Source: a virus. From it: a stretch of DNA of 64,000 nt. Numbering within the stretch: the first letter of the stretch is position 1; every line of letters begins with the position of its first letter. Below the pieces are notes generated by a model. It made no database searches and was not told the origin of the DNA. It worked only from the letters and a program-made list of their open reading frames with translations. The stretch spans positions 1-64,000 of the IMG/VR virus record IMGVR_UViG_3300033149_003115; one strand, 5' to 3'. Position numbers and translations under genes: made by a program. This document shows, piece after piece, positions 1 through 64,000 of this stretch.

Positions 1-10
1 TTTTTTTTTA
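1..10. other. T-tract at window edge
   Basis: Nine consecutive T then A, directly before the first reading frame. It could be the end of an upstream T-rich terminator or simply the window cut. Nothing upstream is visible, so no stronger call is possible. Confidence 0.3.
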
Positions 11-619
11 GTGTTAAAGGTTGTGTTTGTTCATATGCCTTTAATGATAGACAATAAAGAGCTAGAAGTTTTAAAGGGTAAGAGAAACAGAGCCATTACT
101 AAAGTAATTGATTATGATAACCTAACAGTTCAGTTCTTAACATCTTATTCTTTACCTACAAAGATCAATATTCCTATAACAGATATTTATTCAGATAAGG
201 GTTTAACCATTAAGAATTATAACATTAAAGCTTTAGGTAATTCTCAAAATATGTTAGTTAAAGTGTTTTCATATGCTAATAAGTCTAGACAACAGCTTTA
301 CTATTTCAACCATAACGACTTATTAGCTAAATCCTTTCTTAAGACCAGCTTACCAAAATATGTTAAAGCTGTTCTCTTACGTTTGGTTATTTCTCTTATC
401 AAGATACCTAGAAAACCACTAGAGCCACCTCGGAGCCCTTATTTTAAGCCTAAAAAACCCATCTTAACTTTAACTGTTAATTGTCCTCTGAACAAAATCA
501 ATATTCCTATTTCCATGTGTCAAGCATGTGGTTATTTCATTAGGTATAGACACGAATACCAAACCATCAAGGGTAAACGAGTTAAAGTAATAAAAGACGT
601 TATTTGTAAGCTAGAATAG
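11..619 (+). CDS. Unknown protein with C-terminal Cys cluster
   Basis: A 202-residue frame opening with GTG at 11. In-frame ATG codons at 35 and 44 are alternative starts, and the true start could lie outside the window. I do not recognise the family. The middle is basic and proline-rich (residues about 130-150). The end carries CP-x(n)-CQACG-like cysteines (about residues 160-175), suggesting a small zinc site. The gene is more AT-rich and poorer in GATC/AGCT than genes further right. Confidence 0.55.
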   Translation: MLKVVFVHMPLMIDNKELEVLKGKRNRAITKVIDYDNLTVQFLTSYSLPTKINIPITDIYSDKGLTIKNYNIKALGNSQNMLVKVFSYANKSRQQLYYFNHNDLLAKSFLKTSLPKYVKAVLLRLVISLIKIPRKPLEPPRSPYFKPKKPILTLTVNCPLNKINIPISMCQACGYFIRYRHEYQTIKGKRVKVIKDVICKLE

Positions 620-669
620 CTTCTTTAACTTCTTCATTCTTACCTTATTCTCATTATTCTAATTCTTTA

Positions 670-683
670 GAAGGATATCCTTC
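670..683. promoter_or_regulatory. 14-bp perfect palindrome abutting a start codon
   Basis: GAAGGATATCCTTC is a perfect 14-bp palindrome whose last base touches the ATG at 684. Its left half (GAAGG) could also serve as ribosome-binding site. An operator or a hairpin masking the start are both possible. Confidence 0.4.
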
Positions 684-887
684 ATGTCTAGAAATTTCTA
701 TCTTGAACTAGAGCTAGTTAGCTCTAAGCTCAAGACCATGATCAAGCTACTCAAGAGCCCTAATATTCAGTATTTTGAAAAAGGGTACTTGATCAGCTTT
801 GTGATTTTAAACCTAAAGGATATCCAGATGGAGGTTGAGCTACTAGGCAGAGATAAGCTAATAATAGCTGAAAAAATGCAAAAGTGA
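684..887 (+). CDS. Unknown small protein, 67 aa
   Basis: A short, leucine/lysine-rich protein with no recognised motif. The start is fixed by ATG directly after the palindrome at 670-683. Codon use matches neighbouring genes. Confidence 0.5.
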   Translation: MSRNFYLELELVSSKLKTMIKLLKSPNIQYFEKGYLISFVILNLKDIQMEVELLGRDKLIIAEKMQK

Positions 888-905
888 AAAAGAGGTATTG
901 GTAAT

Positions 906-1058
906 TTGGCTAAATGTTTAGTATGTGGTAAAGAGTTCATAATGGATCAGAAATACCTTAAGGAATTTGGCTACTCTATAGCTCGTAAGCTATTGTGCTC
1001 ATGGGAATGTTACTACAAATATGTAAATAACCCTGAAAAATATCAGATGTTCAAATAA
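906..1058 (+). CDS. Zinc-finger-like peptide, 50 aa
   Basis: A TTG-initiated 50-residue protein with CLVCGKEF near the N terminus and CSWEC about 25 residues later, a C-x2-C...C-x3-C arrangement typical of small treble-clef or ribbon zinc binders. An AGAGGT ribosome-binding site lies 9 nt upstream. It is probably nucleic-acid or protein binding; specific function unknown. Confidence 0.6.
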   Translation: MAKCLVCGKEFIMDQKYLKEFGYSIARKLLCSWECYYKYVNNPEKYQMFK

Positions 1059-1108
1059 TAGTCGCTTATTATTATTCCACTCTTAAAGATCACCTGGAGA
1101 ATAAGATT

Positions 1109-1294
1109 ATGAGAATAGAAGATTATGCTGAAACAGAGCTCAAGGAACTACTCAAGAGAATCAGGAACTATCTGAAAGAGGAACACAAGAAGGATGGTAT
1201 TACGATCTGGAAAGAGGTAAACGAACATTACTACAATATTCTAAAATCAGTTATTTTACCAATTATAGAGTTTGAGATAGAAACCTACAAGTAG
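1109..1294 (+). CDS. Unknown charged helical protein, 61 aa
   Basis: Highly charged, predicted all-helical small protein. ATG at 1109 is preceded by a TGGAGAATAAG leader that recurs almost exactly before the next gene, so both share the same translation-initiation layout. No family recognised. Confidence 0.55.
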   Translation: MRIEDYAETELKELLKRIRNYLKEEHKKDGITIWKEVNEHYYNILKSVILPIIEFEIETYK

Positions 1295-1314
1295 CTGACT
1301 TGGAGAATAAGGTC

Positions 1315-1593
1315 ATGAATGTTAAAGCTCATATTGGAGCAGATCTTAAGAGAATAAGAAGATATTTCAAAAGAGATCAAAAGGTTGATCTAACTGAGTT
1401 CTTCAATAGATGTATAGAAGCAGCTGACAGAGAACCAACCAGAGTTATTAGACAGCTTAAAAGAGTTAAAAGAATGGTTGGTAAAGAAGAATTTGAGAAA
1501 CAATTTATTCAATATAAGAAAAACAGAGAAATATTTCCAAAGATAGCTCCCTTTCTATTTGGTAAAGTGTGGAGAGACTATGATTATGAATAA
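1315..1593 (+). CDS. Unknown basic helical protein, 92 aa
   Basis: I take ATG at 1315 rather than TTG at 1300 because GGAG at 1302-1305 sits 9 nt before it and reproduces the leader of the previous gene. The protein is rich in Lys/Arg helices (ADLKRIRRYF, RVIRQLKRVKRM) and may bind nucleic acid. No family recognised. Confidence 0.55.
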   Translation: MNVKAHIGADLKRIRRYFKRDQKVDLTEFFNRCIEAADREPTRVIRQLKRVKRMVGKEEFEKQFIQYKKNREIFPKIAPFLFGKVWRDYDYE

Positions 1594-1614
1594 AATAACA
1601 CATAGGTGAACAAC

Positions 1615-1728
1615 ATGGAAAAACCAGAATGTTTTGGTATGTATAACTCCCTAGACCCAAACTGTGAACTAAGCTGTAGATATAGCTCTGAATGTAAGAA
1701 AAAGAGACAAGAAATAGAAGGTTCGTAG
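1615..1728 (+). CDS. Cys-rich CFG-motif peptide, 37 aa
   Basis: A 37-residue protein with PECFG then C-x3-C and a further C, the pattern P-x-CFG-x(n)-C-x3-C-x5-C seen in short phage and plasmid peptides. AGGTGA lies 5 nt upstream of ATG. Likely a small metal-binding peptide; role unknown. Confidence 0.55.
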   Translation: MEKPECFGMYNSLDPNCELSCRYSSECKKKRQEIEGS

Positions 1729-1744
1729 AGGAGCCTTAGCTCTT

Positions 1745-2161
1745 TTGAAGCTCTTAAGGCTATTTCGTAGATCACTATCAAGTAAACCTAGAACTATCGT
1801 AGCTCCAGCTTCGATCCCGATCTGGAACACTGACATCATGGTTAAGATAACCCTTGTAAAGGGTTATGGTCTGATAAAGACATCACCACCTATTGACATA
1901 TTTGCTTATTCACCCCAGCTGGATGCTATATTGATCCCAGTGATATCCTCTGATTACTACTACACCTTTAGGAGCTTTATCAAGTCCTTATCCCATGAAG
2001 AGCTTCATAGAGTGTTAGCACATCTAGTAGGTCATGAAGCTTCTACTCAACTTGATTTCTTAATAAGACATGATCCTTCTATTAGAGAGTATTTGTTCAA
2101 TGAAGACCCCTACGAGGATGATGATGATTTTAGCTATATCATGGAAAAAATAAAGAAGTAA
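1745..2161 (+). CDS. HExxH-motif protein, 138 aa
   Basis: Contains SHEELH followed by LVGHEAS..LD (about residues 82-103), which gives an HExxH zincin-like motif with a downstream His/Glu. Similar SHE-x2-H/EAS-x2-LD proteins occur in phages, so a small metallopeptidase-like fold is plausible but activity is inferred. The C-terminal tail is acidic (DDDD). TTG start with GAGGAG about 11 nt upstream. Confidence 0.6.
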   Translation: MKLLRLFRRSLSSKPRTIVAPASIPIWNTDIMVKITLVKGYGLIKTSPPIDIFAYSPQLDAILIPVISSDYYYTFRSFIKSLSHEELHRVLAHLVGHEASTQLDFLIRHDPSIREYLFNEDPYEDDDDFSYIMEKIKK

Positions 2162-2183
2162 GAAGATCTAGAAGGTTTTCTTT

Positions 2184-2498
2184 TTGATTAGTCTAAAGCT
2201 TCTAGAGCAAATAGCTCTTTCACACATTGAGAGAGCCATAGAGCTTATAGAGGCTATCCTAGATTTAATACATTTTAGGATCAGGGTTTGCTACATCTTA
2301 ATCTCAACTACTCTACTAGACAAAATAGATCATTTTAATCACCTAATCATGGAGATAGGAGAGGGTAAGAGATTGAAAAGAAAGACTACGTATATCGTCT
2401 ATTACACATGCTCTGATCTAGAGACAGCTAGACACATTGTCTCAGTAGTAGCTAAAAGAGTGGGAATATCGGGTTCTATCAAGAGGGAGGACATGTAA
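2184..2498 (+). CDS. Unknown protein, 104 aa
   Basis: TTG start with GAAGGT at 2171-2176. The N-terminal half is hydrophobic and helical, the C-terminal half mixed alpha/beta. Its stop codon is immediately followed by the TTG start of the GHKL protein, so the two are probably translationally coupled. Family not recognised. Confidence 0.55.
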   Translation: MISLKLLEQIALSHIERAIELIEAILDLIHFRIRVCYILISTTLLDKIDHFNHLIMEIGEGKRLKRKTTYIVYYTCSDLETARHIVSVVAKRVGISGSIKREDM

Positions 2499-4169
2499 TT
2501 GTCCAACACTATAAACCTAGAGTTTGATCCCAGAGTGATGTCTCTATTAGCTAGAGACCTCTACAAGGAAAGGCTATCGTTCTTAAGAGAGCTAATACAG
2601 AACAGCTATGATGCAGGAGCTAATGAGATCAACTGGATCATAGACTATGATAATAAGACCATCACAGAGGAGGACAATGGAAGAGGTATGAGCTATGACT
2701 TTCTTATTAGTGACTTCAGGAGAATAGGTAAGAGCTTCAAGACATCTAGTGATCAGATAGGGTTCTATGGCATAGGAAGGTTATCTATATGGCTGGTAGC
2801 TGATAGAGCAACCATCAGAACAAAGGATGCTTTCCTAAGCTGGGATGAGATAAGCTCCTACAATGTTGAGAAGACTGATAATGAGTACAAAGGGTTGAGG
2901 TTCACTATCCACATTAAGGATGAGCATGAAAGTATCCTGTCCAAGTGGAGGATACTTAACTACATAGAAGACAACATCATATTACCCATCAACATCACAG
3001 TGAAGGAGGTATCTAGTCACAAGACACTGAGCGAATCATCTTTCTCTAACAGCTCATTCCAATACCCCTATACATTCTATGATGGGATAGGGAATGCTGA
3101 TGTGTACCTAAAACCAAACAGTAAATACTCATCTTATATCTACGTATATGAGCATGGTCTAAAGATAACATCCAAGTACTCCAGCAGTGTTAGTGCAATT
3201 ATCAACTATCATAAGAAGATAAGAACCCTATCCAGGGAATCTATAACTATATCTGATAATGAAATATTCCAGACCTTGTCTAGAGCTTACAAACACCTAG
3301 CTAGATCTCTTAGCTCTGAGGAGCTAGAATCCCTTAACAAGGGGATGTCTAAAGTAGCATCTAGGCTACAAGATACAGAGCTAGCTTCTCTTGTTGTAGT
3401 GAATCATCATCCTCTGAAGTATTACAGGTCAAACTCATACATGTACAGCAGACCAAGTACCCTGATCTCCAAGGCTCGGAGCATGGGTATTAATGTCATA
3501 GTCTCTGACAATGATGCCATCATCAACTGTATGGAGCTATTGGGAATACAACCATTGTCATCGATCAAGGATCAGCTCAGAGACACCTTCATATTGTCTA
3601 AAGCCAGAGACGAGATAGGAGTAGAGCTACTAAAGCAGAGCAACAAATACCTAGAGAAGCTAAGGAACTACACTCTTGAGGCTTATAACAAGGTGGACAC
3701 ATCATCAATAGGAAAGATAGTCAAGGACATGGAACTCTCAAAAGTAGAGAGTTCGATCAAGAGCATGGATTTAGCAGAAGCTAAAGTGATAAATGATCCT
3801 TCATCTAAAGAGCTGATATTATATGGTAACACAGGGTTTGGATACAGTGATGAGGAGATAGATGCATGGACAAGTCAAGGAAGGATATTCCTTAACCTCA
3901 ACAGTAACCTAGTCAAGACAGCTCTAGAGACTAGACGGTTTGACATCCTTCAAGAGACACTAATACATGAATATGTCCATCTACTGGGGTACCTCTGGCA
4001 TGACAATGACTTCATGACTGTGTATTCTTACTTGATAGATGAGATATCTATAGACAGAGCTAGGAGAACCCATCTAGCTGAGGTAGAAGCTGGCTCACTG
4101 CCTCCAGACTTGTTATCCAAGTTTGATAATGTCAACAGAGTTAGGATAGAAATAGATCCCATAGACTAA
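2499..4169 (+). CDS. GHKL ATPase fused to HExxH metallopeptidase-like domain
   Basis: The N-terminal part is a GHKL (Hsp90/MutL/histidine-kinase type) ATPase: ELIQNSYDAG with E31, N35 and D38 (N box), DNGRGM at 59-64 (G1) and GFYGIGRLS at 88-96 (G2). The C-terminal part carries LIHEYVHLLGYLWHD with H490, E491 and H494, an HExxHxxG zincin signature plus a later His. The middle (about 170-480) is not assigned. TTG start overlaps the end of the preceding gene, with GGGAGG upstream. An ATP-gated protease or conflict-system effector is conceivable; both motif sets are directly visible, the function is inference. Confidence 0.75.
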   Translation: MSNTINLEFDPRVMSLLARDLYKERLSFLRELIQNSYDAGANEINWIIDYDNKTITEEDNGRGMSYDFLISDFRRIGKSFKTSSDQIGFYGIGRLSIWLVADRATIRTKDAFLSWDEISSYNVEKTDNEYKGLRFTIHIKDEHESILSKWRILNYIEDNIILPINITVKEVSSHKTLSESSFSNSSFQYPYTFYDGIGNADVYLKPNSKYSSYIYVYEHGLKITSKYSSSVSAIINYHKKIRTLSRESITISDNEIFQTLSRAYKHLARSLSSEELESLNKGMSKVASRLQDTELASLVVVNHHPLKYYRSNSYMYSRPSTLISKARSMGINVIVSDNDAIINCMELLGIQPLSSIKDQLRDTFILSKARDEIGVELLKQSNKYLEKLRNYTLEAYNKVDTSSIGKIVKDMELSKVESSIKSMDLAEAKVINDPSSKELILYGNTGFGYSDEEIDAWTSQGRIFLNLNSNLVKTALETRRFDILQETLIHEYVHLLGYLWHDNDFMTVYSYLIDEISIDRARRTHLAEVEAGSLPPDLLSKFDNVNRVRIEIDPID

Positions 4170-4202
4170 AGTGGTAACATCTCAGACATGAGGTGAAATG
4201 AG

Positions 4203-4382
4203 ATGAAGCAATGGGAGAGCAAGCCTTGGAAATGTCCAGAATGTGGAGAAACCTCTTTTAAGCTCCACATATCTGAAGAGGGGATATGGCTAGAATGCTC
4301 TGTATGTGGATACCTCAATGAGATACCTGAAGACGTTATCAGATCATTTGTTGAAGCTACTAATATCATCCCTCGAGGATAA
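4203..4382 (+). CDS. Zinc ribbon protein, 59 aa
   Basis: KCPECG near residue 12 and ECSVCG near residue 35 form a classical C-x2-C...C-x2-C ribbon. GAGGTGA lies 6 nt before ATG 4203; the nearer ATG at 4198 runs into a stop. Probably nucleic-acid associated. Confidence 0.6.
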   Translation: MKQWESKPWKCPECGETSFKLHISEEGIWLECSVCGYLNEIPEDVIRSFVEATNIIPRG

Positions 4383-4431
4383 TTTATCTTTTAACAATAT
4401 CCTTACCACATTAAGGAGACATAGCTATAGA

Positions 4432-4593
4432 ATGAAAATATCCAGAACACTCTGGATATACTTCTTTAAACTACTCATCCTTTTTAAGCTACATCATGTC
4501 TCCTCCATTAGGAGCTTCATAGAAGCCAGATCTCTGGCATTAGTTGATGACATAATTGAGGATATTCTAAATATTAGAATAATCATAAGGTGA
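4432..4593 (+). CDS. Unknown basic/hydrophobic peptide, about 53 aa
   Basis: Begins at ATG 4432 (GGAG at 4414-4417) or at an in-frame TTG at 4348 overlapping the previous gene; the start is unresolved. Contains a hydrophobic stretch (LWIYFFKLLILF) that could be a membrane segment, and ends in isoleucines and arginine. Confidence 0.4.
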   Translation: MKISRTLWIYFFKLLILFKLHHVSSIRSFIEARSLALVDDIIEDILNIRIIIR

Positions 4594-4597
4594 TATC

Positions 4598-4924
4598 ATG
4601 AGCAAACAAGGTCTTAAGAAGCTAGTAAAGGATTGGTTCTACTCTGATCTAGACATAGAATTTAGACTAAAGGACAAAAAGACCAGAGAAGTAGCTTTAT
4701 GTACCTTTGAAAATAATGCCTGGTATGAGCATATTAATGATCCTACAAGAGGAGTGACTGTCAAGAGTATCAGACACAAGGGAGATCATAGAGAGTTCAT
4801 AGTGGTTGAGTGTAGTGATCACATGTTTGAAAACCTTAAGCAGTATTGTTATCAGGAATACACTATGGATCAAGTGTTGGATCTAATAGAAGAACTATCC
4901 CTTTATTATAGGTTCTTGAAGTAA
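4598..4924 (+). CDS. Unknown protein, 108 aa
   Basis: Mixed alpha/beta, charged, no recognised motif. ATG preceded by AAGGTGA. Codon use fits the element. Downstream gene begins within 40 nt. Confidence 0.55.
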   Translation: MSKQGLKKLVKDWFYSDLDIEFRLKDKKTREVALCTFENNAWYEHINDPTRGVTVKSIRHKGDHREFIVVECSDHMFENLKQYCYQEYTMDQVLDLIEELSLYYRFLK

Positions 4925-4957
4925 AGTAACCTCAAACTGATGGAGGAGATAAGTAAG

Positions 4958-5101
4958 ATGACCATTGATGAAGCTATCAAGTTCATGCTCTGGCTCCGTA
5001 AGAATCGTCCCTGGTATATTAACTCCTATCATGATATTTCCAATAAACAATGGGAAGAGATAATGAAAAAGGATTTTAAAGAATACTTTGAATCACAATA
5101 G
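4958..5101 (+). CDS. Unknown small protein, 47 aa
   Basis: ATG 4958 is chosen over ATG 4940 because GGAGGAG (4942-4948) sits 9 nt upstream. Trp/Tyr-rich helical peptide without a recognised motif. Confidence 0.45.
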   Translation: MTIDEAIKFMLWLRKNRPWYINSYHDISNKQWEEIMKKDFKEYFESQ

Positions 5102-5117
5102 GAAAGTGATACTACGT

Positions 5118-5309
5118 ATGGGTAGAAGAAAGAGGAGTAAAGGAGCCAAGTACCATGGATACTGCTCCAAGTGTGGAGCTCCAGGGACTTACTATCAAGG
5201 ACAACCAGCTATATGTATCAAATGTGCTAATGATGCTTACATGAGACACCTGGAAGCTATCAGAAAGAAAAAGAGATCCTACCTAGCTAGGAGGAGTAAA
5301 AGGGTATGA
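5118..5309 (+). CDS. Basic zinc ribbon protein, 63 aa
   Basis: Strongly basic N and C termini (RRKRSKG; RKKKRSYLARRSKR) flank CSKCG...CIKC, a zinc ribbon resembling small ribosomal or RNA-binding ribbons. Likely nucleic-acid binding. Start could alternatively be GTG 5106. Ends in an ATGA overlap with the next gene. Confidence 0.6.
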   Translation: MGRRKRSKGAKYHGYCSKCGAPGTYYQGQPAICIKCANDAYMRHLEAIRKKKRSYLARRSKRV

Positions 5310-5461
5310 GGCAGACCAAGCTTACTGACTATGAAGAGTTTAGAGATCTATGCTTGTTCCTAGTTAGAAGCAGAGATGATTACCTGAAAAAGATAGAAGA
5401 GCTTAGAAGAAACAGATCAGAGGTGAAGCAGCTATGCTTAAGAGTAGTAAACATGAGATAG
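5306..5461 (+). CDS. Unknown charged helical peptide, 51 aa
   Basis: ATG overlaps the upstream stop (ATGA) and the gene overlaps the next one by 28 nt. Helical and charged (DYLKKIEELRRNRSEVKQ), possibly a short coiled coil. The next gene's GAGGTGA lies inside it. Confidence 0.45.
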   Translation: MRQTKLTDYEEFRDLCLFLVRSRDDYLKKIEELRRNRSEVKQLCLRVVNMR

Positions 5462-5853
5462 AGGAAATATCCACCATGCTCGATGAGTTCTGTCTATCCC
5501 TAGACCTAGACCTATCTGAAGATGTCAAAGAGTTCCGACCATTCGTGGAAAGAGGGATAGAGTATTACGAGATAGACCTTAAGGATAGTAGGAGCTACAT
5601 CCTACTAAAGAGTGAGGAAGATGCTATTTCTCTAGCTACTATCAGAGCTGAAGATAGCTTTCTAGACAACCCTCAGCTCTTTAATCAAGACTGGATATTC
5701 TCCTTGTATATTGAAAAGCTTGATAACAAGTCGTTCTCTGAGTATGTAGCAGAGGAAGCTGTCAGAGCAGATGGTTTTCTTTCCTTCCTATCATCGTACT
5801 CTGATGACTGCATAACCACACCTGAGGGCTACATCATCATAAGAACCAACTAG
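5434..5853 (+). CDS. Conserved virus-type protein, 139 aa
   Basis: Acidic protein with EDAISLATIRAEDSFLDN and a later VRADGFLSFLSSY segment, a layout I associate with uncharacterised phage/archaeal-virus proteins. GAGGTGA precedes ATG 5434. No catalytic residues identified. Confidence 0.55.
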   Translation: MLKSSKHEIEEISTMLDEFCLSLDLDLSEDVKEFRPFVERGIEYYEIDLKDSRSYILLKSEEDAISLATIRAEDSFLDNPQLFNQDWIFSLYIEKLDNKSFSEYVAEEAVRADGFLSFLSSYSDDCITTPEGYIIIRTN

Positions 5854-5863
5854 TGATCTCAAA

Positions 5864-6412
5864 ATGGTCACTACAAGAGCTATCCTCAAGTTTTACAAAG
5901 TGTATAGGGATGCATCCAGAGAAAGGATAAAAGGCATCCTCACCACCAAGGACAAGGTTGTAGGACTAAAGCTAGAGGGTGATCCTGATATAGAAAACGC
6001 CTTTGAAAGATCAATCAATATCCTTACCAGAAAGATAGTTTGGTATCCTGAAACCCTCCTTTATGACTATGTAAAAGCAGCTGACACCTTCTTCTATAGC
6101 TCATATATCCATCAAGCTCTGAAAATACTAGATAAGAGAAGGAAAATCAAAGTGTCTCTAAGCTCATCACTGATGAGCAGATATATGAACAGAAAAGCTG
6201 AGACATACAGGATAATAAGGCTAAGTGACGGACTAGATGATGTGTTTGTCTCATCCCTATCTTTTACTACACCTTACCCAAGTCGTGATCTGAGATTGAA
6301 CAGGGATTACATCTTCATAGAGTGCTTATTCTGTGATCACCATAGCTCAACATGTGATCTTGACAAGTGTAGAGCTATATCCAAGAAATACACAATATCA
6401 GAGATCATATGA
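5864..6412 (+). CDS. Unknown protein with C-terminal Cys/His cluster, 182 aa
   Basis: Mostly helical protein whose last 35 residues contain CLFCDHHSSTCDLDKC, a potential zinc site. Overlaps the downstream phosphatase by ATGA, so the two may be co-translated. Family not recognised. Confidence 0.55.
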   Translation: MVTTRAILKFYKVYRDASRERIKGILTTKDKVVGLKLEGDPDIENAFERSINILTRKIVWYPETLLYDYVKAADTFFYSSYIHQALKILDKRRKIKVSLSSSLMSRYMNRKAETYRIIRLSDGLDDVFVSSLSFTTPYPSRDLRLNRDYIFIECLFCDHHSSTCDLDKCRAISKKYTISEII

Positions 6413-6906
6413 GGAGATACTTCATGATAACCTGGATCAGAAATGGACCAATTGATTATCATTTAGCTATAGGTGAGCTGAGCGATGTGTTGAGACCACA
6501 CATTATAATGAGCAATCACTTTCTTCATCTGTTAAACCTAACTCAATACTCTGAGAAAATATCTGAACTATACAGAGGTAAAAACATCTGGATAGTTCAT
6601 AGCCCTATCCTTACTGATCCATCTAAAGATCATGATAGCTATGCCAGGTTTGTGCTGGAATGTGAATCTGCATATTACTCCTTAAGTCGTATCAAGTTTG
6701 CTTATCCCTCAGAGAATGTCCTAGTGTTTTGTGTAGCTGGTATGGACAGATCACCTTTCATAGTGGCTAAGTACCTAGTGGATAATATGAGCTACTCCTG
6801 GGGAGATGCCTATTCTCTTATCAAGGAGTGTAGACCTCAAGCTATAGAGCATTATGAATGGATACCTGAAACATGGGAGAGAGTACAATACAGGAAAAAA
6901 GAGTGA
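6409..6906 (+). CDS. Dual-specificity/tyrosine phosphatase-like protein
   Basis: VFCVAGMDRSPF carries the C-x5-R phosphatase loop with nucleophile C108 and R114 followed by Ser. The preceding beta strand (NVLVF) and the helix after it match the cysteine-phosphatase fold. At 165 residues it is the size of compact dual-specificity phosphatases. Substrate (protein, RNA 5' end or nucleotide) cannot be told from sequence. Confidence 0.75.
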   Translation: MRRYFMITWIRNGPIDYHLAIGELSDVLRPHIIMSNHFLHLLNLTQYSEKISELYRGKNIWIVHSPILTDPSKDHDSYARFVLECESAYYSLSRIKFAYPSENVLVFCVAGMDRSPFIVAKYLVDNMSYSWGDAYSLIKECRPQAIEHYEWIPETWERVQYRKKE

Positions 6907-6912
6907 AGGATA

Positions 6913-7080
6913 ATGCCTAAGTTCAAAATCTCCACTTCTAAGATAATGTTAGAACACTGGATAGTGGAAGCTGAGAACGAGGAAGAAGCTAAGGACAACC
7001 TTTATGTCAAAGGTAAGAAGATAAAAGAATCTGTATTTGATGTCCAGATAGATCGGGTTGTAAAGCTAAAAGGACTATGA
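6913..7080 (+). CDS. Small beta-rich protein, 55 aa
   Basis: KFKISTSKIMLEHWIVEAENEEEAKDN resembles the short DpnD/PcfM-like or 'EAENEEEA' peptides common in mobile elements. ATG lies 6 nt after GAAGGA. Function unknown. Confidence 0.5.
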   Translation: MPKFKISTSKIMLEHWIVEAENEEEAKDNLYVKGKKIKESVFDVQIDRVVKLKGL

Positions 7081-7112
7081 CAAGAAGGTGATAAGCCAGG
7101 AGGTGGTGATTG

Positions 7113-7629
7113 TTGAAAACGTGGTTCACATCGGACACACACTTTCGGGCATAAGAATATTATAAAGTACTGTAAAAGACCTTTCAAGTCAGCTGATCAC
7201 ATGGACATGAGGCTGATCCAGCTGTGGAACTCCAGAGTGGACAAGCATGATATTGTTATCCATCTAGGAGACTTCATGTTCTATAAGAGGATCCATAAAC
7301 CCAGCTATTATTTTGATCAGCTTAATGGGATGCTACTCCCACTAAGGGGCAACCATGATCATAACAACTCATTGAACACCCCTATTCAGTCTCTGGTCAT
7401 CAAGCTAGGGGGTAAAGAGATATATTGTACTCATAATCCCAGAGATTATAACCCACAATATTCTATTAACCTAGTAGGACATGTCCATGATAAGTGGAGG
7501 ATAAAGAAGATATCCAGAACTTACCTAGTGAATGTGGGAGTTGATGTCTGGAATTATCATCCAATTGACATCAATGAGATAATTAGAGCTCTAAATAAAT
7601 ACAAGAGAGAAGAGGAGTCCCAGAGATAG
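7113..7629 (+). CDS. Calcineurin-like phosphoesterase interrupted by +1 frameshift
   Basis: TTG at 7113 follows GAGGTGG. The first 11 codons read to SDTHF in frame 1 (stop at 7152-7154). One extra base (C7146) then separates them from GHKNIIKYC in the next frame, which runs to 7629. Joined, they give the signature SDTHFGHKNII, then GDFMF, GNHDH, THNP and GHVH: all the metal motifs of a small calcineurin-like metallophosphatase of about 171 residues. The junction UUU-C-GGG is a plausible +1 slip site (Phe tRNA can re-pair UUU to UUC; CGG is a rare codon here). A base-calling error or a broken gene are the alternatives. Confidence 0.7.
7143..7149 (+). other. Candidate +1 ribosomal frameshift site (TTT C GGG)
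   Basis: The shift falls exactly between conserved Phe and Gly of the phosphoesterase motif. TTT followed by CGG allows P-site slippage to TTC, and CGG is uncommon in this CpG-poor sequence. A stop follows three codons later in the zero frame. Confidence 0.45.
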
Positions 7630-7658
7630 AAGAGCTAAACAACCTATTAGGACATTAT

Positions 7659-7820
7659 GGAGTTCCTACTTTAGATCCGTATTTACTCCTCGTCCTAAAT
7701 ATTAAAGCTCTCTATCGGGAAAGCTCCTAAACCTTTATATTATAGTAAAGGTTAGGAGTAGACGCTTGGAGACATAAAGGAGTTCCTACCCTTTAGTGCA
7801 TTACTAGCTTACTCCTCGTC
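7659..7820. ncRNA. Structured non-coding segment with three hairpins
   Basis: The 226-nt gap holds two imperfect copies (7659-7694 and 7779-7820) that start GGAGTTCCTAC and end TTACTCCTCGTC, each able to pair GGAGT with ACTCC. Between them is a strong stem, CTCCTAAACCTTTA (7724-7737) with TAAAGGTTAGGAG (7746-7758), one bulge and an 8-nt loop. No convincing gene lies here. It could be a small RNA, a leader structure or a terminator/promoter region. Confidence 0.4.
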
Positions 7821-7855
7821 TCTGAGCTTCTCTTAATATCAAGAGATGAACATAG

Positions 7856-9757
7856 TTGGATTCTATCATTAAGCTCTTTAAAGCCCTACCCATCAAGGTC
7901 AGGAAAGGATCTAAGCCAAGTTCCAAGCTCCTGATGGCTAGTGTTAGCAATGGTATTCTATTCTCTGAGGATGTTATCTATAATTACTCTGAGAACGATC
8001 TTCTATCCATGATAGACAGGATAAAGAGTATCATAGGACTATCACCAGAGGACATGAATGCATCATTCCACAAGTCATGGAAGAAAGTAAGAGACACTCC
8101 TATGTTTCAGCTGGTGTTTGAGCAGCTGATACATTATTTCACTACCTATGGATATGAGAGGCTAGGAGTATATAGCTCAGATTATGTCTTTATACCAGCT
8201 GAGGATCTGGAGATACCTTCTTTGAAAGAAGGAGTGTACCTAGTACTAATAAAGGGATACACTGATGATGAGATAAAAGACAAGCTATTATCCCTCCTCT
8301 CATCAGGGATAGCTCTAAAAGGTGACACTGTAAAAGACATAGTTAATGTAGCTCTATACCTCAATTCTAATGATCTACTGGATGAAAATGCTATTAGCTC
8401 TATCAGGAATAGAGAAGCTAGATGTCTATTGTATGAGTATCTAGGGATAGTTCCAGAGGATCCAGTGGAAATGTTAAGACTAATGGTCTACCAATCAACA
8501 GGTAGCTCTTTACTGATCAAGAATGGTGATCTATATTCTGAAATACGATCTAAGCAGAACCTAAACGTTCTAAGATCTCTTAGAAGATACTGGTCTCAGT
8601 ATGGGTTGGATCCTCTGGGTTCTATTTTCTATAGGTTTAGACCTATATTCCTATCATTCAGAACTAACCCAGGACTACGTAGGTATGTTAACAGGATAAG
8701 AAAGCTGGCTAGACACAATCACAAGCCCATGTCGCTTTCCTACCTAGATACCATCACTGCTAGGATCAACAGAGGAGAGATCATAGACACTATCAGGATC
8801 AAAGAGGAACTAGACAAAGTGAATATCTTTAGAAAGACCAGACTGGCTTATGCTCTCAAGTACAGGATGACTAACCCACGTGTTAACCTTTATAGGGTAA
8901 GAAATGGTAAAGCCTATGTCAAAGGATACACATTCAACAACATAGAAGAAGCTAGTAGGGTCTATGATATAGTTATACACTCCATAGTCTCTGGGCTGGA
9001 TCATCTCAAGGACAAGAGAGTGTATATTCCTGATCACATAGTCTATGCTCTTCCCACTACAGAGAAGCAGTTCACAGGAGACATACCCTCTGGTAGCTAT
9101 GTCAGGATAGGATCTGACATGGTGTTTGGTGTACACTGGGATAATGTTGGTAACCACAGAATAGATCTGGACTTATCCCTAATATCTCCAGAGGGTGGAA
9201 AGATAGGATGGGATGCAAGTTACAGGTTAGGAAATGAGATACTATTCTCAGGTGATCTGACTGATGCTGCTAATGGTGCATCAGAGCTCTTCTATCTAAA
9301 GAGGGTAACATCTAAGAAAGACCTCATAGTCTTCCTCAACTATTACAACTACTCCAGAGACATCTCTGTACCTTACAAGATATTGGTAGCTAAGGAGCAA
9401 GTAGATGCTCTAGAGGAAAACTACATGGTTCATCCTAACAACGTCAAGTGTATCACCACTTCCAGTATCAGATCTAAACAGAAAGTACTAGGTATAGTCA
9501 GCATCTCTCCCACAGAGTCTAGATTCTACTTTTCAGAATGTACCCTAGGTAACAGTATCACATCATCCTATTCTAACATAAGCATGATGGCTAGAGAATA
9601 CCTGATCAAATACTACACAGACCCTATCAGCTTAGGTGATATCCTTTCTAGGGCTGGTTGTAAGATCGTTAACAAAAGAGAGGATGCTGAGATCAACTTA
9701 TCTCCTAATACCCTAGAGAAAGACAGAATAATTTCCATCCTAACAGGATCAGAATGA
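7856..9757 (+). CDS. Large protein with TerD-like C-terminal module, 633 aa
   Basis: The C-terminal third contains GVHWDNVGNHRIDLDLS, GWDASYR, GDLTDAANGASELFYL and a following LNYYNY segment. The D-L-D-L-S core and order of motifs resemble TerD-type calcium-binding beta domains, though this is by eye only. The N-terminal 370 residues are helical and unassigned. TTG start. It is the largest gene of the left arm and may be a scaffold or stress-related protein. Confidence 0.55.
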   Translation: MDSIIKLFKALPIKVRKGSKPSSKLLMASVSNGILFSEDVIYNYSENDLLSMIDRIKSIIGLSPEDMNASFHKSWKKVRDTPMFQLVFEQLIHYFTTYGYERLGVYSSDYVFIPAEDLEIPSLKEGVYLVLIKGYTDDEIKDKLLSLLSSGIALKGDTVKDIVNVALYLNSNDLLDENAISSIRNREARCLLYEYLGIVPEDPVEMLRLMVYQSTGSSLLIKNGDLYSEIRSKQNLNVLRSLRRYWSQYGLDPLGSIFYRFRPIFLSFRTNPGLRRYVNRIRKLARHNHKPMSLSYLDTITARINRGEIIDTIRIKEELDKVNIFRKTRLAYALKYRMTNPRVNLYRVRNGKAYVKGYTFNNIEEASRVYDIVIHSIVSGLDHLKDKRVYIPDHIVYALPTTEKQFTGDIPSGSYVRIGSDMVFGVHWDNVGNHRIDLDLSLISPEGGKIGWDASYRLGNEILFSGDLTDAANGASELFYLKRVTSKKDLIVFLNYYNYSRDISVPYKILVAKEQVDALEENYMVHPNNVKCITTSSIRSKQKVLGIVSISPTESRFYFSECTLGNSITSSYSNISMMAREYLIKYYTDPISLGDILSRAGCKIVNKREDAEINLSPNTLEKDRIISILTGSE

Positions 9758-9797
9758 TCTATAGTAGTATTATATCAGAGCTTGTGAGGACAGCTAA

Positions 9798-10058
9798 ATG
9801 TGGAAGATAGTAGATGAATCTCCTTATTATTATAAGGTAGTCTATTTCAAAGGGTACCAGGTCTTCACAGTGGATGACAACATCCTTGATCTAAGCTGTT
9901 TCCTTGAGGATTTGTGTAATGCAGAGTATTCCTATGAGGAAGCTCTTAAGATATCCAAAAGATTGGATTCTCTATCTAAGATATGTGATCTCCAGAGGAT
10001 CAAGATCATCAATAGACCAACCATCCTTGATAAGGAGTACTTACGAGATCATGTTTAA
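9798..10058 (+). CDS. Unknown protein, paralogue of the gene at 20857
   Basis: 86 residues with YKVVYFKGYQVFTVDDN and FLEDLCNAEYSYEEA. The latter is nearly identical to FIEDLCNAEYSYEEA in the 20857 gene, so the two are clear duplicates 11 kb apart. GAGG precedes ATG. Function unknown. Confidence 0.6.
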   Translation: MWKIVDESPYYYKVVYFKGYQVFTVDDNILDLSCFLEDLCNAEYSYEEALKISKRLDSLSKICDLQRIKIINRPTILDKEYLRDHV

Positions 10059-10070
10059 AGATATTTATGG

Positions 10071-10271
10071 ATGATGAGATACATGGTCAAATCAAGAGAT
10101 CAGACATCATCAGACACTATAGGACTTCTATTACCACCTGATAGTATCTGGAGATCTATCTCTGATATCTATAAGAAGATAGATGAGATAGAGAAGAGAC
10201 TGGATAACATCACAGATGAACTAAAAAGACTAGAGAAAGAGTTCTGTGATCATTGTACTTCAGATAAGTGA
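10071..10271 (+). CDS. Small coiled-coil protein, 66 aa
   Basis: The second half (IYKKIDEIEKRLDNITDEL) is a strong heptad coiled coil ending with FCDHC. Start could be ATG 10071, 10074 or 10083. Overlaps the next gene. Confidence 0.5.
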   Translation: MMRYMVKSRDQTSSDTIGLLLPPDSIWRSISDIYKKIDEIEKRLDNITDELKRLEKEFCDHCTSDK

Positions 10272-10456
10272 TGATCTTGAGCAAGAGATTCTATCTCCTA
10301 GATCAGACCAACAGACCAATAGCCTGTGTGATTAAAGAGGGAGATGTGTTCATAGTCTGTGATCTCAATGGTAAAGAGCTCTTTAGAACCCCCAACATCA
10401 GGGTTAAAGATGCTATCAGGAGAGCTTTACTAACACTATCTTGTATAGTAGTGTGA
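10271..10456 (+). CDS. Unknown beta-rich protein, 61 aa
   Basis: ATG overlaps the last base of the upstream stop; GTG 10268 is possible. Short alternating strands (YLLDQTNRPIACVIKEGDVF) suggest a small beta protein. No motif. Confidence 0.5.
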   Translation: MILSKRFYLLDQTNRPIACVIKEGDVFIVCDLNGKELFRTPNIRVKDAIRRALLTLSCIVV

Positions 10457-10467
10457 GATGAGGATCA

Positions 10468-10752
10468 ATGGATAAAATGACCAGAGTATTCTTGATATGT
10501 TCAACATTTGTATTTGTAGTCATGATCCTAGCAGCTCATTACATCATCCTGAGCTACTCTTATGATTATGACTATATCAAGGAAGATCATCCAGAGCTTC
10601 TAGAGTATGATAAGAACACCTTGTCAAGAGCATCCAATGCTCTTAACTATATAGACCCAGAATTCAAGATTACCACTTATGCTCTTTTCTTAGTAGTAGC
10701 TGGCTTGCTTATGCTCTTGTTAGCTTGTATCATGGAGGATGTCCTAAGCTAG
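10468..10752 (+). CDS. Membrane protein with two transmembrane helices, 94 aa
   Basis: Hydrophobic segments at about residues 7-29 and 70-88, separated by an acidic, Tyr-rich external or internal loop. No enzymatic motif. A small virus- or plasmid-type membrane protein. Confidence 0.55.
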   Translation: MDKMTRVFLICSTFVFVVMILAAHYIILSYSYDYDYIKEDHPELLEYDKNTLSRASNALNYIDPEFKITTYALFLVVAGLLMLLLACIMEDVLS

Positions 10753-10838
10753 ATCTGATATCTCCTTTAAAGCACTCTAATACCAAGAGATAGCTAAATT
10801 TGGTAAACATCGATACTCTCATAAAGAGGGTAAAATAA

Positions 10839-11231
10839 TTGGGTTATTATGTGAGTGTGATGATAGGTATCCGTACTGGAGGTGTATTTAGTCATCCTCC
10901 TAACCTCAAAGACATGGAGGAACGAATAAAGAAAGTCCAAGAGGAACTAGAGATGTACTATTTTGAAACTGAATATGCTATGACACGTCATAGGCATCTA
11001 ACAATGTTCAAGGGAGACTATGTTGTCTTAGCTGGAGTGTCCAATGGATGGCACTGGAAATATGTGTCAAAGTTTGCTAAGGTATTATCTAAGGAGTTTG
11101 GCACTGAGGTTATGGCTATGACATGGGATGAGCAGACCAACAAGATTAATTGTGGAGTGTTCCTAGATGGTAGAGACATTAATAATACTAACGAGGATCC
11201 TATAGGAAGAATATTGAGGAGAATAGCTTGA
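10839..11231 (+). CDS. Unknown protein, 130 aa
   Basis: TTG start. Alpha/beta protein with VSVMIGIRTGG, a central Trp-rich stretch (SNGWHWKYV) and VFLDGRD near the end. It ends in a TTGA overlap with the next gene. Family not recognised. Confidence 0.5.
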   Translation: MGYYVSVMIGIRTGGVFSHPPNLKDMEERIKKVQEELEMYYFETEYAMTRHRHLTMFKGDYVVLAGVSNGWHWKYVSKFAKVLSKEFGTEVMAMTWDEQTNKINCGVFLDGRDINNTNEDPIGRILRRIA

Positions 11232-11767
11232 CCATTAGGTTAGGGGTTTATAACAAGATCAAGAAGGACACTCCAACCATTCTATGTGTATGCTGTCCTC
11301 AAGAATGGCAACATGTATGTTTGAGGGATCAAGATCATAAGCTTCTAGAGCCACCATTCTCTCAACAGAGAGAAAGTATGCCTGTCAAGCTATGTGAAAG
11401 AGACATCATTATCCCCAGCTTGTTCTTCTCATATGATGAGCTGACTATGCTCAAACACATAGATCCATTGTCATCCTCATCCTATTTGGTTATTCTCAAT
11501 GATCATCAGAAACATACCAGTTTCCTAATAGAATGGGATCACAACAGAGAGGTTAGAAAGTCTTATCTCTTAGAGGTAGAGGACATCCTTCCTCATGTTT
11601 ATTTTAAATATCATCCAACACCATCAGGAAAGGTTAGAGCTGAGTACTCCAGAAGAGAGACCCTAAAGAAGCTAGGAAATCTGGCTCCGTACTTTAGGCA
11701 TAAGCTAGGATACATGAATGTAATTGGATTATCTTACAAGCTAGAGAACATACTGGATGATCTATGA
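11228..11767 (+). CDS. Unknown protein, 179 aa
   Basis: TTG start overlapping the previous stop. Contains an early CVCCP and scattered Cys/His but no ordered zinc motif. Overlaps the first family A peptide by ATGATGA. Function unknown. Confidence 0.5.
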   Translation: MTIRLGVYNKIKKDTPTILCVCCPQEWQHVCLRDQDHKLLEPPFSQQRESMPVKLCERDIIIPSLFFSYDELTMLKHIDPLSSSSYLVILNDHQKHTSFLIEWDHNREVRKSYLLEVEDILPHVYFKYHPTPSGKVRAEYSRRETLKKLGNLAPYFRHKLGYMNVIGLSYKLENILDDL

Positions 11768-11979
11768 TGAGCAAGGATGAGATCATATATTGTAAGACAT
11801 GGAAATATCAGAAGTGTCCTTTCAGTAGCTTGAAAACACTCCTGGAATACTGCTGTATCTCTTGTCCTAATCTTGAGGAGTGTGAAAGTGTGGGTGTATT
11901 GTGTAGCCAGTATGAGATAGATCCAGATAATTGTCCTCATAGGATAACCGAGAAAGAGATCCTGATAGAGTATCTATAG
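11764..11979 (+). CDS. Family A Cys-rich peptide (copy 1)
   Basis: Family A is defined here by YC...CP...YCC-x-SCP-x-LE-x-C...C...C-x-R and a hydrophobic end; eight copies occur in the window. This copy has the cysteine set C(9), C(18), CC(30-31), C(34), C(40), C(47), C(57) and the tail KEILIEYL. The regular cysteines suggest zinc binding. First of three tandem copies; ATG overlaps the previous gene. Confidence 0.65.
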   Translation: MMSKDEIIYCKTWKYQKCPFSSLKTLLEYCCISCPNLEECESVGVLCSQYEIDPDNCPHRITEKEILIEYL

Positions 11980-11989
11980 CTGATATAAG

Positions 11990-12193
11990 ATGACTGATCA
12001 GGAAATCTACTTTTGTAGAGGTAGATATTATCGGGGATGTCCTCAGATAGAGATTAATGGTCAAGTCTATGAGTACTGCTGTAAATCATGTCCTAGATTA
12101 AAAGAATGTAAAGGACTATCTTGTAGCATAAGCTTAAGTGAAACATGTGATCTTAGGTTAACCTTAAAGGACATTATAGTTGAATCTCTATAG
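11990..12193 (+). CDS. Family A Cys-rich peptide (copy 2)
   Basis: 67 residues with YFCRG, GCPQI, YEYCCKSCPRLKEC and a Cys-rich centre, ending KDIIVESL. Aligns throughout with the genes on either side, so the three arose by tandem duplication. Confidence 0.65.
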   Translation: MTDQEIYFCRGRYYRGCPQIEINGQVYEYCCKSCPRLKECKGLSCSISLSETCDLRLTLKDIIVESL

Positions 12194-12201
12194 TGGTCTT
12201 A

Positions 12202-12417
12202 ATGTCAGAGAACACTAGCAAAGAAGAGGCTTACTGTTATAAGAAATTCAGGTTATCATGTCCTCATCTCCTCTTTAATGGTTACCTTATTCAGTATTGT
12301 TGTAGATCATGTCCAGACCTGGAGAAATGTCCTGAATGGAGGAGATGTCCTAGGTACATGGATAATAGCTGTAAGTATAGACACTCCATGAGGGATGTTC
12401 TTCTAGACACTTTATAG
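12202..12417 (+). CDS. Family A Cys-rich peptide (copy 3)
   Basis: Contains AYCYKKFRLSCPHLLFNG and YCCRSCPDLEKC, ending RDVLLDTL. ATG 12202 is preferred over GTG 12193, which overlaps the preceding stop; either is possible. Confidence 0.6.
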   Translation: MSENTSKEEAYCYKKFRLSCPHLLFNGYLIQYCCRSCPDLEKCPEWRRCPRYMDNSCKYRHSMRDVLLDTL

Positions 12418-12427
12418 TGATGAGCTT

Positions 12428-12568
12428 ATGAAATGCCCATGTGAATCATGTGAGGAAACAGATGAGAGATGTCCCTTATACTGTGCAGTGTTCCAGGCAT
12501 GGTATAAGGATCATATCCTAGAACTAGGGAAATTAGGATCTAAGAAGTCTAAGAAGAGGAAACACTAA
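12428..12568 (+). CDS. Cys-rich basic peptide, 46 aa
   Basis: CPCESC...RCPLYCAVFQAW followed by a very basic end (KKSKKRKH). It is unlike family A and lacks the hydrophobic tail. Probably a metal-binding, nucleic-acid-binding peptide. Confidence 0.5.
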   Translation: MKCPCESCEETDERCPLYCAVFQAWYKDHILELGKLGSKKSKKRKH

Positions 12569-12599
12569 GTGACATGCTCATCAAGGAGTGATCTCAAAA

Positions 12600-12866
12600 A
12601 TGACTGAGGTATGTGGTGCATGTGAATCCAAGCTATCAGACAGGGTTAGTGACTGCTGTGGTAAAGACGTATGGACTTACTACTCATCGGATGATGCTAC
12701 CTCTTATTGCTCCAGCTGTGGACAAGAGTGTAAGCCTGTCCCACTAGAGGATTATCTCTCATCCCTAGAGGATGAGATTGAGAAGCTAAGGGAGCTAAAG
12801 AGAAGAATCCTCACCCTTGAAGCCTTCAAGGATATCAAGAAAGAGCTCATAGCAGACCTGATCTAA
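12600..12866 (+). CDS. Zinc ribbon plus coiled-coil protein, 88 aa
   Basis: CGAC...DCCG...YCSSCGQEC forms a zinc ribbon, followed by a coiled coil (YLSSLEDEIEKLRELKRRI). Start ATG 12600 has AAGGAGTG 9 nt upstream; GTG 12588 lies within that site and is rejected. Ends KKELIADLI. Same architecture as the genes at 15365 and 26523. Confidence 0.6.
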   Translation: MTEVCGACESKLSDRVSDCCGKDVWTYYSSDDATSYCSSCGQECKPVPLEDYLSSLEDEIEKLRELKRRILTLEAFKDIKKELIADLI

Positions 12867-12890
12867 AATTAGTATAATATTGTACTAGTT
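12867..12890. promoter_or_regulatory. 24-bp near-palindrome, copy 1
   Basis: AATTAGTATAATATTG followed by TACTAGTT is nearly self-complementary. It matches the reverse complement of 44147-44170 at 22 of 24 bases. It lies between genes and contains a TATAATAT core, so it may be a promoter/operator. Confidence 0.45.
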
Positions 12891-12903
12891 AGGGGGATCA
12901 AGC

Positions 12904-13143
12904 ATCTCTACTAACCCTTTAAGGACAGGTGATAGATGTCCAGATTACATATCCAGAGAATGTGACAAGATAAAAATGTCAGGTCTAAACATATCTCCAA
13001 ATATTTCCACTTATTGTGGAGAATGTACCGAATGTGGCACTGAATCCCATGAAGTGTGTATCCATTGTCCTCTGATAATAATGCGTAAGTTCCCCAGAGA
13101 GTTTTCTATCCTAATTAAGGAGAAGATAGTAGAGGAAATCTAA
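12904..13143 (+). CDS. Family C Cys-rich protein without a normal start codon
   Basis: The frame encodes TGDRCPDYI...YCGECTECG...VCIHCPLIIMRKFPREF and ends KEKIVEEI, clearly homologous to the genes at 13143 and 41458 (GD-x-CPD, CIHCP, F-x-EF). The coding frame contains no ATG, GTG or TTG between the upstream stop and the homologous region. Alignment with the 41458 gene puts ATC (12904-12906) where that gene has ATG, behind AGGGGGATCA. It could use an ATC start, be silent, or be poorly translated. Confidence 0.5.
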   Translation: MSTNPLRTGDRCPDYISRECDKIKMSGLNISPNISTYCGECTECGTESHEVCIHCPLIIMRKFPREFSILIKEKIVEEI

Positions 13144-13346
13144 TGATACCTTTAAAGATAGGTGATGAGTGTCCTGATTATATCAGGAAATATTGTAGAA
13201 TAAGAATTGAGGGCTATGAACCACAGTGTTCCCCTTGTAGCATATGTAAGATTGGGAAATACCAAATATGTGTCCATTGTCCTCTAGATGTTATGTTGAG
13301 GTTTAGAGAAGAATTTAGATATCTATTGGTAATGAAGGAGCTATAA
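13143..13346 (+). CDS. Family C Cys-rich protein, 67 aa
   Basis: IGDECPDYI, CSPCSICKIG, ICVHCPLDVMLRF and tail YLLVMKEL. ATG shares its A with the stop of the previous copy. CxxC pairs suggest zinc binding. Tandem duplicate of the 12904 gene. Confidence 0.6.
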   Translation: MIPLKIGDECPDYIRKYCRIRIEGYEPQCSPCSICKIGKYQICVHCPLDVMLRFREEFRYLLVMKEL

Positions 13347-13350
13347 TATC

Positions 13351-14334
13351 ATGAATGATAAAGCCATACAAGATCTATTAGAAGCTATGAAAGACTTTAG
13401 AGAAGATCTAAAGATGAATAAAGAGCCAGAAAATGAATGGGAGATAGCTTCAGAGCCCTTTAGAGGAAAGATAAGCTGGGATGATCTGAGCAGAAGACCA
13501 GATTATGACAGTATGATAACATTACCTACTAAAGGGTCTAAAGCCAAGCCTCTTAAAGTCTTTAAGACAGACACTTTCCTAGATCTATTATTCCTGGATC
13601 AAGATAAGAAGACAATAAAAGGAATCCCTGAAGGAGTTCAGCTAGGAGTGTTAGGAACATCAGGATCAGGCAAGTCTATCCTCATGGAAGAAATAGGGAT
13701 AAGAGCAGCTGCTAAAGGGATCAAGACCCTATATATCACATCAGAGGATATCTTCATTTCAAACACTCCTAGGTACGATCTACAGTCCAGGATGATGTCC
13801 AAAGCTAAGACACTGGGACTAGACTGGAACTCTATCAAGGATAACCTCGTGGTTATGGATACCGTAGCTAACCCAGAGCTCAGAGACTGGAACACATTTG
13901 CTGAGGTGTATAGGTACATAGCTGAGAGACATGATGTTAAGCTATCCATCATAGACTCTGTTACTATCCTGGAAACATACAGAGGATCTCTAAAGTATAG
14001 AGTAATGGAGCTAGCAAGGTTTAACCAAGTGAGAGGGATAACCTGTATCATGGTTAACCAGAGAGTGGGAGAGAGCTTTGACAAGTATGATGTGGCTGGA
14101 GGCATGGGTATCATACATGGTCTTGATGCTACAGTCCTAGTAGACAGAGGTAGAGTCTACTATGGAGATCAAATATCAGATCTGGGTAAGCGAGGAGCAG
14201 AGGTTTACATGGTAAGGGTTACAGACTGTAGATTATGTGGTTTTGTTAGAGAACATATCAAGACCTACATCACTAATGATGGTTTTTTAAGAGTATCAGA
14301 AGAAGGGTTAAAGATACTAAAGAACTATGAATAA
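13351..14334 (+). CDS. RecA-superfamily ATPase (KaiC/RadB-like)
   Basis: Walker A GTSGSGKS at 102-109, Walker B KLSIID ending at D202, and a later MVNQRVGE sensor-like segment are typical of the RecA/KaiC fold. The N-terminal 95 residues lack the HhH domain present in the RadA at 54784, so this is a second, distinct RecA-like protein. A CRLCGF pair occurs near the C terminus. It may assist recombination or act as an independent ATP-driven switch. Confidence 0.7.
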   Translation: MNDKAIQDLLEAMKDFREDLKMNKEPENEWEIASEPFRGKISWDDLSRRPDYDSMITLPTKGSKAKPLKVFKTDTFLDLLFLDQDKKTIKGIPEGVQLGVLGTSGSGKSILMEEIGIRAAAKGIKTLYITSEDIFISNTPRYDLQSRMMSKAKTLGLDWNSIKDNLVVMDTVANPELRDWNTFAEVYRYIAERHDVKLSIIDSVTILETYRGSLKYRVMELARFNQVRGITCIMVNQRVGESFDKYDVAGGMGIIHGLDATVLVDRGRVYYGDQISDLGKRGAEVYMVRVTDCRLCGFVREHIKTYITNDGFLRVSEEGLKILKNYE

Positions 14335-14351
14335 AAGAGGTATGATAAAGA

Positions 14352-14525
14352 ATGAGACTTAGAAGAGTAATTAGACTCATAGTTTCTACCCTTGGTATAA
14401 TAATCTCTATAGCTTGGATGATTATCTTTGTTATTTCAAATGCAACTATAATGATGATACCATTTGGATTATCTGCATTGTTTTTCCTTTGTTGTCTAGT
14501 AGATGAGATTGTTAGACTAGATTAG
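14352..14525 (+). CDS. Small membrane protein, 57 aa
   Basis: Basic N terminus (MRLRRVIRL) then two hydrophobic segments (IVSTLGIIISIAWMIIFVI; IPFGLSALFFLCCL). Ends DEIVRLD. Function unknown. Confidence 0.5.
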   Translation: MRLRRVIRLIVSTLGIIISIAWMIIFVISNATIMMIPFGLSALFFLCCLVDEIVRLD

Positions 14526-14536
14526 ATGATTATGTC

Positions 14537-14755
14537 ATGGATAATAACGATATTATCTGTATGAGATGTGGTAAAAGAATATATTGTAAGAGAACTTGTG
14601 ATCTCTTATCCAATACTTGTATCTGCTTAGAATGTGCTCTTGATATATTTGTCAAACGAGGTTATAGCCTAAAAAGAATCCATGATGCTATCCCAAAGTG
14701 TTATGATGTATCCTCTGATGAAGTATCTAGATTATTGGTGTTAGAATATCTTTAA
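14537..14755 (+). CDS. Family B zinc peptide (copy 1)
   Basis: Family B is defined here as C-x2-CGK-x-[FI]-x-C...C...CIC-x2-C, a variable middle, CY/CF-[DN], and the tail K-[KR]-[IL]-x-[VIL]-[VI]-x-x-L; about 20 copies occur in this window. This copy has CMRCGKRIYCKRTC, CICLEC, KCYDVSSDE and ends SRLLVLEYL. Zinc binding is inferred from cysteine spacing. Confidence 0.65.
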   Translation: MDNNDIICMRCGKRIYCKRTCDLLSNTCICLECALDIFVKRGYSLKRIHDAIPKCYDVSSDEVSRLLVLEYL

Positions 14756-14771
14756 GCTAGTTAGGGGATCA

Positions 14772-14993
14772 ATGATGAGGGTAGCTGTGTTAAGATCTCT
14801 ACCATCTCCTAAAGGGATACCCAAGGGGATAGTAGAAGTGTATGATGTAGATGCCAAGCTCTTTAGAGAGGAGCTTGAGGGCATAGTGCCTACTAACCCA
14901 GATGATCTTCACTACATAGATGTATGGTTGTCTAACCATGGTAAGCTAATCCATAAGATCAAGATAGACTACTCAATATTATTAGAAATGTAG
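14772..14993 (+). CDS. Unknown protein, 73 aa
   Basis: Alpha/beta protein without motifs; ends YSILLEM. Start ATG 14772 or 14775 after TTAGGGG. No family recognised. Confidence 0.5.
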   Translation: MMRVAVLRSLPSPKGIPKGIVEVYDVDAKLFREELEGIVPTNPDDLHYIDVWLSNHGKLIHKIKIDYSILLEM

Positions 14994-15012
14994 AAAGAGG
15001 TGAATAGAGAAA

Positions 15013-15360
15013 ATGGATGATGACATCCTAGCTGGCGTAGTCTTCTTCCTCCTGATAGCTCTGGCAGTAGGGGGAAGCATCATGTATTTGGTAATGTTTT
15101 ACCAGAGTGCCACAGTGAGGACAGTAACTATCAAGGAGAAATGGGTTAAAGCTTCTGGATCAGACAAGCAGATATATCTATTCTCTGACACTGATGGGAA
15201 TGTCTATTGTATAGTAGATGAGCTACTACTATGGAGATTTGATGCATCAGACAGATGGGCTAAGCTAGAGGTAGGAAAGACATACAGGATAACATTCTAT
15301 GGATGGAGGATACAGTTCTTCTCATGGTATCCTAATGCCATAGAGATAGAGGAGATATAA
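15013..15360 (+). CDS. Membrane-anchored beta-domain protein, 115 aa
   Basis: An N-terminal transmembrane helix (about 5-29) precedes a soluble beta-rich domain with WVKASGSDKQIYLFSDTDG, LLWRFDASD and VGKTYRITFYGWR. This layout resembles uncharacterised phage/bacterial proteins (possibly DUF1523-like). It ends NAIEIEEI. Likely exposed on one face of the membrane; function unknown. Confidence 0.6.
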   Translation: MDDDILAGVVFFLLIALAVGGSIMYLVMFYQSATVRTVTIKEKWVKASGSDKQIYLFSDTDGNVYCIVDELLLWRFDASDRWAKLEVGKTYRITFYGWRIQFFSWYPNAIEIEEI

Positions 15361-15364
15361 AGAA

Positions 15365-15595
15365 ATGGCTAGATGCATATCTTGTGGACTACACTTAAAC
15401 GACAAGGCTATTTGCTTAGAATGTTATAATGAGCTGCTCTATGAGAGAGACCAGCTTGCCAGTGAAACTGATAGACTACATAAATTAATAGCTGATCTGG
15501 AGTCTAGAATAGCAGACTTAGAGTATGAGCTTTCATGCTCCAGGGAAGACATAGACTACTGGAAAGAGCGATATCATAGATCACTAGGTGTATAG
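15365..15595 (+). CDS. Zinc ribbon plus coiled-coil protein, 76 aa
   Basis: CISCG...CLECY followed by a long coiled coil (LASETDRLHKLIADLESRI). Its stop codon is the first triplet of the TAGTGGGA hairpin. Same layout as the 12600 and 26523 genes. Confidence 0.55.
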   Translation: MARCISCGLHLNDKAICLECYNELLYERDQLASETDRLHKLIADLESRIADLEYELSCSREDIDYWKERYHRSLGV

Positions 15596-15614
15596 TGGGA
15601 TGCTACTCCCACTA
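15593..15614. terminator. TAGTGGGA hairpin, copy 1
   Basis: TAGTGGGA (15593-15600), 6-nt loop, TCCCACTA (15607-15614). Sits at a gene end. Related elements lie at 26808, 41390 and 51292. A 20-nt stretch here is identical to coding sequence near 7327. Terminator, RNA-processing site or small repeat are possible. Confidence 0.45.
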
Positions 15615-15668
15615 AGATTTTAGCTATAGTAATAGAAGAGCTAGAGTCTGATTAGACAATTAGAAGGT

Positions 15669-15989
15669 ATGAAGTTGAGCTATCTTAAAAGAATTAAACA
15701 GTTCACTGTTCTAGGGAAAACCTTTAAAGTTAAAGCAGGTAAACGACGTGGTGTTGATCTCAAATGTACATGTGGAAGTAAGGAGTTCTCCTTCTTCTTT
15801 GACATATCAATGCTAGATATTAATGAATATGAAAAATACCAGGAATTGTTTGGAAGCATGGAAGCTTATATTATGAAATGTAAGAAGTGTGGTAAGTATT
15901 ACCTGGAACGAGAAGTATGGGACTACGACTACTTCTATGTCAATCCTCTAGTTGAGGTATTTAATGAGAATACTACTAAGAGAGAGTGA
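15669..15989 (+). CDS. Zinc ribbon protein, 106 aa
   Basis: CTCGSKEF and CKKCGKYY (about 45 residues apart) form a ribbon after a basic N terminus. Similar to small transcription-associated ribbons but not assignable. Acidic, Tyr-rich region after the ribbon. Confidence 0.55.
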   Translation: MKLSYLKRIKQFTVLGKTFKVKAGKRRGVDLKCTCGSKEFSFFFDISMLDINEYEKYQELFGSMEAYIMKCKKCGKYYLEREVWDYDYFYVNPLVEVFNENTTKRE

Positions 15990-15995
15990 TTAACT

Positions 15996-16166
15996 ATGAA
16001 ATTAAAATACCCTGATTGTAAGATTTGTAAGAAGCTAGCTACAGAACTGTCTAACTCCTCGGAGATAATACAAGCCATTAATGATTATCATGAAAGCAAA
16101 GGCTCATATGAGCTATTTCCCAAACAATATCAGGACTTGGTGATAGACATAATGTTAAGGATATAG
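15996..16166 (+). CDS. Unknown peptide, 56 aa
   Basis: Starts MKLKYPDCKICKK, so it has one C-x2-C pair, then a helical stretch and the end VIDIMLRI. Ends inside the AGGAGGT ribosome-binding site of the next gene. Confidence 0.45.
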   Translation: MKLKYPDCKICKKLATELSNSSEIIQAINDYHESKGSYELFPKQYQDLVIDIMLRI

Positions 16167-16178
16167 GAGGTAGTAAAG

Positions 16179-16457
16179 CTGAAGGATGTGTCTTTAGATG
16201 AAGAGATAGATACCCTTGTAGATACAGAGATCCCTAAAGAGATAGAGGACATGATCATCGATAGACTTCTGAGCATAGTTCGGAAGCTCAGAGACAAGAG
16301 CATTGATCCATCCTTATCTGATATCATTATCCAACATATCCTGGACTCCCTCACAGTATCTTGGATGTATAACACGTACACTAGGCTAGTTCAAATGTCT
16401 GAATCAGGTAAGTATCCAGAGCTAGAGTGGTTATTCTTAGAAGGTAAAGGAGAGTAG
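16179..16457 (+). CDS. Unknown helical acidic protein, about 92 aa, possible CTG start
   Basis: AGGAGGT at 16165-16171 is spaced 7 nt from an in-frame CTG (16179) but 16 nt from the first conventional start, GTG 16188. CTG is therefore a reasonable start. The protein is helical with many Asp/Glu; no motif. Confidence 0.5.
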   Translation: MKDVSLDEEIDTLVDTEIPKEIEDMIIDRLLSIVRKLRDKSIDPSLSDIIIQHILDSLTVSWMYNTYTRLVQMSESGKYPELEWLFLEGKGE

Positions 16458-16460
16458 CTT

Positions 16461-16871
16461 ATGTACAAGGAAATACCCTTACCCAACAAGATCCAGAGCT
16501 ATGATGATCTAGAAGAGAAGATGTATGATCTAGGGTATCATTGGTGGTCAGCTTACTGTGGTATCTGTGATGAGAGGACAGATGAGATACCTGAACACTG
16601 TACTATTTGTGACCATCTGTACAATGGTATATCTAACGTTATCTCTAAGAGCTCTTTAGTCAGCTCTTGGGATGACATATGGCGTTTTAGCTACGTGATC
16701 CTCTCTGATACTATTCAGGACTTGTTGTATTCTGATTCTAAGATTAAAATCCTAGAGGGTACCTTGAAATGGATCTCAGATGAGACGTTTGAGCTCACAA
16801 GTCCCTACATTATCCTAGAGGATGATTTTGAGAATAGATACCTGATAATCAAGTCTATCCTAGGAAGATAA
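16461..16871 (+). CDS. Unknown protein with CxxC pairs, 136 aa
   Basis: YCGICDE...HCTICDH forms a likely zinc site at residues 32-57; the rest is helical/aromatic. Followed at once by family B copies. Function unknown. Confidence 0.5.
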   Translation: MYKEIPLPNKIQSYDDLEEKMYDLGYHWWSAYCGICDERTDEIPEHCTICDHLYNGISNVISKSSLVSSWDDIWRFSYVILSDTIQDLLYSDSKIKILEGTLKWISDETFELTSPYIILEDDFENRYLIIKSILGR

Positions 16872-16877
16872 CCACCA

Positions 16878-17111
16878 ATGGTCAGATGCTCTGAATGTGG
16901 ACAAGAGATACAATGCTCTTGGGATATATACTTCAGGAATAAGAGGAAGAAATGTATCTGTGATAGATGTTATCTTTATGCCATAGTTGATAACTATGGT
17001 ATAGGGTTCTTAAAGTCTTTAATGAAGAGAGGCTACTATAGATCACCTTGCACTGGGAAAGAATACTCACTAGAGGACATAAAGAAAATCATCATAGTAG
17101 AGGAACTCTAG
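16878..17111 (+). CDS. Family B zinc peptide (copy 2)
   Basis: CSECGQEIQC, KCICDRC, then SPCTGKEYSLEDI and tail KKIIIVEEL. The PCTG-K-EYS-x-EDI block is shared only with the next gene, so these two form a sub-group. Confidence 0.65.
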   Translation: MVRCSECGQEIQCSWDIYFRNKRKKCICDRCYLYAIVDNYGIGFLKSLMKRGYYRSPCTGKEYSLEDIKKIIIVEEL

Positions 17112-17113
17112 AC

Positions 17114-17437
17114 ATGACCAAGTTCATAGCCAAGTGTGCTGTCTGTGGTAAGCTATTTAGCTGTAATGGTGGTCCTGACTTTAACAAGAAAGACCCTATT
17201 TTAGATCCTGAAAGAGTGGTGAAAGCTGACAGATCATTTGCATCTCTATTCTGTCCTATCTCCCATGATCTCTTCTGTACGTGTGGTGAGTGTCATCTAC
17301 ACCAGCTATTTCGATCATTTGGGATAGAATATCTAGAGAACCTGATCAAAGAGAAAGGATATATTTATCACCCTTGTACTGGTACCAAATATTCTATAGA
17401 AGACATAGAGAAGATAGTACTATTGAGAGAGATATAG
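17114..17437 (+). CDS. Family B zinc peptide (copy 3, long form)
   Basis: 107 residues. CAVCGKLFSC, a long insertion, FCTCGEC, HPCTGTKYSIEDI and tail EKIVLLREI. Start ATG 17114 follows the previous stop; the frame is open upstream but overlaps that gene. Confidence 0.65.
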   Translation: MTKFIAKCAVCGKLFSCNGGPDFNKKDPILDPERVVKADRSFASLFCPISHDLFCTCGECHLHQLFRSFGIEYLENLIKEKGYIYHPCTGTKYSIEDIEKIVLLREI

Positions 17438-17438
17438 C

Positions 17439-17681
17439 TTGATCTGCTACAGGTGTGGAGCAGAGTTCAAGTGTACCAGGAAAAGATTCTTGTCTTGTAA
17501 AGAAAGATCCATATGTTTTTGTCAGGACTGTGCTCTAGAAACCATTAGAAGCTACTATAACTCATACCCTTATTTTGCTAGAACTGGATATAAGATTACG
17601 CTTAAATTTCTTAAGAATTGTTATGGCAAGGATGTCAGGATAGATGAACTTAAGAAAATATTTCTAGTCCATATATTGTGA
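17439..17681 (+). CDS. Family B zinc peptide (copy 4)
   Basis: TTG start directly after the previous stop. CYRCGAEFKC, CFCQDC, NCYGKDVRIDELKKIFLVHIL. Confidence 0.65.
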   Translation: MICYRCGAEFKCTRKRFLSCKERSICFCQDCALETIRSYYNSYPYFARTGYKITLKFLKNCYGKDVRIDELKKIFLVHIL

Positions 17682-17687
17682 TATAAA

Positions 17688-17939
17688 ATGGGTAAAGTAA
17701 TCTGCATAATATGTGGTAAAGAAATTGAATGTTCTAGAAGATGTTACCCTACCAAGATTAGTAACTTAACAACTAAATGTCAATGTCTAGAATGTAGGGT
17801 AAGAACAATAGGTGAGTACTTTAGAAAGACACCTGAACCCAAGAAGAGCTTTAATTACTTTCTTAAAGCTCTAGTGTCCTGCTTTAATAACATAGATCCA
17901 GATCATATCAGGAGAAAGCTACTTGCTTCTATACTATAG
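17688..17939 (+). CDS. Family B zinc peptide (copy 5)
   Basis: CIICGKEIECSRRC, CQCLEC, SCFNNIDPDHIRRKLLASIL. Last of the first tandem cluster; membrane paralogues follow. Confidence 0.65.
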   Translation: MGKVICIICGKEIECSRRCYPTKISNLTTKCQCLECRVRTIGEYFRKTPEPKKSFNYFLKALVSCFNNIDPDHIRRKLLASIL

Positions 17940-17956
17940 TGAAGTGATCTAATATT

Positions 17957-18301
17957 ATGATAAACATGATCACTATCTTAGAATTTCTAAAGTTCGTATG
18001 TCTCGATCTCTTTAGGATAAAGAGGAGGATGCTTAAGATATGGAGCAGCTATTTCCTATCTGATCCTTTGGTTCTCATTGTGGACACCCTTCTTAGCTTT
18101 GTTATAGGTGTTTCAGCCATAGGGCTGATATCTATAATATATCCAGACTTAGTTAGCATGTTCTTATCCTCAACTATCATAAACATATCCAGAGCTATTC
18201 TGGTCTTCACCTTGATAGGGATAGCTCTCTTGTACATCCTAGAGAAGTGGGATGAGTACACTCTAATGAGGAAGGGACATCCATTGTCTCTGGATCTATA
18301 G
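17957..18301 (+). CDS. Tandem membrane paralogue 1, 114 aa
   Basis: Amphipathic, basic N-terminal helix (ITILEFLKFVCLDLFRIKRR), two transmembrane helices, then EKWDEYTLMRK and end LSLDL. Shares the W-D-x-Y-x3-K element with the next three genes. Possibly membrane-remodelling or anchoring proteins; function unknown. Confidence 0.6.
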   Translation: MINMITILEFLKFVCLDLFRIKRRMLKIWSSYFLSDPLVLIVDTLLSFVIGVSAIGLISIIYPDLVSMFLSSTIINISRAILVFTLIGIALLYILEKWDEYTLMRKGHPLSLDL

Positions 18302-18302
18302 A

Positions 18303-18869
18303 GTGAGAAACATGACTATCATCTTATTCTTAGAGTATGTAATATCCAAGAGCAAGGACAGAACACTTGGACATTTATCAAGATATATCAGGAGATCTAG
18401 AAAAGAGATTAGAGATGGAAACTACTGGTGTCTAATGTTAGAGCTATCTTTACTATTTGCTTATCTAGTCATACTTGGTATCCTAGCTAGCAACCTGATA
18501 GACCTGATAACATCAGGTCATCTAGGAGAAGGGTTAGCTAATTGCTCAATATCCATGTTTCTACTAGGACTAACCCTATTAATCAGACCATCAGAGCCTT
18601 ATCACTTTAAACATGTCAATGATCTCAAGGGGATAAATGTAAGCACTGATGATAGTCTGATCAGAGTCCTAATATCTTACATCATTATCCTTTTTCTATC
18701 CCTGGGCTCAGGGCTTTATGCCAGCTACGATCCTTCATTCTCATCCATATTCTCTACTATCTCCAGATGGATATTGTTAGCATCTATAGCTTACTTCTGG
18801 TATGTCTACCTCAGAATACAATGGATAGACTATAACAGGTTCAAGCTTAGAGTGAGAGATTCTCTATGA
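18303..18869 (+). CDS. Tandem membrane paralogue 2, 188 aa
   Basis: Longest of the four, with two pairs of hydrophobic helices (about 42-85 and 118-160), QWIDYNRFKLRVRDSL at the end. GTG start two bases after the previous stop. Looks like an internally enlarged version of its neighbours. Confidence 0.6.
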   Translation: MRNMTIILFLEYVISKSKDRTLGHLSRYIRRSRKEIRDGNYWCLMLELSLLFAYLVILGILASNLIDLITSGHLGEGLANCSISMFLLGLTLLIRPSEPYHFKHVNDLKGINVSTDDSLIRVLISYIIILFLSLGSGLYASYDPSFSSIFSTISRWILLASIAYFWYVYLRIQWIDYNRFKLRVRDSL

Positions 18870-19180
18870 TGCTTAAGACAGTAGCAGAGTTCATATTGTT
18901 CCTAAGTAGAGAAATATTATACTCCCTCAAGCACAAGGTCTCTGCCTTACTGGATAACAAGATCATGTCTTATGTTATTATAAGACTGTCAATAACACTC
19001 CAGTTGTTCCTGGCTTTCCTGGGGATCCTGGTGATATCATCACATGATATAGGAGACAGATGTTTTAGCTATCTGTGTATTATATCTCTGATCTCTCTAA
19101 TACTGTATCCATACATCTATCTAAGAAAGAAATGGGATGAGTATAAAGATTTTAAGTCCAAGGTGGTGAATGAGATATGA
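18866..19180 (+). CDS. Tandem membrane paralogue 3, 104 aa
   Basis: ATGATG overlaps the upstream stop. Two transmembrane helices then KKWDEYKDFKSKVVNEI. Ends in ATGA overlap with the next copy. Confidence 0.6.
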   Translation: MMLKTVAEFILFLSREILYSLKHKVSALLDNKIMSYVIIRLSITLQLFLAFLGILVISSHDIGDRCFSYLCIISLISLILYPYIYLRKKWDEYKDFKSKVVNEI

Positions 19181-19500
19181 TATCTAAGAGCACTCTTATA
19201 GGGTTCATCCACTATATCTTCATTACATATCCATCTGGTTTCCTTAGAAAGAGAAGGGAGTCTCTGGGTAAAGTGGCATCCTATCTAGTGCTCTTGTTCA
19301 TCTCTGCCTTACTAGCATCTGGTGTAATGGGAATAATCAGCTTTCTAGACCCTTCAATAGTTAGGGTGTTAACATCCTCTGAGATCATGTTCTTCAGGTG
19401 TAGCTTCTACCTGAGCATTGGGGTTCTTGTAGCTCTTTTGTTAGACCACTTGTGGGACAGCTATATTAAGTACAAAGAGAGGATAGCTAATGAGATCTAG
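19177..19500 (+). CDS. Tandem membrane paralogue 4, 107 aa
   Basis: Basic N-terminal helix, two transmembrane helices, then HLWDSYIKYKERIANEI. The tail aligns with that of copy 3 (NEI end). Confidence 0.6.
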   Translation: MISKSTLIGFIHYIFITYPSGFLRKRRESLGKVASYLVLLFISALLASGVMGIISFLDPSIVRVLTSSEIMFFRCSFYLSIGVLVALLLDHLWDSYIKYKERIANEI

Positions 19501-19523
19501 AAGTTCACATCGAGGTCTTACTC

Positions 19524-19805
19524 ATGATCTGTAGAAAATGTGGTAGAAAGTTCACTTGTAGAGGTGACACCAAGGGTTGTGTGTTCCAGGAACACTTGTC
19601 AAGAGAAGGGTCTAGGGATGACACCTGCTTATGTGCTAAGTGCTACCTACTAGATAGATGGACATATCTCCATAATGTTCTCTATGCTTCTGATAAGCAT
19701 ATGAGAGACATTCTGGAGATCCTGAATAAGAGGAGATCAAGGATAGGATGTCAATACCTCTCAGAAAAGGATCTAGAGAAGGAATTAGTGATAATGTCTC
19801 TATAG
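19524..19805 (+). CDS. Family B zinc peptide (copy 6)
   Basis: CRKCGRKFTCRGDTKGC, CLCAKCY and tail EKELVIMSL. Has a longer spacer between the two cysteine pairs than most copies. Confidence 0.6.
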   Translation: MICRKCGRKFTCRGDTKGCVFQEHLSREGSRDDTCLCAKCYLLDRWTYLHNVLYASDKHMRDILEILNKRRSRIGCQYLSEKDLEKELVIMSL

Positions 19806-19821
19806 CAGAGGTGTCTCTGGC

Positions 19822-20310
19822 TTGTTCTCTTCTAGTTATATGATATATGTCAAGCTTATTGGGGGTACACCGAGGAGCATAGAACGCCTCTACAAAAGAT
19901 CTAACAAAGTATTCTCAGAATGTGTCTCTTCTGCTGTCATCAAGAGAAAGATCCTATCTGGTGTTTGGACTGTGGTTAGTGAGGTATTACAGTTCCTGGA
20001 AAGAGAGATATTATTTATCCTGGAGGAGAGAGGGGTAACAAAGGACAAGCTGGAGGATGCAATAATGATCAGTGACAGCATAGCTATATGTCCTATCAGT
20101 AACGAAATAGGAGAGATGTTGGAGGAATATTATAAGTTCAAGGATAAGATCATCAAGTCTTTCTATGCTCCATCTAAAAAGGAACATGAAAGAGTTAGAA
20201 GTGTGTTGATGACACTAGAGTCATTGAGGATATTCTCTCTGATGAAGGACAGAGATATATCCACAATATCTAACAAGCTAAGATCTGTAAGGGTAATAGA
20301 TGAAATATAA
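19822..20310 (+). CDS. Tandem paralogue E1, 162 aa
   Basis: TTG start with GAGGTG 8 nt upstream. Helical protein ending DISTISNKLRSVRVIDEI, which aligns with NLRYLANRLRSIRVSIEL in the next gene; internal blocks (FLEREILFIL / LIEDEVVSIL) also match. Function unknown. Confidence 0.55.
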   Translation: MFSSSYMIYVKLIGGTPRSIERLYKRSNKVFSECVSSAVIKRKILSGVWTVVSEVLQFLEREILFILEERGVTKDKLEDAIMISDSIAICPISNEIGEMLEEYYKFKDKIIKSFYAPSKKEHERVRSVLMTLESLRIFSLMKDRDISTISNKLRSVRVIDEI

Positions 20311-20323
20311 AAAGGAAATAGTG

Positions 20324-20827
20324 ATGTTCAAGTCCAAGTATTGTATCTCACTTCTAACCAAGAGAGGGACTTTCTGTTGTAGGATCCTTGGTCTGTTCAT
20401 AAGAGGAGAGGATGGAGTGTATTCCAAAGCTATTGACCCTTATTTCTTTAGATCAACAGACTTCAAGGCTAGATGGAAAATACTTACTCCTATCTTCTCT
20501 CTAATAGAAGATGAGGTAGTCTCTATTCTTAACACTGATTCATCAAGCTTAGAAGTAATATTAAGGGATCTAACAAATGGTGTAGGTACTCTAATCTGTG
20601 CTATTTCAGATGATCTAGGAGATCTTATACTAGAGATCTTTCTCCTCAAAGATCTAGTCACTGGACTTAGCCATAAGTATCCCAGACATGGCTCAGGATC
20701 TCCAGTGACCCCTAAAGATATCCTTAAGATCTTTGAGGATATCAAGGTTTTTTCTAATCTAGACAATAGGAACTTAAGATATCTAGCCAATAGGTTAAGA
20801 TCAATTAGAGTTTCAATAGAGCTATGA
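20324..20827 (+). CDS. Tandem paralogue E2, 167 aa
   Basis: ATG 20324 has AAAGGAAA 8 nt upstream and avoids overlap with the previous gene; ATG 20300 is possible. Helical, ends RSIRVSIEL. Duplicate of the preceding gene. Confidence 0.55.
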   Translation: MFKSKYCISLLTKRGTFCCRILGLFIRGEDGVYSKAIDPYFFRSTDFKARWKILTPIFSLIEDEVVSILNTDSSSLEVILRDLTNGVGTLICAISDDLGDLILEIFLLKDLVTGLSHKYPRHGSGSPVTPKDILKIFEDIKVFSNLDNRNLRYLANRLRSIRVSIEL

Positions 20828-20856
20828 ATTTAATAGGATATATGATGTGATCTTTT

Positions 20857-21129
20857 ATGATATGGCAAATATTAGATGAAGGATTCTACAAGATAGTTCT
20901 ATTTAGAGGGGATCAAGTCTTTGTAGTAGATGATAATACTCTAGATTTAAGGTATTTTATAGAAGATCTATGCAATGCTGAATACTCATATGAGGAAGCT
21001 AAGGATGTCTATGAATCCTTAAACGATCTACTCACTTTATGTGAAGAAAAGAATATTAGAGTAATTAATACTCCTCCTAAGTTTAATAGAGAAATCTACA
21101 AAGAAACATGGAATAGCATTTACGGTTAG
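20857..21129 (+). CDS. Paralogue of the gene at 9798, 90 aa
   Basis: YKIVLFRGDQVFVVDDNTLDLRYFIEDLC and NAEYSYEEA closely match the 9798 protein. Lower GC than that copy. Function unknown. Confidence 0.6.
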   Translation: MIWQILDEGFYKIVLFRGDQVFVVDDNTLDLRYFIEDLCNAEYSYEEAKDVYESLNDLLTLCEEKNIRVINTPPKFNREIYKETWNSIYG

Positions 21130-21158
21130 GTAATATTTAGATTATTAGATGAATTATA

Positions 21159-21179
21159 GTTACTTAATTATTAAGTAAC
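21159..21179. promoter_or_regulatory. 21-bp perfect palindrome upstream of MoxR gene
   Basis: GTTACTTAAT and ATTAAGTAAC flank a single central T, 27 nt before the ATPase start, in an AT-rich 77-nt gap. Best read as an operator or promoter element for the 21207-23718 pair. Confidence 0.5.
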
Positions 21180-21206
21180 AAATAAAAAACATAGAGAAGT
21201 GATAGA

Positions 21207-22442
21207 ATGCCAAGAGGTAGTATTAGATCAGGAAATATCTACTCCATAACCCACAACCAGCTAGTTAAGATAGTCAAGAGAGTGTATGAGACTAAGGAAT
21301 CGCTGTTTGTACAGGGAGCTATAGGGATAGGAAAATCAGAAAGTGTTAGAAGAGCAGCTAAGGAGATAGCTCAAGAAAGAGGTCTAGAGTTCATAGAAAC
21401 CAAGTCTCCCAACCAGTATCCAGATAGGTTCTGTTTAGTGGATATTAGACTAGCTCAGAAGGATGCTGGTGAGATCCTGGGGTTACCAGAGAACTATGCT
21501 CTAATAGAGAAGAACGATAACCTCGATATCTTACCTGTCAAGGCTCTAGACGTGTTCCTATCGAACAACCACGATTCTGAGTATAGGATCATAGACTACA
21601 TCACTAGATGGAATCCTCCATCCTGGTTCCCAAGGAAAGGCAATGGTATCATATTCGTAGATGAGTTTAACCTAGCTCCTCCTCTAGTACAATACGCAAT
21701 GTATGAACTCATTAACGATAGAGCTCTGGGAGATTATCACCTACCAGAGGGATGGGTGGTTATAGGAGCTGGTAATAGAGGATCACTGGATGGAGCTACC
21801 ACATTCGAGTTCCCAGCTCCATTGAACGACAGGTTCCTATGGTATGAGCTAAAGATGCCATCAGTAGAGAAATGGACAGAGTATGCAGCTCGTAACGGAG
21901 TGGACTATCGTATTATAGGGTTCCTACAAACCACGAGATCAGCTATATACACCTTTAACCCCAAGTCTAAAGAGAAGGCTTTTGCTACACCTAGAAGCTG
22001 GGTCAAAGCTTCTAGGCTTATTAAAGGGGTGGAGGATGAGGATCTAGTGGAGCTATACCTCTCAGGTGCAGTTGGTAGCTATGTAGCTAAGCAGTTCAGG
22101 GCATACCTCCAAGCTAGGAGAACGTTACCTCCCACAGAGAAATACATCAAAGATCCCAAGGGGACAATGCTACCAAAGGAGAACGATCTGCTGTACACAT
22201 TATGTACTAACTTAGTGGAGTACCTGTCATATCATAAGGATGACAAGGATCAGGGTCTTCCTATACTCAGGAGCATACTGATATTCAGTGAGAGACTGAG
22301 CATGGAGTTTAGGACATTCCTACTCAAGCTAATAAAGCTCTCAGATGAGTCTTACTTCAAGGAGAACATCATTAAAATACCAGAGTTTGATAGGATATGC
22401 TCAACCATATCCAAGTACCTATTAAGAGAGGATGATGACTAG
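21207..22442 (+). CDS. MoxR/CbbQ-type AAA+ ATPase
   Basis: Walker A GAIGIGKS at 37-44, Walker B IIFVDEFN near 150 and a GAGNR sensor-1-like segment near 190, in the MoxR/CbbQ arrangement. MoxR ATPases act as chaperones with VWA proteins, and the next gene is such a protein overlapping by 11 nt. Probably remodels or activates a target complex. A palindromic operator-like site lies just upstream. Confidence 0.8.
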   Translation: MPRGSIRSGNIYSITHNQLVKIVKRVYETKESLFVQGAIGIGKSESVRRAAKEIAQERGLEFIETKSPNQYPDRFCLVDIRLAQKDAGEILGLPENYALIEKNDNLDILPVKALDVFLSNNHDSEYRIIDYITRWNPPSWFPRKGNGIIFVDEFNLAPPLVQYAMYELINDRALGDYHLPEGWVVIGAGNRGSLDGATTFEFPAPLNDRFLWYELKMPSVEKWTEYAARNGVDYRIIGFLQTTRSAIYTFNPKSKEKAFATPRSWVKASRLIKGVEDEDLVELYLSGAVGSYVAKQFRAYLQARRTLPPTEKYIKDPKGTMLPKENDLLYTLCTNLVEYLSYHKDDKDQGLPILRSILIFSERLSMEFRTFLLKLIKLSDESYFKENIIKIPEFDRICSTISKYLLREDDD

Positions 22443-23718
22443 CATGACTGGAATGAGTGTAGAAGACAAGATAATCAAAGCTAGAGTCCAAATGATATCC
22501 AAAGCTCCATTCTATGGTACTCTGGTGATGAACCTTAACTTTAAAGAAGCAGATCCCAGAGAGATACCCACATGTGCGGTTACCCCTTATGGAACTGTAT
22601 ATTACAACAGAGAGTACATAGAGAACCTGACCCTGGAAGAGCTAAAAGGTGTACTAGTTCATGAGGTGCTTCATGTAGCTTTGCTACATCTGGAAAGAAG
22701 AGGAACCAGAAACATCATCAAAGCCAACATGGCTATGGATTATGCAGTTAACCTCATAGTAGAAGAGGACTTCTCCTTACCTAAGGGAGTATTGCTAGAT
22801 CACAAGTATCAGAACATGGCATGGGAGCAGATATATGATCAGCTACCAGATCCTGAGCTTTGTGATGGAGACTGTAGCAAGTGTCCTCTAGCCAAGGGTA
22901 TGGGTATCCCAGGGAGAGGGTTTGGTAACAAGGCATGTAGGAGATTTGGTAGCTTTGACAAACATATAACCAGAGATGAGCTAGAAAGAGCCAAGGAAGC
23001 TGCTAAGTCAGGTGCATCAAGTGATGATCTAAAGAAGCTAGGAATACCCAAGGAGATCCTGGATGAGGACACCTCCAAGTCTCCTAATTGGAGAAAGATA
23101 ATGTCTGATGCTTATAACTATGCCAAGAACGCAGGCAACCTACCAGCTGGGTTAGAAAGACTAGTGGATGAGTTCTCTCAACCTCAGATATCCTGGAAGG
23201 AGCTACTATCACAGTATGTTAGCAGATCTATTCCCTATAACTTCACCTATCGTAGATGCTCCAGGAAGTCTATAGTGTCAGGACACTACTTCCCATCTCT
23301 CTTGAAGGAGATGATAGAGGTGATGATATGTGTAGACACATCAGGCTCAATAAATGAGGATGATCTAAGGGAGTTCATGGGAGAGATACTAGGACTACTA
23401 AGAAGCTTTGAGAGAGTGGAAATAACATTGATGTCATGTGATACCCAGCTATACCAGGTCAACAAGGTGTCTAATGAATATGATCTAAGAGCATCCAAGC
23501 TAGTGGGTGGAGGAGGTACATCATTCAGACCTGTGTTCAAATACCTGAGAGAGGAAAAGAAGGACACCAAGATCCTAGTCTATTTCACTGATTGTTATGG
23601 GGACTTCCCTGATCCAGATGAGGTTCCATCTGGGTTAACAGTAATATGGGTGGTTACCAGAGATGGAAACCCTGAAGCTATACCAGAATACTTCCCATAT
23701 GTGGTTCAGCTTAAATGA
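22432..23718 (+). CDS. VWA-domain protein with HExxH N-terminal domain (DUF2201-like)
   Basis: VHEVLHVALLH (H77, E78, H81, H86) sits in the N-terminal metallopeptidase-like domain, CDGDCSKC follows, and a VWA-like domain begins at MICVDTSGS (about 298-306) with the MIDAS D-x-S-x-S. This architecture matches DUF2201/VWA partners of MoxR ATPases. Start is uncertain among ATG 22432, 22435, 22444 and 22453. A two-gene chaperone module with the previous gene. Confidence 0.78.
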   Translation: MMTSMTGMSVEDKIIKARVQMISKAPFYGTLVMNLNFKEADPREIPTCAVTPYGTVYYNREYIENLTLEELKGVLVHEVLHVALLHLERRGTRNIIKANMAMDYAVNLIVEEDFSLPKGVLLDHKYQNMAWEQIYDQLPDPELCDGDCSKCPLAKGMGIPGRGFGNKACRRFGSFDKHITRDELERAKEAAKSGASSDDLKKLGIPKEILDEDTSKSPNWRKIMSDAYNYAKNAGNLPAGLERLVDEFSQPQISWKELLSQYVSRSIPYNFTYRRCSRKSIVSGHYFPSLLKEMIEVMICVDTSGSINEDDLREFMGEILGLLRSFERVEITLMSCDTQLYQVNKVSNEYDLRASKLVGGGGTSFRPVFKYLREEKKDTKILVYFTDCYGDFPDPDEVPSGLTVIWVVTRDGNPEAIPEYFPYVVQLK

Positions 23719-23918
23719 GGTCTGGTAAAGACATCAATAAACCTATTTACTGTAGATCCATTTGTCCTGTGACTAGCTCTCATATATGTTGTGGATTCTG
23801 TAGTAAGCTACCAGAGTGTTCTCATTCCTGTTCTAGAGCCGATAATGAAACAGCTGAGGAGCTGATGACTTGTCCAGACTTAGTAACACTAAAGGATCTA
23901 GTATTAGAGAATCTGTAG
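23715..23918 (+). CDS. Family A Cys-rich peptide (copy 4)
   Basis: ATGA overlap with the VWA gene. YCRSICP, HICCGFCSKLPEC, C...C, and end KDLVLENL. First of four tandem copies here. Confidence 0.65.
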   Translation: MRSGKDINKPIYCRSICPVTSSHICCGFCSKLPECSHSCSRADNETAEELMTCPDLVTLKDLVLENL

Positions 23919-24100
23919 ATGATGTATTATATTGTAAATTTAGATGTGAGAATAAAGAACATAACATGGGTTACATATGTTGCTTCTATTGTAAATATAA
24001 GACAGACTGTGACAGTCTATGCCCAGAAATATCATATGATCAGGAGTTTGAGTGTCCTCTTCTAAGATCAGAAGCTGACCTCCTTCTGGAGGTTCTCTGA
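23870..24100 (+). CDS. Family A Cys-rich peptide (copy 5), overlapping start
   Basis: YCKFRCENKEHNMGYICCFYC and end DLLLEVL. The frame lacks a start near the expected place; TTG 23870 has GAGGAG 8 nt upstream, implying a 49-nt overlap with the previous gene. A non-standard start nearer the YCK motif is the alternative. Confidence 0.55.
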   Translation: MSRLSNTKGSSIRESVDDVLYCKFRCENKEHNMGYICCFYCKYKTDCDSLCPEISYDQEFECPLLRSEADLLLEVL

Positions 24101-24285
24101 TGTCCAAGATCTATTGTAAGTACTTATGTCATGAGAGAAATGATCACTTATGTTGCTATTATTGTGAAATGTTTGATGAGTGCATGTCACAAGAGAAATG
24201 TGACATCTATTCTGGGGAAGACAAGGACTTCAGGACCTGTGAGGATCTAATAACCTTAAAAGAGCTATTGATAGAGACATTGTGA
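24100..24285 (+). CDS. Family A Cys-rich peptide (copy 6)
   Basis: TGATG junction. MSKIYCKYLC, HLCCYYCEMFDEC, then C...C and the end KELLIETL. Confidence 0.65.
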   Translation: MSKIYCKYLCHERNDHLCCYYCEMFDECMSQEKCDIYSGEDKDFRTCEDLITLKELLIETL

Positions 24286-24446
24286 TGTCTAAGAAGATCT
24301 ATTGTAAAGAATGCTATAAAGGCTTGAGGTATTGTTGTTATTTCTGTCCTAGAAGGACTAAATGTGATAGTGAGACCTGTCTTTTAAATTACAAAGTATG
24401 TCCTTATAGAATCTCAGAGGGGGATGTATTGCTCAAGGAGTTATAG
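24285..24446 (+). CDS. Family A Cys-rich peptide (copy 7, shortest)
   Basis: 53 residues: KKIYCKECYKGLRYCCYFC, CDSETC, VCPYR and end GDVLLKEL. Starts at the TGATG junction with the previous copy. Confidence 0.6.
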   Translation: MSKKIYCKECYKGLRYCCYFCPRRTKCDSETCLLNYKVCPYRISEGDVLLKEL

Positions 24447-24460
24447 TCAAAGGTGGTATT

Positions 24461-25201
24461 ATGAGTAGAGAGAAGCTACTAGTAGAGTTTGATGTTGAGA
24501 AGACCATAAGCAGGAAATATGGGTACCAGGAGAAGCTATTGACCTACAGGGGTAGTGATACCAGGTACAAGGCTATCATCAAGGATGGTACATTGTGTGC
24601 TATTCTGGGTAGATACTACAAGCTAATACCGAATGAGGAAGTTCTAAAAATAGCTCAGGAGATATCCATAGCCAGGAACTTAGATCTAATGTTCTTTTCC
24701 TATGGATGGAGGCTTTACTGTATCTTGACAGATGGCTCTTTAGGAGTAATGGTCTCCAACAGTGTTGATGGGACCATAGCCTTAAGATGTGATGCCGTAC
24801 TTCAGCTTAAGAGGGGAATAGCTATCCTAGCTGGTACCAAGGTATCCAACATTTATCGTAGGCATAGCAAGACCCTAAGCATAGAGGATCTAGACCAAGA
24901 GATAGCTGAAATCTACAATGTCTCTAAAAGATACAAGCAATGGCTGGAGAAGCTAGATGACTATAGCTACGTGGATTATTATGACACCTTACATGAGCTT
25001 TTAACAAGAAACCTACCTAAGGTCTACACTGATGGGCTACTACACAGATACTACATTGGTAAGCCTTTCACTATCAAGGAGATATACGAGAGGATAGCTA
25101 ATCGAATATGGAGCAGAGACACTGATATCAGAACCAAGATAACCTTATATAAGAAGCTAAATGACGTGATTATGACCCTAGGAGTGGTGGATGTGTTATG
25201 A
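24461..25201 (+). CDS. DUF932-like protein, 246 aa
   Basis: YKAIIKDGTLCAILGRYYKLIPNEEVLKIA is the kind of block seen in DUF932 phage/plasmid proteins, followed by a long helical C-terminal region. Known DUF932 members are widespread on mobile elements without a defined activity. Assignment is by eye. Confidence 0.5.
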   Translation: MSREKLLVEFDVEKTISRKYGYQEKLLTYRGSDTRYKAIIKDGTLCAILGRYYKLIPNEEVLKIAQEISIARNLDLMFFSYGWRLYCILTDGSLGVMVSNSVDGTIALRCDAVLQLKRGIAILAGTKVSNIYRRHSKTLSIEDLDQEIAEIYNVSKRYKQWLEKLDDYSYVDYYDTLHELLTRNLPKVYTDGLLHRYYIGKPFTIKEIYERIANRIWSRDTDIRTKITLYKKLNDVIMTLGVVDVL

Positions 25202-25383
25202 TGAACACTATCTCAGTGTATGGTAAGCTAGAATATGTCTCCATGGATTGTGATGGTAACATAGTCCTGGGAATATCTAAGAAGACCAAGAGGGATCTAG
25301 CTCTTAAGATGCTAAAAGAGCTAGAGAATAAAGAGATCTACATAGAGTGCTCTGAAGGGAGATGGGCTCTTACAGATCAATAG
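25198..25383 (+). CDS. Unknown protein, 61 aa
   Basis: ATGATG overlaps the previous stop. Short alpha/beta peptide (VYGKLEYVSMDCDGNI); no motif. Confidence 0.45.
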   Translation: MMNTISVYGKLEYVSMDCDGNIVLGISKKTKRDLALKMLKELENKEIYIECSEGRWALTDQ

Positions 25384-25405
25384 TGGTAATCTGGGGTAAA
25401 AGAAA

Positions 25406-26050
25406 GTGAAGAACCTTTACTGGCTAGTTCAGGGAGACGCTTGTAAGATCTTACCCAAGCTGAAAGACCAGAGTATCGATCTAATAATCACAGATCCACC
25501 TTATACAAAGGAAGGAATCTGCTTATATGAGCCTCTAGCCAGAGAAGGGAAAAGGCTCCTCAAGAATGGACGATACCTGTTTGCTTATTGTGGAGCTCAG
25601 TTCTTACCAGATGTCCTTGAGCTAATGACTCCACACCTAGACTGGTTCTGGTTATACGAGATCTTGCATAGAGGAGGTAACCCCAGAGTGTGGTACAAGA
25701 AGCTAATGATTAGATCAAAGCCTGTCCTTGCTTTCACTAATGGTAAACCCTACAGGACAGAATGGATGTGTAATGTCCATGAGTCAGAAAGAAAGGATAA
25801 GAGATACCACAAGTGGGGTCAACATGAAGGATTTGTAAAGAAGATCATAGAACTGCTAACCGATGAAGGTGATACTGTGCTTGATCCATTTCTTGGTGGT
25901 GGTACCACTATGAAGGTTTGTCAAGATCTGAGCAGGTCTTGTATTGGGATCGAAATAGATCCTAAGTACTGTATGATTGTCAAAGAGAGATGTTTTGGTA
26001 GACAGTTCCTGGATCATGAGGTAGAATACAAGTTTGAAGTTGATGAGTAG
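25406..26050 (+). CDS. Beta-class DNA methyltransferase (DPPY)
   Basis: DLIITDPPY at residues 25-33 (catalytic motif IV) precedes DPFLGGGTT and IGIEIDPKY (SAM-binding motifs), the order of beta-class N4-cytosine/N6-adenine methyltransferases. No restriction endonuclease is adjacent, so it is an orphan. Its C terminus, CFGRQFLD...VEYKFEVDE, is almost the same as that of the methyltransferase at 28638. Confidence 0.8.
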   Translation: MKNLYWLVQGDACKILPKLKDQSIDLIITDPPYTKEGICLYEPLAREGKRLLKNGRYLFAYCGAQFLPDVLELMTPHLDWFWLYEILHRGGNPRVWYKKLMIRSKPVLAFTNGKPYRTEWMCNVHESERKDKRYHKWGQHEGFVKKIIELLTDEGDTVLDPFLGGGTTMKVCQDLSRSCIGIEIDPKYCMIVKERCFGRQFLDHEVEYKFEVDE

Positions 26051-26498
26051 AATGAAGATTTGTATGATATCTCCTAAGCGATATGGTAATGTCTACAGTG
26101 TTCTAAGATTAGCTGATGGTGTTGGAGCAGAAGAGTTCATCATTGTGTCTCCAAGAGTTTCAATCAGATCGAAGATGGAACGTAAGATGTTCTCTAACAA
26201 AGAGCCATGGAATATCATCAATATCCTGGATTCTGTTGATGATTTTATAGATTATACCAACAATGAGTACCTAGTGTCCATGGAGCTACATCCCAGAGCA
26301 CATAACATCTCATCCTTTCAATGGAAGACAGATCCAACTATAGTAGTAGGTCCAGAGGATGGCAATATACCAGATGAGATCATATCTATCTCAGATGATA
26401 TAATAGAGCTACCCATGAGGAACAAGGTCAGATGTCTCAATGTAGCCTGTGCAGCTACACTGGCTGTGTGGGATTACTTGGTAAAGAGACAATACTAA
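26043..26498 (+). CDS. SPOUT (SpoU/TrmH-like) RNA methyltransferase
   Basis: The three SPOUT motifs are visible: an early arginine-bearing segment, VVGPEDGNIPDEI, and IELPMRNKVRCLNVACAAT. These define trefoil-knot 2'-O-ribose methyltransferases acting on tRNA or rRNA. Starts overlap the end of the previous gene (ATG 26043 or 26052). Confidence 0.75.
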   Translation: MSRMKICMISPKRYGNVYSVLRLADGVGAEEFIIVSPRVSIRSKMERKMFSNKEPWNIINILDSVDDFIDYTNNEYLVSMELHPRAHNISSFQWKTDPTIVVGPEDGNIPDEIISISDDIIELPMRNKVRCLNVACAATLAVWDYLVKRQY

Positions 26499-26522
26499 GA
26501 ATACTAAGGATGGGAGAAATAG

Positions 26523-26783
26523 ATGGGTGAAGGAGAGATAGTAGTTTCAGTCTATTGTGGAGAATGTAGGAGTAAGATATCACCTGAGGACATCGTGTGT
26601 AGGGAATGTTATAATAATCTGTATAATGAAATTTCTGAGCTCTCATTGACAATAGAGTCCTTAAATGATGAGATAGAAGCCTTGACTAAGGAACTAAATT
26701 ATAAGCATAGATTACTTGAGGTTATCTTAAATGATCCAGAGTATCAAAGACTTAAGAGAAGGATAATAGCTGATGAGATTTAG
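26523..26783 (+). CDS. Zinc ribbon plus coiled-coil protein, 86 aa
   Basis: YCGECRSK...VCRECYNNL then a coiled coil (ISELSLTIESLNDEIEAL) and the tail KRRIIADEI. Paralogous in layout to the 15365 and 12600 genes. Confidence 0.58.
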   Translation: MGEGEIVVSVYCGECRSKISPEDIVCRECYNNLYNEISELSLTIESLNDEIEALTKELNYKHRLLEVILNDPEYQRLKRRIIADEI

Positions 26784-26807
26784 AAGATCAATTAATGTAA
26801 GAGTTAT

Positions 26808-26828
26808 TTGTTGGATATCCTCCCACTA
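26808..26828. terminator. TAGTGGGA-type hairpin, degenerate copy
   Basis: TTGTTGGA, loop TATCC, TCCCACTA. The right arm is perfect and the left arm has two changes. In the 166-nt gap after the 26523 gene. Confidence 0.3.
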
Positions 26829-26861
26829 TCCCTTATCTAAAGAAAAGAAGAGGTATATGAG

Positions 26862-26948
26862 TTGGTTGAACATCCTGAGATCAAGGAACAAGGGATTGAT
26901 TCAGAGCTAGAATTTGTATCCTTTAGAAAGATAATAGAGGTGGTTTAA
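26862..26948 (+). CDS. Possible 28-aa peptide
   Basis: TTG-started frame with AGAGGT 6-8 nt upstream; acidic, ending RKIIEVV just before the next TTG. Too short to be sure. Confidence 0.25.
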   Translation: MVEHPEIKEQGIDSELEFVSFRKIIEVV

Positions 26949-26949
26949 A

Positions 26950-27216
26950 TTGACTGATGAAGGAACAGCAGTATTGATTGGCTTGGTAGCTATTGGAGGT
27001 ATTCTTCTGCTATCCATAGCCTCAACTGCATTAGGAGCTTTTGTTGGATGGCTGGTAGGACTTACACCACTGGGACAAGGTGTGATGAGAGTCTGGACTG
27101 GTCTCACTGGAGTAAAATGTGAGATGTGGGAACTTGGATCGTTTCTGGGGTTCATCAGTGGGTTCTTCCAGAGCATCATAAATTCTATAGCTAAGAGCTT
27201 CAACAACAGTCACTAA
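26950..27216 (+). CDS. Glycine-rich membrane protein, 88 aa
   Basis: TTG start after GAGGTGG. Two to three hydrophobic segments with repeated glycine (VLIGLVAIGGILLL; LGAFVGWLVGL; FLGFISGFF), like phage-type glycine-zipper membrane proteins. Function unknown. Confidence 0.5.
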   Translation: MTDEGTAVLIGLVAIGGILLLSIASTALGAFVGWLVGLTPLGQGVMRVWTGLTGVKCEMWELGSFLGFISGFFQSIINSIAKSFNNSH

Positions 27217-27233
27217 GCTACTGGTGATCTAGA

Positions 27234-27560
27234 ATGAAGAAGACATGGCATGAGATAGTGAAGTTCAATGACATCTATTATCCATACTGGAGATTTAGAA
27301 AGGGACCTATGTTCTTTGCTGTAGCTCTAGCTGGTGAGACAGGGGAGCTCTGTAATAAGCTAAAGAAGCTATTTGGTGGTGGCACTAACCTAGAGACAGT
27401 TACTACTGAGGACATAGGGGAAGAGGCATTTGATGTTATAGTATATCTTGTTCTACTGCTAGAATCAATAGGGATCTCAGCAGATGAGTTCCATGAGATA
27501 GCTAGTAAAAAGCTCAAAGTCCTCTATGACAGAATGACATCTAACAGAGGTGATCCTTAG
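27234..27560 (+). CDS. MazG-like nucleotide pyrophosphohydrolase
   Basis: ALAGETGELCNKLKK (E35, E38) and EEAFDVIVYLVLLLES (E63, E64, D67) are the two halves of the MazG/dUTPase-like metal site. Single-domain 108-residue form, as in many viruses, likely hydrolysing (d)NTPs to monophosphates to adjust the nucleotide pool. Confidence 0.75.
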   Translation: MKKTWHEIVKFNDIYYPYWRFRKGPMFFAVALAGETGELCNKLKKLFGGGTNLETVTTEDIGEEAFDVIVYLVLLLESIGISADEFHEIASKKLKVLYDRMTSNRGDP

Positions 27561-27661
27561 TTGATTGGCTATGAGAGTAAGGGTTATCAAGATATGAAGA
27601 GTATGAGGGGAAAGTGATTGAACATGGATACTTATCTTAAATCAATGTTAGAGGCTGAGGA

Positions 27662-28273
27662 GTGTTGAAGAACCCTGTAACAGATTTTAGTACTTTAGAC
27701 AAGCAGAGGCGATACTGGGAGAGTGCTGATCCAAGCTTAGTTGGACCTCTAGATGCATCAAGGCTTGGAGGATGGATAAGAGAGCTGCATCCTGAGGATT
27801 TGTCTGGTAGGATACTAGATCATGGATGTGGAGTAGGGAGAGTCTATGAGGCTATTGCTAAGCCCAGTAGCTACATAGGGGTAGATATTAATGAGAAATA
27901 TCTAGAGATATTCAGATCCAAACATCCAGAAGCTATAATCATGAAGCTAAGCTCATGGGAGCTACCATTTCTACCAGAGTATTTTGATCATATCATTTCA
28001 TACTCAGTGTTTACACACTTTGATGTACATCAGATGGCATTTATGCTAGGAGAGTTCAACAGAGTGCTCAAGGTTAATGGTGAGGTACTCTTAACAATAT
28101 TTAGAGAAGAAGAGGTGAAGACACCAATTGGGAACTGGACAACAGTCAGTAGGGATCTATTTGGTTGTCTACTTAACACCCTAGGGTTTGAAGTTGTGAA
28201 TGAGGTCTTGATACCAGAAAGTGGTTATCACCAGGATTTCATCTTAGCTAAGAAGCAGGATGATGTTGTATGA
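27662..28273 (+). CDS. Class I SAM-dependent methyltransferase, 203 aa
   Basis: RILDHGCGVGRV (motif I), YIGVDINEKY (motif II) and EYFDHIISYSVFTHF fit the Rossmann methyltransferase fold; a later EFNRVLKVNGEVLLT matches the motif V/VI area. Substrate unknown. Start GTG 27662 or TTG 27665. Confidence 0.75.
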   Translation: MLKNPVTDFSTLDKQRRYWESADPSLVGPLDASRLGGWIRELHPEDLSGRILDHGCGVGRVYEAIAKPSSYIGVDINEKYLEIFRSKHPEAIIMKLSSWELPFLPEYFDHIISYSVFTHFDVHQMAFMLGEFNRVLKVNGEVLLTIFREEEVKTPIGNWTTVSRDLFGCLLNTLGFEVVNEVLIPESGYHQDFILAKKQDDVV

Positions 28274-28641
28274 GAATCTACATAGCAGGTCCATATAGTC
28301 CAGTTAGAGCAAAGGACAAACATGAGGCAGTTCAGGTAGCTGCTAAGAATGTCCATAGAGCCATAGAAGCTGGAATAGTACTGATAGAGAAGGGACACCA
28401 CCCATTCGTACCACATCTAACACACTATATTCATGTTCATCCATCATGTCCTAGAGACTATGGGAAATGGTGGTATGAGTATGACATGACATTTCTGGAG
28501 CTATGGGCTGAAGCTCTTCTCTATCTTGCTCCAAGCAGAGGAGCAGATAAGGAACTAGAGAGAGCTAAGGAACTTGGATTGAGGATCTTCTACTCTATAG
28601 ATGAAGTACCAGACATTTCCAATAGAGCTCCATCAGAGTGA
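28270..28641 (+). CDS. DUF4406/nucleoside 2-deoxyribosyltransferase-like protein
   Basis: MRIYIAGPYSP at the N terminus, ALLYLAPSRGADKELERAKELGLRIF at the C terminus: the core of DUF4406 and related nucleoside deoxyribosyltransferase-like folds. May modify or salvage nucleotides. ATGA/GTGA overlaps on both sides place it in an operon with two methyltransferases. Confidence 0.65.
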   Translation: MRIYIAGPYSPVRAKDKHEAVQVAAKNVHRAIEAGIVLIEKGHHPFVPHLTHYIHVHPSCPRDYGKWWYEYDMTFLELWAEALLYLAPSRGADKELERAKELGLRIFYSIDEVPDISNRAPSE

Positions 28642-29426
28642 GGAACTTGAATCTATTCTACCACCTAATACAGGGAGACTGCTTAGAAGCTCTCTCAAAG
28701 ATCGATGATAACTCTATAAATCTGGTAGTTACTAGTCCACCATACAACGTAGGTGTAGACTATGGTGTTTACAAGGATAATCTAGACTGGGATGAGTACT
28801 ACAAGTGGTGTGAGAGATGGATGAGAGAGATCTACAGGGTCCTTAAGCCAGATGGAAGAGCCTGCCTAGATCACTACATCAGCTTTGGCTCTAGTAAAGC
28901 AAGATCAAGTCCAGCTCTAGATCTTCACTGTCTATCTAAGAAAATAGGCTTTAAACACCATGCATTGGTGATATGGGAAGAGAGAACTAGAAGTAAATAC
29001 ACAGCTTGGGGTAGCTGGTTAAGTGCATCTGCTCCATGTATCAACTCTCCCTATGAGGCTATTCTTATCCTCTATAAGGATCAATGGAAAAGGATCAATA
29101 AAGGCAAGAGCACAATAGCTAAGGAGGAGTTTCTTGAGGGAGTTTCTGGGATATGGAGACTAGGAACAGATAAGATACGCTTGACTCCAGCTACCTTCCC
29201 AGAGTCACTACCCAGGAGATGTATTAACCTATTTACGTTTGAAGGTGATGTAGTCTTAGATCCATTTATGGGATCTGGAACAACAATGAAAGCTGCTCAG
29301 GACCTTAAGCGGAGCTGTATTGGTATAGAGATAAACCCAGACTATTGTGAGACTATAAAGAAACGATGTTTTGGTAGGATGTTTCTAGACTGTGATGTTG
29401 AATATAGATTTGAGATCATTGAATGA
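28638..29426 (+). CDS. Beta-class DNA methyltransferase (TSPPY)
   Basis: VVTSPPYNVGVDYG at residues 30-43 is motif IV of N4-cytosine/N6-adenine methyltransferases; DPFMGSGTT and IGIEINPDY give the SAM site. No cognate endonuclease nearby. The tail CFGRMFLD..VEYRFEIIE is shared with the gene at 25406, implying common ancestry of the C-terminal segment. Confidence 0.8.
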   Translation: MRNLNLFYHLIQGDCLEALSKIDDNSINLVVTSPPYNVGVDYGVYKDNLDWDEYYKWCERWMREIYRVLKPDGRACLDHYISFGSSKARSSPALDLHCLSKKIGFKHHALVIWEERTRSKYTAWGSWLSASAPCINSPYEAILILYKDQWKRINKGKSTIAKEEFLEGVSGIWRLGTDKIRLTPATFPESLPRRCINLFTFEGDVVLDPFMGSGTTMKAAQDLKRSCIGIEINPDYCETIKKRCFGRMFLDCDVEYRFEIIE

Positions 29427-29438
29427 GGAGGTGTGTGT

Positions 29439-29696
29439 ATGAGAGAGATAAGAGTAAGTGACTCTAGGAAGATTGTAGTACAGAAGACCAGGTTTAGGAA
29501 TAGAGAAGTACTTGATGTTAGGACATACATAGAAACTCCTAAGTACACTGGGTTTACCAGGAAGGGAATAAACATCCCAATAGAGTATGCTAAGGATCTT
29601 TCTCAAGCCATACTTGAGGAGATAGCAAAGCAGGATACCATTGATCCTTCCAAGAGCCTGAAACACTTAGATACTAATTTGTCCAGGGAACTGTAG
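29439..29696 (+). CDS. PC4-like (transcriptional coactivator p15) ssDNA-binding protein
   Basis: IRVSDSRKIVVQKTRF...VLDVRTYIETPKYTGFTRKGINIPIEYAKDL follows the PC4 beta-sheet plus amphipathic-helix pattern (residue order K-x-GI-x-[IL]-x(6)-L). PC4 proteins bind single-stranded DNA and affect transcription. ATG 29439 has GAGGAGG 7 nt upstream. Tail SREL is basic-acidic. Confidence 0.6.
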   Translation: MREIRVSDSRKIVVQKTRFRNREVLDVRTYIETPKYTGFTRKGINIPIEYAKDLSQAILEEIAKQDTIDPSKSLKHLDTNLSREL

Positions 29697-29727
29697 GATT
29701 TACAAAGCTAAAGTGGAGGTGATAATT

Positions 29728-30621
29728 ATGAATGACTTTAAAATTGTTTTATTAGGACACTTAGGAGTGGGATCTATATTCGGAATGATCACCAGAGGAA
29801 ATGAACAGAATAGATTTCAAAGATGGCTGAGGAACGAAGCATGGGAAAAAGCTAAGACAGCTGTTGGGGTTCCAGGGACCTACCCTGATATCCTAGTTAT
29901 AGGTGGAGAAGTAGGAGAGGGACAGAACAGGCTCGATTTCTGTGAGGATATCTGGTTACCAGACTATGAAAAGCAATCCATGATGGGAGCTGAGCTCATA
30001 AGTGAGTGGATAGGTGAGAACACTAAAGAGGTTCTAATTCTCTATGCTCATAGATATCATGGGATGAAAGAGATCAGGTTTGAGGATTTGCTAGCTAAGG
30101 ATCTAAAGATACTTCATCCCAACAAGAAGATACTGGTAGGAACTCAGTTTATCAGATCATACTTTGGTAAGACACTGAGGTTCAGACATGGTACATCTGG
30201 AGCTTTTGTATACTTATCAAGTGCTAATGAGAGACAGATCAAGTTCAACCTGATAGAGTATAGCTTAGGTAAAACACCAAAGTATGACTTCAGCTATGAG
30301 TTCCATAATCACAGAGCAGCTGGAGCCATGTTTGAGACCATTGGATCTATGTGGTGTCCATGTTTCAAGCTAATAGACAGATATGCAGAACTTAGACACC
30401 CCGATGCATGGTTACCAGACATAGGTCTACTAGCTATCACATTCCAGGTTAGGTTTGGTGATGTGAGAGTAAACAATGATCCTATCCTGTTTTATCCTCC
30501 CTTCAGGTTTGAGGATCTGGAGACTGCTATTAGAGACTTTAACAAGGTGTTAGAGGAGAAGAGAAAGGAAACGTATAAGAGACAGCTGGAGCTCCTGAAG
30601 AAGGATACATCATGTTCATAG
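29728..30621 (+). CDS. Divergent metallophosphoesterase-like protein, 297 aa
   Basis: Segments KIVLLGHLGVGS, LVIGGEVGEG, LILYAHRYHGM and FHNHRAAG occupy the places of the D-x-H, GD-x-x-D/G, GN-H and H-x-H motifs in viral calcineurin-like proteins, but several metal ligands are replaced. It may be an inactive or altered family member. ATG 29728 with GGAGGTGA upstream. The pentamer array begins right after its stop. Confidence 0.45.
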   Translation: MNDFKIVLLGHLGVGSIFGMITRGNEQNRFQRWLRNEAWEKAKTAVGVPGTYPDILVIGGEVGEGQNRLDFCEDIWLPDYEKQSMMGAELISEWIGENTKEVLILYAHRYHGMKEIRFEDLLAKDLKILHPNKKILVGTQFIRSYFGKTLRFRHGTSGAFVYLSSANERQIKFNLIEYSLGKTPKYDFSYEFHNHRAAGAMFETIGSMWCPCFKLIDRYAELRHPDAWLPDIGLLAITFQVRFGDVRVNNDPILFYPPFRFEDLETAIRDFNKVLEEKRKETYKRQLELLKKDTSCS

Positions 30622-30900
30622 GATAAGCTATGATATGATCCGATGAGATCTGCTTGGTTGTGCTTAGCCAGGTTATGCTAATCTTAGATAACTAGAATAA
30701 TATATCATGTTCATGGGCTTTGATATGTTAAGCTGGGTTAAGCTCGGTTGTGCTTAGTTGAGCTGAGATAAGTTAAATAGGCTAAATTGTAATTAACGTT
30801 ACATTCATAAGCTCTGATTTGATAAGATATGATGGGTTAGGCTGTGATTAGTTTGGCTTAGCTACGTTGGGTTCGGTTAAGCTAGGATAAGATGTTCTTA
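30609..30900. repeat. Degenerate pentamer (GNTNN) arrays 1-3
   Basis: Three blocks of 5-bp units each beginning G-[ACT]-T: 30622-30691 (14 units, one broken), 30717-30776 (12 units) and 30811-30895 (17 units). Typical units are GTTAA, GCTNN and GATAA. Blocks 1 and 2 share phase; block 3 is shifted by one base. Each block follows a (AT)CATGTTCAT-like leader at 30609, 30704 and about 30798, giving a higher-order period of about 95 bp. No gene is seen in the 315-nt gap. It could be a binding array for a partition, replication or packaging protein. Confidence 0.75.
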
Positions 30901-30936
30901 GACATAATTTGAGCTATGATAATTGGAGGTGATATT

Positions 30937-31506
30937 ATGGAGTCAGATTTGATATACCAAATAAGATGTAGAATAATAGGACTAAGACCATATCTACAAC
31001 ATAGAAGACCCATAGACAAGAAAGAGAATAAAGAGCTAAGTAACTTGATTAAAATACTACAGAAAGATGCTACTGATGAGAAAGCATATACTAAGGAAGC
31101 TGAGTACTATGTCTACAAGAACGACAATGGATACTATATTCCATCCATACACATCAAGAGTGCTATGATCAAAGCTTCTACTAACTTTAAGGTAGGAGGG
31201 AAAGGTAACAAGACATACAAGGATTTCGTTAAAGGATTCGTAGTAATAGATCCAAAAGAGATACCAATAAATCCTCAAAAATACACTCTAGATAGAAGAT
31301 GGGAAAGAGTACAACAAGCTAGGATCATGAGAACTAGACCTAGATTTGATGATTGGTCAGCTGAGTTTAATCTAATTAGCTTAGATGAGACAGTATTACC
31401 AATGAAAGACCTAAAGAAAATCATAGTGTATGCAGGAAAGTATATCGGTATTGGAGATAGAAGACCAGAGTTTGGTAGGTTTAAAGTAGAGTTTCTAGAT
31501 GACTAA
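30937..31506 (+). CDS. Conserved phage/archaeal-virus protein, 189 aa
   Basis: GYYIPSIHIKSAMIKASTNF, KGFVVIDPKEIP, RARIMRTRPRFDDW-like and YAGKYIGIGDRRPEFGRF blocks match a protein family common in phages and archaeal mobile elements, of unknown role (I suspect a nucleic-acid-binding beta fold). ATG 30937 follows GGAGGTGA. The cassette it heads is flanked by pentamer arrays. Confidence 0.6.
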   Translation: MESDLIYQIRCRIIGLRPYLQHRRPIDKKENKELSNLIKILQKDATDEKAYTKEAEYYVYKNDNGYYIPSIHIKSAMIKASTNFKVGGKGNKTYKDFVKGFVVIDPKEIPINPQKYTLDRRWERVQQARIMRTRPRFDDWSAEFNLISLDETVLPMKDLKKIIVYAGKYIGIGDRRPEFGRFKVEFLDD

Positions 31507-31541
31507 CGAGACTAGGGTCTTACTACTAGGAAGTAAAACAA

Positions 31542-31751
31542 GTGAAGTCCAATATCTACTTATGTTTTGATCATTATACCCATATTTGTCCTAAGATAGG
31601 AAACCATGAGATCTGTTGTTACTCTTGTCCCTATTATATTCCAGAGCTTCACAGGTGTACTAAGAGAGAAGGGTTTGGATGTATAGAAGATCCATCTAAG
31701 TGTGAATATAGAATAAAGCTAACTAAAGAATATGTAATGGAAATACTCTAG
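31542..31751 (+). CDS. Family A Cys-rich peptide (copy 8)
   Basis: GTG start. YLCFDH, ICPKIGNHEICCYSCPYY, RCTKREGFGC, C-x-YR, end KEYVMEIL. Isolated copy within the array-flanked cassette. Confidence 0.6.
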   Translation: MKSNIYLCFDHYTHICPKIGNHEICCYSCPYYIPELHRCTKREGFGCIEDPSKCEYRIKLTKEYVMEIL

Positions 31752-31753
31752 AG

Positions 31754-31954
31754 ATGAACACTAAAGATACAATATATTATTGTACAAAATACACCTATAA
31801 GCCTAATAGGTGTGTCCTACCACCGAGTATGGATACACATATTATCACCTCTTTCCTCCTAAAGAAAGAAGAATGTGTAGAGAGATTATCCTTCTCCCTC
31901 CATGATCCAAGATTAATCCCTATCTCTAAATCCCTATATGATGTTAGGTCTTAA
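31754..31954 (+). CDS. Unknown peptide, 66 aa, possibly decayed family A member
   Basis: Begins with YYCTKYTYKPNRC, reminiscent of family A N termini, but lacks the YCC-x-SCP core and the hydrophobic tail. ATG right after the family A copy. Could be a frameshifted or diverged duplicate. Confidence 0.4.
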   Translation: MNTKDTIYYCTKYTYKPNRCVLPPSMDTHIITSFLLKKEECVERLSFSLHDPRLIPISKSLYDVRS

Positions 31955-32017
31955 ATGTAATGATCATGAGATTTTAAAAAAGAGATAGTAGCTAAAAGAG
32001 ATATAGTGATCTTAGCA

Positions 32018-32413
32018 ATGAAACACACAGGTATAAAATACAAACCTAAACACCCTCTAAGTTATACCTGGAGAGGATCCTTCATCTGGGTTGGACCATC
32101 CATAACATCTTCTCTAAGTGATCTAGAGGATCTGATGAGAAAGAGCAAGATCCAGGAGATAGAGAAAAACAGGAAGGTGATGTTGGCTTATAAGAGGATG
32201 TACTCTAAGACTGCTATTTGTCATTCTATTATAGGATCTAGCTCTCTTATAGTTCTACTATCCCTCTTGTTGATAGGGGTACTAGAATCTTTAGCTTTGT
32301 TACCCCTTGTTCTCCTTAGTATCTTTAGGATTATCGAGAGCTATTCTGATTACACAGATAAGAAAGATAAGTATGAGCAATCTCTTAAGAGCTTTGTGAT
32401 AGAGGATATTTAA
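32018..32413 (+). CDS. Membrane protein resembling the 17957-19500 paralogues
   Basis: Two transmembrane helices (about 72-108) follow a basic region, and the end SYSDYTDKKDKYEQSLKSFVIEDI recalls the WDxY/K-rich end of the tandem membrane family. GTG 32006 is an alternative start. Confidence 0.5.
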   Translation: MKHTGIKYKPKHPLSYTWRGSFIWVGPSITSSLSDLEDLMRKSKIQEIEKNRKVMLAYKRMYSKTAICHSIIGSSSLIVLLSLLLIGVLESLALLPLVLLSIFRIIESYSDYTDKKDKYEQSLKSFVIEDI

Positions 32414-32426
32414 ACGATCATAGTGA

Positions 32427-32486
32427 GATTAGTTAAGCTTTGTTCCGTTAGGCTCGGCTTCGCTAGGTTAAGTTAGGTTAAGTTTA
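32427..32486. repeat. Degenerate pentamer (GNTNN) array 4
   Basis: Twelve uninterrupted 5-bp units, every one beginning G-[ACT]-T: GATTA GTTAA GCTTT GTTCC (first four) through GTTAA GTTTA. Lies between genes, 1.5 kb right of arrays 1-3, so the two sites bracket the 30937-32413 genes. Confidence 0.75.
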
Positions 32487-32551
32487 ATATCACTAAATGC
32501 CGATACTATCGTTATATCCTGATAATAGATTAATAAGAGGTGTATTTAGAA

Positions 32552-33127
32552 ATGGGTACCAGAGGATTATATGGATTCTATAAGAATGGGATAACCAAGG
32601 CTACATACAACCACTGGGATAGTTACCCAGAGGGGTTAGGGCTAGATCTACTGGAGGAGCTGAGAGAATACACTATAGAGCAGCTCAATGAAACATTTGA
32701 CAGGATAATCCTGGTATCTGAGTCATCAAAAGCTACTGATGAGCAAATAGAGGAGTGTAAGAGGTATCTGGATCTCTCAGTGTCTACTAGATCCTCTAAT
32801 GACTGGTACTGTCTCCTACGTCAGGCTCAAGGTAGCCTGAGACCATGGGTGAAGGATGGACTAAGGTATATGATCGATAATGCCTCTTTCATTAGAGACA
32901 GCTTATTCTGTGAGTGGGCTTATATAATTAATCTAGATACCAATGAGCTTGAAGTGTGGAAAGGGTTTCAGCGTTTACCTGTCAAGAGCAGATATTATGA
33001 TCATAGATCTCCTGTCCATGGGTATTATCCATGTGTCCTGGTCAAGAGGTACAAGCTGGATAGTCTACCTTCTAATGAGAAGTTCCTGGAGGACATGAAA
33101 GTAGTAGAAATGATAGAGGATCTCTAG
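32552..33127 (+). CDS. Conserved protein with RGLYGFYKNG / NHWDSYPEGLG motif, 191 aa
   Basis: MGTRGLYGFYKNG and YNHWDSYPEGLG are the hallmark of a widespread uncharacterised bacterial/phage family. ATG 32552 has GAGGTG 9 nt upstream. Ends VVEMIEDL. A Ntn-type or nucleotide-binding fold has not been shown here; function unknown. Confidence 0.6.
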   Translation: MGTRGLYGFYKNGITKATYNHWDSYPEGLGLDLLEELREYTIEQLNETFDRIILVSESSKATDEQIEECKRYLDLSVSTRSSNDWYCLLRQAQGSLRPWVKDGLRYMIDNASFIRDSLFCEWAYIINLDTNELEVWKGFQRLPVKSRYYDHRSPVHGYYPCVLVKRYKLDSLPSNEKFLEDMKVVEMIEDL

Positions 33128-33129
33128 TC

Positions 33130-33369
33130 TTGAGGACCATGACATGTGCTCATTGTGGTAGGCAGTTCACTTGTAGTGGTAAATGCCAGAGGATCAGTCC
33201 CTACACATCCACTCTTTGCTCTTGTCTGGACTGTAGGATCAAGTTCTTAGTCAACTGTGAAATAGAACGATTCTCAGTCCTTCTAAAGGATATTCTAGAG
33301 ATCTATTCCACATGCTATGATCTTAGTGTAGAAGAGCTAAAGAAGAGATATATTATGTGTCTTATTTAG
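33130..33369 (+). CDS. Family B zinc peptide (copy 7)
   Basis: TTG start with GAGG about 9 nt upstream. CAHCGRQFTCSGKC, CSCLDC, TCYDLSVEELKKRYIMCLI. First of the large second cluster. Confidence 0.65.
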   Translation: MRTMTCAHCGRQFTCSGKCQRISPYTSTLCSCLDCRIKFLVNCEIERFSVLLKDILEIYSTCYDLSVEELKKRYIMCLI

Positions 33370-33382
33370 AGGACTATATCTA

Positions 33383-33670
33383 ATGAAAGACACTAAATGC
33401 TTTAGATGTGGTAAAACATTCAAATGTACTAAAGATTGTACTCATAAACCATTCACATTCTTACCAGAGAACTCTGAACTTGAAACTGTTTGTATATGTC
33501 TAGATTGTAGAATAGAAGATTATCTTGAGCTTAGATCTAAGGCATGGGCATTACAAAGAGGTAAAACACCTTCATTTTTGGAATATAGCTTTTTTATTAA
33601 AGGATGTGTTAGCTGTTATAACATACCTGAAGAAGAAGTAAAGAAGAGGATATTGATAGACACGCTATGA
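33383..33670 (+). CDS. Family B zinc peptide (copy 8)
   Basis: CFRCGKTFKCTKDC, CICLDC, SCYNIPEEEVKKRILIDTL. Locally AT-rich. Confidence 0.65.
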   Translation: MKDTKCFRCGKTFKCTKDCTHKPFTFLPENSELETVCICLDCRIEDYLELRSKAWALQRGKTPSFLEYSFFIKGCVSCYNIPEEEVKKRILIDTL

Positions 33671-33679
33671 GGTAAACAC

Positions 33680-33922
33680 ATGAAGAGGATGAAGTGTGCT
33701 AGCTGTGGAATAGAATTTGAGTGTACTCGTTTTTGTAGTCACTTACTCCCCTTTAGAGAAACTTGTTTATGTCTTAAATGTCAGATACGTTTACAAAAGA
33801 ATGTAGTAGGAGAAATTCTAGAGCTATATGGAGGACTAGGAGCTGATGATGAATATATCAGACGATGCTTTAATTTAAGTAGAGAGGAGCTAAAGAAGCT
33901 AAAGGTCATAGAAACATTATAA
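33680..33922 (+). CDS. Family B zinc peptide (copy 9)
   Basis: CASCGIEFECTRFC, CLCLKC, RCFNLSREELKKLKVIETL. Confidence 0.65.
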   Translation: MKRMKCASCGIEFECTRFCSHLLPFRETCLCLKCQIRLQKNVVGEILELYGGLGADDEYIRRCFNLSREELKKLKVIETL

Positions 33923-33934
33923 ATGGGATAACAA

Positions 33935-34171
33935 ATGATATGTTGGAACTGTGGTAAATCATTTGAGTGTACTAAGTATTGTCAATCTAAGCTTGATCCA
34001 GTTGAATATTGTCTATGCATGGAATGTCAGATCAAGATATTGAACTCTCCAAAAGAAGGATATATTTTTATCCCTAGGACATATTCTCCAATAGAGGTAG
34101 AGGATATCATGAGGTGTTTCGATCTATCCAGGACTGATCTAGAGAAGCTCCAGGTGATACATCTCTTATGA
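33935..34171 (+). CDS. Family B zinc peptide (copy 10)
   Basis: CWNCGKSFECTKYC, CLCMEC, RCFDLSRTDLEKLQVIHLL. Ends with ATGA overlap. Confidence 0.65.
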   Translation: MICWNCGKSFECTKYCQSKLDPVEYCLCMECQIKILNSPKEGYIFIPRTYSPIEVEDIMRCFDLSRTDLEKLQVIHLL

Positions 34172-34410
34172 TCTACACTTCTCGATGTGTCAGATGTGGT
34201 AAGATCTTTAAGTGTACTAAGAGATGTACTTTGTCACCTGAGGTACCTTATGGTTGTATATGTCTGAAATGTAGGTTAGAGGAGATCAAGAAGAACATAG
34301 ATCCCTATAGGATGATAGGGAAGCTGGATAGCATACTAGACTTATACTCATCCTGCTATGATGTCCCTCTTGATACTATGAAGAAGCTCTTCTTTATCAG
34401 CTATTTGTAG
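34168..34410 (+). CDS. Family B zinc peptide (copy 11)
   Basis: CVRCGKIFKCTKRC, CICLKC, SCYDVPLDTMKKLFFISYL. Start in the overlap with copy 10. Confidence 0.65.
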   Translation: MIYTSRCVRCGKIFKCTKRCTLSPEVPYGCICLKCRLEEIKKNIDPYRMIGKLDSILDLYSSCYDVPLDTMKKLFFISYL

Positions 34411-34419
34411 GGAATAACC

Positions 34420-34650
34420 TTGTATAAGATGAAACATGTCAACTGGGATAAGGTATTTGAATATACCAGGTTCTGTGATCCTATGATTTCTAGCTCTTAT
34501 CATCCTAGAGAAATTTTAGAAGGGAGCGTAGACAGGTGTTTGTGTTTAAGTGTCAAATCAGATATTTTAGAACCTATACTAAGGAGCTGTTTTGGTCTTT
34601 CTAAGAAAAAGTGTAAAGAGCCTATTATTGATAGAGGATTTATAGATTGA
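34420..34650 (+). CDS. Family B peptide with lost zinc ligands and lost tail (copy 12)
   Basis: Aligns as MKHVNWDKVFEYTRFC where siblings have C-x2-CGK-x-F-x-C-T, so the first CxxC is gone; the second is CLCLSV instead of C-x-C-x2-C. The SCFGLSKKK block survives but the end (PIIDRGFID) lacks the usual tail. A decaying or repurposed duplicate. Confidence 0.55.
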   Translation: MYKMKHVNWDKVFEYTRFCDPMISSSYHPREILEGSVDRCLCLSVKSDILEPILRSCFGLSKKKCKEPIIDRGFID

Positions 34651-34874
34651 CTAAAGTAATCTGTGCTAGATGTGGTAAGGAGTTCAAATGTGAGGGAATA
34701 TGTCCTTCTTTCTCATTATCCCCTCAAAATAGGTGTATCTGTTTAGAATGTAGGCTAAAAAACTTCCCTTATTATAGCGATAATTTCTATTTCTTTGGTA
34801 AGGAGTACACCAAGAAATGTTTTAATCTAAGTGAAGAGGAGATCTCTAAGCTACTAATAATCTATAGTTTATAG
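34647..34874 (+). CDS. Family B zinc peptide (copy 13)
   Basis: TTG overlapping the previous stop. CARCGKEFKCEGIC, CICLEC, KCFNLSEEEISKLLIIYSL. Confidence 0.65.
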   Translation: MTKVICARCGKEFKCEGICPSFSLSPQNRCICLECRLKNFPYYSDNFYFFGKEYTKKCFNLSEEEISKLLIIYSL

Positions 34875-34949
34875 AGTGATCATATTTGGGAGAATAAGGT
34901 TATATGTTCTCAATGATCTTTTTGATAGTATACACTTTGTGATTATATC

Positions 34950-35213
34950 ATGATAGTTAGATGTTTAGACTGTGGTAGAGTCATCAAGTGTACCAGATCA
35001 TGTCATAAGATCAAAAGTCTGAAGGGGAGAGATCTGGTATTTTGCTATTGCTCAGACTGTCTAATGAAGCAGCTAGATAAGCTTTCAAGATATTCAGATA
35101 GAAGCTCCAAGCTCTCTGAGTCTGACTTGAATGATATTCTAGACAGGTTAGAAAGATGCTTTGAGATGGACAAGAGCGAAATAGACAAGATCCTAATCCT
35201 TTATTCCTTATAG
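34950..35213 (+). CDS. Family B zinc peptide (copy 14)
   Basis: CLDCGRVIKCTRSC, CYCSDC, RCFEMDKSEIDKILILYSL. Preceded by a 75-nt AT-rich gap in which I see no gene. Confidence 0.65.
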   Translation: MIVRCLDCGRVIKCTRSCHKIKSLKGRDLVFCYCSDCLMKQLDKLSRYSDRSSKLSESDLNDILDRLERCFEMDKSEIDKILILYSL

Positions 35214-35226
35214 CAATATTTAAGAG

Positions 35227-35448
35227 ATGAGGTGGATGAAGAAGCCTAAAGTAGTGAGGGTTAAGCCTAAGCTTAAGCTAGAGAGCTCAATGTCTGGATA
35301 CATTATCTATCTATGTGATGATCTGGGAAATGAGATATGGACTGAGCTATTTAAGGATGTGAAAGAGGCTACCACTATATACAATGTCCTCTCTGAGGTC
35401 CTGCTATCCCTTAGACTTAACTCATTTCATATCATGAGATCCACATAG
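35227..35448 (+). CDS. Unknown basic protein, 73 aa
   Basis: Basic N terminus (KKPKVVRVKPKLKL) and a short alpha/beta remainder. No zinc motif, no tail, despite lying inside the family B cluster. Confidence 0.5.
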   Translation: MRWMKKPKVVRVKPKLKLESSMSGYIIYLCDDLGNEIWTELFKDVKEATTIYNVLSEVLLSLRLNSFHIMRST

Positions 35449-35459
35449 AGGGTTTTAGC

Positions 35460-35594
35460 TTGGATATTAAACATGTTTGTGAGTTTGAAGCATCTGGTGG
35501 ACTATGCTGGCTAAAGGGTCTTAGGGTATGTAATGAAATAGACTATACCAAGTGTAAGACACGTAAAGCTGGACTGATCGTCTGTGAGCTATAG
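35460..35594 (+). CDS. Cys-rich peptide, 44 aa
   Basis: TTG start, AGAGGG 7 nt upstream. HVCEFE...LCWLKGLRVCNE...KCKTRK, ending LIVCEL. Not family A or B but ends in the same hydrophobic style. Confidence 0.5.
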   Translation: MDIKHVCEFEASGGLCWLKGLRVCNEIDYTKCKTRKAGLIVCEL

Positions 35595-35604
35595 GTGTTA
35601 GATC

Positions 35605-35841
35605 TTGATAAGAGTCTGCTCCAAGTGTGGTGTTGAGTTCGTGTGCAATGGAGAGTGTCCTCAATATAGAATGTTTGGTCCTTCTTGTATCTGTCTAAGA
35701 TGTAGACTAGTCTTACTCAAAACATGGAAAGAGTATTTTAATCTAGGCTATTCTTACCTGATGAGGATACTTAAAATAGAAGAGTGTTTTAACCTGGATG
35801 ATATTGAAATAAAGAAGATCTTGCTAACAGAGCTACTTTAG
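35605..35841 (+). CDS. Family B zinc peptide (copy 15)
   Basis: TTG start. CSKCGVEFVCNGEC, CICLRC, ECFNLDDIEIKKILLTELL. Confidence 0.65.
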   Translation: MIRVCSKCGVEFVCNGECPQYRMFGPSCICLRCRLVLLKTWKEYFNLGYSYLMRILKIEECFNLDDIEIKKILLTELL

Positions 35842-35856
35842 GAGGAAGACATTAAA

Positions 35857-36156
35857 TTGATACCTGTATGTAAGAACTGTGGAAGCTCAAATATACTGGT
35901 CAAGTGGGTACGTAAGTCAGAGAAATCAGATATTGTCTCGTTTGAGAAGTATGCTAATAAACTACTAGAGGAGAGGAAGAACACCAAGCATGATATTGGA
36001 TCTCTCTATTCATCAACCATTTCCTACCCCTTCCCATCTCTCGGATCAGTGCCTGATCCCATCACTAATTACGCTCAGCTGGTCCTGACTTGTAAGAACT
36101 GTGGATACACTATAGTGATCAACATCGATAGCTGGCTAGTGGCTAATGACATCTGA
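35857..36156 (+). CDS. Zinc ribbon protein, 99 aa
   Basis: CKNCGSSNILVKW at the N terminus and TCKNCGYTIVINI near the C terminus make a split ribbon around a 60-residue insertion. Ends WLVANDI. Overlaps the next gene. Confidence 0.55.
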   Translation: MIPVCKNCGSSNILVKWVRKSEKSDIVSFEKYANKLLEERKNTKHDIGSLYSSTISYPFPSLGSVPDPITNYAQLVLTCKNCGYTIVINIDSWLVANDI

Positions 36157-36385
36157 AGTAGAGACAACGAAGACAAGATGTCTAAGATGTGGTAAGGAGT
36201 TCAGATGTACCAGGCACATAGCATCCATATGTAGAGATATCTCAGCTTGTATCTGCTTTGATTGTAGTGTTCCTCTCCTCTTGGAGCAGGGGATTAGTCT
36301 TCATAGTATAATATCAAGCTGTGTAGAGTGTTATGATGTTTCACCAGAGGAGGTTAAAAAGAAGATAGTCATCTCTTCCCTTTAA
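36146..36385 (+). CDS. Family B zinc peptide (copy 16)
   Basis: CLRCGKEFRC, CICFDC, ECYDVSPEEVKKKIVISSL. Starts inside the previous gene. Confidence 0.65.
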   Translation: MTSEVETTKTRCLRCGKEFRCTRHIASICRDISACICFDCSVPLLLEQGISLHSIISSCVECYDVSPEEVKKKIVISSL

Positions 36386-36396
36386 GGTGAAGTTCT

Positions 36397-37584
36397 ATGA
36401 TACCTCGTGAGATCCTTTATGATATAAGAGAGGGTATGAAGAATAAGTCATTACCAAAGGCTATCTCAATAATAGCTCAGAGACTACACTTAGGATCTGG
36501 GGATTATAAGAGATTCTCCCATTCTATCAATGGTCATAAGTGGAGAGGTATCATATATTACAAGAGAAATAGCCTACTAGGAACTATATTCTCATACTTT
36601 GATAGTAAGCCATTGGTGATCAAGGGATATCCTAAGATACGTTACTCAGAGGTATCCAGAGTTAGAGACAAGGAGTGTTATCTAGAGGCTAAGTACGATG
36701 GCACCAACCTGGGGTTCTGGATGTTCCCTGATGGTACTCTAATGGGTAAAACCAGGTTTGTAGAGCGTTATGATCGTCCAGGATACGAGGGTAGGAGATG
36801 GAGTGAGCTCATTAGTGACACTGGATACATGGATCAGATAGCCAAGCTATGTAAGGATGATTATTCCCCATTTGGTGAGCTTTATGGATACAGGAACCCA
36901 GGTGAGTTTATCAGGTACTCCACTCCCATAGACATCAAGTTCTTTGAGGTGTGTGATCTGAGGACCATGGAGTGGATAGAATACAATAGAAAAATAAAGC
37001 TACTAGAGAGCTATGGTCTCAGACCAGTGGAGCTATACTGGCATGGAGTACTATCATTAAAAGAAATAGCCAGGTTAGAATATGAAGCTAAGCAATATGT
37101 CTGCTTGGATGGTATGGAAGGGTATGTAGCAAAGTGGTATAGCTCAGAGGATAGAGAGACTTACATGGCTAAGCTCAAGTGTGATGACATCAAGGAGAGA
37201 GCATGGGGTTTATCTCCCAGATCCACCATCCCAAGATCCGTGATCTCCAAGGCTGTCAAGAAGGCTCTTGATAATAGATCCAGCTTTAGTACCTTGAAAG
37301 AGGTGGAGGACTTTGTTAGAGAGGAATTGTTGGAGGAGGCTACCAAAGAGCTGGTTAATAGAGTGGATAAGAAGATCAAGAGGATAGTGAAAGGAGCCTT
37401 TGGTAATATTGAAGATCAAAAGAAGATATGGGACTACTTTGAGGAGCTAGAGTCCATGGGTGTTTCTATTGATAATAAGAATAAGATCCTCTCTCTAGCA
37501 GCTAGTGTCTTTAAGGACATCAACCCAAGTGAGCTCTACAGAGCATATTGTGGATATCTGGCTATTAGAGAAATTAGAAGGTAA
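36397..37584 (+). CDS. RNA ligase (archaeal Rnl-type)
   Basis: Nucleotidyltransferase motifs in order: motif I EAKYDGTN with adenylated K99, then FGELYGYRNPGEF and FFEVCD (motif III region), GMEGYVAKWY (motif IV) and AKLKC (motif V). The C-terminal helical region (about 265-395) resembles the dimerisation part of archaeal Rnl3-type ligases. It would seal RNA breaks, for example tRNA cut by host defences. Assignment to the ligase superfamily is firm; subfamily is inference. Confidence 0.78.
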   Translation: MIPREILYDIREGMKNKSLPKAISIIAQRLHLGSGDYKRFSHSINGHKWRGIIYYKRNSLLGTIFSYFDSKPLVIKGYPKIRYSEVSRVRDKECYLEAKYDGTNLGFWMFPDGTLMGKTRFVERYDRPGYEGRRWSELISDTGYMDQIAKLCKDDYSPFGELYGYRNPGEFIRYSTPIDIKFFEVCDLRTMEWIEYNRKIKLLESYGLRPVELYWHGVLSLKEIARLEYEAKQYVCLDGMEGYVAKWYSSEDRETYMAKLKCDDIKERAWGLSPRSTIPRSVISKAVKKALDNRSSFSTLKEVEDFVREELLEEATKELVNRVDKKIKRIVKGAFGNIEDQKKIWDYFEELESMGVSIDNKNKILSLAASVFKDINPSELYRAYCGYLAIREIRR

Positions 37585-37589
37585 GTAGC

Positions 37590-37889
37590 TTGATACATGA
37601 AATTACTAATAGAGTGTTAAGGAAATATGATGATTGTGAAATAAAGGAGCTCACTCCTTCATGTTCTGTGATAGTATTCCCTGGGTTCAGGCTTATAATC
37701 AAAGCCACCTTTGATTATAGTGTTTACTTGGAGATATCCTTCAAATCTAATCTTAAGATATACCTCGATTGTAATCTAGAGGTCTATTCAAAAGTCCTTG
37801 AACGTAACGCTAAGATGAATGATATACTAACATTCATAGATAAAGTCAGGTCTTTTATGGAGAAGACGATCCTGGTTAACACCTTATAG
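37590..37889 (+). CDS. Unknown protein, 99 aa
   Basis: TTG start. Beta-rich (SCSVIVFPGFRLIIKATF) then helical, ending MEKTILVNTL. Length and pattern recall the 39747 gene, possibly a distant duplicate. Confidence 0.5.
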   Translation: MIHEITNRVLRKYDDCEIKELTPSCSVIVFPGFRLIIKATFDYSVYLEISFKSNLKIYLDCNLEVYSKVLERNAKMNDILTFIDKVRSFMEKTILVNTL

Positions 37890-37897
37890 GGATAAAC

Positions 37898-38665
37898 ATG
37901 AGGTCTCCAGATAGAATGTTTAATCTACAATGTAGAAATAGCTACTTCCTATCTCAGATCTTGCCTGGCATGGATGTCATTACTAACACTCCAGAGACAC
38001 CCTATGAGAAGAACTCCATTATCCATAAGAATATCCTATTATATGCCACTCAGGGGAGTGGTAAGACAGAGACCATTAGATCTTTAGTAGAGGAGATAGT
38101 AAACAAGTATGGGAAGGATAATGTTAATGCAGTTATCTCTAGTGGATCTAATAGCCTAGAGGATCTAATGGTGTTTGGACTAGATAACAAGCTGATACAG
38201 GTCCAGGTAGCTGATGACTTCACTCTACAAGAAGTCCCTAAGGAAGTGATCAAAGCTTACTTCAAGATCAGACATATATGGTATAAGAGGATCAAAAGAC
38301 CTTTTGGATATATTCTAAGCATATTCTCACTACACAGATTTCACTCTGGAGCTAAAGAGATCAGGAGCACAGCTGATGCTGTGTTAATAAGAGACGATAG
38401 CCTCAACCCTTATGATCACTCAGTCATCAAGGGGTTCATAGGAGAGTATGGACTAGAGGATCTACACTTCATAGAAGAGAACAGGGATCTCCATCCTGTC
38501 CTCAAGAGCTACTCTATATTTGCCACCAGGACTAAAAGAGTTGGATTAGTATATTTCCCTCTAGCATCCAAGAATCACCTTAGAGAGATATCTCCTATCA
38601 AGAGCAAATACACTAATATTGAACAACGTAAGCTAATAAGGAACTGTCTTTACGGTGATATATGA
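37898..38665 (+). CDS. P-loop ATPase, 255 aa
   Basis: ILLYATQGSGKTETIRSLVEEI holds a Walker A motif (QGSGKTE) after an N-terminal strand. HRFHSGAKEIRSTADAVLIRDDS resembles the sensor region of ring or packaging ATPases, but no clear Walker B Asp pair is obvious. Could be a DNA-pumping or regulatory ATPase. Overlaps the next gene by ATGATGA. Confidence 0.6.
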   Translation: MRSPDRMFNLQCRNSYFLSQILPGMDVITNTPETPYEKNSIIHKNILLYATQGSGKTETIRSLVEEIVNKYGKDNVNAVISSGSNSLEDLMVFGLDNKLIQVQVADDFTLQEVPKEVIKAYFKIRHIWYKRIKRPFGYILSIFSLHRFHSGAKEIRSTADAVLIRDDSLNPYDHSVIKGFIGEYGLEDLHFIEENRDLHPVLKSYSIFATRTKRVGLVYFPLASKNHLREISPIKSKYTNIEQRKLIRNCLYGDI

Positions 38666-38880
38666 TGAGCAAGGAAATAGTCAGAGTATGTAAGATATGT
38701 GGAAGGAGATGGAAGTGTGTCCCTAGACGAGTCAACAGGAGTGAGCTTTGTACTAAGGATTGTATCCAAGTCTGCTTCAGCTGCTTCACCCCTACTAATG
38801 GTCTAAAGAAAGAGGATGTTATAAACTCTAGATGTTACAAGCTAGAGGATTTCAAGTACAAGATCAGCTCCCTGATATGA
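38662..38880 (+). CDS. Family B zinc peptide (copy 17, divergent)
   Basis: CKICGRRWKC, CTKDC...CFSC with altered spacing, then SRCYKLEDFKYKISSLI. Confidence 0.55.
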   Translation: MMSKEIVRVCKICGRRWKCVPRRVNRSELCTKDCIQVCFSCFTPTNGLKKEDVINSRCYKLEDFKYKISSLI

Positions 38881-38890
38881 GGTGACATCT

Positions 38891-39034
38891 TTGAACTGTC
38901 CATATAGGTACAAGGTAGAAGGTGATCCCTGGAGGTATTGTGGCTATTATAAGAAGGAGAAAGTAATATGTGGATGTGAGGGGTATGAGGATGATTGTAT
39001 TATTCTAAAGAAGGAGATAGAAAAGAATGACTAA
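38891..39034 (+). CDS. Cys-rich peptide, 47 aa
   Basis: TTG with GAGGTGA 5-6 nt upstream. NCPYRYKVEGDPWRYCGYYKK, then ICGCEGYEDDC. Overlaps the next gene by 8 nt. Likely metal-binding. Confidence 0.5.
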   Translation: MNCPYRYKVEGDPWRYCGYYKKEKVICGCEGYEDDCIILKKEIEKND

Positions 39035-39602
39035 AGTACTCTATCCATCATGTAGTGAGCTAGTCACTCATCTGTACATCACTGATATAGAGGAGATCAG
39101 AAAGGCTCTAAGAGAGATCACCAGGATCACTGGGTACAAGGTGGGGGTATATGCTTATGTCACAAAGTACACAGATATCCCTCTCAACTCCAGACTTGGA
39201 GTTAGTACTAGAAAGGTGTACCTGGAGGTTGACATTGGCAAGGTTCAGCTCGTGAACACCAGTTATGGAGATGTTAAACTGGGAATAGACCTGAGCTCTC
39301 TATCCTCAAGAGACAAGAGAAAGATAGGGAACAAAAAATCAGATGATCTATGGCTAGTGTTATACAACCCTAACAAGAAGGATCATCTAAGGATCACCTT
39401 ACATGATAGCTACTGCTCAGCCTATGGACTAACCTTTGAATGTGAGCAGCATTGTTGCACTCTTAATTACCCAGCATTTGCAAAGATAATACAACACTTT
39501 GGATCTATTTATCATGCTCATGATGGAGGTAGCCCTTATGAGTTTGAAGACTGGTGTAAGAGGAATGATCTGGATGATGTCTTGGAACATGGATCCTATT
39601 AG
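39027..39602 (+). CDS. Unknown protein, 191 aa
   Basis: Alpha/beta protein with several Cys/His near the end (ECEQHCC) but no recognised family. ATG overlaps the previous stop region. Confidence 0.5.
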   Translation: MTKVLYPSCSELVTHLYITDIEEIRKALREITRITGYKVGVYAYVTKYTDIPLNSRLGVSTRKVYLEVDIGKVQLVNTSYGDVKLGIDLSSLSSRDKRKIGNKKSDDLWLVLYNPNKKDHLRITLHDSYCSAYGLTFECEQHCCTLNYPAFAKIIQHFGSIYHAHDGGSPYEFEDWCKRNDLDDVLEHGSY

Positions 39603-39613
39603 AGGAATATTTA

Positions 39614-39772
39614 ATGAGTGATCTAGTAGATTTCATAGTATGGTTGAAGAAGAAAGAGAACAAGGAGATATCATCCTCTCTAGTAAGAAGTATAGGATAT
39701 TATGTGTATAGATTCCTAGAGGAACAATATAAGGAGAAAGATCAGAGTGTCAAAGACAGGACAGCTAATTGA
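39614..39772 (+). CDS. Unknown helical peptide, 52 aa
   Basis: Charged helical peptide (IVWLKKKENKEISSSL). Overlaps the next gene by 26 nt. Confidence 0.45.
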   Translation: MSDLVDFIVWLKKKENKEISSSLVRSIGYYVYRFLEEQYKEKDQSVKDRTAN

Positions 39773-40046
39773 GATATCCAATATCTTAGTTAGAAAGAAA
39801 GGATTTACTATAAGATCTTTGAACCGTGAGGAGTCTAAGTTAAAATATAAAACCATAGATCTAAGGATCACCTGTGAGTACTCAGGGCTTAGCTTGGAAA
39901 TGGAAATGGGCTCCAAGATAGCTAATAATAACAAAACCATTCTATCCCTTACATGTTCTAGTATATTTGGTGTGGTTAAGGTTCTTGAATGGGTAGATGA
40001 AGCTCTTAGAATACTAACCAAGGTAGCTGTTATAGATGAGCTTTAG
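39747..40046 (+). CDS. Unknown protein, 99 aa
   Basis: GTG start with AAGGAG 10 nt upstream. Beta-rich N-terminal half, helical end LTKVAVIDEL. Possible distant paralogue of the 37590 gene. Confidence 0.5.
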   Translation: MSKTGQLIEISNILVRKKGFTIRSLNREESKLKYKTIDLRITCEYSGLSLEMEMGSKIANNNKTILSLTCSSIFGVVKVLEWVDEALRILTKVAVIDEL

Positions 40047-40055
40047 GGAATTACC

Positions 40056-40328
40056 TTGATCTGTATAAGCTGTGGTAAAGAGTTCAATTGTGACTCTAAA
40101 TATAGACTACATTGTACATTCTACGAGACAGGCGAGTGTTATTGTCCTTCTTGCGATATTGAGCTCCATTATTCTGAAAGCAATATATCGAGCTTAGAAC
40201 CTAGAGAGGTAGATATCCTCTTTGAACAATATGTCCTACATCATGTTAGGTGTTATGGGTCTAAGAGTCTTATCAAATATTCAGATAAAATATTACATCT
40301 TTATTTTAAAGGGAGGAATAATGTTTAA
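40056..40328 (+). CDS. Family B zinc peptide (copy 18, long)
   Basis: TTG start. CISCGKEFNC, CYCPSC and a C-terminal RCYGSKSL block; the end HLYFKGRNNV departs from the usual tail and overlaps the next copy, so its tail may have been overwritten. Confidence 0.58.
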   Translation: MICISCGKEFNCDSKYRLHCTFYETGECYCPSCDIELHYSESNISSLEPREVDILFEQYVLHHVRCYGSKSLIKYSDKILHLYFKGRNNV

Positions 40329-40557
40329 ACATCTTTGCTTAGAATGTAACAAAGAGTTCCAATGTACTGGAGAAGGATGTACATCTTATTTTCCTTATAT
40401 CTCAACATGTCCTTGTTACAAATGTTTTCTGGAGATTAACAAGAGCTTGATATTAAATCCTGACTTAGCTGGATTTGTTAGAGAACAGTTTATTCTATGT
40501 TATGGTGAGTCTAAAGTACATTATTTTGATAGATATTTAGTACGGGAGACCTTGTAA
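40321..40557 (+). CDS. Family B zinc peptide (copy 19)
   Basis: ATG 40321 after GGGAGGA. CLECNKEFQCTGEGC, CPCYKC, LCYGESKVHYFDRYLVRETL. Confidence 0.62.
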   Translation: MFKHLCLECNKEFQCTGEGCTSYFPYISTCPCYKCFLEINKSLILNPDLAGFVREQFILCYGESKVHYFDRYLVRETL

Positions 40558-41366
40558 TGTATCCTAAAGTATTATCTTTACATTGTACTAATCAATGTAA
40601 TCTAAGATGTAGATTCTGTTATATACCCAAAAATAAGAGATCTAAACCATTGAATTGGTTCTTGGATATTCCATCTGTAGCTAGAGACATAGGGATAGAA
40701 CAGATAGCCATAGGTGGAGGGGAGGTGACCTTATTCCCCAAGTTCCTAACCAAGCTAGCTAAGAGGTGTGTAGAGAATGATATTATACCCAACCTCACCA
40801 CCAATGGGATCAAGTTCGATCCATCCAAAATAGATACCAGCTTGTTTGGAGTGATATCCTTTAGCTTGGACTCTTACAAGATGTCTCATCTAAGCTATCA
40901 CCATCTGAGACGTATCATATCTAGTATCCAGAAATATCCTGACAGAGATCATAAGCCTAAAATCGGGATTAACTATTTACTCCTTAACAAGAGATCTCTA
41001 TACCAGCTTCCTCTGGTGATCAGATCTCTTGATGATATTGTGGACAGCTGGTACATCTTACATCTTAAATATCACCCAGTGGACTATAAGAGGAAAGACC
41101 TTGAGGGTGTCCTATACCTTCTTTCCCCTTTCCTTAGAGACAAACTACTGGTGGATGATTCTATTCAGGTCATCCTGGGTAAGAAGGAGATCTGTAATAG
41201 AGGTAGAGATCTGGTTAGTATAGATCCAAGTGGAAATGTCAAACCCTGCTCTTTTGACTCTTCCATAGGTTACTTGAATGATCCTAGAGATCTTAAAGAC
41301 ATAGTAAACATGTACTATCCTATGATGTTTGATGATAATAGGTGTCCTTATATTGTCTACAAATAG
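40557..41366 (+). CDS. Radical SAM enzyme, 269 aa
   Basis: CNLRCRFC (C14, C18, C21) is the radical-SAM 4Fe-4S motif, followed by IAIGGGEVTLFP (GGE SAM-binding motif) and NLTTNGI. The C-terminal CNRGRDLVSIDPSGNVKPC is SPASM/twitch-like, a second cluster site. Such enzymes modify peptides, tRNA or small molecules. TGATG-type junction with a family B peptide. Confidence 0.78.
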   Translation: MYPKVLSLHCTNQCNLRCRFCYIPKNKRSKPLNWFLDIPSVARDIGIEQIAIGGGEVTLFPKFLTKLAKRCVENDIIPNLTTNGIKFDPSKIDTSLFGVISFSLDSYKMSHLSYHHLRRIISSIQKYPDRDHKPKIGINYLLLNKRSLYQLPLVIRSLDDIVDSWYILHLKYHPVDYKRKDLEGVLYLLSPFLRDKLLVDDSIQVILGKKEICNRGRDLVSIDPSGNVKPCSFDSSIGYLNDPRDLKDIVNMYYPMMFDDNRCPYIVYK

Positions 41367-41389
41367 ATCAAGATTCATATCAGGTGACT

Positions 41390-41412
41390 ATAGTGGGACA
41401 TCCTCCCACTAT
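41390..41412. terminator. TAGTGGGA hairpin, copy 3
   Basis: ATAGTGGGA (41390-41398), loop CATCC, TCCCACTAT (41404-41412): perfect 9-bp stem, 24 nt after the radical SAM gene. Confidence 0.45.
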
Positions 41413-41457
41413 TGTAAATATGCCCAATGGTTAGAGTGCTCTTAGAGAGAATGTCTG

Positions 41458-41646
41458 ATGTCTAAAATACTGGAGATAGGAGACAAATGTCCTGATCATA
41501 TCCGTGTATCATGTATCCCAGGATGCTATTGCTGTAAATGTAATCTCCATGAGAGGGTGTGTATTCATTGTCCTTGGGAGATCATATCAAGGTTCCCTCA
41601 TGAGTTCTCTAAGATAGCCAGGCTAAAGCTAATAAATGAGCTATAA
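41458..41646 (+). CDS. Family C Cys-rich protein, 62 aa
   Basis: IGDKCPDHI, GCYCCKC, VCIHCPWEIISRF and tail ARLKLINEL. Isolated copy of the 12904/13143 pair, and the one that supports ATC as the start position of 12904. Confidence 0.6.
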   Translation: MSKILEIGDKCPDHIRVSCIPGCYCCKCNLHERVCIHCPWEIISRFPHEFSKIARLKLINEL

Positions 41647-41692
41647 CCTGAGCAATGATATCACATCTAGAAAATCAGAAAAGACCTGGAAT

Positions 41693-41714
41693 GATGTTAT
41701 AAATTTATAACATC
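41693..41714. terminator. 22-bp perfect palindrome plus T-rich tract
   Basis: GATGTTATAAA and TTTATAACATC form a perfect 11-bp inverted repeat followed by TTTTATTTTTATAG. Looks like a transcription terminator closing the 33-41 kb cluster, or an operator for the next gene, whose TTAAATA-like box follows. Confidence 0.5.
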
Positions 41715-41775
41715 TTTTATTTTTATAGAATCATTATAGCTTAAATACCAGATAAGATAAATAAAGAAGGACTGA

Positions 41776-42255
41776 ATGGAGAAGAACAAGATGAGACTCT
41801 CATTAGATGATTTTGTATTCTATTTCTGCTCTATTGCTCTGTTGATAACAACCACTGTTATCATCCCACTCTCTGTATTCACAACTCAATACACCATCAC
41901 AACCATAGAATACTACGAGATATACAGGGTAACATGTCCATTTGGAGTATGGCATATATCTAGTGAAGGTACAGCTCTTTTCTTTTTAACCTCTTTTAGT
42001 ATTGATATGAGGGAGTCTTATGTGATCAAGTATTTTGATGAGAACAGACACCTCAAGACATCTATCCTTGATTCTAGAGAAGCTGATATAGTCATAGACG
42101 GAACTTTCAGATTAGAGAGGGTAACTACAACTCAATATTATAACCTTCTATTTTTATTCCCTGATATCCTAACACACGAGGTTAAGTGGATCATCCATTT
42201 ACCTTACTTACCTAAAGTTAATAACACCATGACTGAGGATTGGATATATCCATAA
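41776..42255 (+). CDS. Membrane-anchored protein, 159 aa
   Basis: One transmembrane helix (about 14-38) then a beta-rich domain. AAGGACTGA precedes ATG. Possibly externally exposed; no family recognised. Confidence 0.5.
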   Translation: MEKNKMRLSLDDFVFYFCSIALLITTTVIIPLSVFTTQYTITTIEYYEIYRVTCPFGVWHISSEGTALFFLTSFSIDMRESYVIKYFDENRHLKTSILDSREADIVIDGTFRLERVTTTQYYNLLFLFPDILTHEVKWIIHLPYLPKVNNTMTEDWIYP

Positions 42256-42283
42256 ATATTTAGAATATGAGGAGGAGTAGAAC

Positions 42284-43069
42284 CTGAATAGAGAAGATAA
42301 GAAAATAGACAATATCCTCTTAGTGAAGACTAAGAAGCTAAGACCACACCCTATAAACCTGGACATATACTCAGATCAAGAAGATCTGGCTCTGGACGAG
42401 GACATCAAAAGATCTGGTATTAGAGAGCCTCTGATTATTAATAGCAAATACGAGATCCTCAATGGAGTGAGGAGGTTCAATAGAGCTCTTAAGTATGGTA
42501 TTGAAGAGGTCCCAGCTATTGTGAAAGACTACCAGGATGAGGAACTAGCAATAGTGATGGGTAACAAGTATAGACAAAAGACACCCAGGGAGATCTATTT
42601 AGAATCTAAGATCCTGGAGAAGAGGTTTAAGGATACTGTCAAGGTTGGAAGACCCCCTAGGGGAGAGGACTATGAAAGAGGGAAGACACTAGCTGACAAA
42701 GTATCTAATGAGCTGGGGATATCCAGAGGTAAGCTATACCAAATAAAGAAAGTGTATGACAATCAAGAGAAAATACCAAAGATAGTGGAAGCTCTGGAAA
42801 ATGGCACCATATCTGTGAGCAAAGCAGCTCAAGCTGCTACCCTGGTCCTTGAGGATGGGTTACCAGAAACTAAGGTACTAAGGAAAGCTCTCAAGTCAGA
42901 TATCACAATGCCTATACCCAAGAAATCATCCAGAGGAAAGGCTAGGAAGAGAGACTACATAGTCAAGTGTCCAGTGTGTAATGCTGTGATCATAGCTGAT
43001 AAGAAGGTTAACCTCAAGACCATTGAGCAAGCTAGGATAGAAAGTAGGTTAAAGAAGAGAGGTAGCTGA
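42284..43069 (+). CDS. ParB-like protein with C-terminal Cys pair
   Basis: RPHPINLDI, EDIKRSGIREPLII and LNGVRRFNRALKYGIEEVPAIV form a ParB/Srx domain, followed by an HTH region (SNELGISRGKLYQIKKVY, GTISVSKAAQAA) and CPVC. GGAGGAG (42271-42277) is 6 nt from an in-frame CTG at 42284, while the first normal start, GTG 42323, is 45 nt away and would cut off a predicted strand; I take CTG. Likely partition or transcription factor. Confidence 0.65.
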   Translation: MNREDKKIDNILLVKTKKLRPHPINLDIYSDQEDLALDEDIKRSGIREPLIINSKYEILNGVRRFNRALKYGIEEVPAIVKDYQDEELAIVMGNKYRQKTPREIYLESKILEKRFKDTVKVGRPPRGEDYERGKTLADKVSNELGISRGKLYQIKKVYDNQEKIPKIVEALENGTISVSKAAQAATLVLEDGLPETKVLRKALKSDITMPIPKKSSRGKARKRDYIVKCPVCNAVIIADKKVNLKTIEQARIESRLKKRGS

Positions 43070-43071
43070 TA

Positions 43072-43326
43072 ATGCCTAAAGAGATTGTACATTTTCCTAA
43101 GACCGAGAACTTTAAAGATGGTCAGATGTTTTTTCTAATAGGAGTAAAGAGAAGGAAAGGATGGTATGCTCTATTAAGTGTCTTTGAGAAAAGAGCTCTT
43201 AAATATTCAGAGGTTTTAAGAGATCATCTTGAGGAGTGTTTACTTCAGCTATGGAAAGACACTGGTATAGATTTCAAGCCTAGACCTAAACCTAAGCAGT
43301 CTGAGTATGTAGTTACCAGCCAATAG
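43072..43326 (+). CDS. Unknown basic protein, 84 aa
   Basis: Starts three bases after the ParB-like gene. Lys-rich with a Pro/Lys tail (KPRPKPKQ). No motif. Confidence 0.5.
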   Translation: MPKEIVHFPKTENFKDGQMFFLIGVKRRKGWYALLSVFEKRALKYSEVLRDHLEECLLQLWKDTGIDFKPRPKPKQSEYVVTSQ

Positions 43327-43365
43327 TATGTTCAACAGGGTTTTAGAATATCTTTTCTTTCTATA

Positions 43366-43402
43366 GCCTATATAAACTACCTAAGCTTCAACTGTATAAA
43401 AA
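43366..43402 (+). promoter_or_regulatory. Candidate TATA boxes upstream of 43440
   Basis: TATATAA at 43369-43375 and TATAAAAA at 43395-43402 in a 113-nt gap after a T-rich stretch (TTTTCTTTCTATAG). The second lies about 38 nt before the TTG start, a fitting distance for an archaeal promoter with a short leader. Confidence 0.45.
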
Positions 43403-43439
43403 CTAAGAATAGTATTTTATGTGATAGAAGTGATCAAAA

Positions 43440-43736
43440 TTGGAATATAGAGAGGTAATAGAGAACTCTATTAAGCAAATAATATCTCAGTGTATAGAGG
43501 AAGTTAAAGAGTCTAAGTCAGAGGAGAAGAACAAGGAGATCCTCAGGAAATATGAGAGAGTCATCAGTGAGCTGATAGACGATCTACTAGATCACGAGAC
43601 CAATGGTAGAAGAAGGTGGAGACTAGAACCACATGATATCTCTGAGATCGTCCTGGACACTGAGGATCTGGACATGGAAACCCTGGACAAGATATTACAG
43701 CAGCTTTTAGATGAGATCAGCAAGTGGGATTTCTAG
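43440..43736 (+). CDS. Unknown acidic helical protein, 98 aa
   Basis: TTG start after GAAGTGA. Predicted all-helical, acidic, coiled-coil-like (EVKESKSEEKNKEILRKYE). No family. Confidence 0.5.
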   Translation: MEYREVIENSIKQIISQCIEEVKESKSEEKNKEILRKYERVISELIDDLLDHETNGRRRWRLEPHDISEIVLDTEDLDMETLDKILQQLLDEISKWDF

Positions 43737-43767
43737 CTATCCTGTCCTGCTTATGTTTTATCCTCTC

Positions 43768-43825
43768 TTATCTTAAGATAAAATATAAGTAACCGTATTG
43801 TATCCTATACAATAGGGATCCCTAT
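43768..43825. promoter_or_regulatory. Cluster of three palindromes before 43824
   Basis: TTATCTTAAGATAA (43768-43781), TATTGTAT-CCT-ATACAATA (43796-43814) and ATAGGGATCCCTAT (43812-43825) follow one another and the last overlaps the next ATG. An AAATATAA box lies between. Candidate operator/promoter or replication control site. Confidence 0.5.
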
Positions 43826-44147
43826 GAGCACAGAGACTGATATATTACGTATAGTAGAACGACTAGCCAGGGTAGAGACATTAGTCACTGAGATCAAAGG
43901 AGATGTTAATGATCTCAAGAATAGAAAGGATCTCCAGGAGCTCAAGCAGAGCTACAAAGCTTTTAGAAAAGACTTCTATGAGTGGGAAAGAAAGGTTGAA
44001 CAGAAGCTGGATGCTATCCATGCTTGTAATAATAATAATAATGGAATAAACAGGAGAGACAGAGTGGCTATTTATGTTGCACTAATATCATCCGTAGCCC
44101 TGGTGATCTCTAAGTTCATAGAGATATTTCCTCTTCTCTTGGGGTAA
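43824..44147 (+). CDS. Coiled-coil protein with C-terminal membrane helix (XhlA-like)
   Basis: Long coiled coil (residues 5-65), a run of five Asn from an AAT repeat, then a transmembrane helix (VAIYVALISSVALVISKFI). This is the layout of XhlA/haemolysin-type phage membrane proteins. A lysis or tethering role is only inferred. Confidence 0.55.
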   Translation: MSTETDILRIVERLARVETLVTEIKGDVNDLKNRKDLQELKQSYKAFRKDFYEWERKVEQKLDAIHACNNNNNGINRRDRVAIYVALISSVALVISKFIEIFPLLLG

Positions 44148-44170
44148 ATTAGTACAAAATTATACTAATT
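44147..44170. promoter_or_regulatory. 24-bp near-palindrome, copy 2 (inverted)
   Basis: AATTAGTACAAAATTA followed by TACTAATT; its reverse complement matches 12867-12890 at 22 of 24 positions. Located just after a gene end and 22 nt before the next start. Confidence 0.45.
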
Positions 44171-44192
44171 CTTCTACTAAGGGAGTCTTGAG

Positions 44193-44318
44193 ATGCTTAG
44201 TCTGGTGTTGGTAGTTTTAGGTATTCTAATTATTCAAACAATGTCCCAGAGGGATATATATGACTCAGAAGGAGAAAGAGAGAGGAAGAACTACCCATAT
44301 GTCTATAGAAGAGGTTGA
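44193..44318 (+). CDS. Small membrane peptide, 41 aa
   Basis: Hydrophobic N-terminal helix (LSLVLVVLGILII) followed by a charged tail. Overlaps the next gene by 59 nt. GGGAG precedes ATG. Confidence 0.4.
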   Translation: MLSLVLVVLGILIIQTMSQRDIYDSEGERERKNYPYVYRRG

Positions 44319-44592
44319 GAGGTATCTCTTCTTAGCTGAGAACTACTATAAGACCCACTATCTTGAACACATGTCTCATCACCTCTCATCAGAGCAAAAG
44401 ATGACCATAGCTAAGAGAATAAGTGATCTAACTCTAAGGAGCCCTATATGGCTGGATCATAACAAAGACTATAGAGATCAGTTCCCTGAGGTGTCTCCTT
44501 ATGTTAGTGATGGAGTACCATTATCTGGACTGTACCTGGTAGGAATACTAAAAGGGATAATAGAGGAAAGATATAGAGTCCCTCGATCATGA
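44260..44592 (+). CDS. Unknown protein, 110 aa
   Basis: GAGGGA 6 nt before ATG 44260. Helical, His-rich middle (HYLEHMSHHL). ATGA overlap with the downstream methyltransferase. Confidence 0.5.
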   Translation: MTQKEKERGRTTHMSIEEVERYLFLAENYYKTHYLEHMSHHLSSEQKMTIAKRISDLTLRSPIWLDHNKDYRDQFPEVSPYVSDGVPLSGLYLVGILKGIIEERYRVPRS

Positions 44593-45233
44593 TATCTTAT
44601 TATAGTTCTAGTCTAGGAGTGATTACCTTGTTGTCTGTCCTACTAAAAGAGCAGTTTGATGCTCTAAGAGATATCCTGGAGTTCTACTTAGATCCTGGAT
44701 CTAAGATACTAGACATAACCTACGGACATGGTAAGCTATGGCAGTTCATAGGTAATGGAGTGTCCAACAAGTACCAAGTGATAAGTAATGATGTGGATCC
44801 AGGTTCTCCCTCTCAATACCACTACTCATTCCCTAGCTTACACAAGATACCTCATTCTCCCTATGATTGTGTTCTATATGATCCACCATACAAGTACAAC
44901 ACCTCATCCTTCATCCTATTCCAGAGATCCGATGATGACTGGAGACCGAATAAGACCAAGTGGAGCATAAGCTCCCAAGTACAATCAGCTAGAACACTAA
45001 ACAATGTGTTACCTCCCTTGCTAAAGGAGAATGGGTTACTAATAGTCAAGATCATGGACACCAGATATAGAGGGAAGCTAGTATTGAATCATAAGATCAT
45101 GTTAGATACCTTCTCTAACTTTACTATAGAGGACATCATAGTTTATATCAGGCTCTTAGTAGGGCTATTCAAGAATAAGAAGCACTCCCAGACAGCTCAT
45201 GGGTATTTCATGGTATTTAGAGTGAATAAATGA
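44589..45233 (+). CDS. DPPY-motif SAM-dependent methyltransferase-like protein
   Basis: KILDITYGHGKLW (motif I), SNDVDPG, and VLYDPPYKYN (motif IV) then LKENGLLIVKIMD. This is a Rossmann methyltransferase with an (N)DPPY site, so DNA or RNA base methylation is likely. Third base-methyltransferase candidate in the window, unrelated in its C-terminal tail to the other two. Confidence 0.68.
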   Translation: MISYYSSSLGVITLLSVLLKEQFDALRDILEFYLDPGSKILDITYGHGKLWQFIGNGVSNKYQVISNDVDPGSPSQYHYSFPSLHKIPHSPYDCVLYDPPYKYNTSSFILFQRSDDDWRPNKTKWSISSQVQSARTLNNVLPPLLKENGLLIVKIMDTRYRGKLVLNHKIMLDTFSNFTIEDIIVYIRLLVGLFKNKKHSQTAHGYFMVFRVNK

Positions 45234-45245
45234 TCTAGGAGAGAT

Positions 45246-45338
45246 ATGAAGTTGAGTACCCAATACAAAGAATATATTAATAAAAGAAGACATGAGGACC
45301 AGGATCAAAGAAGAGACCTTAGTGAGGTGATTAGATGA
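45246..45338 (+). CDS. Possible 30-aa charged peptide
   Basis: GGAGAG precedes ATG and the end overlaps the next ATG as ATGA. Very basic/acidic (NKRRHEDQDQRRDLSEV). Small but well placed for coupling. Confidence 0.35.
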   Translation: MKLSTQYKEYINKRRHEDQDQRRDLSEVIR

Positions 45339-45580
45339 TTATTCAACTCCCTCGATGTCCATCCAAGGCTCCTTGTCCCTTTAGAATATTCAGAGGTAAA
45401 GTGCCTTACTGTGGAGGGGTAGAATACCCTCATCTTAGGATATATTGTAAAGAGATACAGAACTACGTGATCCCCATAGTTCCTCAAGATGAAAACACAG
45501 GTATTTTACTTACAAATAAAGAGCTTCATCAAGATACCCTGACTTCTATAGAAGAAGAGGAGACAATAGATGACCAATAG
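45335..45580 (+). CDS. Cys-rich protein, 81 aa
   Basis: RCPSKAPCPFRIFRGKVPYCGG...YCKE near the N terminus suggests a metal site; acidic C-terminal tail. GAGGTGA precedes ATG. Confidence 0.5.
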   Translation: MIIQLPRCPSKAPCPFRIFRGKVPYCGGVEYPHLRIYCKEIQNYVIPIVPQDENTGILLTNKELHQDTLTSIEEEETIDDQ

Positions 45581-45800
45581 ATATAACAAGATAAAGAGAA
45601 TGTCCAGTGAGGAAGCTTACAAATATGGAATAGACAAGGGATTTGGAGATGCACTTGGAAGGTGTATAAGGTTTCTAAGGATGAGAGGCTTGGATAGTCT
45701 AGAGGATGATCTTAGAGAGTTTGTTCTGAGCAAAAGAGGGTATAAACACCATAAAAGAGAGATGAGGAATGAGAGTAGCAACAATGGTAGCACTGAGTAA
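45570..45800 (+). CDS. Unknown basic protein, 76 aa
   Basis: Helical, Arg/Lys-rich, no motif. Overlaps both neighbours. Codon use fits the element. Confidence 0.45.
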   Translation: MTNRYNKIKRMSSEEAYKYGIDKGFGDALGRCIRFLRMRGLDSLEDDLREFVLSKRGYKHHKREMRNESSNNGSTE

Positions 45801-45918
45801 CATATCCTTATGTACATTACTAGCTGTGGCTATTCTGGTCACTAAGAACCCCTGGTGTCTGTTAGGTCTATGCTTCTTGCTAGGAATGAAATATACAGAT
45901 GAGGATGATCAGGAATGA
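45769..45918 (+). CDS. Small membrane protein, 49 aa
   Basis: ATG preceded by GAGG, two hydrophobic segments (LSNISLCTLLAVAILV; WCLLGLCFLLGM) and an acidic end. ATGA overlap with the next gene. Confidence 0.5.
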   Translation: MRVATMVALSNISLCTLLAVAILVTKNPWCLLGLCFLLGMKYTDEDDQE

Positions 45919-46229
45919 GCTGGAAAGACAAAGCTAAGTCATTAGGAGAGTTACGTAGATCTCCATTGAGTGGTAGCTTGGGAGCTGATGCCAAGACCTT
46001 GAATACCAAGTGGATACCTATAGAGGAAATGGAGAGACTAGAGGAGGATCTTAGGAGAGCAAGGGAGATGCTCCAATATGCTGGCTCTAAGATCCTAGAT
46101 CTACAATACCGTGTGGACAGGATATCTTCTCTGGTAAAGAGCAATGATCACAAATGTTCCAAGCTAAGAGAGATACAGAGGATACTTAGACAAGCAGATC
46201 CTATACCTCTTAAGGATGTGAAACAATGA
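45915..46229 (+). CDS. Coiled-coil protein, 104 aa
   Basis: Contains TLNTKWIPIEEMERLEEDL, whose LNTKWI-x-[LI]-E core recurs in the 46754 gene, followed by a coiled coil. Probably a structural or regulatory adaptor. ATGA overlaps on both sides. Confidence 0.5.
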   Translation: MSWKDKAKSLGELRRSPLSGSLGADAKTLNTKWIPIEEMERLEEDLRRAREMLQYAGSKILDLQYRVDRISSLVKSNDHKCSKLREIQRILRQADPIPLKDVKQ

Positions 46230-46492
46230 AAGGAAGAGAGTTCTATAATCAAGCAATAGAGAAAGCTATAAGATGGAATCATGGGATGTTACCAGAAGCA
46301 AGAATACAGCTCACTTTCATCTGTAATGAGCTAAGAGGTAAAGTTGTCCTTGATGATGCTGAACTCCAACAAATAGCCAAAATAGTTGACTCTACTTGGT
46401 TGGATGAAAAAGACATAAAAGATAAAGTTGAAAAACTGAGGAAATTCTTCCATAAGATTCTTTGTGAGGAGACTTCTGAAGATGAGAATTAG
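46226..46492 (+). CDS. Unknown protein, 88 aa, atypical composition
   Basis: Helical protein without motif. Uses GAA and CAA more than neighbours and has few GATC/CTAG sites, marking the start of a compositionally different stretch. Confidence 0.5.
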   Translation: MKGREFYNQAIEKAIRWNHGMLPEARIQLTFICNELRGKVVLDDAELQQIAKIVDSTWLDEKDIKDKVEKLRKFFHKILCEETSEDEN

Positions 46493-46757
46493 CAAAGAAG
46501 AATTTGTGAAACGATTTGGAGAACCAGTAAATTTTCCACATGATGAATGGCAAATAATAGAAGTAACTGGAGAAGAGATTTATGAATGGGTAACTGATCT
46601 AGGCATTGTTCTTGTTGATGAGGCTGAGCTACTCCAGAAACTAGTGAATACCAGTGTAATGCAGAAAAAGACTCAAGATGTTGAGGAAAGAATGTATTGG
46701 CAAGGACAATCCGATATTCTGAAAAGGATTCTTGGAGAGGAGGTTGGTAAGGGTTGA
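46482..46757 (+). CDS. Unknown protein, 91 aa, atypical composition
   Basis: ATG 46482 has GAGGAG 10 nt upstream; earlier in-frame codons are rejected. Mixed alpha/beta, no family. Ends in a TTGA overlap. Confidence 0.5.
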   Translation: MRISKEEFVKRFGEPVNFPHDEWQIIEVTGEEIYEWVTDLGIVLVDEAELLQKLVNTSVMQKKTQDVEERMYWQGQSDILKRILGEEVGKG

Positions 46758-47113
46758 GCTTGGAGAGCAAAGCAAAAACACTTAATGAGATCTATGGTAA
46801 AGCTGTTGAGCTGTACGGTGAGCGTTATAGTAAGCTAATTTCGAGTAAAGAGCTTGATGAGAAATTAAACACTAAGTGGATTAGGCTTGAAGATTGCCAA
46901 AAAACGGTTAGTGCTTATGAAGAGCAAGTGTTTAAGCTTGCAGTTGAAAAAGCTGAGTTGAAGAAGTGTCTCGAAAAGCTGCCACAGACCATAGACGATG
47001 TTGCGAAGAGGATCCGACAGAAACTGGACTTGACTCGCTCTAGTGGGGTGGCTGTTTTTGATGTGGCTGTTTCCATGTTGAAAGACGAGTTAAACAAGGA
47101 GACAAAACCATGA
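46754..47113 (+). CDS. Coiled-coil protein, 119 aa, atypical composition
   Basis: TTG start. LNTKWIRLEDCQK relates it to the 45915 gene, then a coiled coil. Its codons include many CpG-containing ones (TCG, CGA, GCG, CTCGAA) that are rare elsewhere, which points to recent acquisition from another genome. Confidence 0.5.
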   Translation: MSLESKAKTLNEIYGKAVELYGERYSKLISSKELDEKLNTKWIRLEDCQKTVSAYEEQVFKLAVEKAELKKCLEKLPQTIDDVAKRIRQKLDLTRSSGVAVFDVAVSMLKDELNKETKP

Positions 47114-47187
47114 GAATTAGCTGGTAATCTATCCTTATAATGATTACACTCCAGTTCTCCAGCTCTCAAGATAAGAAGGGATCTCTG

Positions 47188-47805
47188 ATGGAGAGTGTGT
47201 GTCCCAGATGTGGTAAACCATTTAATGACTATTTACACTTGAAGTCTAAAGAGGATATCTATCTATGTAACACATGTGGGTTATTCTACTATAAAGATAA
47301 CAAGTGGAACATGGTGAAGTACCCTTGTCCAAAGTGTAAATCCAACTATAAGGAACCTTACAAGACAGAGGGTACATGGGTGTATTGTAAATGTGAAATA
47401 CATGGTGAGTGGAAAGTATCCTTCCTCAGATCCTTCAAGTTTAGGAGACTATGTAGCATAGCTGCTAGTAAGCCTAACAAAGACTCCAGGTATTATACCC
47501 CACCAGAGGTCAGAGCTAAGAAAATACTTGATAGTATGGGACTAAGGGAGAACATCGATTATTATCATAACAAGAGGATCAGGGTGGGGAAGGGGAGATA
47601 CTATTATCCAGACTTTATAGTATTTGATAAGATAGTGTTTGGGGTAGATCCCTCCATATGGCATACCATGTGGAATAGAGACGATAATGCCAAGATCACT
47701 TATCTAAAGAAGCTAGGGTATGAGTATGTCTCACTATCAGACAAGAATGAGAGAGAGTGGGAGAGGATCATTTCTAGATCCTTGAAGTCTCTAAGGGATG
47801 AGTGA
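47188..47805 (+). CDS. Zinc-ribbon protein with EDxHD/Vsr-like endonuclease domain
   Basis: Three N-terminal CxxC-type pairs (CPRCGKPF, LCNTCG, CPKCKS) precede a nuclease-like domain: TPPEVRAKKIL (Glu), YYYPDF (Asp), GVDPSIWH (D-x3-H) and NRDDNAK (Asp), then YLKKLGYEYVSLSD. That order fits the EDxHD/Vsr branch of PD-(D/E)XK-like homing or repair nucleases. ATG 47188 has GAAGGGA upstream. A free-standing homing endonuclease is a likely role. Confidence 0.62.
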   Translation: MESVCPRCGKPFNDYLHLKSKEDIYLCNTCGLFYYKDNKWNMVKYPCPKCKSNYKEPYKTEGTWVYCKCEIHGEWKVSFLRSFKFRRLCSIAASKPNKDSRYYTPPEVRAKKILDSMGLRENIDYYHNKRIRVGKGRYYYPDFIVFDKIVFGVDPSIWHTMWNRDDNAKITYLKKLGYEYVSLSDKNEREWERIISRSLKSLRDE

Positions 47806-47814
47806 TGAAATAAC

Positions 47815-48045
47815 ATGAAGAGATGGGTGTTAGTTAAGACATTCCAGCTGGTTGTTGAGGATGTTGAGATATGTGGCTCTTTCCAGGAAGCTAAGGATCG
47901 GTTTGAGGTGTACACTGGGATGAGCTATGATAAATGCCAGATGTGGAAGACAAGTGATAAGTATGATAGCATGTGGGATTATGATCAATCCAAGATATTT
48001 GAGATAGATGTAGAAGATAGAGCCACTTTAGCTGATAGAAGATGA
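47815..48045 (+). CDS. Unknown protein, 76 aa
   Basis: Alpha/beta with aromatic and acidic residues; no motif. Starts 10 nt after the nuclease gene. Confidence 0.45.
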   Translation: MKRWVLVKTFQLVVEDVEICGSFQEAKDRFEVYTGMSYDKCQMWKTSDKYDSMWDYDQSKIFEIDVEDRATLADRR

Positions 48046-48076
48046 GATGGAGAAGTGAAAATCAGGAGATCCTAGA

Positions 48077-48331
48077 ATGAAAGGTGAGAATGGTAAGCAG
48101 GTTGATGTGGTTGTCGTAGGTACTGATAATCTTAGAGATTATCTAAGCCCAGAATGGATACGAGATTGTGTCATGTTCGATAGGAAACATAGCTCTCTGG
48201 TGATCTCTCCTCAGAGATGCCTAGAACACAGGGTCTCAGCTATAGACATAGCCCAGGATAAGTTTGCTTCTAGAACCATACTTCATTTCCGACTAGACTA
48301 TGATTTTAAAAGGGTTAAGAAGTCCTCTTGA
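48077..48331 (+). CDS. Unknown protein, 84 aa
   Basis: Begins with a beta strand (VDVVVVGTDN) then helices; not recognised. Possibly a small alpha/beta regulatory protein. Confidence 0.45.
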   Translation: MKGENGKQVDVVVVGTDNLRDYLSPEWIRDCVMFDRKHSSLVISPQRCLEHRVSAIDIAQDKFASRTILHFRLDYDFKRVKKSS

Positions 48332-48381
48332 TAGAGGGACATTGGGATACTTGAGAGATTACAAAGACTGGAGAGATCAAG

Positions 48382-48738
48382 ATGACTATGAGCCACCTTG
48401 CTGAGATGATCATCCAGTTTTACGATGATCCTGGCTCTTTCCATGACTGGCTTGAGATAATGCATAATGCAGGGGTGATCCAGAGCATAGAGATTGATGG
48501 TGACATAATAAGGATACATGGTCAGGTCAGCACATGTCTATGGAGGAAAGTTGATCCAGTCAACAACCTGGTGTGTCTAGCCCTTGCTCTCTTTGGTCCT
48601 TTCTGGGTATTCATGAGCGATAAAGACATTGCTTTTAAGAAAGTGAAACAATGGTGGAGAAGCCAGATCAAGAGGACATCCTCTGTAAAGAAGTCTAAGA
48701 AGCAGAGGACCTTGGAGAACTGGAGCAATACTTCTTAA
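48382..48738 (+). CDS. Unknown protein with one hydrophobic segment, 118 aa
   Basis: N-terminal helical domain, a hydrophobic stretch (VCLALALFGPFWVFM, about 64-78) and a very basic tail. Could be a membrane-associated nucleic-acid-binding protein. GGAGAG 6 nt upstream. Confidence 0.45.
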   Translation: MTMSHLAEMIIQFYDDPGSFHDWLEIMHNAGVIQSIEIDGDIIRIHGQVSTCLWRKVDPVNNLVCLALALFGPFWVFMSDKDIAFKKVKQWWRSQIKRTSSVKKSKKQRTLENWSNTS

Positions 48739-48775
48739 ATATAGAGATCAATCTTCAGATGTCCTCATCTGCTTA

Positions 48776-48862
48776 GTGTCTCTCCTAGAACATTTTGAAT
48801 ATCAAGAGATTATAGATCAAGATGTGAGTAATCATCGTAAAAGGAGGTATGAGGTGAATTGA
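48776..48862 (+). CDS. Possible 28-aa leader peptide
   Basis: GTG-started frame ending in a TTGA overlap with the AAA+ gene; the frame stays open and protein-like for 45 codons but lacks a good start and ribosome-binding site. The AAGGAGG of the next gene lies inside it. Confidence 0.28.
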   Translation: MSLLEHFEYQEIIDQDVSNHRKRRYEVN

Positions 48863-50232
48863 GTAGCTATGACTGGGATGAAGATGATTGGGAAGAGGAT
48901 GACTGGGAAGAGGTAGAGGAGATAAGGGTAGAAAAACCAGCTAAGAGGTTATCCTCTTCTAAGGTAGAAATAGTCAAGGATATAGTGCGTGAGCTCAAGG
49001 CTCTGCTAAAGGAGCTAAACCAGAAAGATAAAGACTATGATGAGCACTTAGGTGAAGATAGGACCAATAGAAGAGAGATCACCAGATCTTATCCTAGGTA
49101 TAGGCGTAGAGAGGCTTGCTATGCTATATCCAAGTTCTTAGAGGAGGAGGTGAAGCTAAAGAAGCTGTGTGACTACGCCAGTGGTGAGTACTCTCCAGTC
49201 TCTTACTTCTCACTGGAGATCAAGAGAGGAGAGCTAAAGTCATTACCTTCAGAGGGTACTGCGTATATTTATTACAAGGATAAACCCTTTATCGTCAGCC
49301 TAGACCTGGAGTATAAAGATCCCTGGATCAGTATAGTCTGTAGAAATGAGGACGATAGCTTAGCTGAGGAGATATTCAAGAGAATAGATGAGATGATGAA
49401 CACTCTCTCTTTTCTAAAAGGGGAGAAGCTAGAGCTAACATATGGGGTGGACTTTGAGTTCTTAGATTATCCTAAGAGAACATGGGATGATATAGTGTTG
49501 TCTCCTAAAACTAAGAGAGAGATACTACTCAACATTATTTACCCCATTGAGAACAGAGACATATTACTAAAGAATAGACTACCTTGGAAGAGAGGGATAT
49601 TACTAGAGGGGTTCCCTGGTACTGGTAAGACATTGCTAGGGAAGATATTATGTAATGAGCTAAAAGATATCACCTTTATACTGGTCTCATCCAAGAGCAT
49701 TGGTAACAAATCCCACATTAGCTTACTATTCAAGGCAGCTAGGATATTAGCTCCTACTCTGCTCTTCTTTGAGGATATAGACCTATTTGGTAGGGATAGG
49801 GAGAGAGGAGACACTCTATTCCTGGGTGAGCTATTGAACCAGCTGGATGGTATTAGGGATAACGAAGGGGTGTTTGTGGTAGCTACAACCAATAGACCCA
49901 GCCTACTGGATAAAGCACTTCTACACAGACCATCCAGGTTTGATGTTAAGATAAGGTTTGAGCTACCCAGTTCTTCTGAGAGACTGAGCCTGGTGAACCT
50001 GTATTCTAAAGGGGTCAAGATGTCTAAAGAGATAAGGAGCTTAATAGCGTCCAGGACTGAGGGATTCACTCCTGCCATGATCAAGGAGGTCATAGTGTAT
50101 TCCAGGTTATTGTCTCTGTTCAAGGGATCAACACTGAGAGATGACATAGTGAAATCCTCCATATCCATCCTCAAGGAGAGCATGAGAATGAACAGGGAGA
50201 GATATCAAGATCAAAAAGGACTAATAGTATGA
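48859..50232 (+). CDS. AAA+ ATPase (proteasomal/FtsH-like type), 457 aa
   Basis: The N terminus is very acidic with a repeated D-D-W-E-E pattern. Walker A GFPGTGKT at 251-258, Walker B LLFFEDID (E305, D306) and the second region of homology TTNRPSLLD...RPSRFD with its arginine finger define a classical AAA ATPase like archaeal PAN/Cdc48 domains. The N-terminal 200 residues are a helical adaptor. No protease domain, so it may unfold proteins or work with a host protease. AAGGAGG upstream. Confidence 0.78.
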   Translation: MSSYDWDEDDWEEDDWEEVEEIRVEKPAKRLSSSKVEIVKDIVRELKALLKELNQKDKDYDEHLGEDRTNRREITRSYPRYRRREACYAISKFLEEEVKLKKLCDYASGEYSPVSYFSLEIKRGELKSLPSEGTAYIYYKDKPFIVSLDLEYKDPWISIVCRNEDDSLAEEIFKRIDEMMNTLSFLKGEKLELTYGVDFEFLDYPKRTWDDIVLSPKTKREILLNIIYPIENRDILLKNRLPWKRGILLEGFPGTGKTLLGKILCNELKDITFILVSSKSIGNKSHISLLFKAARILAPTLLFFEDIDLFGRDRERGDTLFLGELLNQLDGIRDNEGVFVVATTNRPSLLDKALLHRPSRFDVKIRFELPSSSERLSLVNLYSKGVKMSKEIRSLIASRTEGFTPAMIKEVIVYSRLLSLFKGSTLRDDIVKSSISILKESMRMNRERYQDQKGLIV

Positions 50233-50249
50233 GATAATGAGGTGCAGAC

Positions 50250-50321
50250 TTGATGTTATATGTTAATAAATTAGAAGATAGAGAGATCACCTACAAAGGA
50301 AGAGAGGAAAGAGATGAGTAG
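50250..50321 (+). CDS. Possible 23-aa peptide
   Basis: TTG-ATG start after GAGGTG, basic/acidic peptide ending inside the next gene. Weak candidate. Confidence 0.28.
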   Translation: MMLYVNKLEDREITYKGREERDE

Positions 50322-50559
50322 GCTATACAGGGATCCAGATCTATATAGAAAGATATGGAGCTTGTACAGGGTGATTAAGGAGGATATCAAGCTACTAAGC
50401 ATGGTCTCTGATGACTCTAGGGAAGCTCTTAGGATTAAGATATTAAAAGAGCTGGATGAGCTATGGAGTCTTATTAGACCTATACTGGAAGAACTGTTGT
50501 TACCTGACCCTAGGAGATTATTCCCTAGAGATATTCTGGATAGATCTTCTCTCCTATAG
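50314..50559 (+). CDS. Unknown helical protein, 81 aa
   Basis: All-helical, Leu/Arg/Glu-rich, no motif. AGGAAAGAG upstream of ATG. Confidence 0.5.
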   Translation: MSRLYRDPDLYRKIWSLYRVIKEDIKLLSMVSDDSREALRIKILKELDELWSLIRPILEELLLPDPRRLFPRDILDRSSLL

Positions 50560-50593
50560 CTCCTTATCTTTTATTTATTACAAGCTTAGGTGA

Positions 50594-51187
50594 ATGTATA
50601 TGAGAAACTTATATTGTAACGAGATAGAACGCAATAAATGGAGAGCAACCAGAGACTTTGTTAAAAAGTACTTGAGCAGAGATAGTGTAGTACTAGACAC
50701 ATTTGCTGGTGTAGGTTTTATAACTGAAATATACGCCTCTCATGTAAAGAGAGTAGTAGCCATAGAAGTAGATAATGAAGTATTTAAGTCTCTAAAAGAG
50801 CATCTAGTTCCTTACTCTAATATTCAGTACTACAATGAGAATAGTGAAGTTCTAATATCTAGGGGTTTAAATGACAAGTTTGATGTTATAGATTTTGATC
50901 CTTGGGGATGTGCAGACAAGCTAATAGTGAAAAGCTTAAACCTATTAAAAGAACACTCCTATCTGGCTATCACTAACTGTGATCCCTTTGTTATCTCTAG
51001 ATTCAAGTGTACTATTAAGAAATATGGAGAGCCATATATTAATGATTGGAGAGGGTACTCTAAGCGTTATTATGATCAGTTTATATCTCCTGTGCTAGAG
51101 AACAATGGGTTAGAGTCCAAGCTCATCAGTCATATGGACACATCTAATATTTGTAGAATAATAGTGGAAACAAATAGGTTATCATGA
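50594..51187 (+). CDS. Class I methyltransferase with DPWG motif (Trm1-like)
   Basis: VVLDTFAGVGFITEIYA (motif I), VVAIEVDNE (motif II) and DVIDFDPWGCAD (motif IV) resemble the DPFG/DPWG site of Trm1-type tRNA guanine dimethyltransferases, but the protein is half the length of Trm1. Likely an RNA or DNA methyltransferase of unknown substrate. Confidence 0.65.
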   Translation: MYMRNLYCNEIERNKWRATRDFVKKYLSRDSVVLDTFAGVGFITEIYASHVKRVVAIEVDNEVFKSLKEHLVPYSNIQYYNENSEVLISRGLNDKFDVIDFDPWGCADKLIVKSLNLLKEHSYLAITNCDPFVISRFKCTIKKYGEPYINDWRGYSKRYYDQFISPVLENNGLESKLISHMDTSNICRIIVETNRLS

Positions 51188-51471
51188 GATGATAAAATGG
51201 TGAGTAAACCATATTATCTAGCTCATCATATTAACAACAGGAGTATAATAGGAACAACAGACTGATGGTGTAATGTATAATCATATGAGAATAGTGGGAG
51301 GATATCCCACTAAGATCTAGTATATGGAAATACCTCTTTGTTAGAAGAGCGTCATGGATAAGGATGATTAAATAAGGTGATCCATTGTCTCTTTCATACT
51401 GAGATCTAACTGATAAGGTTGTATCTTTATATTATCCAAATTTATGATCAATGGTAAAGGAATGATGTATT
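51188..51471. other. 284-nt intergenic region
   Basis: Apart from the hairpin at 51292-51312, I see only tiny frames (for example 22 codons from ATG 51198) and AT-rich segments such as CTTTATATTATCC near 51427, a possible promoter for the DHH gene. No RNA gene recognised. Confidence 0.4.
51292..51312. terminator. TAGTGGGA hairpin, copy 4
   Basis: TAGTGGGA, loop GGATA, TCCCACTA, perfect 8-bp stem, about 100 nt downstream of the methyltransferase gene. Confidence 0.45.
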
Positions 51472-52476
51472 ATGAGTAAACTGATAGAAGTGTATGGAGG
51501 AACACTAGAAGATCTAAAAAATAGGATAGAAGAATCTCAACCACTACAAATGGCATTTCACTCAGACTCTGATGGAGTTGCTAGTGCTTGCTTATTAGCT
51601 TCGATATTTGAGGTGGAGGAGTCTAAGGACTTTCCTTATTCTCCCTCTATATTTGGAGCTTATAGAGAAGGGAACATAGCAGTGGATCTGGGATCTCCTC
51701 TGTTCCCCAGTCAGTGGAAAGGAGTTATAATAGATCATCATGATCACCCTAATCCTAGCTATCCATTGATATGGGGAAGAATACCAACTGGTGGTATTAT
51801 TTATGAGATCTTTAAGGATAGAATACCAGAGGACAAGCTATGGCTGGTGGTGTTATCCCTGGCTGGGGATGGACAACCAGAGCTAATACCTGATGAGATA
51901 TGGGATGCCTTACCAGAGCTATGGTTTGAGCAAGGGAGGGTGTACAAGGATAAGTATAGAAATGTCAAGGCTTATCCATACCCCTTCTTTAGTAAAATAT
52001 CACCACTGGTCAACTCATTGTGTAGAACAGGTAATGTGATGGGAGCTTACAAGCTAGTCAGGAGTGCTAGGGGGATCAGAGACATCATCTTTAACTCCAC
52101 TGCTCTGAGAGCCCAGAGAGAGCTGTCAGATGAGGAGAGCAGAATATATGCTGGAAATGATCCAGAGAGGACACTACAGGTAGAAAAAATAGGACACTTC
52201 AGCCTGGTCTTGATAAGATCCAAGTATCACATAGCTGGTAGGATAGCAGCTGGGTTACAAAAGGGAGATCATTACTCCACTTATATAGTGGTGAACATGA
52301 TCAACAAGGAGGTCTCTATTAGAGGACTACTGGCTAAGTATGTGGCTAACAGGCTAGCTCAAGAGGGTTATCTATGTGGAGGACATGCAGGGTTCACAGC
52401 TTGTAGTATCTTACCAACTCAGAATATGGAAGTATTTGTTTCTAAGGTAAGGGAAGTGTTAGCTAGAATTAAGTGA
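51472..52476 (+). CDS. DHH-family phosphoesterase (RecJ/GAN-like)
   Basis: FHSDSDGVASACLL (motif I), AVDLGSPL (motif II), VIIDHHDHP (DHH motif III) and the C-terminal GGHAGFTA (DHHA1 GGxxx motif) appear in the right order. Such proteins are single-strand exonucleases or oligonucleotide phosphodiesterases; archaeal ones (GAN/RecJ) attach to the replisome. Its position near RadA and PolB fits a DNA role. Confidence 0.75.
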   Translation: MSKLIEVYGGTLEDLKNRIEESQPLQMAFHSDSDGVASACLLASIFEVEESKDFPYSPSIFGAYREGNIAVDLGSPLFPSQWKGVIIDHHDHPNPSYPLIWGRIPTGGIIYEIFKDRIPEDKLWLVVLSLAGDGQPELIPDEIWDALPELWFEQGRVYKDKYRNVKAYPYPFFSKISPLVNSLCRTGNVMGAYKLVRSARGIRDIIFNSTALRAQRELSDEESRIYAGNDPERTLQVEKIGHFSLVLIRSKYHIAGRIAAGLQKGDHYSTYIVVNMINKEVSIRGLLAKYVANRLAQEGYLCGGHAGFTACSILPTQNMEVFVSKVREVLARIK

Positions 52477-52482
52477 TCTTAG

Positions 52483-52695
52483 ATGTCTAAGATGGAAGAT
52501 CCAGTGTACTCCTTATTTTTTAATACACATTATGAGGTGATCACTATTCAATCTCTTAGACCAGTATGGGTGGGAGATAAGATGGTATTTAATAAGCGTA
52601 CTAAGGTGATTAGAAAGAACCTCAGTCTGATGGACAAGCTAAGGTATTATTGGAGAGATCTCAGACTATGGATAAGGATGAAGAGCTCAGGATAG
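52483..52695 (+). CDS. Unknown basic protein, 70 aa
   Basis: Follows the DHH gene by six bases. Beta-like N terminus and Arg/Lys/Trp-rich C terminus. No motif. Confidence 0.45.
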   Translation: MSKMEDPVYSLFFNTHYEVITIQSLRPVWVGDKMVFNKRTKVIRKNLSLMDKLRYYWRDLRLWIRMKSSG

Positions 52696-52865
52696 CTCCT
52701 AATGTTTATCACTCCTCTACGGGTTCAGAGGTAACATTGAGATCATTGGAACATAGAAAAGGAGCCTTTATCAGATCTAGCTTCCCAGGTTCCAGCATTG
52801 TTCTAACTACGAGATTATCCATGCTCCAGTCAGTCGAAACTATTAGTAAGATCATTATGAGATAG
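52668..52865 (+). CDS. Unknown protein, 65 aa
   Basis: ATG 52668 has GGAGAG 11 nt upstream; TTG 52650 lies within that site. Beta-rich with a C-terminal ISKIIMR. No family. Confidence 0.4.
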   Translation: MDKDEELRIAPNVYHSSTGSEVTLRSLEHRKGAFIRSSFPGSSIVLTTRLSMLQSVETISKIIMR

Positions 52866-52899
52866 CTTTGTTAATAGGAAAATAGGTGATAGAAGATCT

Positions 52900-53175
52900 A
52901 TGAATGTCTTGAAGGATAAACTATATCGAGAATATCTGAAAATAAAAGAGGCTCGTGTAGAGCTGAATGACCTGCTATCCCAATGGGAGCACCTATCTCT
53001 AGCCTTTGGCTCAAATGAGAGCTCAGTTAAAAGACTAGAGGATCAGATCAATAATATCTACAAGGAGTTCCCATATCTCTCATCCAAAGCTGATACTCTC
53101 AATATACAGTTTCCATTGATCCTTAGGTTTATTAAGTACATGGACAAGAGGATTGGAATACTTGAAGATCTATAG
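52900..53175 (+). CDS. Coiled-coil protein, 91 aa
   Basis: Two heptad-rich helices (REYLKIKEARVELNDLL; SSVKRLEDQINNIYKEF) and the end RIGILEDL. AGGTGA about 10 nt upstream. Confidence 0.5.
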   Translation: MNVLKDKLYREYLKIKEARVELNDLLSQWEHLSLAFGSNESSVKRLEDQINNIYKEFPYLSSKADTLNIQFPLILRFIKYMDKRIGILEDL

Positions 53176-53190
53176 TGAAGGTGATATGAT

Positions 53191-54111
53191 ATGATGAAGG
53201 TGATAGTAACAGGTGGGTTGGGGTTCATAGGTAGTAACCTGGTGGAGAGGCTAGTAAAAGAGGACTATGAGGTGACTATCTTTGATAACTACCACACTGG
53301 TAGCTTTGCTAATGTGAAAGAGTTCTACGATAGTAAAGTATACGATCTAACTCATCTTAGATACTTTGGTAAGAATGATGTGGTCTTTCACTTTGGGACA
53401 CCATCATCATCCCCTATGTACAAGAGGAATCCTCTGCTAGTATCGGAGGCTATAAGGGACTTTATTAGAGTGTTGGAGTATTGTAAAAGAACTAAGAGCA
53501 AGCTGGTGTTTGCTAGCTCCTCCAGTCTCTACAATGGTAACTATACCCCTTTTAAAGAGAATATGAGCATTAAGGTCACAGATTACTACACTGAGGCTAG
53601 ATATAGTATGGAGAGACTAGCTGAGCTATATTCTAAGCTACATAAAGTTAGATCCATAGGACTCAGGCTCTTTAGTGTCTATGGTCCCAGGGAGGAGCAT
53701 AAGAAGCAGTATGCTAATGTCATCACTCAGTTCCTATGGAAGATGTTAAAAGATGAGCAACCAGTGATCTATGGAGATGGCACTCAGACCAGGGACTTTA
53801 TACATGTCAGTGATGTGGTTGATGCATGTATGTTAGCCATGAATTATAGAACTAAGTTTGAGATCTTCAACATAGGGACTGGTGATGCATACTCCTTCAA
53901 TGATGTGGTAGAGCTTCTGAACCTACTACTTCTTAAGGACATATCTCCTAAGTATATCAAGAACCCTGTTAAGAACTATGTTAAGCACACACTGGCTGAC
54001 ACCAGGAAAGCTGAGAGAAAGCTCAAGTTTAAGTCTAAGGTTGATCTGGAGAAAGGGGCTAGAGGTTTAGTGGAGTATTACCTGTATAACAACTTGTTCG
54101 ATGGGATCTAG
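53191..54111 (+). CDS. NAD-dependent sugar epimerase/dehydratase with altered YxxxK
   Basis: TGGLGFIGS (Rossmann G-x2-G-x2-G, residues 7-15), FASSSSLY, and the catalytic segment YYTEARYSMERL place it in the GalE-type extended short-chain dehydrogenases; RDFIHVSDVVDA and FNIGTG are also typical. The Tyr is Y133 but the lysine position is R137, an uncommon substitution. Function may be reduced or altered. Possible role in glycosylating virion or host surface. Confidence 0.75.
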   Translation: MMKVIVTGGLGFIGSNLVERLVKEDYEVTIFDNYHTGSFANVKEFYDSKVYDLTHLRYFGKNDVVFHFGTPSSSPMYKRNPLLVSEAIRDFIRVLEYCKRTKSKLVFASSSSLYNGNYTPFKENMSIKVTDYYTEARYSMERLAELYSKLHKVRSIGLRLFSVYGPREEHKKQYANVITQFLWKMLKDEQPVIYGDGTQTRDFIHVSDVVDACMLAMNYRTKFEIFNIGTGDAYSFNDVVELLNLLLLKDISPKYIKNPVKNYVKHTLADTRKAERKLKFKSKVDLEKGARGLVEYYLYNNLFDGI

Positions 54112-54315
54112 ATGTCTAAAGAATATGATGGGTACGTCATTAAGAAGCTCTCCTATAGGGTGTGGCTAGTAGTGTCACCTGAAGGGAGATCATACTATGT
54201 TATCTTAACAGATAGAAAATGGATATGTACCTGTCCTTATTACAATAGGTTTCCAAGAGCTTGTAAACATATTAGATATGTGATCAGGTCTATCATGGAG
54301 GAGAGTAAGAAATGA
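54112..54315 (+). CDS. SWIM zinc-finger protein, 67 aa
   Basis: WICTCPYYNRFPRACKHIRYV is a C-x-C-x(n)-C-x-H SWIM finger, with the upstream beta strands typical of SWIM domains. SWIM proteins bind DNA or protein; archaeal stand-alone SWIM proteins associate with recombinases, and RadA is encoded 470 bp downstream. Confidence 0.72.
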   Translation: MSKEYDGYVIKKLSYRVWLVVSPEGRSYYVILTDRKWICTCPYYNRFPRACKHIRYVIRSIMEESKK

Positions 54316-54530
54316 CCATTTCTCCTTCATCAGGATGTTGGATATCCTCTTCTACCTTAGAAGGTACCTTAGAAGGTACATTTTCTATATTAATAAAATG
54401 TGATATATGTGGTAGAGAAGCTGATATCAGATCTTGCTCTCAGATCTTTGTAAGAGATAAGCAGATATTCCTGTGTGAGGAATGCACAGTGAAAATGTTA
54501 GGTAAGCTAATCACTGTTGTGGATCTCTAG
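54312..54530 (+). CDS. Zinc-binding protein, 72 aa
   Basis: ATGA overlap. A LEGTLEGT repeat (direct 12-bp duplication in DNA), then KCDICGREA...LCEECTVKM and end GKLITVVDL. Resembles the next gene in layout. Confidence 0.55.
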   Translation: MTISPSSGCWISSSTLEGTLEGTFSILIKCDICGREADIRSCSQIFVRDKQIFLCEECTVKMLGKLITVVDL

Positions 54531-54540
54531 AGGTATTGAA

Positions 54541-54771
54541 ATGAATAACATAGAAGCATTTTATATTACCTTAGACTCTTTTAGACACACAGCTGACATT
54601 AGAGTGGATCTCTCTATTTCAGATCCCTTTAAATGTCATAATTGTGAGGGTTTTATAGACCAGGGGAAAGGATATTTTATTTTAGATCCTAAGAGACACA
54701 AGGTGTTTCACCTCTGTAGAAACTGTGGAAATGAAGTGTTAAAGAAGCTAGAAGTGATAGAATGTTTGTGA
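54541..54771 (+). CDS. Zinc-binding protein, 76 aa
   Basis: KCHNCEGFI...LCRNCGNEVLKKLEVIECL. ATG 54541 has AGAGGT upstream. Probably homologous to the preceding protein. Confidence 0.55.
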   Translation: MNNIEAFYITLDSFRHTADIRVDLSISDPFKCHNCEGFIDQGKGYFILDPKRHKVFHLCRNCGNEVLKKLEVIECL

Positions 54772-54783
54772 GAGTGAATAGAA

Positions 54784-55773
54784 TTGGTTAAACTATCAGA
54801 TATACCTGGAGTGGGTCCATCCACTGTGGAGAGGCTAGAAGCTAAGGGAGTATTAACTGTAGAGCAAATGTCTATTATGGATCCAGAAGAGCTTAAAGCT
54901 ATTCTGGAATGTTCCCTGGCTAAGGCTAAGAAGCTGATCAAAGGAGCTAAGGATCTAAGCAAGGATGCTATCAAGATCCTAGATGGGGATGCACTACTAC
55001 AGGAGAGAAAGAGCAAGATACAAAGAATATCAACAGGTAGTAAGGATCTGGACACTATACTGGGAGGAGGGGTACCAACTGATGCACTAACAGCATGGTA
55101 TGGACAGTTCAGTACAGGGAAAACACAGCTTTGTAACCAGTTGGTTATTAATATGAAGAAACAATACAATAGAAAGTCAGCTTGGATAGAGACAGAGCCT
55201 CAGACCTTGGTGATAGAGAGACTACTAGAAATATCCAAGGCTCAGGGAGTTGACTTTGATCCCAAGACTGATCTATATGTGATAACAGCTAAGTTCATGG
55301 ACTCTCCTGTTCACATGTTCAAGGCATATGAGGCTATAGAGTCTAAGATCAAGATGGGAGAGGACATAGGGCTAATAGTCATAGACTCCTTTAATGCTAT
55401 CTTCAGGAGCACTTACACTGGTAGAGAGATGTTGCCAGCTAGATCAGCTGAAACTGGTAGACATATAGGGTACCTACAGAAGCTAGCATCCAAGTATAAC
55501 ATAGCAGTTGTGATGACTTTACAGGTGATGGGAGTTCCTGACTCTGGTTCTCAGCTTGGAGCCATTAAGCAATATGGGATCAGAGAGGTGCCAGTGGGTC
55601 CTCATGTCCTGAAACATGGGGTTAATTACATGGTTGGATTACAAAGGATATCAGCTAATGACAGAACATGGTCAGCTATAGTGGCAGATGGTCCTGTTCC
55701 TAGGGGAGATTGTGTGTTTGTAATAGATGAGACAGGAATTAGAGACTTCAGGAGTAGAAAGGGAGTAAGATAA
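54784..55773 (+). CDS. radA: RadA recombinase
   Basis: N-terminal helix-hairpin-helix (IPGVGPSTVERLEAKG), Walker A GQFSTGKT at 107-114, GLIVIDSFNAIFR (Walker B) and VLKHGVNYMV..QR followed by GIRDF at the end match archaeal RadA across its usual length (329 aa). The L2 region (QVMGVPDSGSQLGAIKQYG) has an insertion and differs from cellular RadA. It drives strand exchange in recombination-dependent replication or repair. TTG start after a short gap. Confidence 0.88.
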   Translation: MVKLSDIPGVGPSTVERLEAKGVLTVEQMSIMDPEELKAILECSLAKAKKLIKGAKDLSKDAIKILDGDALLQERKSKIQRISTGSKDLDTILGGGVPTDALTAWYGQFSTGKTQLCNQLVINMKKQYNRKSAWIETEPQTLVIERLLEISKAQGVDFDPKTDLYVITAKFMDSPVHMFKAYEAIESKIKMGEDIGLIVIDSFNAIFRSTYTGREMLPARSAETGRHIGYLQKLASKYNIAVVMTLQVMGVPDSGSQLGAIKQYGIREVPVGPHVLKHGVNYMVGLQRISANDRTWSAIVADGPVPRGDCVFVIDETGIRDFRSRKGVR

Positions 55774-56013
55774 ATGAGTAATATAGCTACTTTTTCTATT
55801 AGCCCTAAAACTTGGACATCAGTCAAGAAAAGGTGTCCATTAATAGAGATATGTAATAGGAAAATACCAGAAGACATATTTAAGTTCACTTGTATGTCCA
55901 CTGACTACGTATATTGTGAATACTTTAAGGAACATGCTACTAAGGATATGCTAGACAAGATATTCAAAGAGCCTAAAAAGTGGTTAGCTATGAGAGTAGC
56001 TGAGGACATATAA
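55774..56013 (+). CDS. Cys-containing protein, 79 aa
   Basis: RCPLIEICNRKIPEDIFKFTC...YVYCEYF has four spaced cysteines, as in small Fe-S or zinc peptides, and the end WLAMRVAEDI. Directly follows radA. Confidence 0.5.
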   Translation: MSNIATFSISPKTWTSVKKRCPLIEICNRKIPEDIFKFTCMSTDYVYCEYFKEHATKDMLDKIFKEPKKWLAMRVAEDI

Positions 56014-56014
56014 G

Positions 56015-56347
56015 ATGAATAGCTATCTTGTAGTTCCTTTCTTAGAGACAGTGTACTTCCTCATAGGGTTGAACTTTGGTAGAGCATTTGGTAAGAAGCT
56101 GGATCAAGAGATACAGAGAAGTGAATGGTATAAGAGGAGATCCAAACCTACTAGATGGATGATCAGGAGAATGTTGGACTTTACTCATCACTGGTACATA
56201 GGGGCATTAATGATGATTTATTCTAGCTGTCCAGAAACCTACTGGTTCGGAGCTGGATTACTAATAGACGACTTACCAGACATTCCAAGAAGAATCAAAT
56301 CAGTTTTAGCTGATTTAAAGAAAATGGCAAAAGAAAATAATCCTTAA
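56015..56347 (+). CDS. Unknown protein whose 3' end has been replaced, 110 aa
   Basis: Residues 1-62 have the native codon style of the element. From 56201 the sequence encodes GALMMIYSSCPETYWFGAG and onward in a different, AT-rich codon style, and the same peptide is encoded again at 56830-56961 in native style. The intact gene therefore seems to be a hybrid: native 5' part plus a foreign, recoded 3' part delivered with the downstream homing endonuclease. Confidence 0.6.
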   Translation: MNSYLVVPFLETVYFLIGLNFGRAFGKKLDQEIQRSEWYKRRSKPTRWMIRRMLDFTHHWYIGALMMIYSSCPETYWFGAGLLIDDLPDIPRRIKSVLADLKKMAKENNP

Positions 56348-56368
56348 AGATATTATGAGGTTAGAATA

Positions 56369-56821
56369 TTGGACTGGTCTTATATAGCTGGGTTTATAGA
56401 TGGTGAAGGCAATATTGGATTGATGAAAAGACGAGGCACTAAAAGAATAGAACCTTATTTGAAGATGGTGAACTCAAATAGAGAAGTTCTTGAAGAAATC
56501 GAGAAATTCATAGGAGCTGGTGTTGTGAGGTTAAATAACAAAGGTAGCTTTAAAAAGAACTGGAGGAAAACTTATGTTCTTGTGTTCAACTCTAGAGATA
56601 ATATTAGGACTATCTTAAAAAATTGTATAAATGATTTAATAGTAAAACAGAGACAAGCTGAGCTCATGTTAGAGTTCATTAAAATTAGAGATCTCAAATG
56701 TAGATCAGGTTCCCCCTTAAAAGGGAGATCAAGAGGTTCTTCAAGCTTTGATGAAGAATTAAAAATATATGAAGAGATGAAAAAGTTAAACTTTCAACGA
56801 GGTAAGGCACATTATAAATAG
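56369..56821 (+). CDS. LAGLIDADG homing endonuclease, 150 aa
   Basis: YIAGFIDGEGNIGL is a LAGLIDADG active-site helix with catalytic D/E (D11, E13). The remainder follows the beta-rich single-domain pattern and ends in a basic tail. Composition (AT-rich, AAA/GAA codons) differs from neighbours. TTG start after GAGG. Single motif implies a homodimer. Free-standing, not in an intron or intein. Confidence 0.8.
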   Translation: MDWSYIAGFIDGEGNIGLMKRRGTKRIEPYLKMVNSNREVLEEIEKFIGAGVVRLNNKGSFKKNWRKTYVLVFNSRDNIRTILKNCINDLIVKQRQAELMLEFIKIRDLKCRSGSPLKGRSRGSSSFDEELKIYEEMKKLNFQRGKAHYK

Positions 56822-56829
56822 AAAGGATA

Positions 56830-56961
56830 GGAGCACTTATGATGATTTACTCTAACTGTCCAGAGACTTATTGGTTTGGAGCTGGTATCCTGGTTGATGA
56901 TCTCCCTGATATCCCTAGAAGAGTAAAAGAGGTAATGTCTGATCTGAGGAGAGAGCCTTAA
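56830..56961 (+). pseudogene. Displaced original 3' end of the 56015 gene
   Basis: Encodes GALMMIYSNCPETYWFGAG...DDLPDIPRRVKEV, identical at 32 of 41 aligned residues to the C terminus of the 56015 product, with many synonymous differences. It may still be translated as 40 residues from ATG 56839, since ATAGGAG lies 6 nt upstream. Best explained as the old end pushed aside by endonuclease-gene insertion. Confidence 0.7.
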
Positions 56962-56964
56962 AGA

Positions 56965-57624
56965 ATGACTATCTATGTTGATATCCATGAGCCGTCTTCT
57001 ATGTCCACTAAGCTCAAACACCTTGGGGTGGATGTCAAGGTGATGGACCTTAAGGTGGGGGACTACTGGGTGGGAGATGCCATGATAGAGCGTAAGACCA
57101 TAGATGACTTCCTCAGATCCATAGTACAGAAGAGATACTATAAGCAGCTTTACAACATGATGAAGAACACCAAGAAGGGGATGGTCTACATTACTGGAGT
57201 ATATCCCAAAGTACCTCCGATGAGGAGAGTTGGGGGTAAGCTAAGACCTATAGACATAGAAAGTGTGTTGAGGACTCATAGGATCGTTAGCTATTATTCC
57301 TTTAGAATACCAGTGTTCCATGTTAGCTCTGATGATGATCTCATCAAGGATCTGCTGGAGTATCATACCAAATCAGGTAAGAATGTCTCTCTCAAACCCC
57401 TGGACATCAGACGTAAAGCTGATAGCCTGGAGGATATCAGGACTAACATATTTGGATCCATACCAGGGATAGGGAGGAAGACAGCTAACTACCTGGGTAA
57501 GCATCTCTCTCTAGAGAGTGTGTTCTCCATGTCGGTGGATGAGCTTAGAGATCTTAAAGTAGGAAATAAGAGATTAGGAAAGAGAGGTGAGCACATATAC
57601 AATGTCTTCCATGATAAGAGATAA
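56965..57624 (+). CDS. ERCC4-type (XPF/Mus81-like) nuclease with HhH
   Basis: VDIHE (D6), VGDYWVGD (D33) and IERKTIDDFL (E42, R43, K44) give the ERCC4 catalytic core GD-x(n)-ERK-x3-D. The C-terminal SIPGIGRKTANYLGKHL is a helix-hairpin-helix. At 219 residues it matches archaeal XPF without the helicase part. It would cut 3' flaps, forks or recombination intermediates. Confidence 0.85.
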   Translation: MTIYVDIHEPSSMSTKLKHLGVDVKVMDLKVGDYWVGDAMIERKTIDDFLRSIVQKRYYKQLYNMMKNTKKGMVYITGVYPKVPPMRRVGGKLRPIDIESVLRTHRIVSYYSFRIPVFHVSSDDDLIKDLLEYHTKSGKNVSLKPLDIRRKADSLEDIRTNIFGSIPGIGRKTANYLGKHLSLESVFSMSVDELRDLKVGNKRLGKRGEHIYNVFHDKR

Positions 57625-57826
57625 GAAGGATGTTGAGCTAGGAAAGGATATACCCTCTATCAAGAAGCAGCTAGGTAGACCTGTCACATGCTTTGGATGT
57701 GGTAAGATAATAGAGAACCTAGAGGACATCAGGTGGGGTAGAGTAGTGATAGAAATGGGTAATCTAAGGTTTAGATACCTGGCTCCATTCTGTAGTGACA
57801 AATGTGTGGTCACTTATGAGCTGTGA
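57602..57826 (+). CDS. Zinc-binding protein, 74 aa
   Basis: CFGCGKIIENLEDI...FCSDKCVVTYEL: a zinc knuckle/treble-clef pair. GAGGTGA (57584-57590) is 11 nt before ATG 57602; GTG 57587 is part of that site. Overlaps the nuclease gene. Confidence 0.6.
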   Translation: MSSMIRDKKDVELGKDIPSIKKQLGRPVTCFGCGKIIENLEDIRWGRVVIEMGNLRFRYLAPFCSDKCVVTYEL

Positions 57827-57880
57827 GATGAAATATCGGTTAGTATCGGATCATAGTAACAACCTAAAGGAGGATACGAG

Positions 57881-58909
57881 ATGAGTGAGAAGATACCTAA
57901 GAAAATAGTAGATAGGTTAGTGAAACACTCAGAGCAATATGGAATATCCATGGATGAGCTGAAAGAGGAGTACATGGAATACCTAGGACAAGTGAGAAAG
58001 GAGTTCAGTGATCTACCAGAGAGGAAGCAAAAGGTCCTGGCATACAGAAGACTAAAAGCAAGGCTGAAAGCTGAGGAGGGTGGGATTGGATCCAGAGCAG
58101 TTATGCACAGTGCTTTCTTCATAGGAGAGTCAGGGTTACAGAATACAGCTGATCAGATGATAGCTAAGATAAAGAGAATGTCAACTGAGGAGCAAAGGAT
58201 CTTTCATCCTGATCCCAACACGTGGCTAGACTACAGAGAGGGTGACACCTACCTTAAACCAATAGAGGGATATGATCATAGGACATACTATGCTGTTGGA
58301 TCAAGTGGTAAGGAGATAGACAAGAGCAGGTTAGGATTCATGGCTATACAGGCATGGAGGAAAGCTGCTACAGCCCTGAGCCCTGAGCTAGGGGTTGTGT
58401 ATAACTTCAGAGCTATCAACAATGGAGGGGACAAGCAGCTCAAGTACTATGATCTGAATGCTACTGAGATAACCAGGCTAAGAGAGTCCTCTAAGCAGCT
58501 AACAGAGGATGAGAAAGAGTATCTGATAAGGAACTGTGGATGGGAGATATACACACTAGCAGACTTGGACATGTTGTATAAGACTCATTTCCAAGCTAAT
58601 GAGCTAAATGGGAATAGAGTCTTCGATAGACAACCAGTCTTCATAGAAGCTGATGTCTCTAACATAGTTTTTAGAGATGATAGATCTACCAGAGTGTCCC
58701 TGGATGATGAGCTGGAGACAGGGGATTTCGTTTCAACTGCTTATGTCCCACACTACTTACCTATTAAGTTCAAGCAGGGAGATAGGGTAATATTTCTAGC
58801 AGAGCTTGGAGAGATCACATCCAGGACAGGTGATACCAGCACAGTGCTATTTGTCAAGGGGTACTTTAGAGTCCCAGAGTCTAGTAAAGCAATAGACTTC
58901 CTAGACTAA
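57881..58909 (+). CDS. Conserved replication-region protein, possibly OB-fold ssDNA-binding, 342 aa
   Basis: N-terminal helical region with charged coils (about 1-75), a central alpha/beta part and a C-terminal beta-rich part (FKQGDRVIFLAELGEITSRT...VLFVKGYFRVPES) that reads like an OB domain. Position between the ERCC4 nuclease and ParB/PolB suggests a replication accessory such as a single-strand-binding protein; that is inference. GGAGGAT precedes ATG. Confidence 0.5.
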   Translation: MSEKIPKKIVDRLVKHSEQYGISMDELKEEYMEYLGQVRKEFSDLPERKQKVLAYRRLKARLKAEEGGIGSRAVMHSAFFIGESGLQNTADQMIAKIKRMSTEEQRIFHPDPNTWLDYREGDTYLKPIEGYDHRTYYAVGSSGKEIDKSRLGFMAIQAWRKAATALSPELGVVYNFRAINNGGDKQLKYYDLNATEITRLRESSKQLTEDEKEYLIRNCGWEIYTLADLDMLYKTHFQANELNGNRVFDRQPVFIEADVSNIVFRDDRSTRVSLDDELETGDFVSTAYVPHYLPIKFKQGDRVIFLAELGEITSRTGDTSTVLFVKGYFRVPESSKAIDFLD

Positions 58910-58925
58910 CCTATTTATTCCTCTC

Positions 58926-58934
58926 TTTTTTTTT
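58926..58934 (+). terminator. T9 tract, candidate archaeal terminator
   Basis: Nine T in a row after a pyrimidine-rich lead (CTATTTATTCCTCTC), 16 nt after the stop of the 57881 gene. T-rich tracts terminate archaeal RNA polymerase. Confidence 0.5.
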
Positions 58935-58955
58935 AATGTAAGAGGTGATTTGTTT

Positions 58956-59249
58956 ATGATGATAATTGGAGTAGAGATCAAAGATGCCATAAGGGTAAAG
59001 GGGAGAATAGTCTGGAATAACCCTTATAGGAGAGAGAAAGGACCCAGGTCTGATAAGCATCCTGTGTTTAGAGTTAAGAACAGGAGTCTGAGGACTTTGA
59101 TGTGGTTGTATGGTTTATTTAGAGAGGAGGGTGTTGTCCCATCAGCTATGGATTTTTCTCTATTAACCGAGGTGATCAGTAAGAAGATCGGTATCACTAG
59201 ATATGGAGCTTATGACTATGCTAGAGCATTGTCCTATATTACTTCATAA
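58956..59249 (+). CDS. Unknown protein, 97 aa
   Basis: ATG 58956 has GAGGTGA 7 nt upstream; TTG 58950 is too close. Basic N-terminal half, helical C-terminal half. No family recognised. Confidence 0.5.
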   Translation: MMIIGVEIKDAIRVKGRIVWNNPYRREKGPRSDKHPVFRVKNRSLRTLMWLYGLFREEGVVPSAMDFSLLTEVISKKIGITRYGAYDYARALSYITS

Positions 59250-59277
59250 TTAAGTAGAAAAGAGGTGAACTAAGAAT

Positions 59278-60174
59278 ATGAGTGATGGATATAGTAGGTT
59301 ATGGGAAGAGAAGGGTGATGAGTGGGAGATCCTGTATCTAAGCCCTGATGAGATCAAGGGGATATCCCAGTACAATGCTAGGAAGACATTCCCTGATAAG
59401 GAGCTAGAGGAGCTGGTGATCTCTCTGAGAGAAGCTGGTATTAACACCAGACCTATCATCCTGGACCAGCACAATGAGGTGGTGGAGGGTGGTAGAAGAT
59501 ATCAAGCAGCTCTCAAAGCTGGGCTAGAGAAGGTCTTCTGTCTTAGAAAGACCATGACACCTCTGGAGGCTAAAGTAAGATCCTTCATAGAGAACGAGCT
59601 ATCATATGACATGACTGAAAGAGACAGATATCTCTTTGCTAAGGATCTGGTTGAGAAAGAGGGGATCAAGCCAGAGGACATAGCTTTCATAGTGGGAAGA
59701 TCACATAGCACTGTTAGAGAATGGTTAGCCTATGAGAAATACCCAAAGGTGCTCTCAGAATCTGATGCCAGGGATGTGTATGATACTCAGTCAGCTAGAA
59801 AGAGAAAGATCCTGAGGGTCACTATAGATAACCCAGCCTTCCAGGATGATCCAGAGGCTGCTCTCAAGCTAGCAAAACATCTGGACAAGATCAGGCATAG
59901 GACACTGGACGATATTAAGCAGGATGTCAAGGAGGGAGTCTTCAACTCTCATGCATCAGAGAAGGTGGATAGGATAGTGAGGAGGGAGGAAGAGCTCTCA
60001 TCACACCCTGAGAAGTTTAGGCTTAGACATCTAAGGGTCCCTAGAGAGCTGGACAGGAGGCTGATCAAGGTATTCAAGTTTGATTATCCCAAGGATCCAG
60101 TGGAGGATGCTATAGTGAAGATCCTGGAGGACTATGTGAATACAAGAGAAAAAGAGCTGGGGTTTGTACGATGA
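59278..60174 (+). CDS. ParB-like protein, 298 aa
   Basis: QYNARKTFPDKELEELVISL, then GINTRPIIL, VVEGGRRYQAALKAGL and an HTH (DIAFIVGRSHSTVREWL) form the ParB/Srx plus KorB-like layout. The C-terminal third is helical. Could act in partition or as a transcription regulator next to PolB. Unlike the 42284 protein, it lacks a Cys pair. Confidence 0.72.
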   Translation: MSDGYSRLWEEKGDEWEILYLSPDEIKGISQYNARKTFPDKELEELVISLREAGINTRPIILDQHNEVVEGGRRYQAALKAGLEKVFCLRKTMTPLEAKVRSFIENELSYDMTERDRYLFAKDLVEKEGIKPEDIAFIVGRSHSTVREWLAYEKYPKVLSESDARDVYDTQSARKRKILRVTIDNPAFQDDPEAALKLAKHLDKIRHRTLDDIKQDVKEGVFNSHASEKVDRIVRREEELSSHPEKFRLRHLRVPRELDRRLIKVFKFDYPKDPVEDAIVKILEDYVNTREKELGFVR

Positions 60175-60386
60175 GGGTAGTGATAATCTTTGACACAACT
60201 GAACCATCATTTGAAGCTGAAGTGTTCCATGATGGGGTCAAGAAGAAGAACCTTAGTAACCTGTTCTTGTTACTAAGACCCACTCAGCTTCCCATATATG
60301 AGACCTTCCAGAACATCCTATTTTATGATATTTTAGAAAAAGGGATCAATGCTGTTAAGAAAGAAAGAGTGGTAGAGGAGCTATAG
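60171..60386 (+). CDS. Unknown protein, 71 aa
   Basis: ATGA overlap with the ParB-like gene and direct abutment with PolB. Beta strand start (RVVIIFDTTEPSF) and end KKERVVEEL. No family. Confidence 0.5.
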   Translation: MRVVIIFDTTEPSFEAEVFHDGVKKKNLSNLFLLLRPTQLPIYETFQNILFYDILEKGINAVKKERVVEEL

Positions 60387-62975
60387 ATGAGGCTCTGCCT
60401 GACCAATATAGACTACAAGATAGAGGACAATGCTCCAGTTGTTTACATGTTTGTGAGGGACATAGAGGGGAATAGGTACATCATTAGAGACAATAGCTTT
60501 GAGCCTTATTTCTATATTAGAGAGAAAGACTACAATGTCTTGAGACTGGATGACAAGAGGAGAGGGTGCATTAAGAGAGTTGAGAAGGGGAACTTCAAGC
60601 TCTTAAGGGCTAGTAGAAGAGGAGTGAAGATAGTAACTTATTTACCTGGTCAGGTCAGGGAGCTCAGGAACTGGTTACACTCTATGAGGGATAGGAGGGA
60701 GCATCCCAGAGGGATAGAGACGTATGAAGCTGATGTGTTGTTTGTCTATAGATACCTTATAGATAGGAAGATCATCAATGGGGTGGAGATAGATGACAAG
60801 TATTTCAGGATATGTAAAGACCTTGGATATATCCCCTGGAGTGATGAATATTGTGGACCAGCAAATGTTGAGTTCTCCAGGGTTAGATGTTTGTTTATAG
60901 ATATTGAGGTCACAGACGGGATCCCCAAAGAGGGGTACACATCCCCAGTGACCGTGATAGGGACTTATGACTCTTTCACCAGACAATACCATGTGTTCTA
61001 TTGGAGGGGATCCCATTATTCTATCTCATCTGATCATATCATATACAGCAGATCAGAGGATGGCATGTTTGTTAGGTTCTTGGAGTATGTTAGCAAGATA
61101 AACCCAGATCTTATCCTCTCCTTTACCAAGTTTGACATGTTGTATCTTATCAAGAGGATGAGAAAGATCAGGCTAGATCCCTCAGTGTTATCTCAGATAG
61201 GGACAGTGAAGTGTTATGACAAGATGGAGAGAGTGAGCATAGGTGGTGTTGAGTACATAGACCTGGGACAGGTGTACAAGAAGGTGGTGAGAGGACAGAA
61301 ATGGGAGACTCTGGATGCTATCTCTAACAGGGAGCTAGGGTATGGTAAGAAGAGGCTAAGCAAGGGTGATATATACTCTACCTGGATACATGATTATAGG
61401 AGTGTGTTACTCTATAACCTCAGAGATGTGTTCTTGATCAAGAAGCTAGATGAAAAGCTTGATCTTGTGGATTACTTGGATGTTATCAGGAGAATAGTGG
61501 GGTGTAGGTTCAATGATGCTATGTTTGCAGCTAGAGTGGCTGATATCCTCTACCTGAGGTTGCTAAATGGGAAGCTAGCCTTGTTCTCTAGACCTATGGA
61601 GAGAGCTAAAAGAGGGTACCTGGGAGCAATGGTGTACACAGCTAAGAAAGGTATTTACGATCATGTTGTGTGTCTGGACTATAGGTCATTGTACCCCTCT
61701 ATCATCAGGGCTTACAACATTGGCTATAACACCTATGATCCGATAGCTGGGGATATAGTGATAGCTGAGAACTACAAGTACAGGAGTGATGTCCAGAGCT
61801 GGACTGTTAAGATATTAAATGATCTAAGTCCTCTCCTGGATGAGAACAAGAGAGAGATAGAGAAAGCTAAGAAGGCTAAGGACTTTGCTGAGGTTAAGAG
61901 ACTAAAGAGAAGACGTATGGCTCTGAAGTCTATTGTAAATGGTATCTATGGCTTCTATGGGTATGCAGGGAACCCAGATGAGCATCACCCAGCTGCTAGG
62001 TTATATTCATCCGACATAGCAGAGTCTATCACAGTAGCAGCTAGGAAGCTACTAGAGAAGACATGGAGCATAGTCGGGGATCTGGGGTATGAAATGGTGT
62101 ACTCTGACACAGACTCAGTATTTGTCAAGCTAAAGGGGACTGATAACTACATGGATGAGAGCATGGAGCTTAAAGACAAGATAGAATCCAGGTTGTGGAG
62201 CTATATCAGGGAAAGATGGAGGATAGACCCTTCTAACTTCATACTAGACCTGGAGGATGTCTATAAGAAATTTGTGATATTGACTAAGAAGAGATATAGT
62301 GCTCTGACCATAGATGGGGATAGAATAAACAAGGGACTGGAGATAGTCAGGAGGGATCAATCAGATCTGACGGTGGAGACCCAGAAGGGGTTACTGGATC
62401 TGATCCTTAAGGATGCTCCAGTATCCAGGATTAGGGAGTTTGTCAAGGGACAGATAAGGAAGCTAGACACTGAGCCATTGGAAAGGGTGGGGATAGCTGC
62501 TATGCTTCAACAGAGGAGGGACAGCTACACCAGTGCAGTTATCCATCTCAAGGCATTTGAATTTGCTAATCAGGTGTTGAAGCTCGATCTAGAGGAGGGT
62601 GAGAGGTTCTATTATATCTTCATCAAGCCATACAAGCTAAAGAGAGTGAGGATAAGGATCAGGCTGAGCAGCCCAGTCATGAGCTCTCAGGGAGAGATCT
62701 ATGATGTGGTGAGCGATGAGGGCAAAGGGTACCAGAATAAGAAGATAGCTCACATCACCAGGGACATTATCAGTGATGTGGCTGGGTTCAGATCATCATC
62801 TGATCTTGAGAGAGCTCCTGGGATAGTTGTGGACAAGGAGAGGTTATTGGATCGTACTATAAAGAGCAAAGTGGAGGATCTCCTAGATCTGGTGGGTTTA
62901 TCATGGAGTGAGATATTAGATGAGACAAGGAACCAAAAGAGATCAAGGCTTGACTACTATTTCTCATCAAGCTAA
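60387..62975 (+). CDS. Family B DNA polymerase
   Basis: Full-length 862-residue enzyme. Exo I FIDIEVTD (about 170-177), Exo II with KFDMLYL (the usual Asn of N-x3-FD is absent), Exo III YNLRDVFLIKKLD; polymerase motif A LDYRSLYPSI (about 430-439), motif B KSIVNGIYGFYG, motif C YSDTDS (572-577) and TKKRY. All catalytic aspartates are present, so proofreading and synthesis are expected. The length and absence of TPR2-like insertions suggest an RNA-primed rather than protein-primed enzyme. Confidence 0.92.
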   Translation: MRLCLTNIDYKIEDNAPVVYMFVRDIEGNRYIIRDNSFEPYFYIREKDYNVLRLDDKRRGCIKRVEKGNFKLLRASRRGVKIVTYLPGQVRELRNWLHSMRDRREHPRGIETYEADVLFVYRYLIDRKIINGVEIDDKYFRICKDLGYIPWSDEYCGPANVEFSRVRCLFIDIEVTDGIPKEGYTSPVTVIGTYDSFTRQYHVFYWRGSHYSISSDHIIYSRSEDGMFVRFLEYVSKINPDLILSFTKFDMLYLIKRMRKIRLDPSVLSQIGTVKCYDKMERVSIGGVEYIDLGQVYKKVVRGQKWETLDAISNRELGYGKKRLSKGDIYSTWIHDYRSVLLYNLRDVFLIKKLDEKLDLVDYLDVIRRIVGCRFNDAMFAARVADILYLRLLNGKLALFSRPMERAKRGYLGAMVYTAKKGIYDHVVCLDYRSLYPSIIRAYNIGYNTYDPIAGDIVIAENYKYRSDVQSWTVKILNDLSPLLDENKREIEKAKKAKDFAEVKRLKRRRMALKSIVNGIYGFYGYAGNPDEHHPAARLYSSDIAESITVAARKLLEKTWSIVGDLGYEMVYSDTDSVFVKLKGTDNYMDESMELKDKIESRLWSYIRERWRIDPSNFILDLEDVYKKFVILTKKRYSALTIDGDRINKGLEIVRRDQSDLTVETQKGLLDLILKDAPVSRIREFVKGQIRKLDTEPLERVGIAAMLQQRRDSYTSAVIHLKAFEFANQVLKLDLEEGERFYYIFIKPYKLKRVRIRIRLSSPVMSSQGEIYDVVSDEGKGYQNKKIAHITRDIISDVAGFRSSSDLERAPGIVVDKERLLDRTIKSKVEDLLDLVGLSWSEILDETRNQKRSRLDYYFSSS

Positions 62976-62985
62976 TCCTAACATA

Positions 62986-63186
62986 GTGATCACATATCTT
63001 GATCTTGATGACTATCCACACCCTAAGCTTGATCTATCACCACCATACACTTACTCGTTAATATCTTATTGTTATGAGTGTAAAAAGAAGTTCAAGCCTA
63101 ATGATAAGATTATATGGTATAGAGATTTTAAAGACATCTATAGACCCTACTGCTCTATGAGATGTCTAGTCAAGCATATTCTTTAA
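62986..63186 (+). CDS. Zinc-binding protein, 66 aa
   Basis: YCYECKKKFKPNDKI...RPYCSMRCLVKHIL: treble-clef-like cysteines as in the 57602 protein. GTG 62986 avoids overlap with PolB; ATG 62920 inside PolB is the alternative. Confidence 0.5.
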   Translation: MITYLDLDDYPHPKLDLSPPYTYSLISYCYECKKKFKPNDKIIWYRDFKDIYRPYCSMRCLVKHIL

Positions 63187-63240
63187 AGCTAAGGATATAT
63201 TCCTCTTTTCTTATTTTAGATCACACTAGAGGAGAATAAT

Positions 63241-63426
63241 ATGCCTAAACCCTTGTATAAATATTCTATGTGGTTATGTCCTCAATGTGGTAAAGAGCTA
63301 AGTGTCTCTAGTGTCAAGTATCATAAAATAGACAATGGTGTGTTCAAGAGTGATAAGGTGATAATAGAGACTACTTATGAGTGTAAAGTATGTGGGTGGT
63401 CTTACTGGGAATCAGAGGAGGTATAG
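63241..63426 (+). CDS. Zinc ribbon protein, 61 aa
   Basis: LCPQCGKEL and ECKVCGWSY pairs with about 30 residues between. Upstream gap has AT-rich ATATATTCC and GAGGAGA before ATG. Confidence 0.6.
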   Translation: MPKPLYKYSMWLCPQCGKELSVSSVKYHKIDNGVFKSDKVIIETTYECKVCGWSYWESEEV

Positions 63427-63428
63427 AC

Positions 63429-63767
63429 ATGGAGACCAGGGTTCTTCTTAAGGAGTACTTTAAGGATAAGATAGTGAAGGATAAGAAATGTCCTTATTGT
63501 GACCAAGTGTCATTAGTCTTACAAAGGGATGTTGACTACCACACATTACGTTCTTACTACTGGTGTACTGAGTGTGGATTTGCTATAAGCTCTTACTTAT
63601 TAGATAACCCTGAACATGCTGAGGATGCTTTGAAAGTAGCTGTGGAATGGTATAACGAGCTATTGGAGAAAAAGAAGGGGTTAGAAAGAAGCTTAGGGTA
63701 TGTAACTGACAGGCTAAGGAGAGCTGGTAAGAAGGTACTGAGATCAGTGGTGATCGATGAGCTATGA
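63429..63767 (+). CDS. Zinc ribbon plus helical protein, 112 aa
   Basis: CPYCDQVSLVLQRD...WCTECGFA then a long helical region (AVEWYNELLEKKKGLERSL) and tail VLRSVVIDEL. GAGGAGGT 6 nt upstream of ATG 63429. Confidence 0.6.
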   Translation: METRVLLKEYFKDKIVKDKKCPYCDQVSLVLQRDVDYHTLRSYYWCTECGFAISSYLLDNPEHAEDALKVAVEWYNELLEKKKGLERSLGYVTDRLRRAGKKVLRSVVIDEL

Positions 63768-63973
63768 CCAGGTGCGAGTCCTGTGGATCTTTCTTTAATG
63801 GGAGGGGATCCAACAATCTATGCTTAAGGTGCTTCCTGAAGGTTCTGGAACATTTCCCATTCTTGAAACATCTGTTGTACTCATCTGATGAGCTCTTTGA
63901 TCTATACTTTACCACTTATTATGATGAGCCAGTTGACAAGATCAGAAAAATGATAATAGCTGAAATACTGTAG
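63764..63973 (+). CDS. Family B-like zinc peptide (copy 20)
   Basis: ATGA overlap. CESCGSFFNGRG, LCLRCF, then YYDEPVDKIRKMIIAEIL. It lacks the third Cys of C-x2-CG-x-F-x-C but keeps the second pair and the tail, so it is a distant family member 23 kb from the main cluster. Confidence 0.55.
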   Translation: MTRCESCGSFFNGRGSNNLCLRCFLKVLEHFPFLKHLLYSSDELFDLYFTTYYDEPVDKIRKMIIAEIL

Positions 63974-64000
63974 TAAAGATATATTAAGGGTATGTAAGTT

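Follow-up and report, generated by a model that had tools for sequence, protein, structure and literature searches.

Pentanucleotide arrays beside a Cas7-like gene of a tailed virus are probable guide RNA repeats of a VIPR system with a variant core

The closest described counterparts of the locus studied here are the VIPR (Viral Interference Programmable Repeat) systems, which consist of Vipr, an ancestral RAMP protein, and guide RNAs known as vrRNAs (PMC13142463, a preprint). According to this source, a vrRNA carries 9–16 YNNGG repeats. Their NN bases pair with double-stranded DNA in a register that skips one base per unit, which brings about repression; the targets are satellites and prophages. 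The arrays of SUSP1 are transcribed and co-purify with Vipr, and experiments showed that DNA specificity is set by their NN letters (PMC13142463). Vipr has an RRM core and a glycine-rich loop, the vrRNAs have an invariable structured 3′ tail, and the systems include the vipr-accessory genes vap1–6; the core is given as GGY in the main text, which also allows "a related consensus" (PMC13142463). In phage wV8, a relative of SUSP1, we found GGTNN arrays adjoining the Vipr gene. The deposited wV8 record (locus L231) labels the vrRNA tails (5774–5831 and 7167–7224) direct repeat DR_4 and lists vipr as hypothetical gene 95.

The window (the whole stretch of DNA that was analysed, 64,000 nucleotides of IMG/VR virus record IMGVR_UViG_3300033149_003115) contains four pentamer arrays, v1–v3 directly upstream of a vipr gene and v4 ~920 bp downstream of it, before another gene (Table 1). 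A first-pass annotation had overlooked v4 and had described the other three as GNTNN blocks of 14, 12, and 17 units. These three blocks are real. The Fourier power at period 5 was 9.38, as against a mean of 0.69 (sd 0.41, maximum 2.78) in dinucleotide-preserving shuffles (n = 2000), and it was 0.2–0.9 for the arrays at periods 3, 4, 6, 7, and 10; v1, v2, and v3 taken singly each had period-5 power above all 1000 shuffles. The counts of 12 and 17 units hold, but the first block comprises 12 units followed by one broken unit, TCTTA, and a GATAA, which accounts for the annotated 14. Successive blocks start at intervals of 95 and 94 bp, in agreement with the annotated higher-order period of ~95 bp. 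The leader said to precede each block is present ahead of the first two (CATGTTCATAG and CATGTTCATGG), whereas that of the third (TTACATTCATAA) is a weaker match.

Table 1. Features of the array locus (positions are those of the window)
Feature	Positions	Strand	Remarks
Candidate accessory gene	29713..30621	+	Metallophosphoesterase family, degenerate metal-binding motifs; homologs match Pfam Metallophos
Leader 1, CATGTTCATAG	30611..30621	+	Read directly; overlaps stop codon of upstream gene
Array v1, vrRNA-like	30622..30681	+	12 GHTNN units including one GCC core, then TCTTAGATAA
Leader 2, CATGTTCATGG	30706..30716	+	From sequence
Array v2, vrRNA-like	30717..30776	+	12 GHTNN units
Leader 3, TTACATTCATAA	30799..30810	+	From sequence; weaker match to CATGTTCAT-like leaders
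Array v3, vrRNA-like	30811..30895	+	17 GHTNN units
Shine–Dalgarno GGAGGTG of vipr	30925..30931	+	Read directly
vipr	30937..31506	+	189 aa, phrog_4652, RAMP/Cas7-like fold
Array v4, vrRNA-like	32427..32486	+	12 GHTNN units, intergenic

Over the 55 units of the four arrays, G occupies position 1 in 54 and T occupies position 3 in 54, and positions 4 and 5 are close to maximal entropy (~1.8 bits each), which bears out the annotated view that spacing is held as the sequence drifts. Position 2 is A in 16 units, C in 20, T in 19, and G in none, and its entropy of 1.58 bits is the ceiling for three letters. Since H is never G, the unit is better given as G-H-T-N-N; with position 2 degenerate, the core has two fixed bases rather than three. 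Across the whole of the 113.9-kb record of the virus, a seven-unit GHT pattern with at most one mismatch had 33 forward and 0 reverse matches, all 33 of them confined to v1–v4 on the plus strand, and a backwards-control pattern had 0 matches. The arrays are intergenic, and the annotation was right to call them noncoding. At the locus, Rfam gave 0 matches, ARAGORN found no tRNA, and promoter and terminator scans were at or below chance. An invariant structured 3′ tail was not seen when the four arrays were compared, the four downstream segments being unlike one another and having fold z-scores of −0.8 to +1.4 relative to shuffles.

The product of vipr matched phrog_4652 in PHROG with an E value of 3.5e-26. 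A profile of 35 homologs retrieved the SUSP1 Vipr protein from the PDB (36pp, E = 1.7e-49), and the single sequence matched the same entry (E = 1.3e-14). The AlphaFold (AF2) model of the protein had a pLDDT of 94.3, and Foldseek placed it with type VII Cas7 and type III-A Csm3 (E 4e-7 to 2e-4, TM 0.4–0.6). The model also matches a viral "Cas system-associated RAMP superfamily protein," and the alignment of homologs has the C-terminal motif GxGxxRP..GRF. By profile, fold, and C-terminal motif, then, the protein is a Vipr. The annotation had held that the arrays are not CRISPR. This is correct as regards repeat structure (no CRISPR-type array of identical repeats and unique spacers is in the TRF list, and the arrays have a period of 5 nt), but the adjacent protein belongs to the same RAMP superfamily. 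Like Cas7 of type VII and Csm3 of type III-A, it has a RAMP fold and is expected to line RNA; unlike in class 1 CRISPR effectors, no CRISPR repeats or spacers and no cas1, cas2, or other cas genes were seen beside vipr, the period is 5 nt rather than 6 nt, and identity is ~14%.

Because homology to Vipr and the Vipr fold occur beside the arrays, the locus matches VIPR systems. As in the type II VIPR of SUSP1 and Felixounavirus wV8, a homologous RAMP of ~190 aa is flanked on both sides by intergenic arrays with three fixed and two hypervariable bases, the virus has several arrays of similar length, and an extra gene adjoins vipr. The genome is viral, with a terminase and a family B DNA polymerase (PolB) in the record. 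Compared with the published vrRNA range of 9–16 repeats, v1, v2, and v4 lie inside and v3, with 17, slightly above (PMC13142463). The differences are in the core, which is GHU, with a position 2 that varies but excludes G, rather than the GGY of the preprint's main text; in the apparent lack, among the four arrays, of a recognisable shared 3′ tail, in place of which there is a short conserved 5′ leader; in the neighbour gene, a degenerate metallophosphoesterase; and in the virus itself, which is unrelated to Felix O1 by DNA.

To see whether such arrays occur elsewhere, we scanned IMG/VR with GHTNN ×10, a search in which array counts are lower bounds. The matches listed comprised both perfect pentamer microsatellites and degenerate arrays (GTTNN and GCTNN, for example), and the degenerate loci recurrently adjoined a gene of ~190 aa, homologs of Vipr being detected beside most of them with a profile built from the window protein. 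Among the matches listed, Vipr was present at 37 of 50 degenerate viral loci as compared with 6 of 82 low-diversity loci (Fisher p = 1.1e-15), at a median distance from the array of 174 bp; some of the 13 degenerate loci at which Vipr went undetected are short fragments. The reversed control core THG gave six loci, half microsatellite-like or of low diversity (Vipr at 0/3) and half degenerate TCGNN arrays, CGA in the sense of vipr (Vipr at 3/3). In GTDB, the sole degenerate array locus had Vipr, as against 0 of 58 others; this locus (L183) is on the chromosome of Candidatus Aminicenantes bin112, a cellular assembly, perhaps in a provirus, and its arrays are AGCNN. Related elements do have the period of 5 whose presence in relatives the annotation had wished to see checked.

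The IMG/VR loci were picked by having arrays, and so records chosen by the Vipr protein alone provide an unbiased check. All seven such records bear NN pentamer arrays by vipr, two of them weakly. The triplets are GGT in phage wV8, GGC in phages LittleE and Trine and in a Bradyrhizobium plasmid, and GCA in phage Vibrio 1.266.O; two Azospirillum plasmids (L278 and L279) have weaker G-x-C/GGC runs, scoring 26 and 25 of 30 against shuffle maxima of 22 and 23. The Vipr profile detected Vipr in 57 loci among the matches listed, nearly all with NN pentamer arrays. In the sense of vipr the triplet varies by virus (GTT, GHT, GAT, AGC, CGA, GGY, GCA, and, in L221, AAC). Position 2 is fixed at nearly all of ~55 loci among the matches listed; the window is among the most relaxed, and position 2 is similarly relaxed only in L094 (1.60 bits) and L078 (1.53 bits). 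A locus has between one and about twenty arrays.

Several of these loci have features of their own. Ten AGCNN arrays of 7–13 units lie upstream of vipr in L048 (7400–8560, minus strand). Between nearly all of them is a 60-nt segment, almost unchanged from copy to copy, with two hairpins, which makes this a very regular vrRNA array with a clear tail. Near the Vipr gene of L224 (7800–9900, minus strand) are ~20 GCTNN arrays with the constant linker GCCTGCCTT. The GTTNN arrays of L221 (1296–2802, counted in the vipr sense) are antisense to vipr, and so AACNN in that sense, unlike those of all other GTT loci. In Mycobacterium phage LittleE (L274, 2190–2510 and 3666–4030), the GGCNN arrays are followed by GGTTCGAGTCC-like stretches and then by stem partners; these segments resemble tRNA T-arms, although ARAGORN calls no tRNA there, and it is possible that tRNA-processing enzymes trim the vrRNAs of this phage. 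Among the Bradyrhizobium and Azospirillum plasmids (L277, L278, and L279), whose Vipr genes have GGC/NN arrays, one adjoins a metallophosphoesterase gene.

In L084, L085, and L213, homologs of the gene just upstream of v1 adjoin Vipr genes or arrays; three of these homologs match Pfam Metallophos. The metallophosphoesterase gene of the Bradyrhizobium plasmid lies two genes past vipr. Relatives of the protein retain the motifs SDLH, NGD, and SHVH. In the copies of the window and of a close relative, record G001, GHLG and GGE replace the first two (DxH to HxG and GD to GE), and H-x-H is retained. These substitutions suggest a calcineurin-like phosphoesterase fold with a partly lost metal site, in a protein that would bind rather than cleave, and we propose the gene as a candidate vap gene. 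A PDB search with a profile of the protein gave no match, and its AF2 model was poor (pLDDT 43) and was left out of the reading.

The virus encodes a terminase and an anaerobic ribonucleotide reductase, and its PolB is closest to those of haloarchaeal tailed viruses (22–24% identity), which hints that the virus is tailed and that its host is anaerobic and probably an archaeon. Between 33130 and 36385, the window also encodes about ten consecutive small proteins that are paralogous and resemble CxxC zinc ribbons. Records G000 and G001 have 114-bp direct end repeats, which probably stem from circular assemblies. At the DNA level, the locus matched none of the phage records searched, and G001 is the sole close relative (Vipr 66% identical, neighbour ORF 86%). 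Its arrays have GAT, GCT, and GTT units and are shorter and re-phased relative to those of the window, and one of them precedes the neighbour ORF, a site that bears no array in the window. Evidently, array turnover is fast, whereas the core is retained. Such turnover would be expected of guides facing changing targets, but it may be neutral.

We conclude, with a probability of about 0.88, that the window encodes a VIPR system with a variant core and that its four GHTNN arrays form the repeat portions of the vrRNAs. The VIPR identity of the locus is well supported by sequence, by fold, and by the linkage of arrays to Vipr; transcription into vrRNA, formation of a ribonucleoprotein, the 1-nt skip, and repression are carried over from SUSP1 by analogy. 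On that model, Vipr subunits would line the vrRNA, one per 5-nt unit, holding the fixed G and U of GHU. The two bases after GHU would stay free to pair with double-stranded DNA, one base being skipped per unit, so that 12 units would read 24 bases over ~36 bp. DNA so bound would be silenced, the targets by analogy being competing viruses or satellites. A search of IMG/VR with eight-unit exact xNN seeds of v1, v3, and v4 yielded no natural target; seed stretches were found (16 for v3, 2 for v1, and 24 for v4), with matches outside the seeds at chance. When skips of 0–3 and an H-N-N code were tried against 3.8 Mb on both strands, only self-matches exceeded shuffled-order controls.

A variant of this model is that position 2 is read as well. 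Since this position is free among A, C, and U, each unit of a GHU/NN guide could contribute three paired bases, with H opposite the base that is skipped in SUSP1 and NN following; the gapped code would become nearly contiguous, and G and U would be mere handles for the protein. We consider this unlikely.

Three other explanations were rejected. In the first, Vipr would bind arrays in its own 5′ leader and repress translation, the NN letters being neutral filler. The precedent is TRAP (trp RNA-binding attenuation protein), which binds (G/U)AGNN repeats with a 5-nt period, the RNA being wrapped by the oligomer. The spacing is that of TRAP sites, with two free bases between fixed triplets, three arrays lie ahead of vipr, and the NN letters are near random. 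TRAP, however, is an unrelated protein whose sites are (G/U)AG and whose spacers carry no information. The NN letters of SUSP1 determine which DNA is recognised (PMC13142463). Moreover, v4 lies downstream of vipr and ahead of another gene, and at many other loci the arrays are behind vipr or between convergent genes, so that we regard autoregulation as decidedly improbable. Less probable still is a double-stranded DNA element (a centromere, origin, or operator) contacted every 5 bp on alternating helix faces, as the first-pass annotation had supposed, with ParB-like or zinc proteins as partners. Five bp is indeed about half a helical turn, and the arrays are intergenic. But in unrelated viruses it is the Cas7-fold Vipr, of a family known to bind guide RNA, that accompanies the arrays, and nothing supports the ParB-like or zinc proteins; array number ranges widely among loci, and intergenic sites differ even in G001. 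In the published mechanism, the element acts as RNA and its drifting letters carry the information, and the SUSP1 equivalents are transcribed and co-purify with Vipr (PMC13142463). Finally, decay of a pentanucleotide microsatellite that arose by slippage is scarcely credible, for although perfect pentamer microsatellites were common in the same scan, the near-invariance of G1 and T3 beside near-maximal entropy at positions 4 and 5 is not that of a microsatellite, as the annotation had recognised, and low-diversity arrays seldom had Vipr among the matches listed.

The vrRNA reading provides independent support, from raw sequence, for the VIPR concept. It widens the range of such systems to a tailed virus that is probably archaeal, and it shows that viruses differ in their fixed triplet. 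Should Vipr and the triplet co-evolve, programmable DNA binders could be found in sets whose members do not interfere with one another. The window, with its relaxed position 2, amounts to a natural test of which vrRNA bases are handles and which are read.
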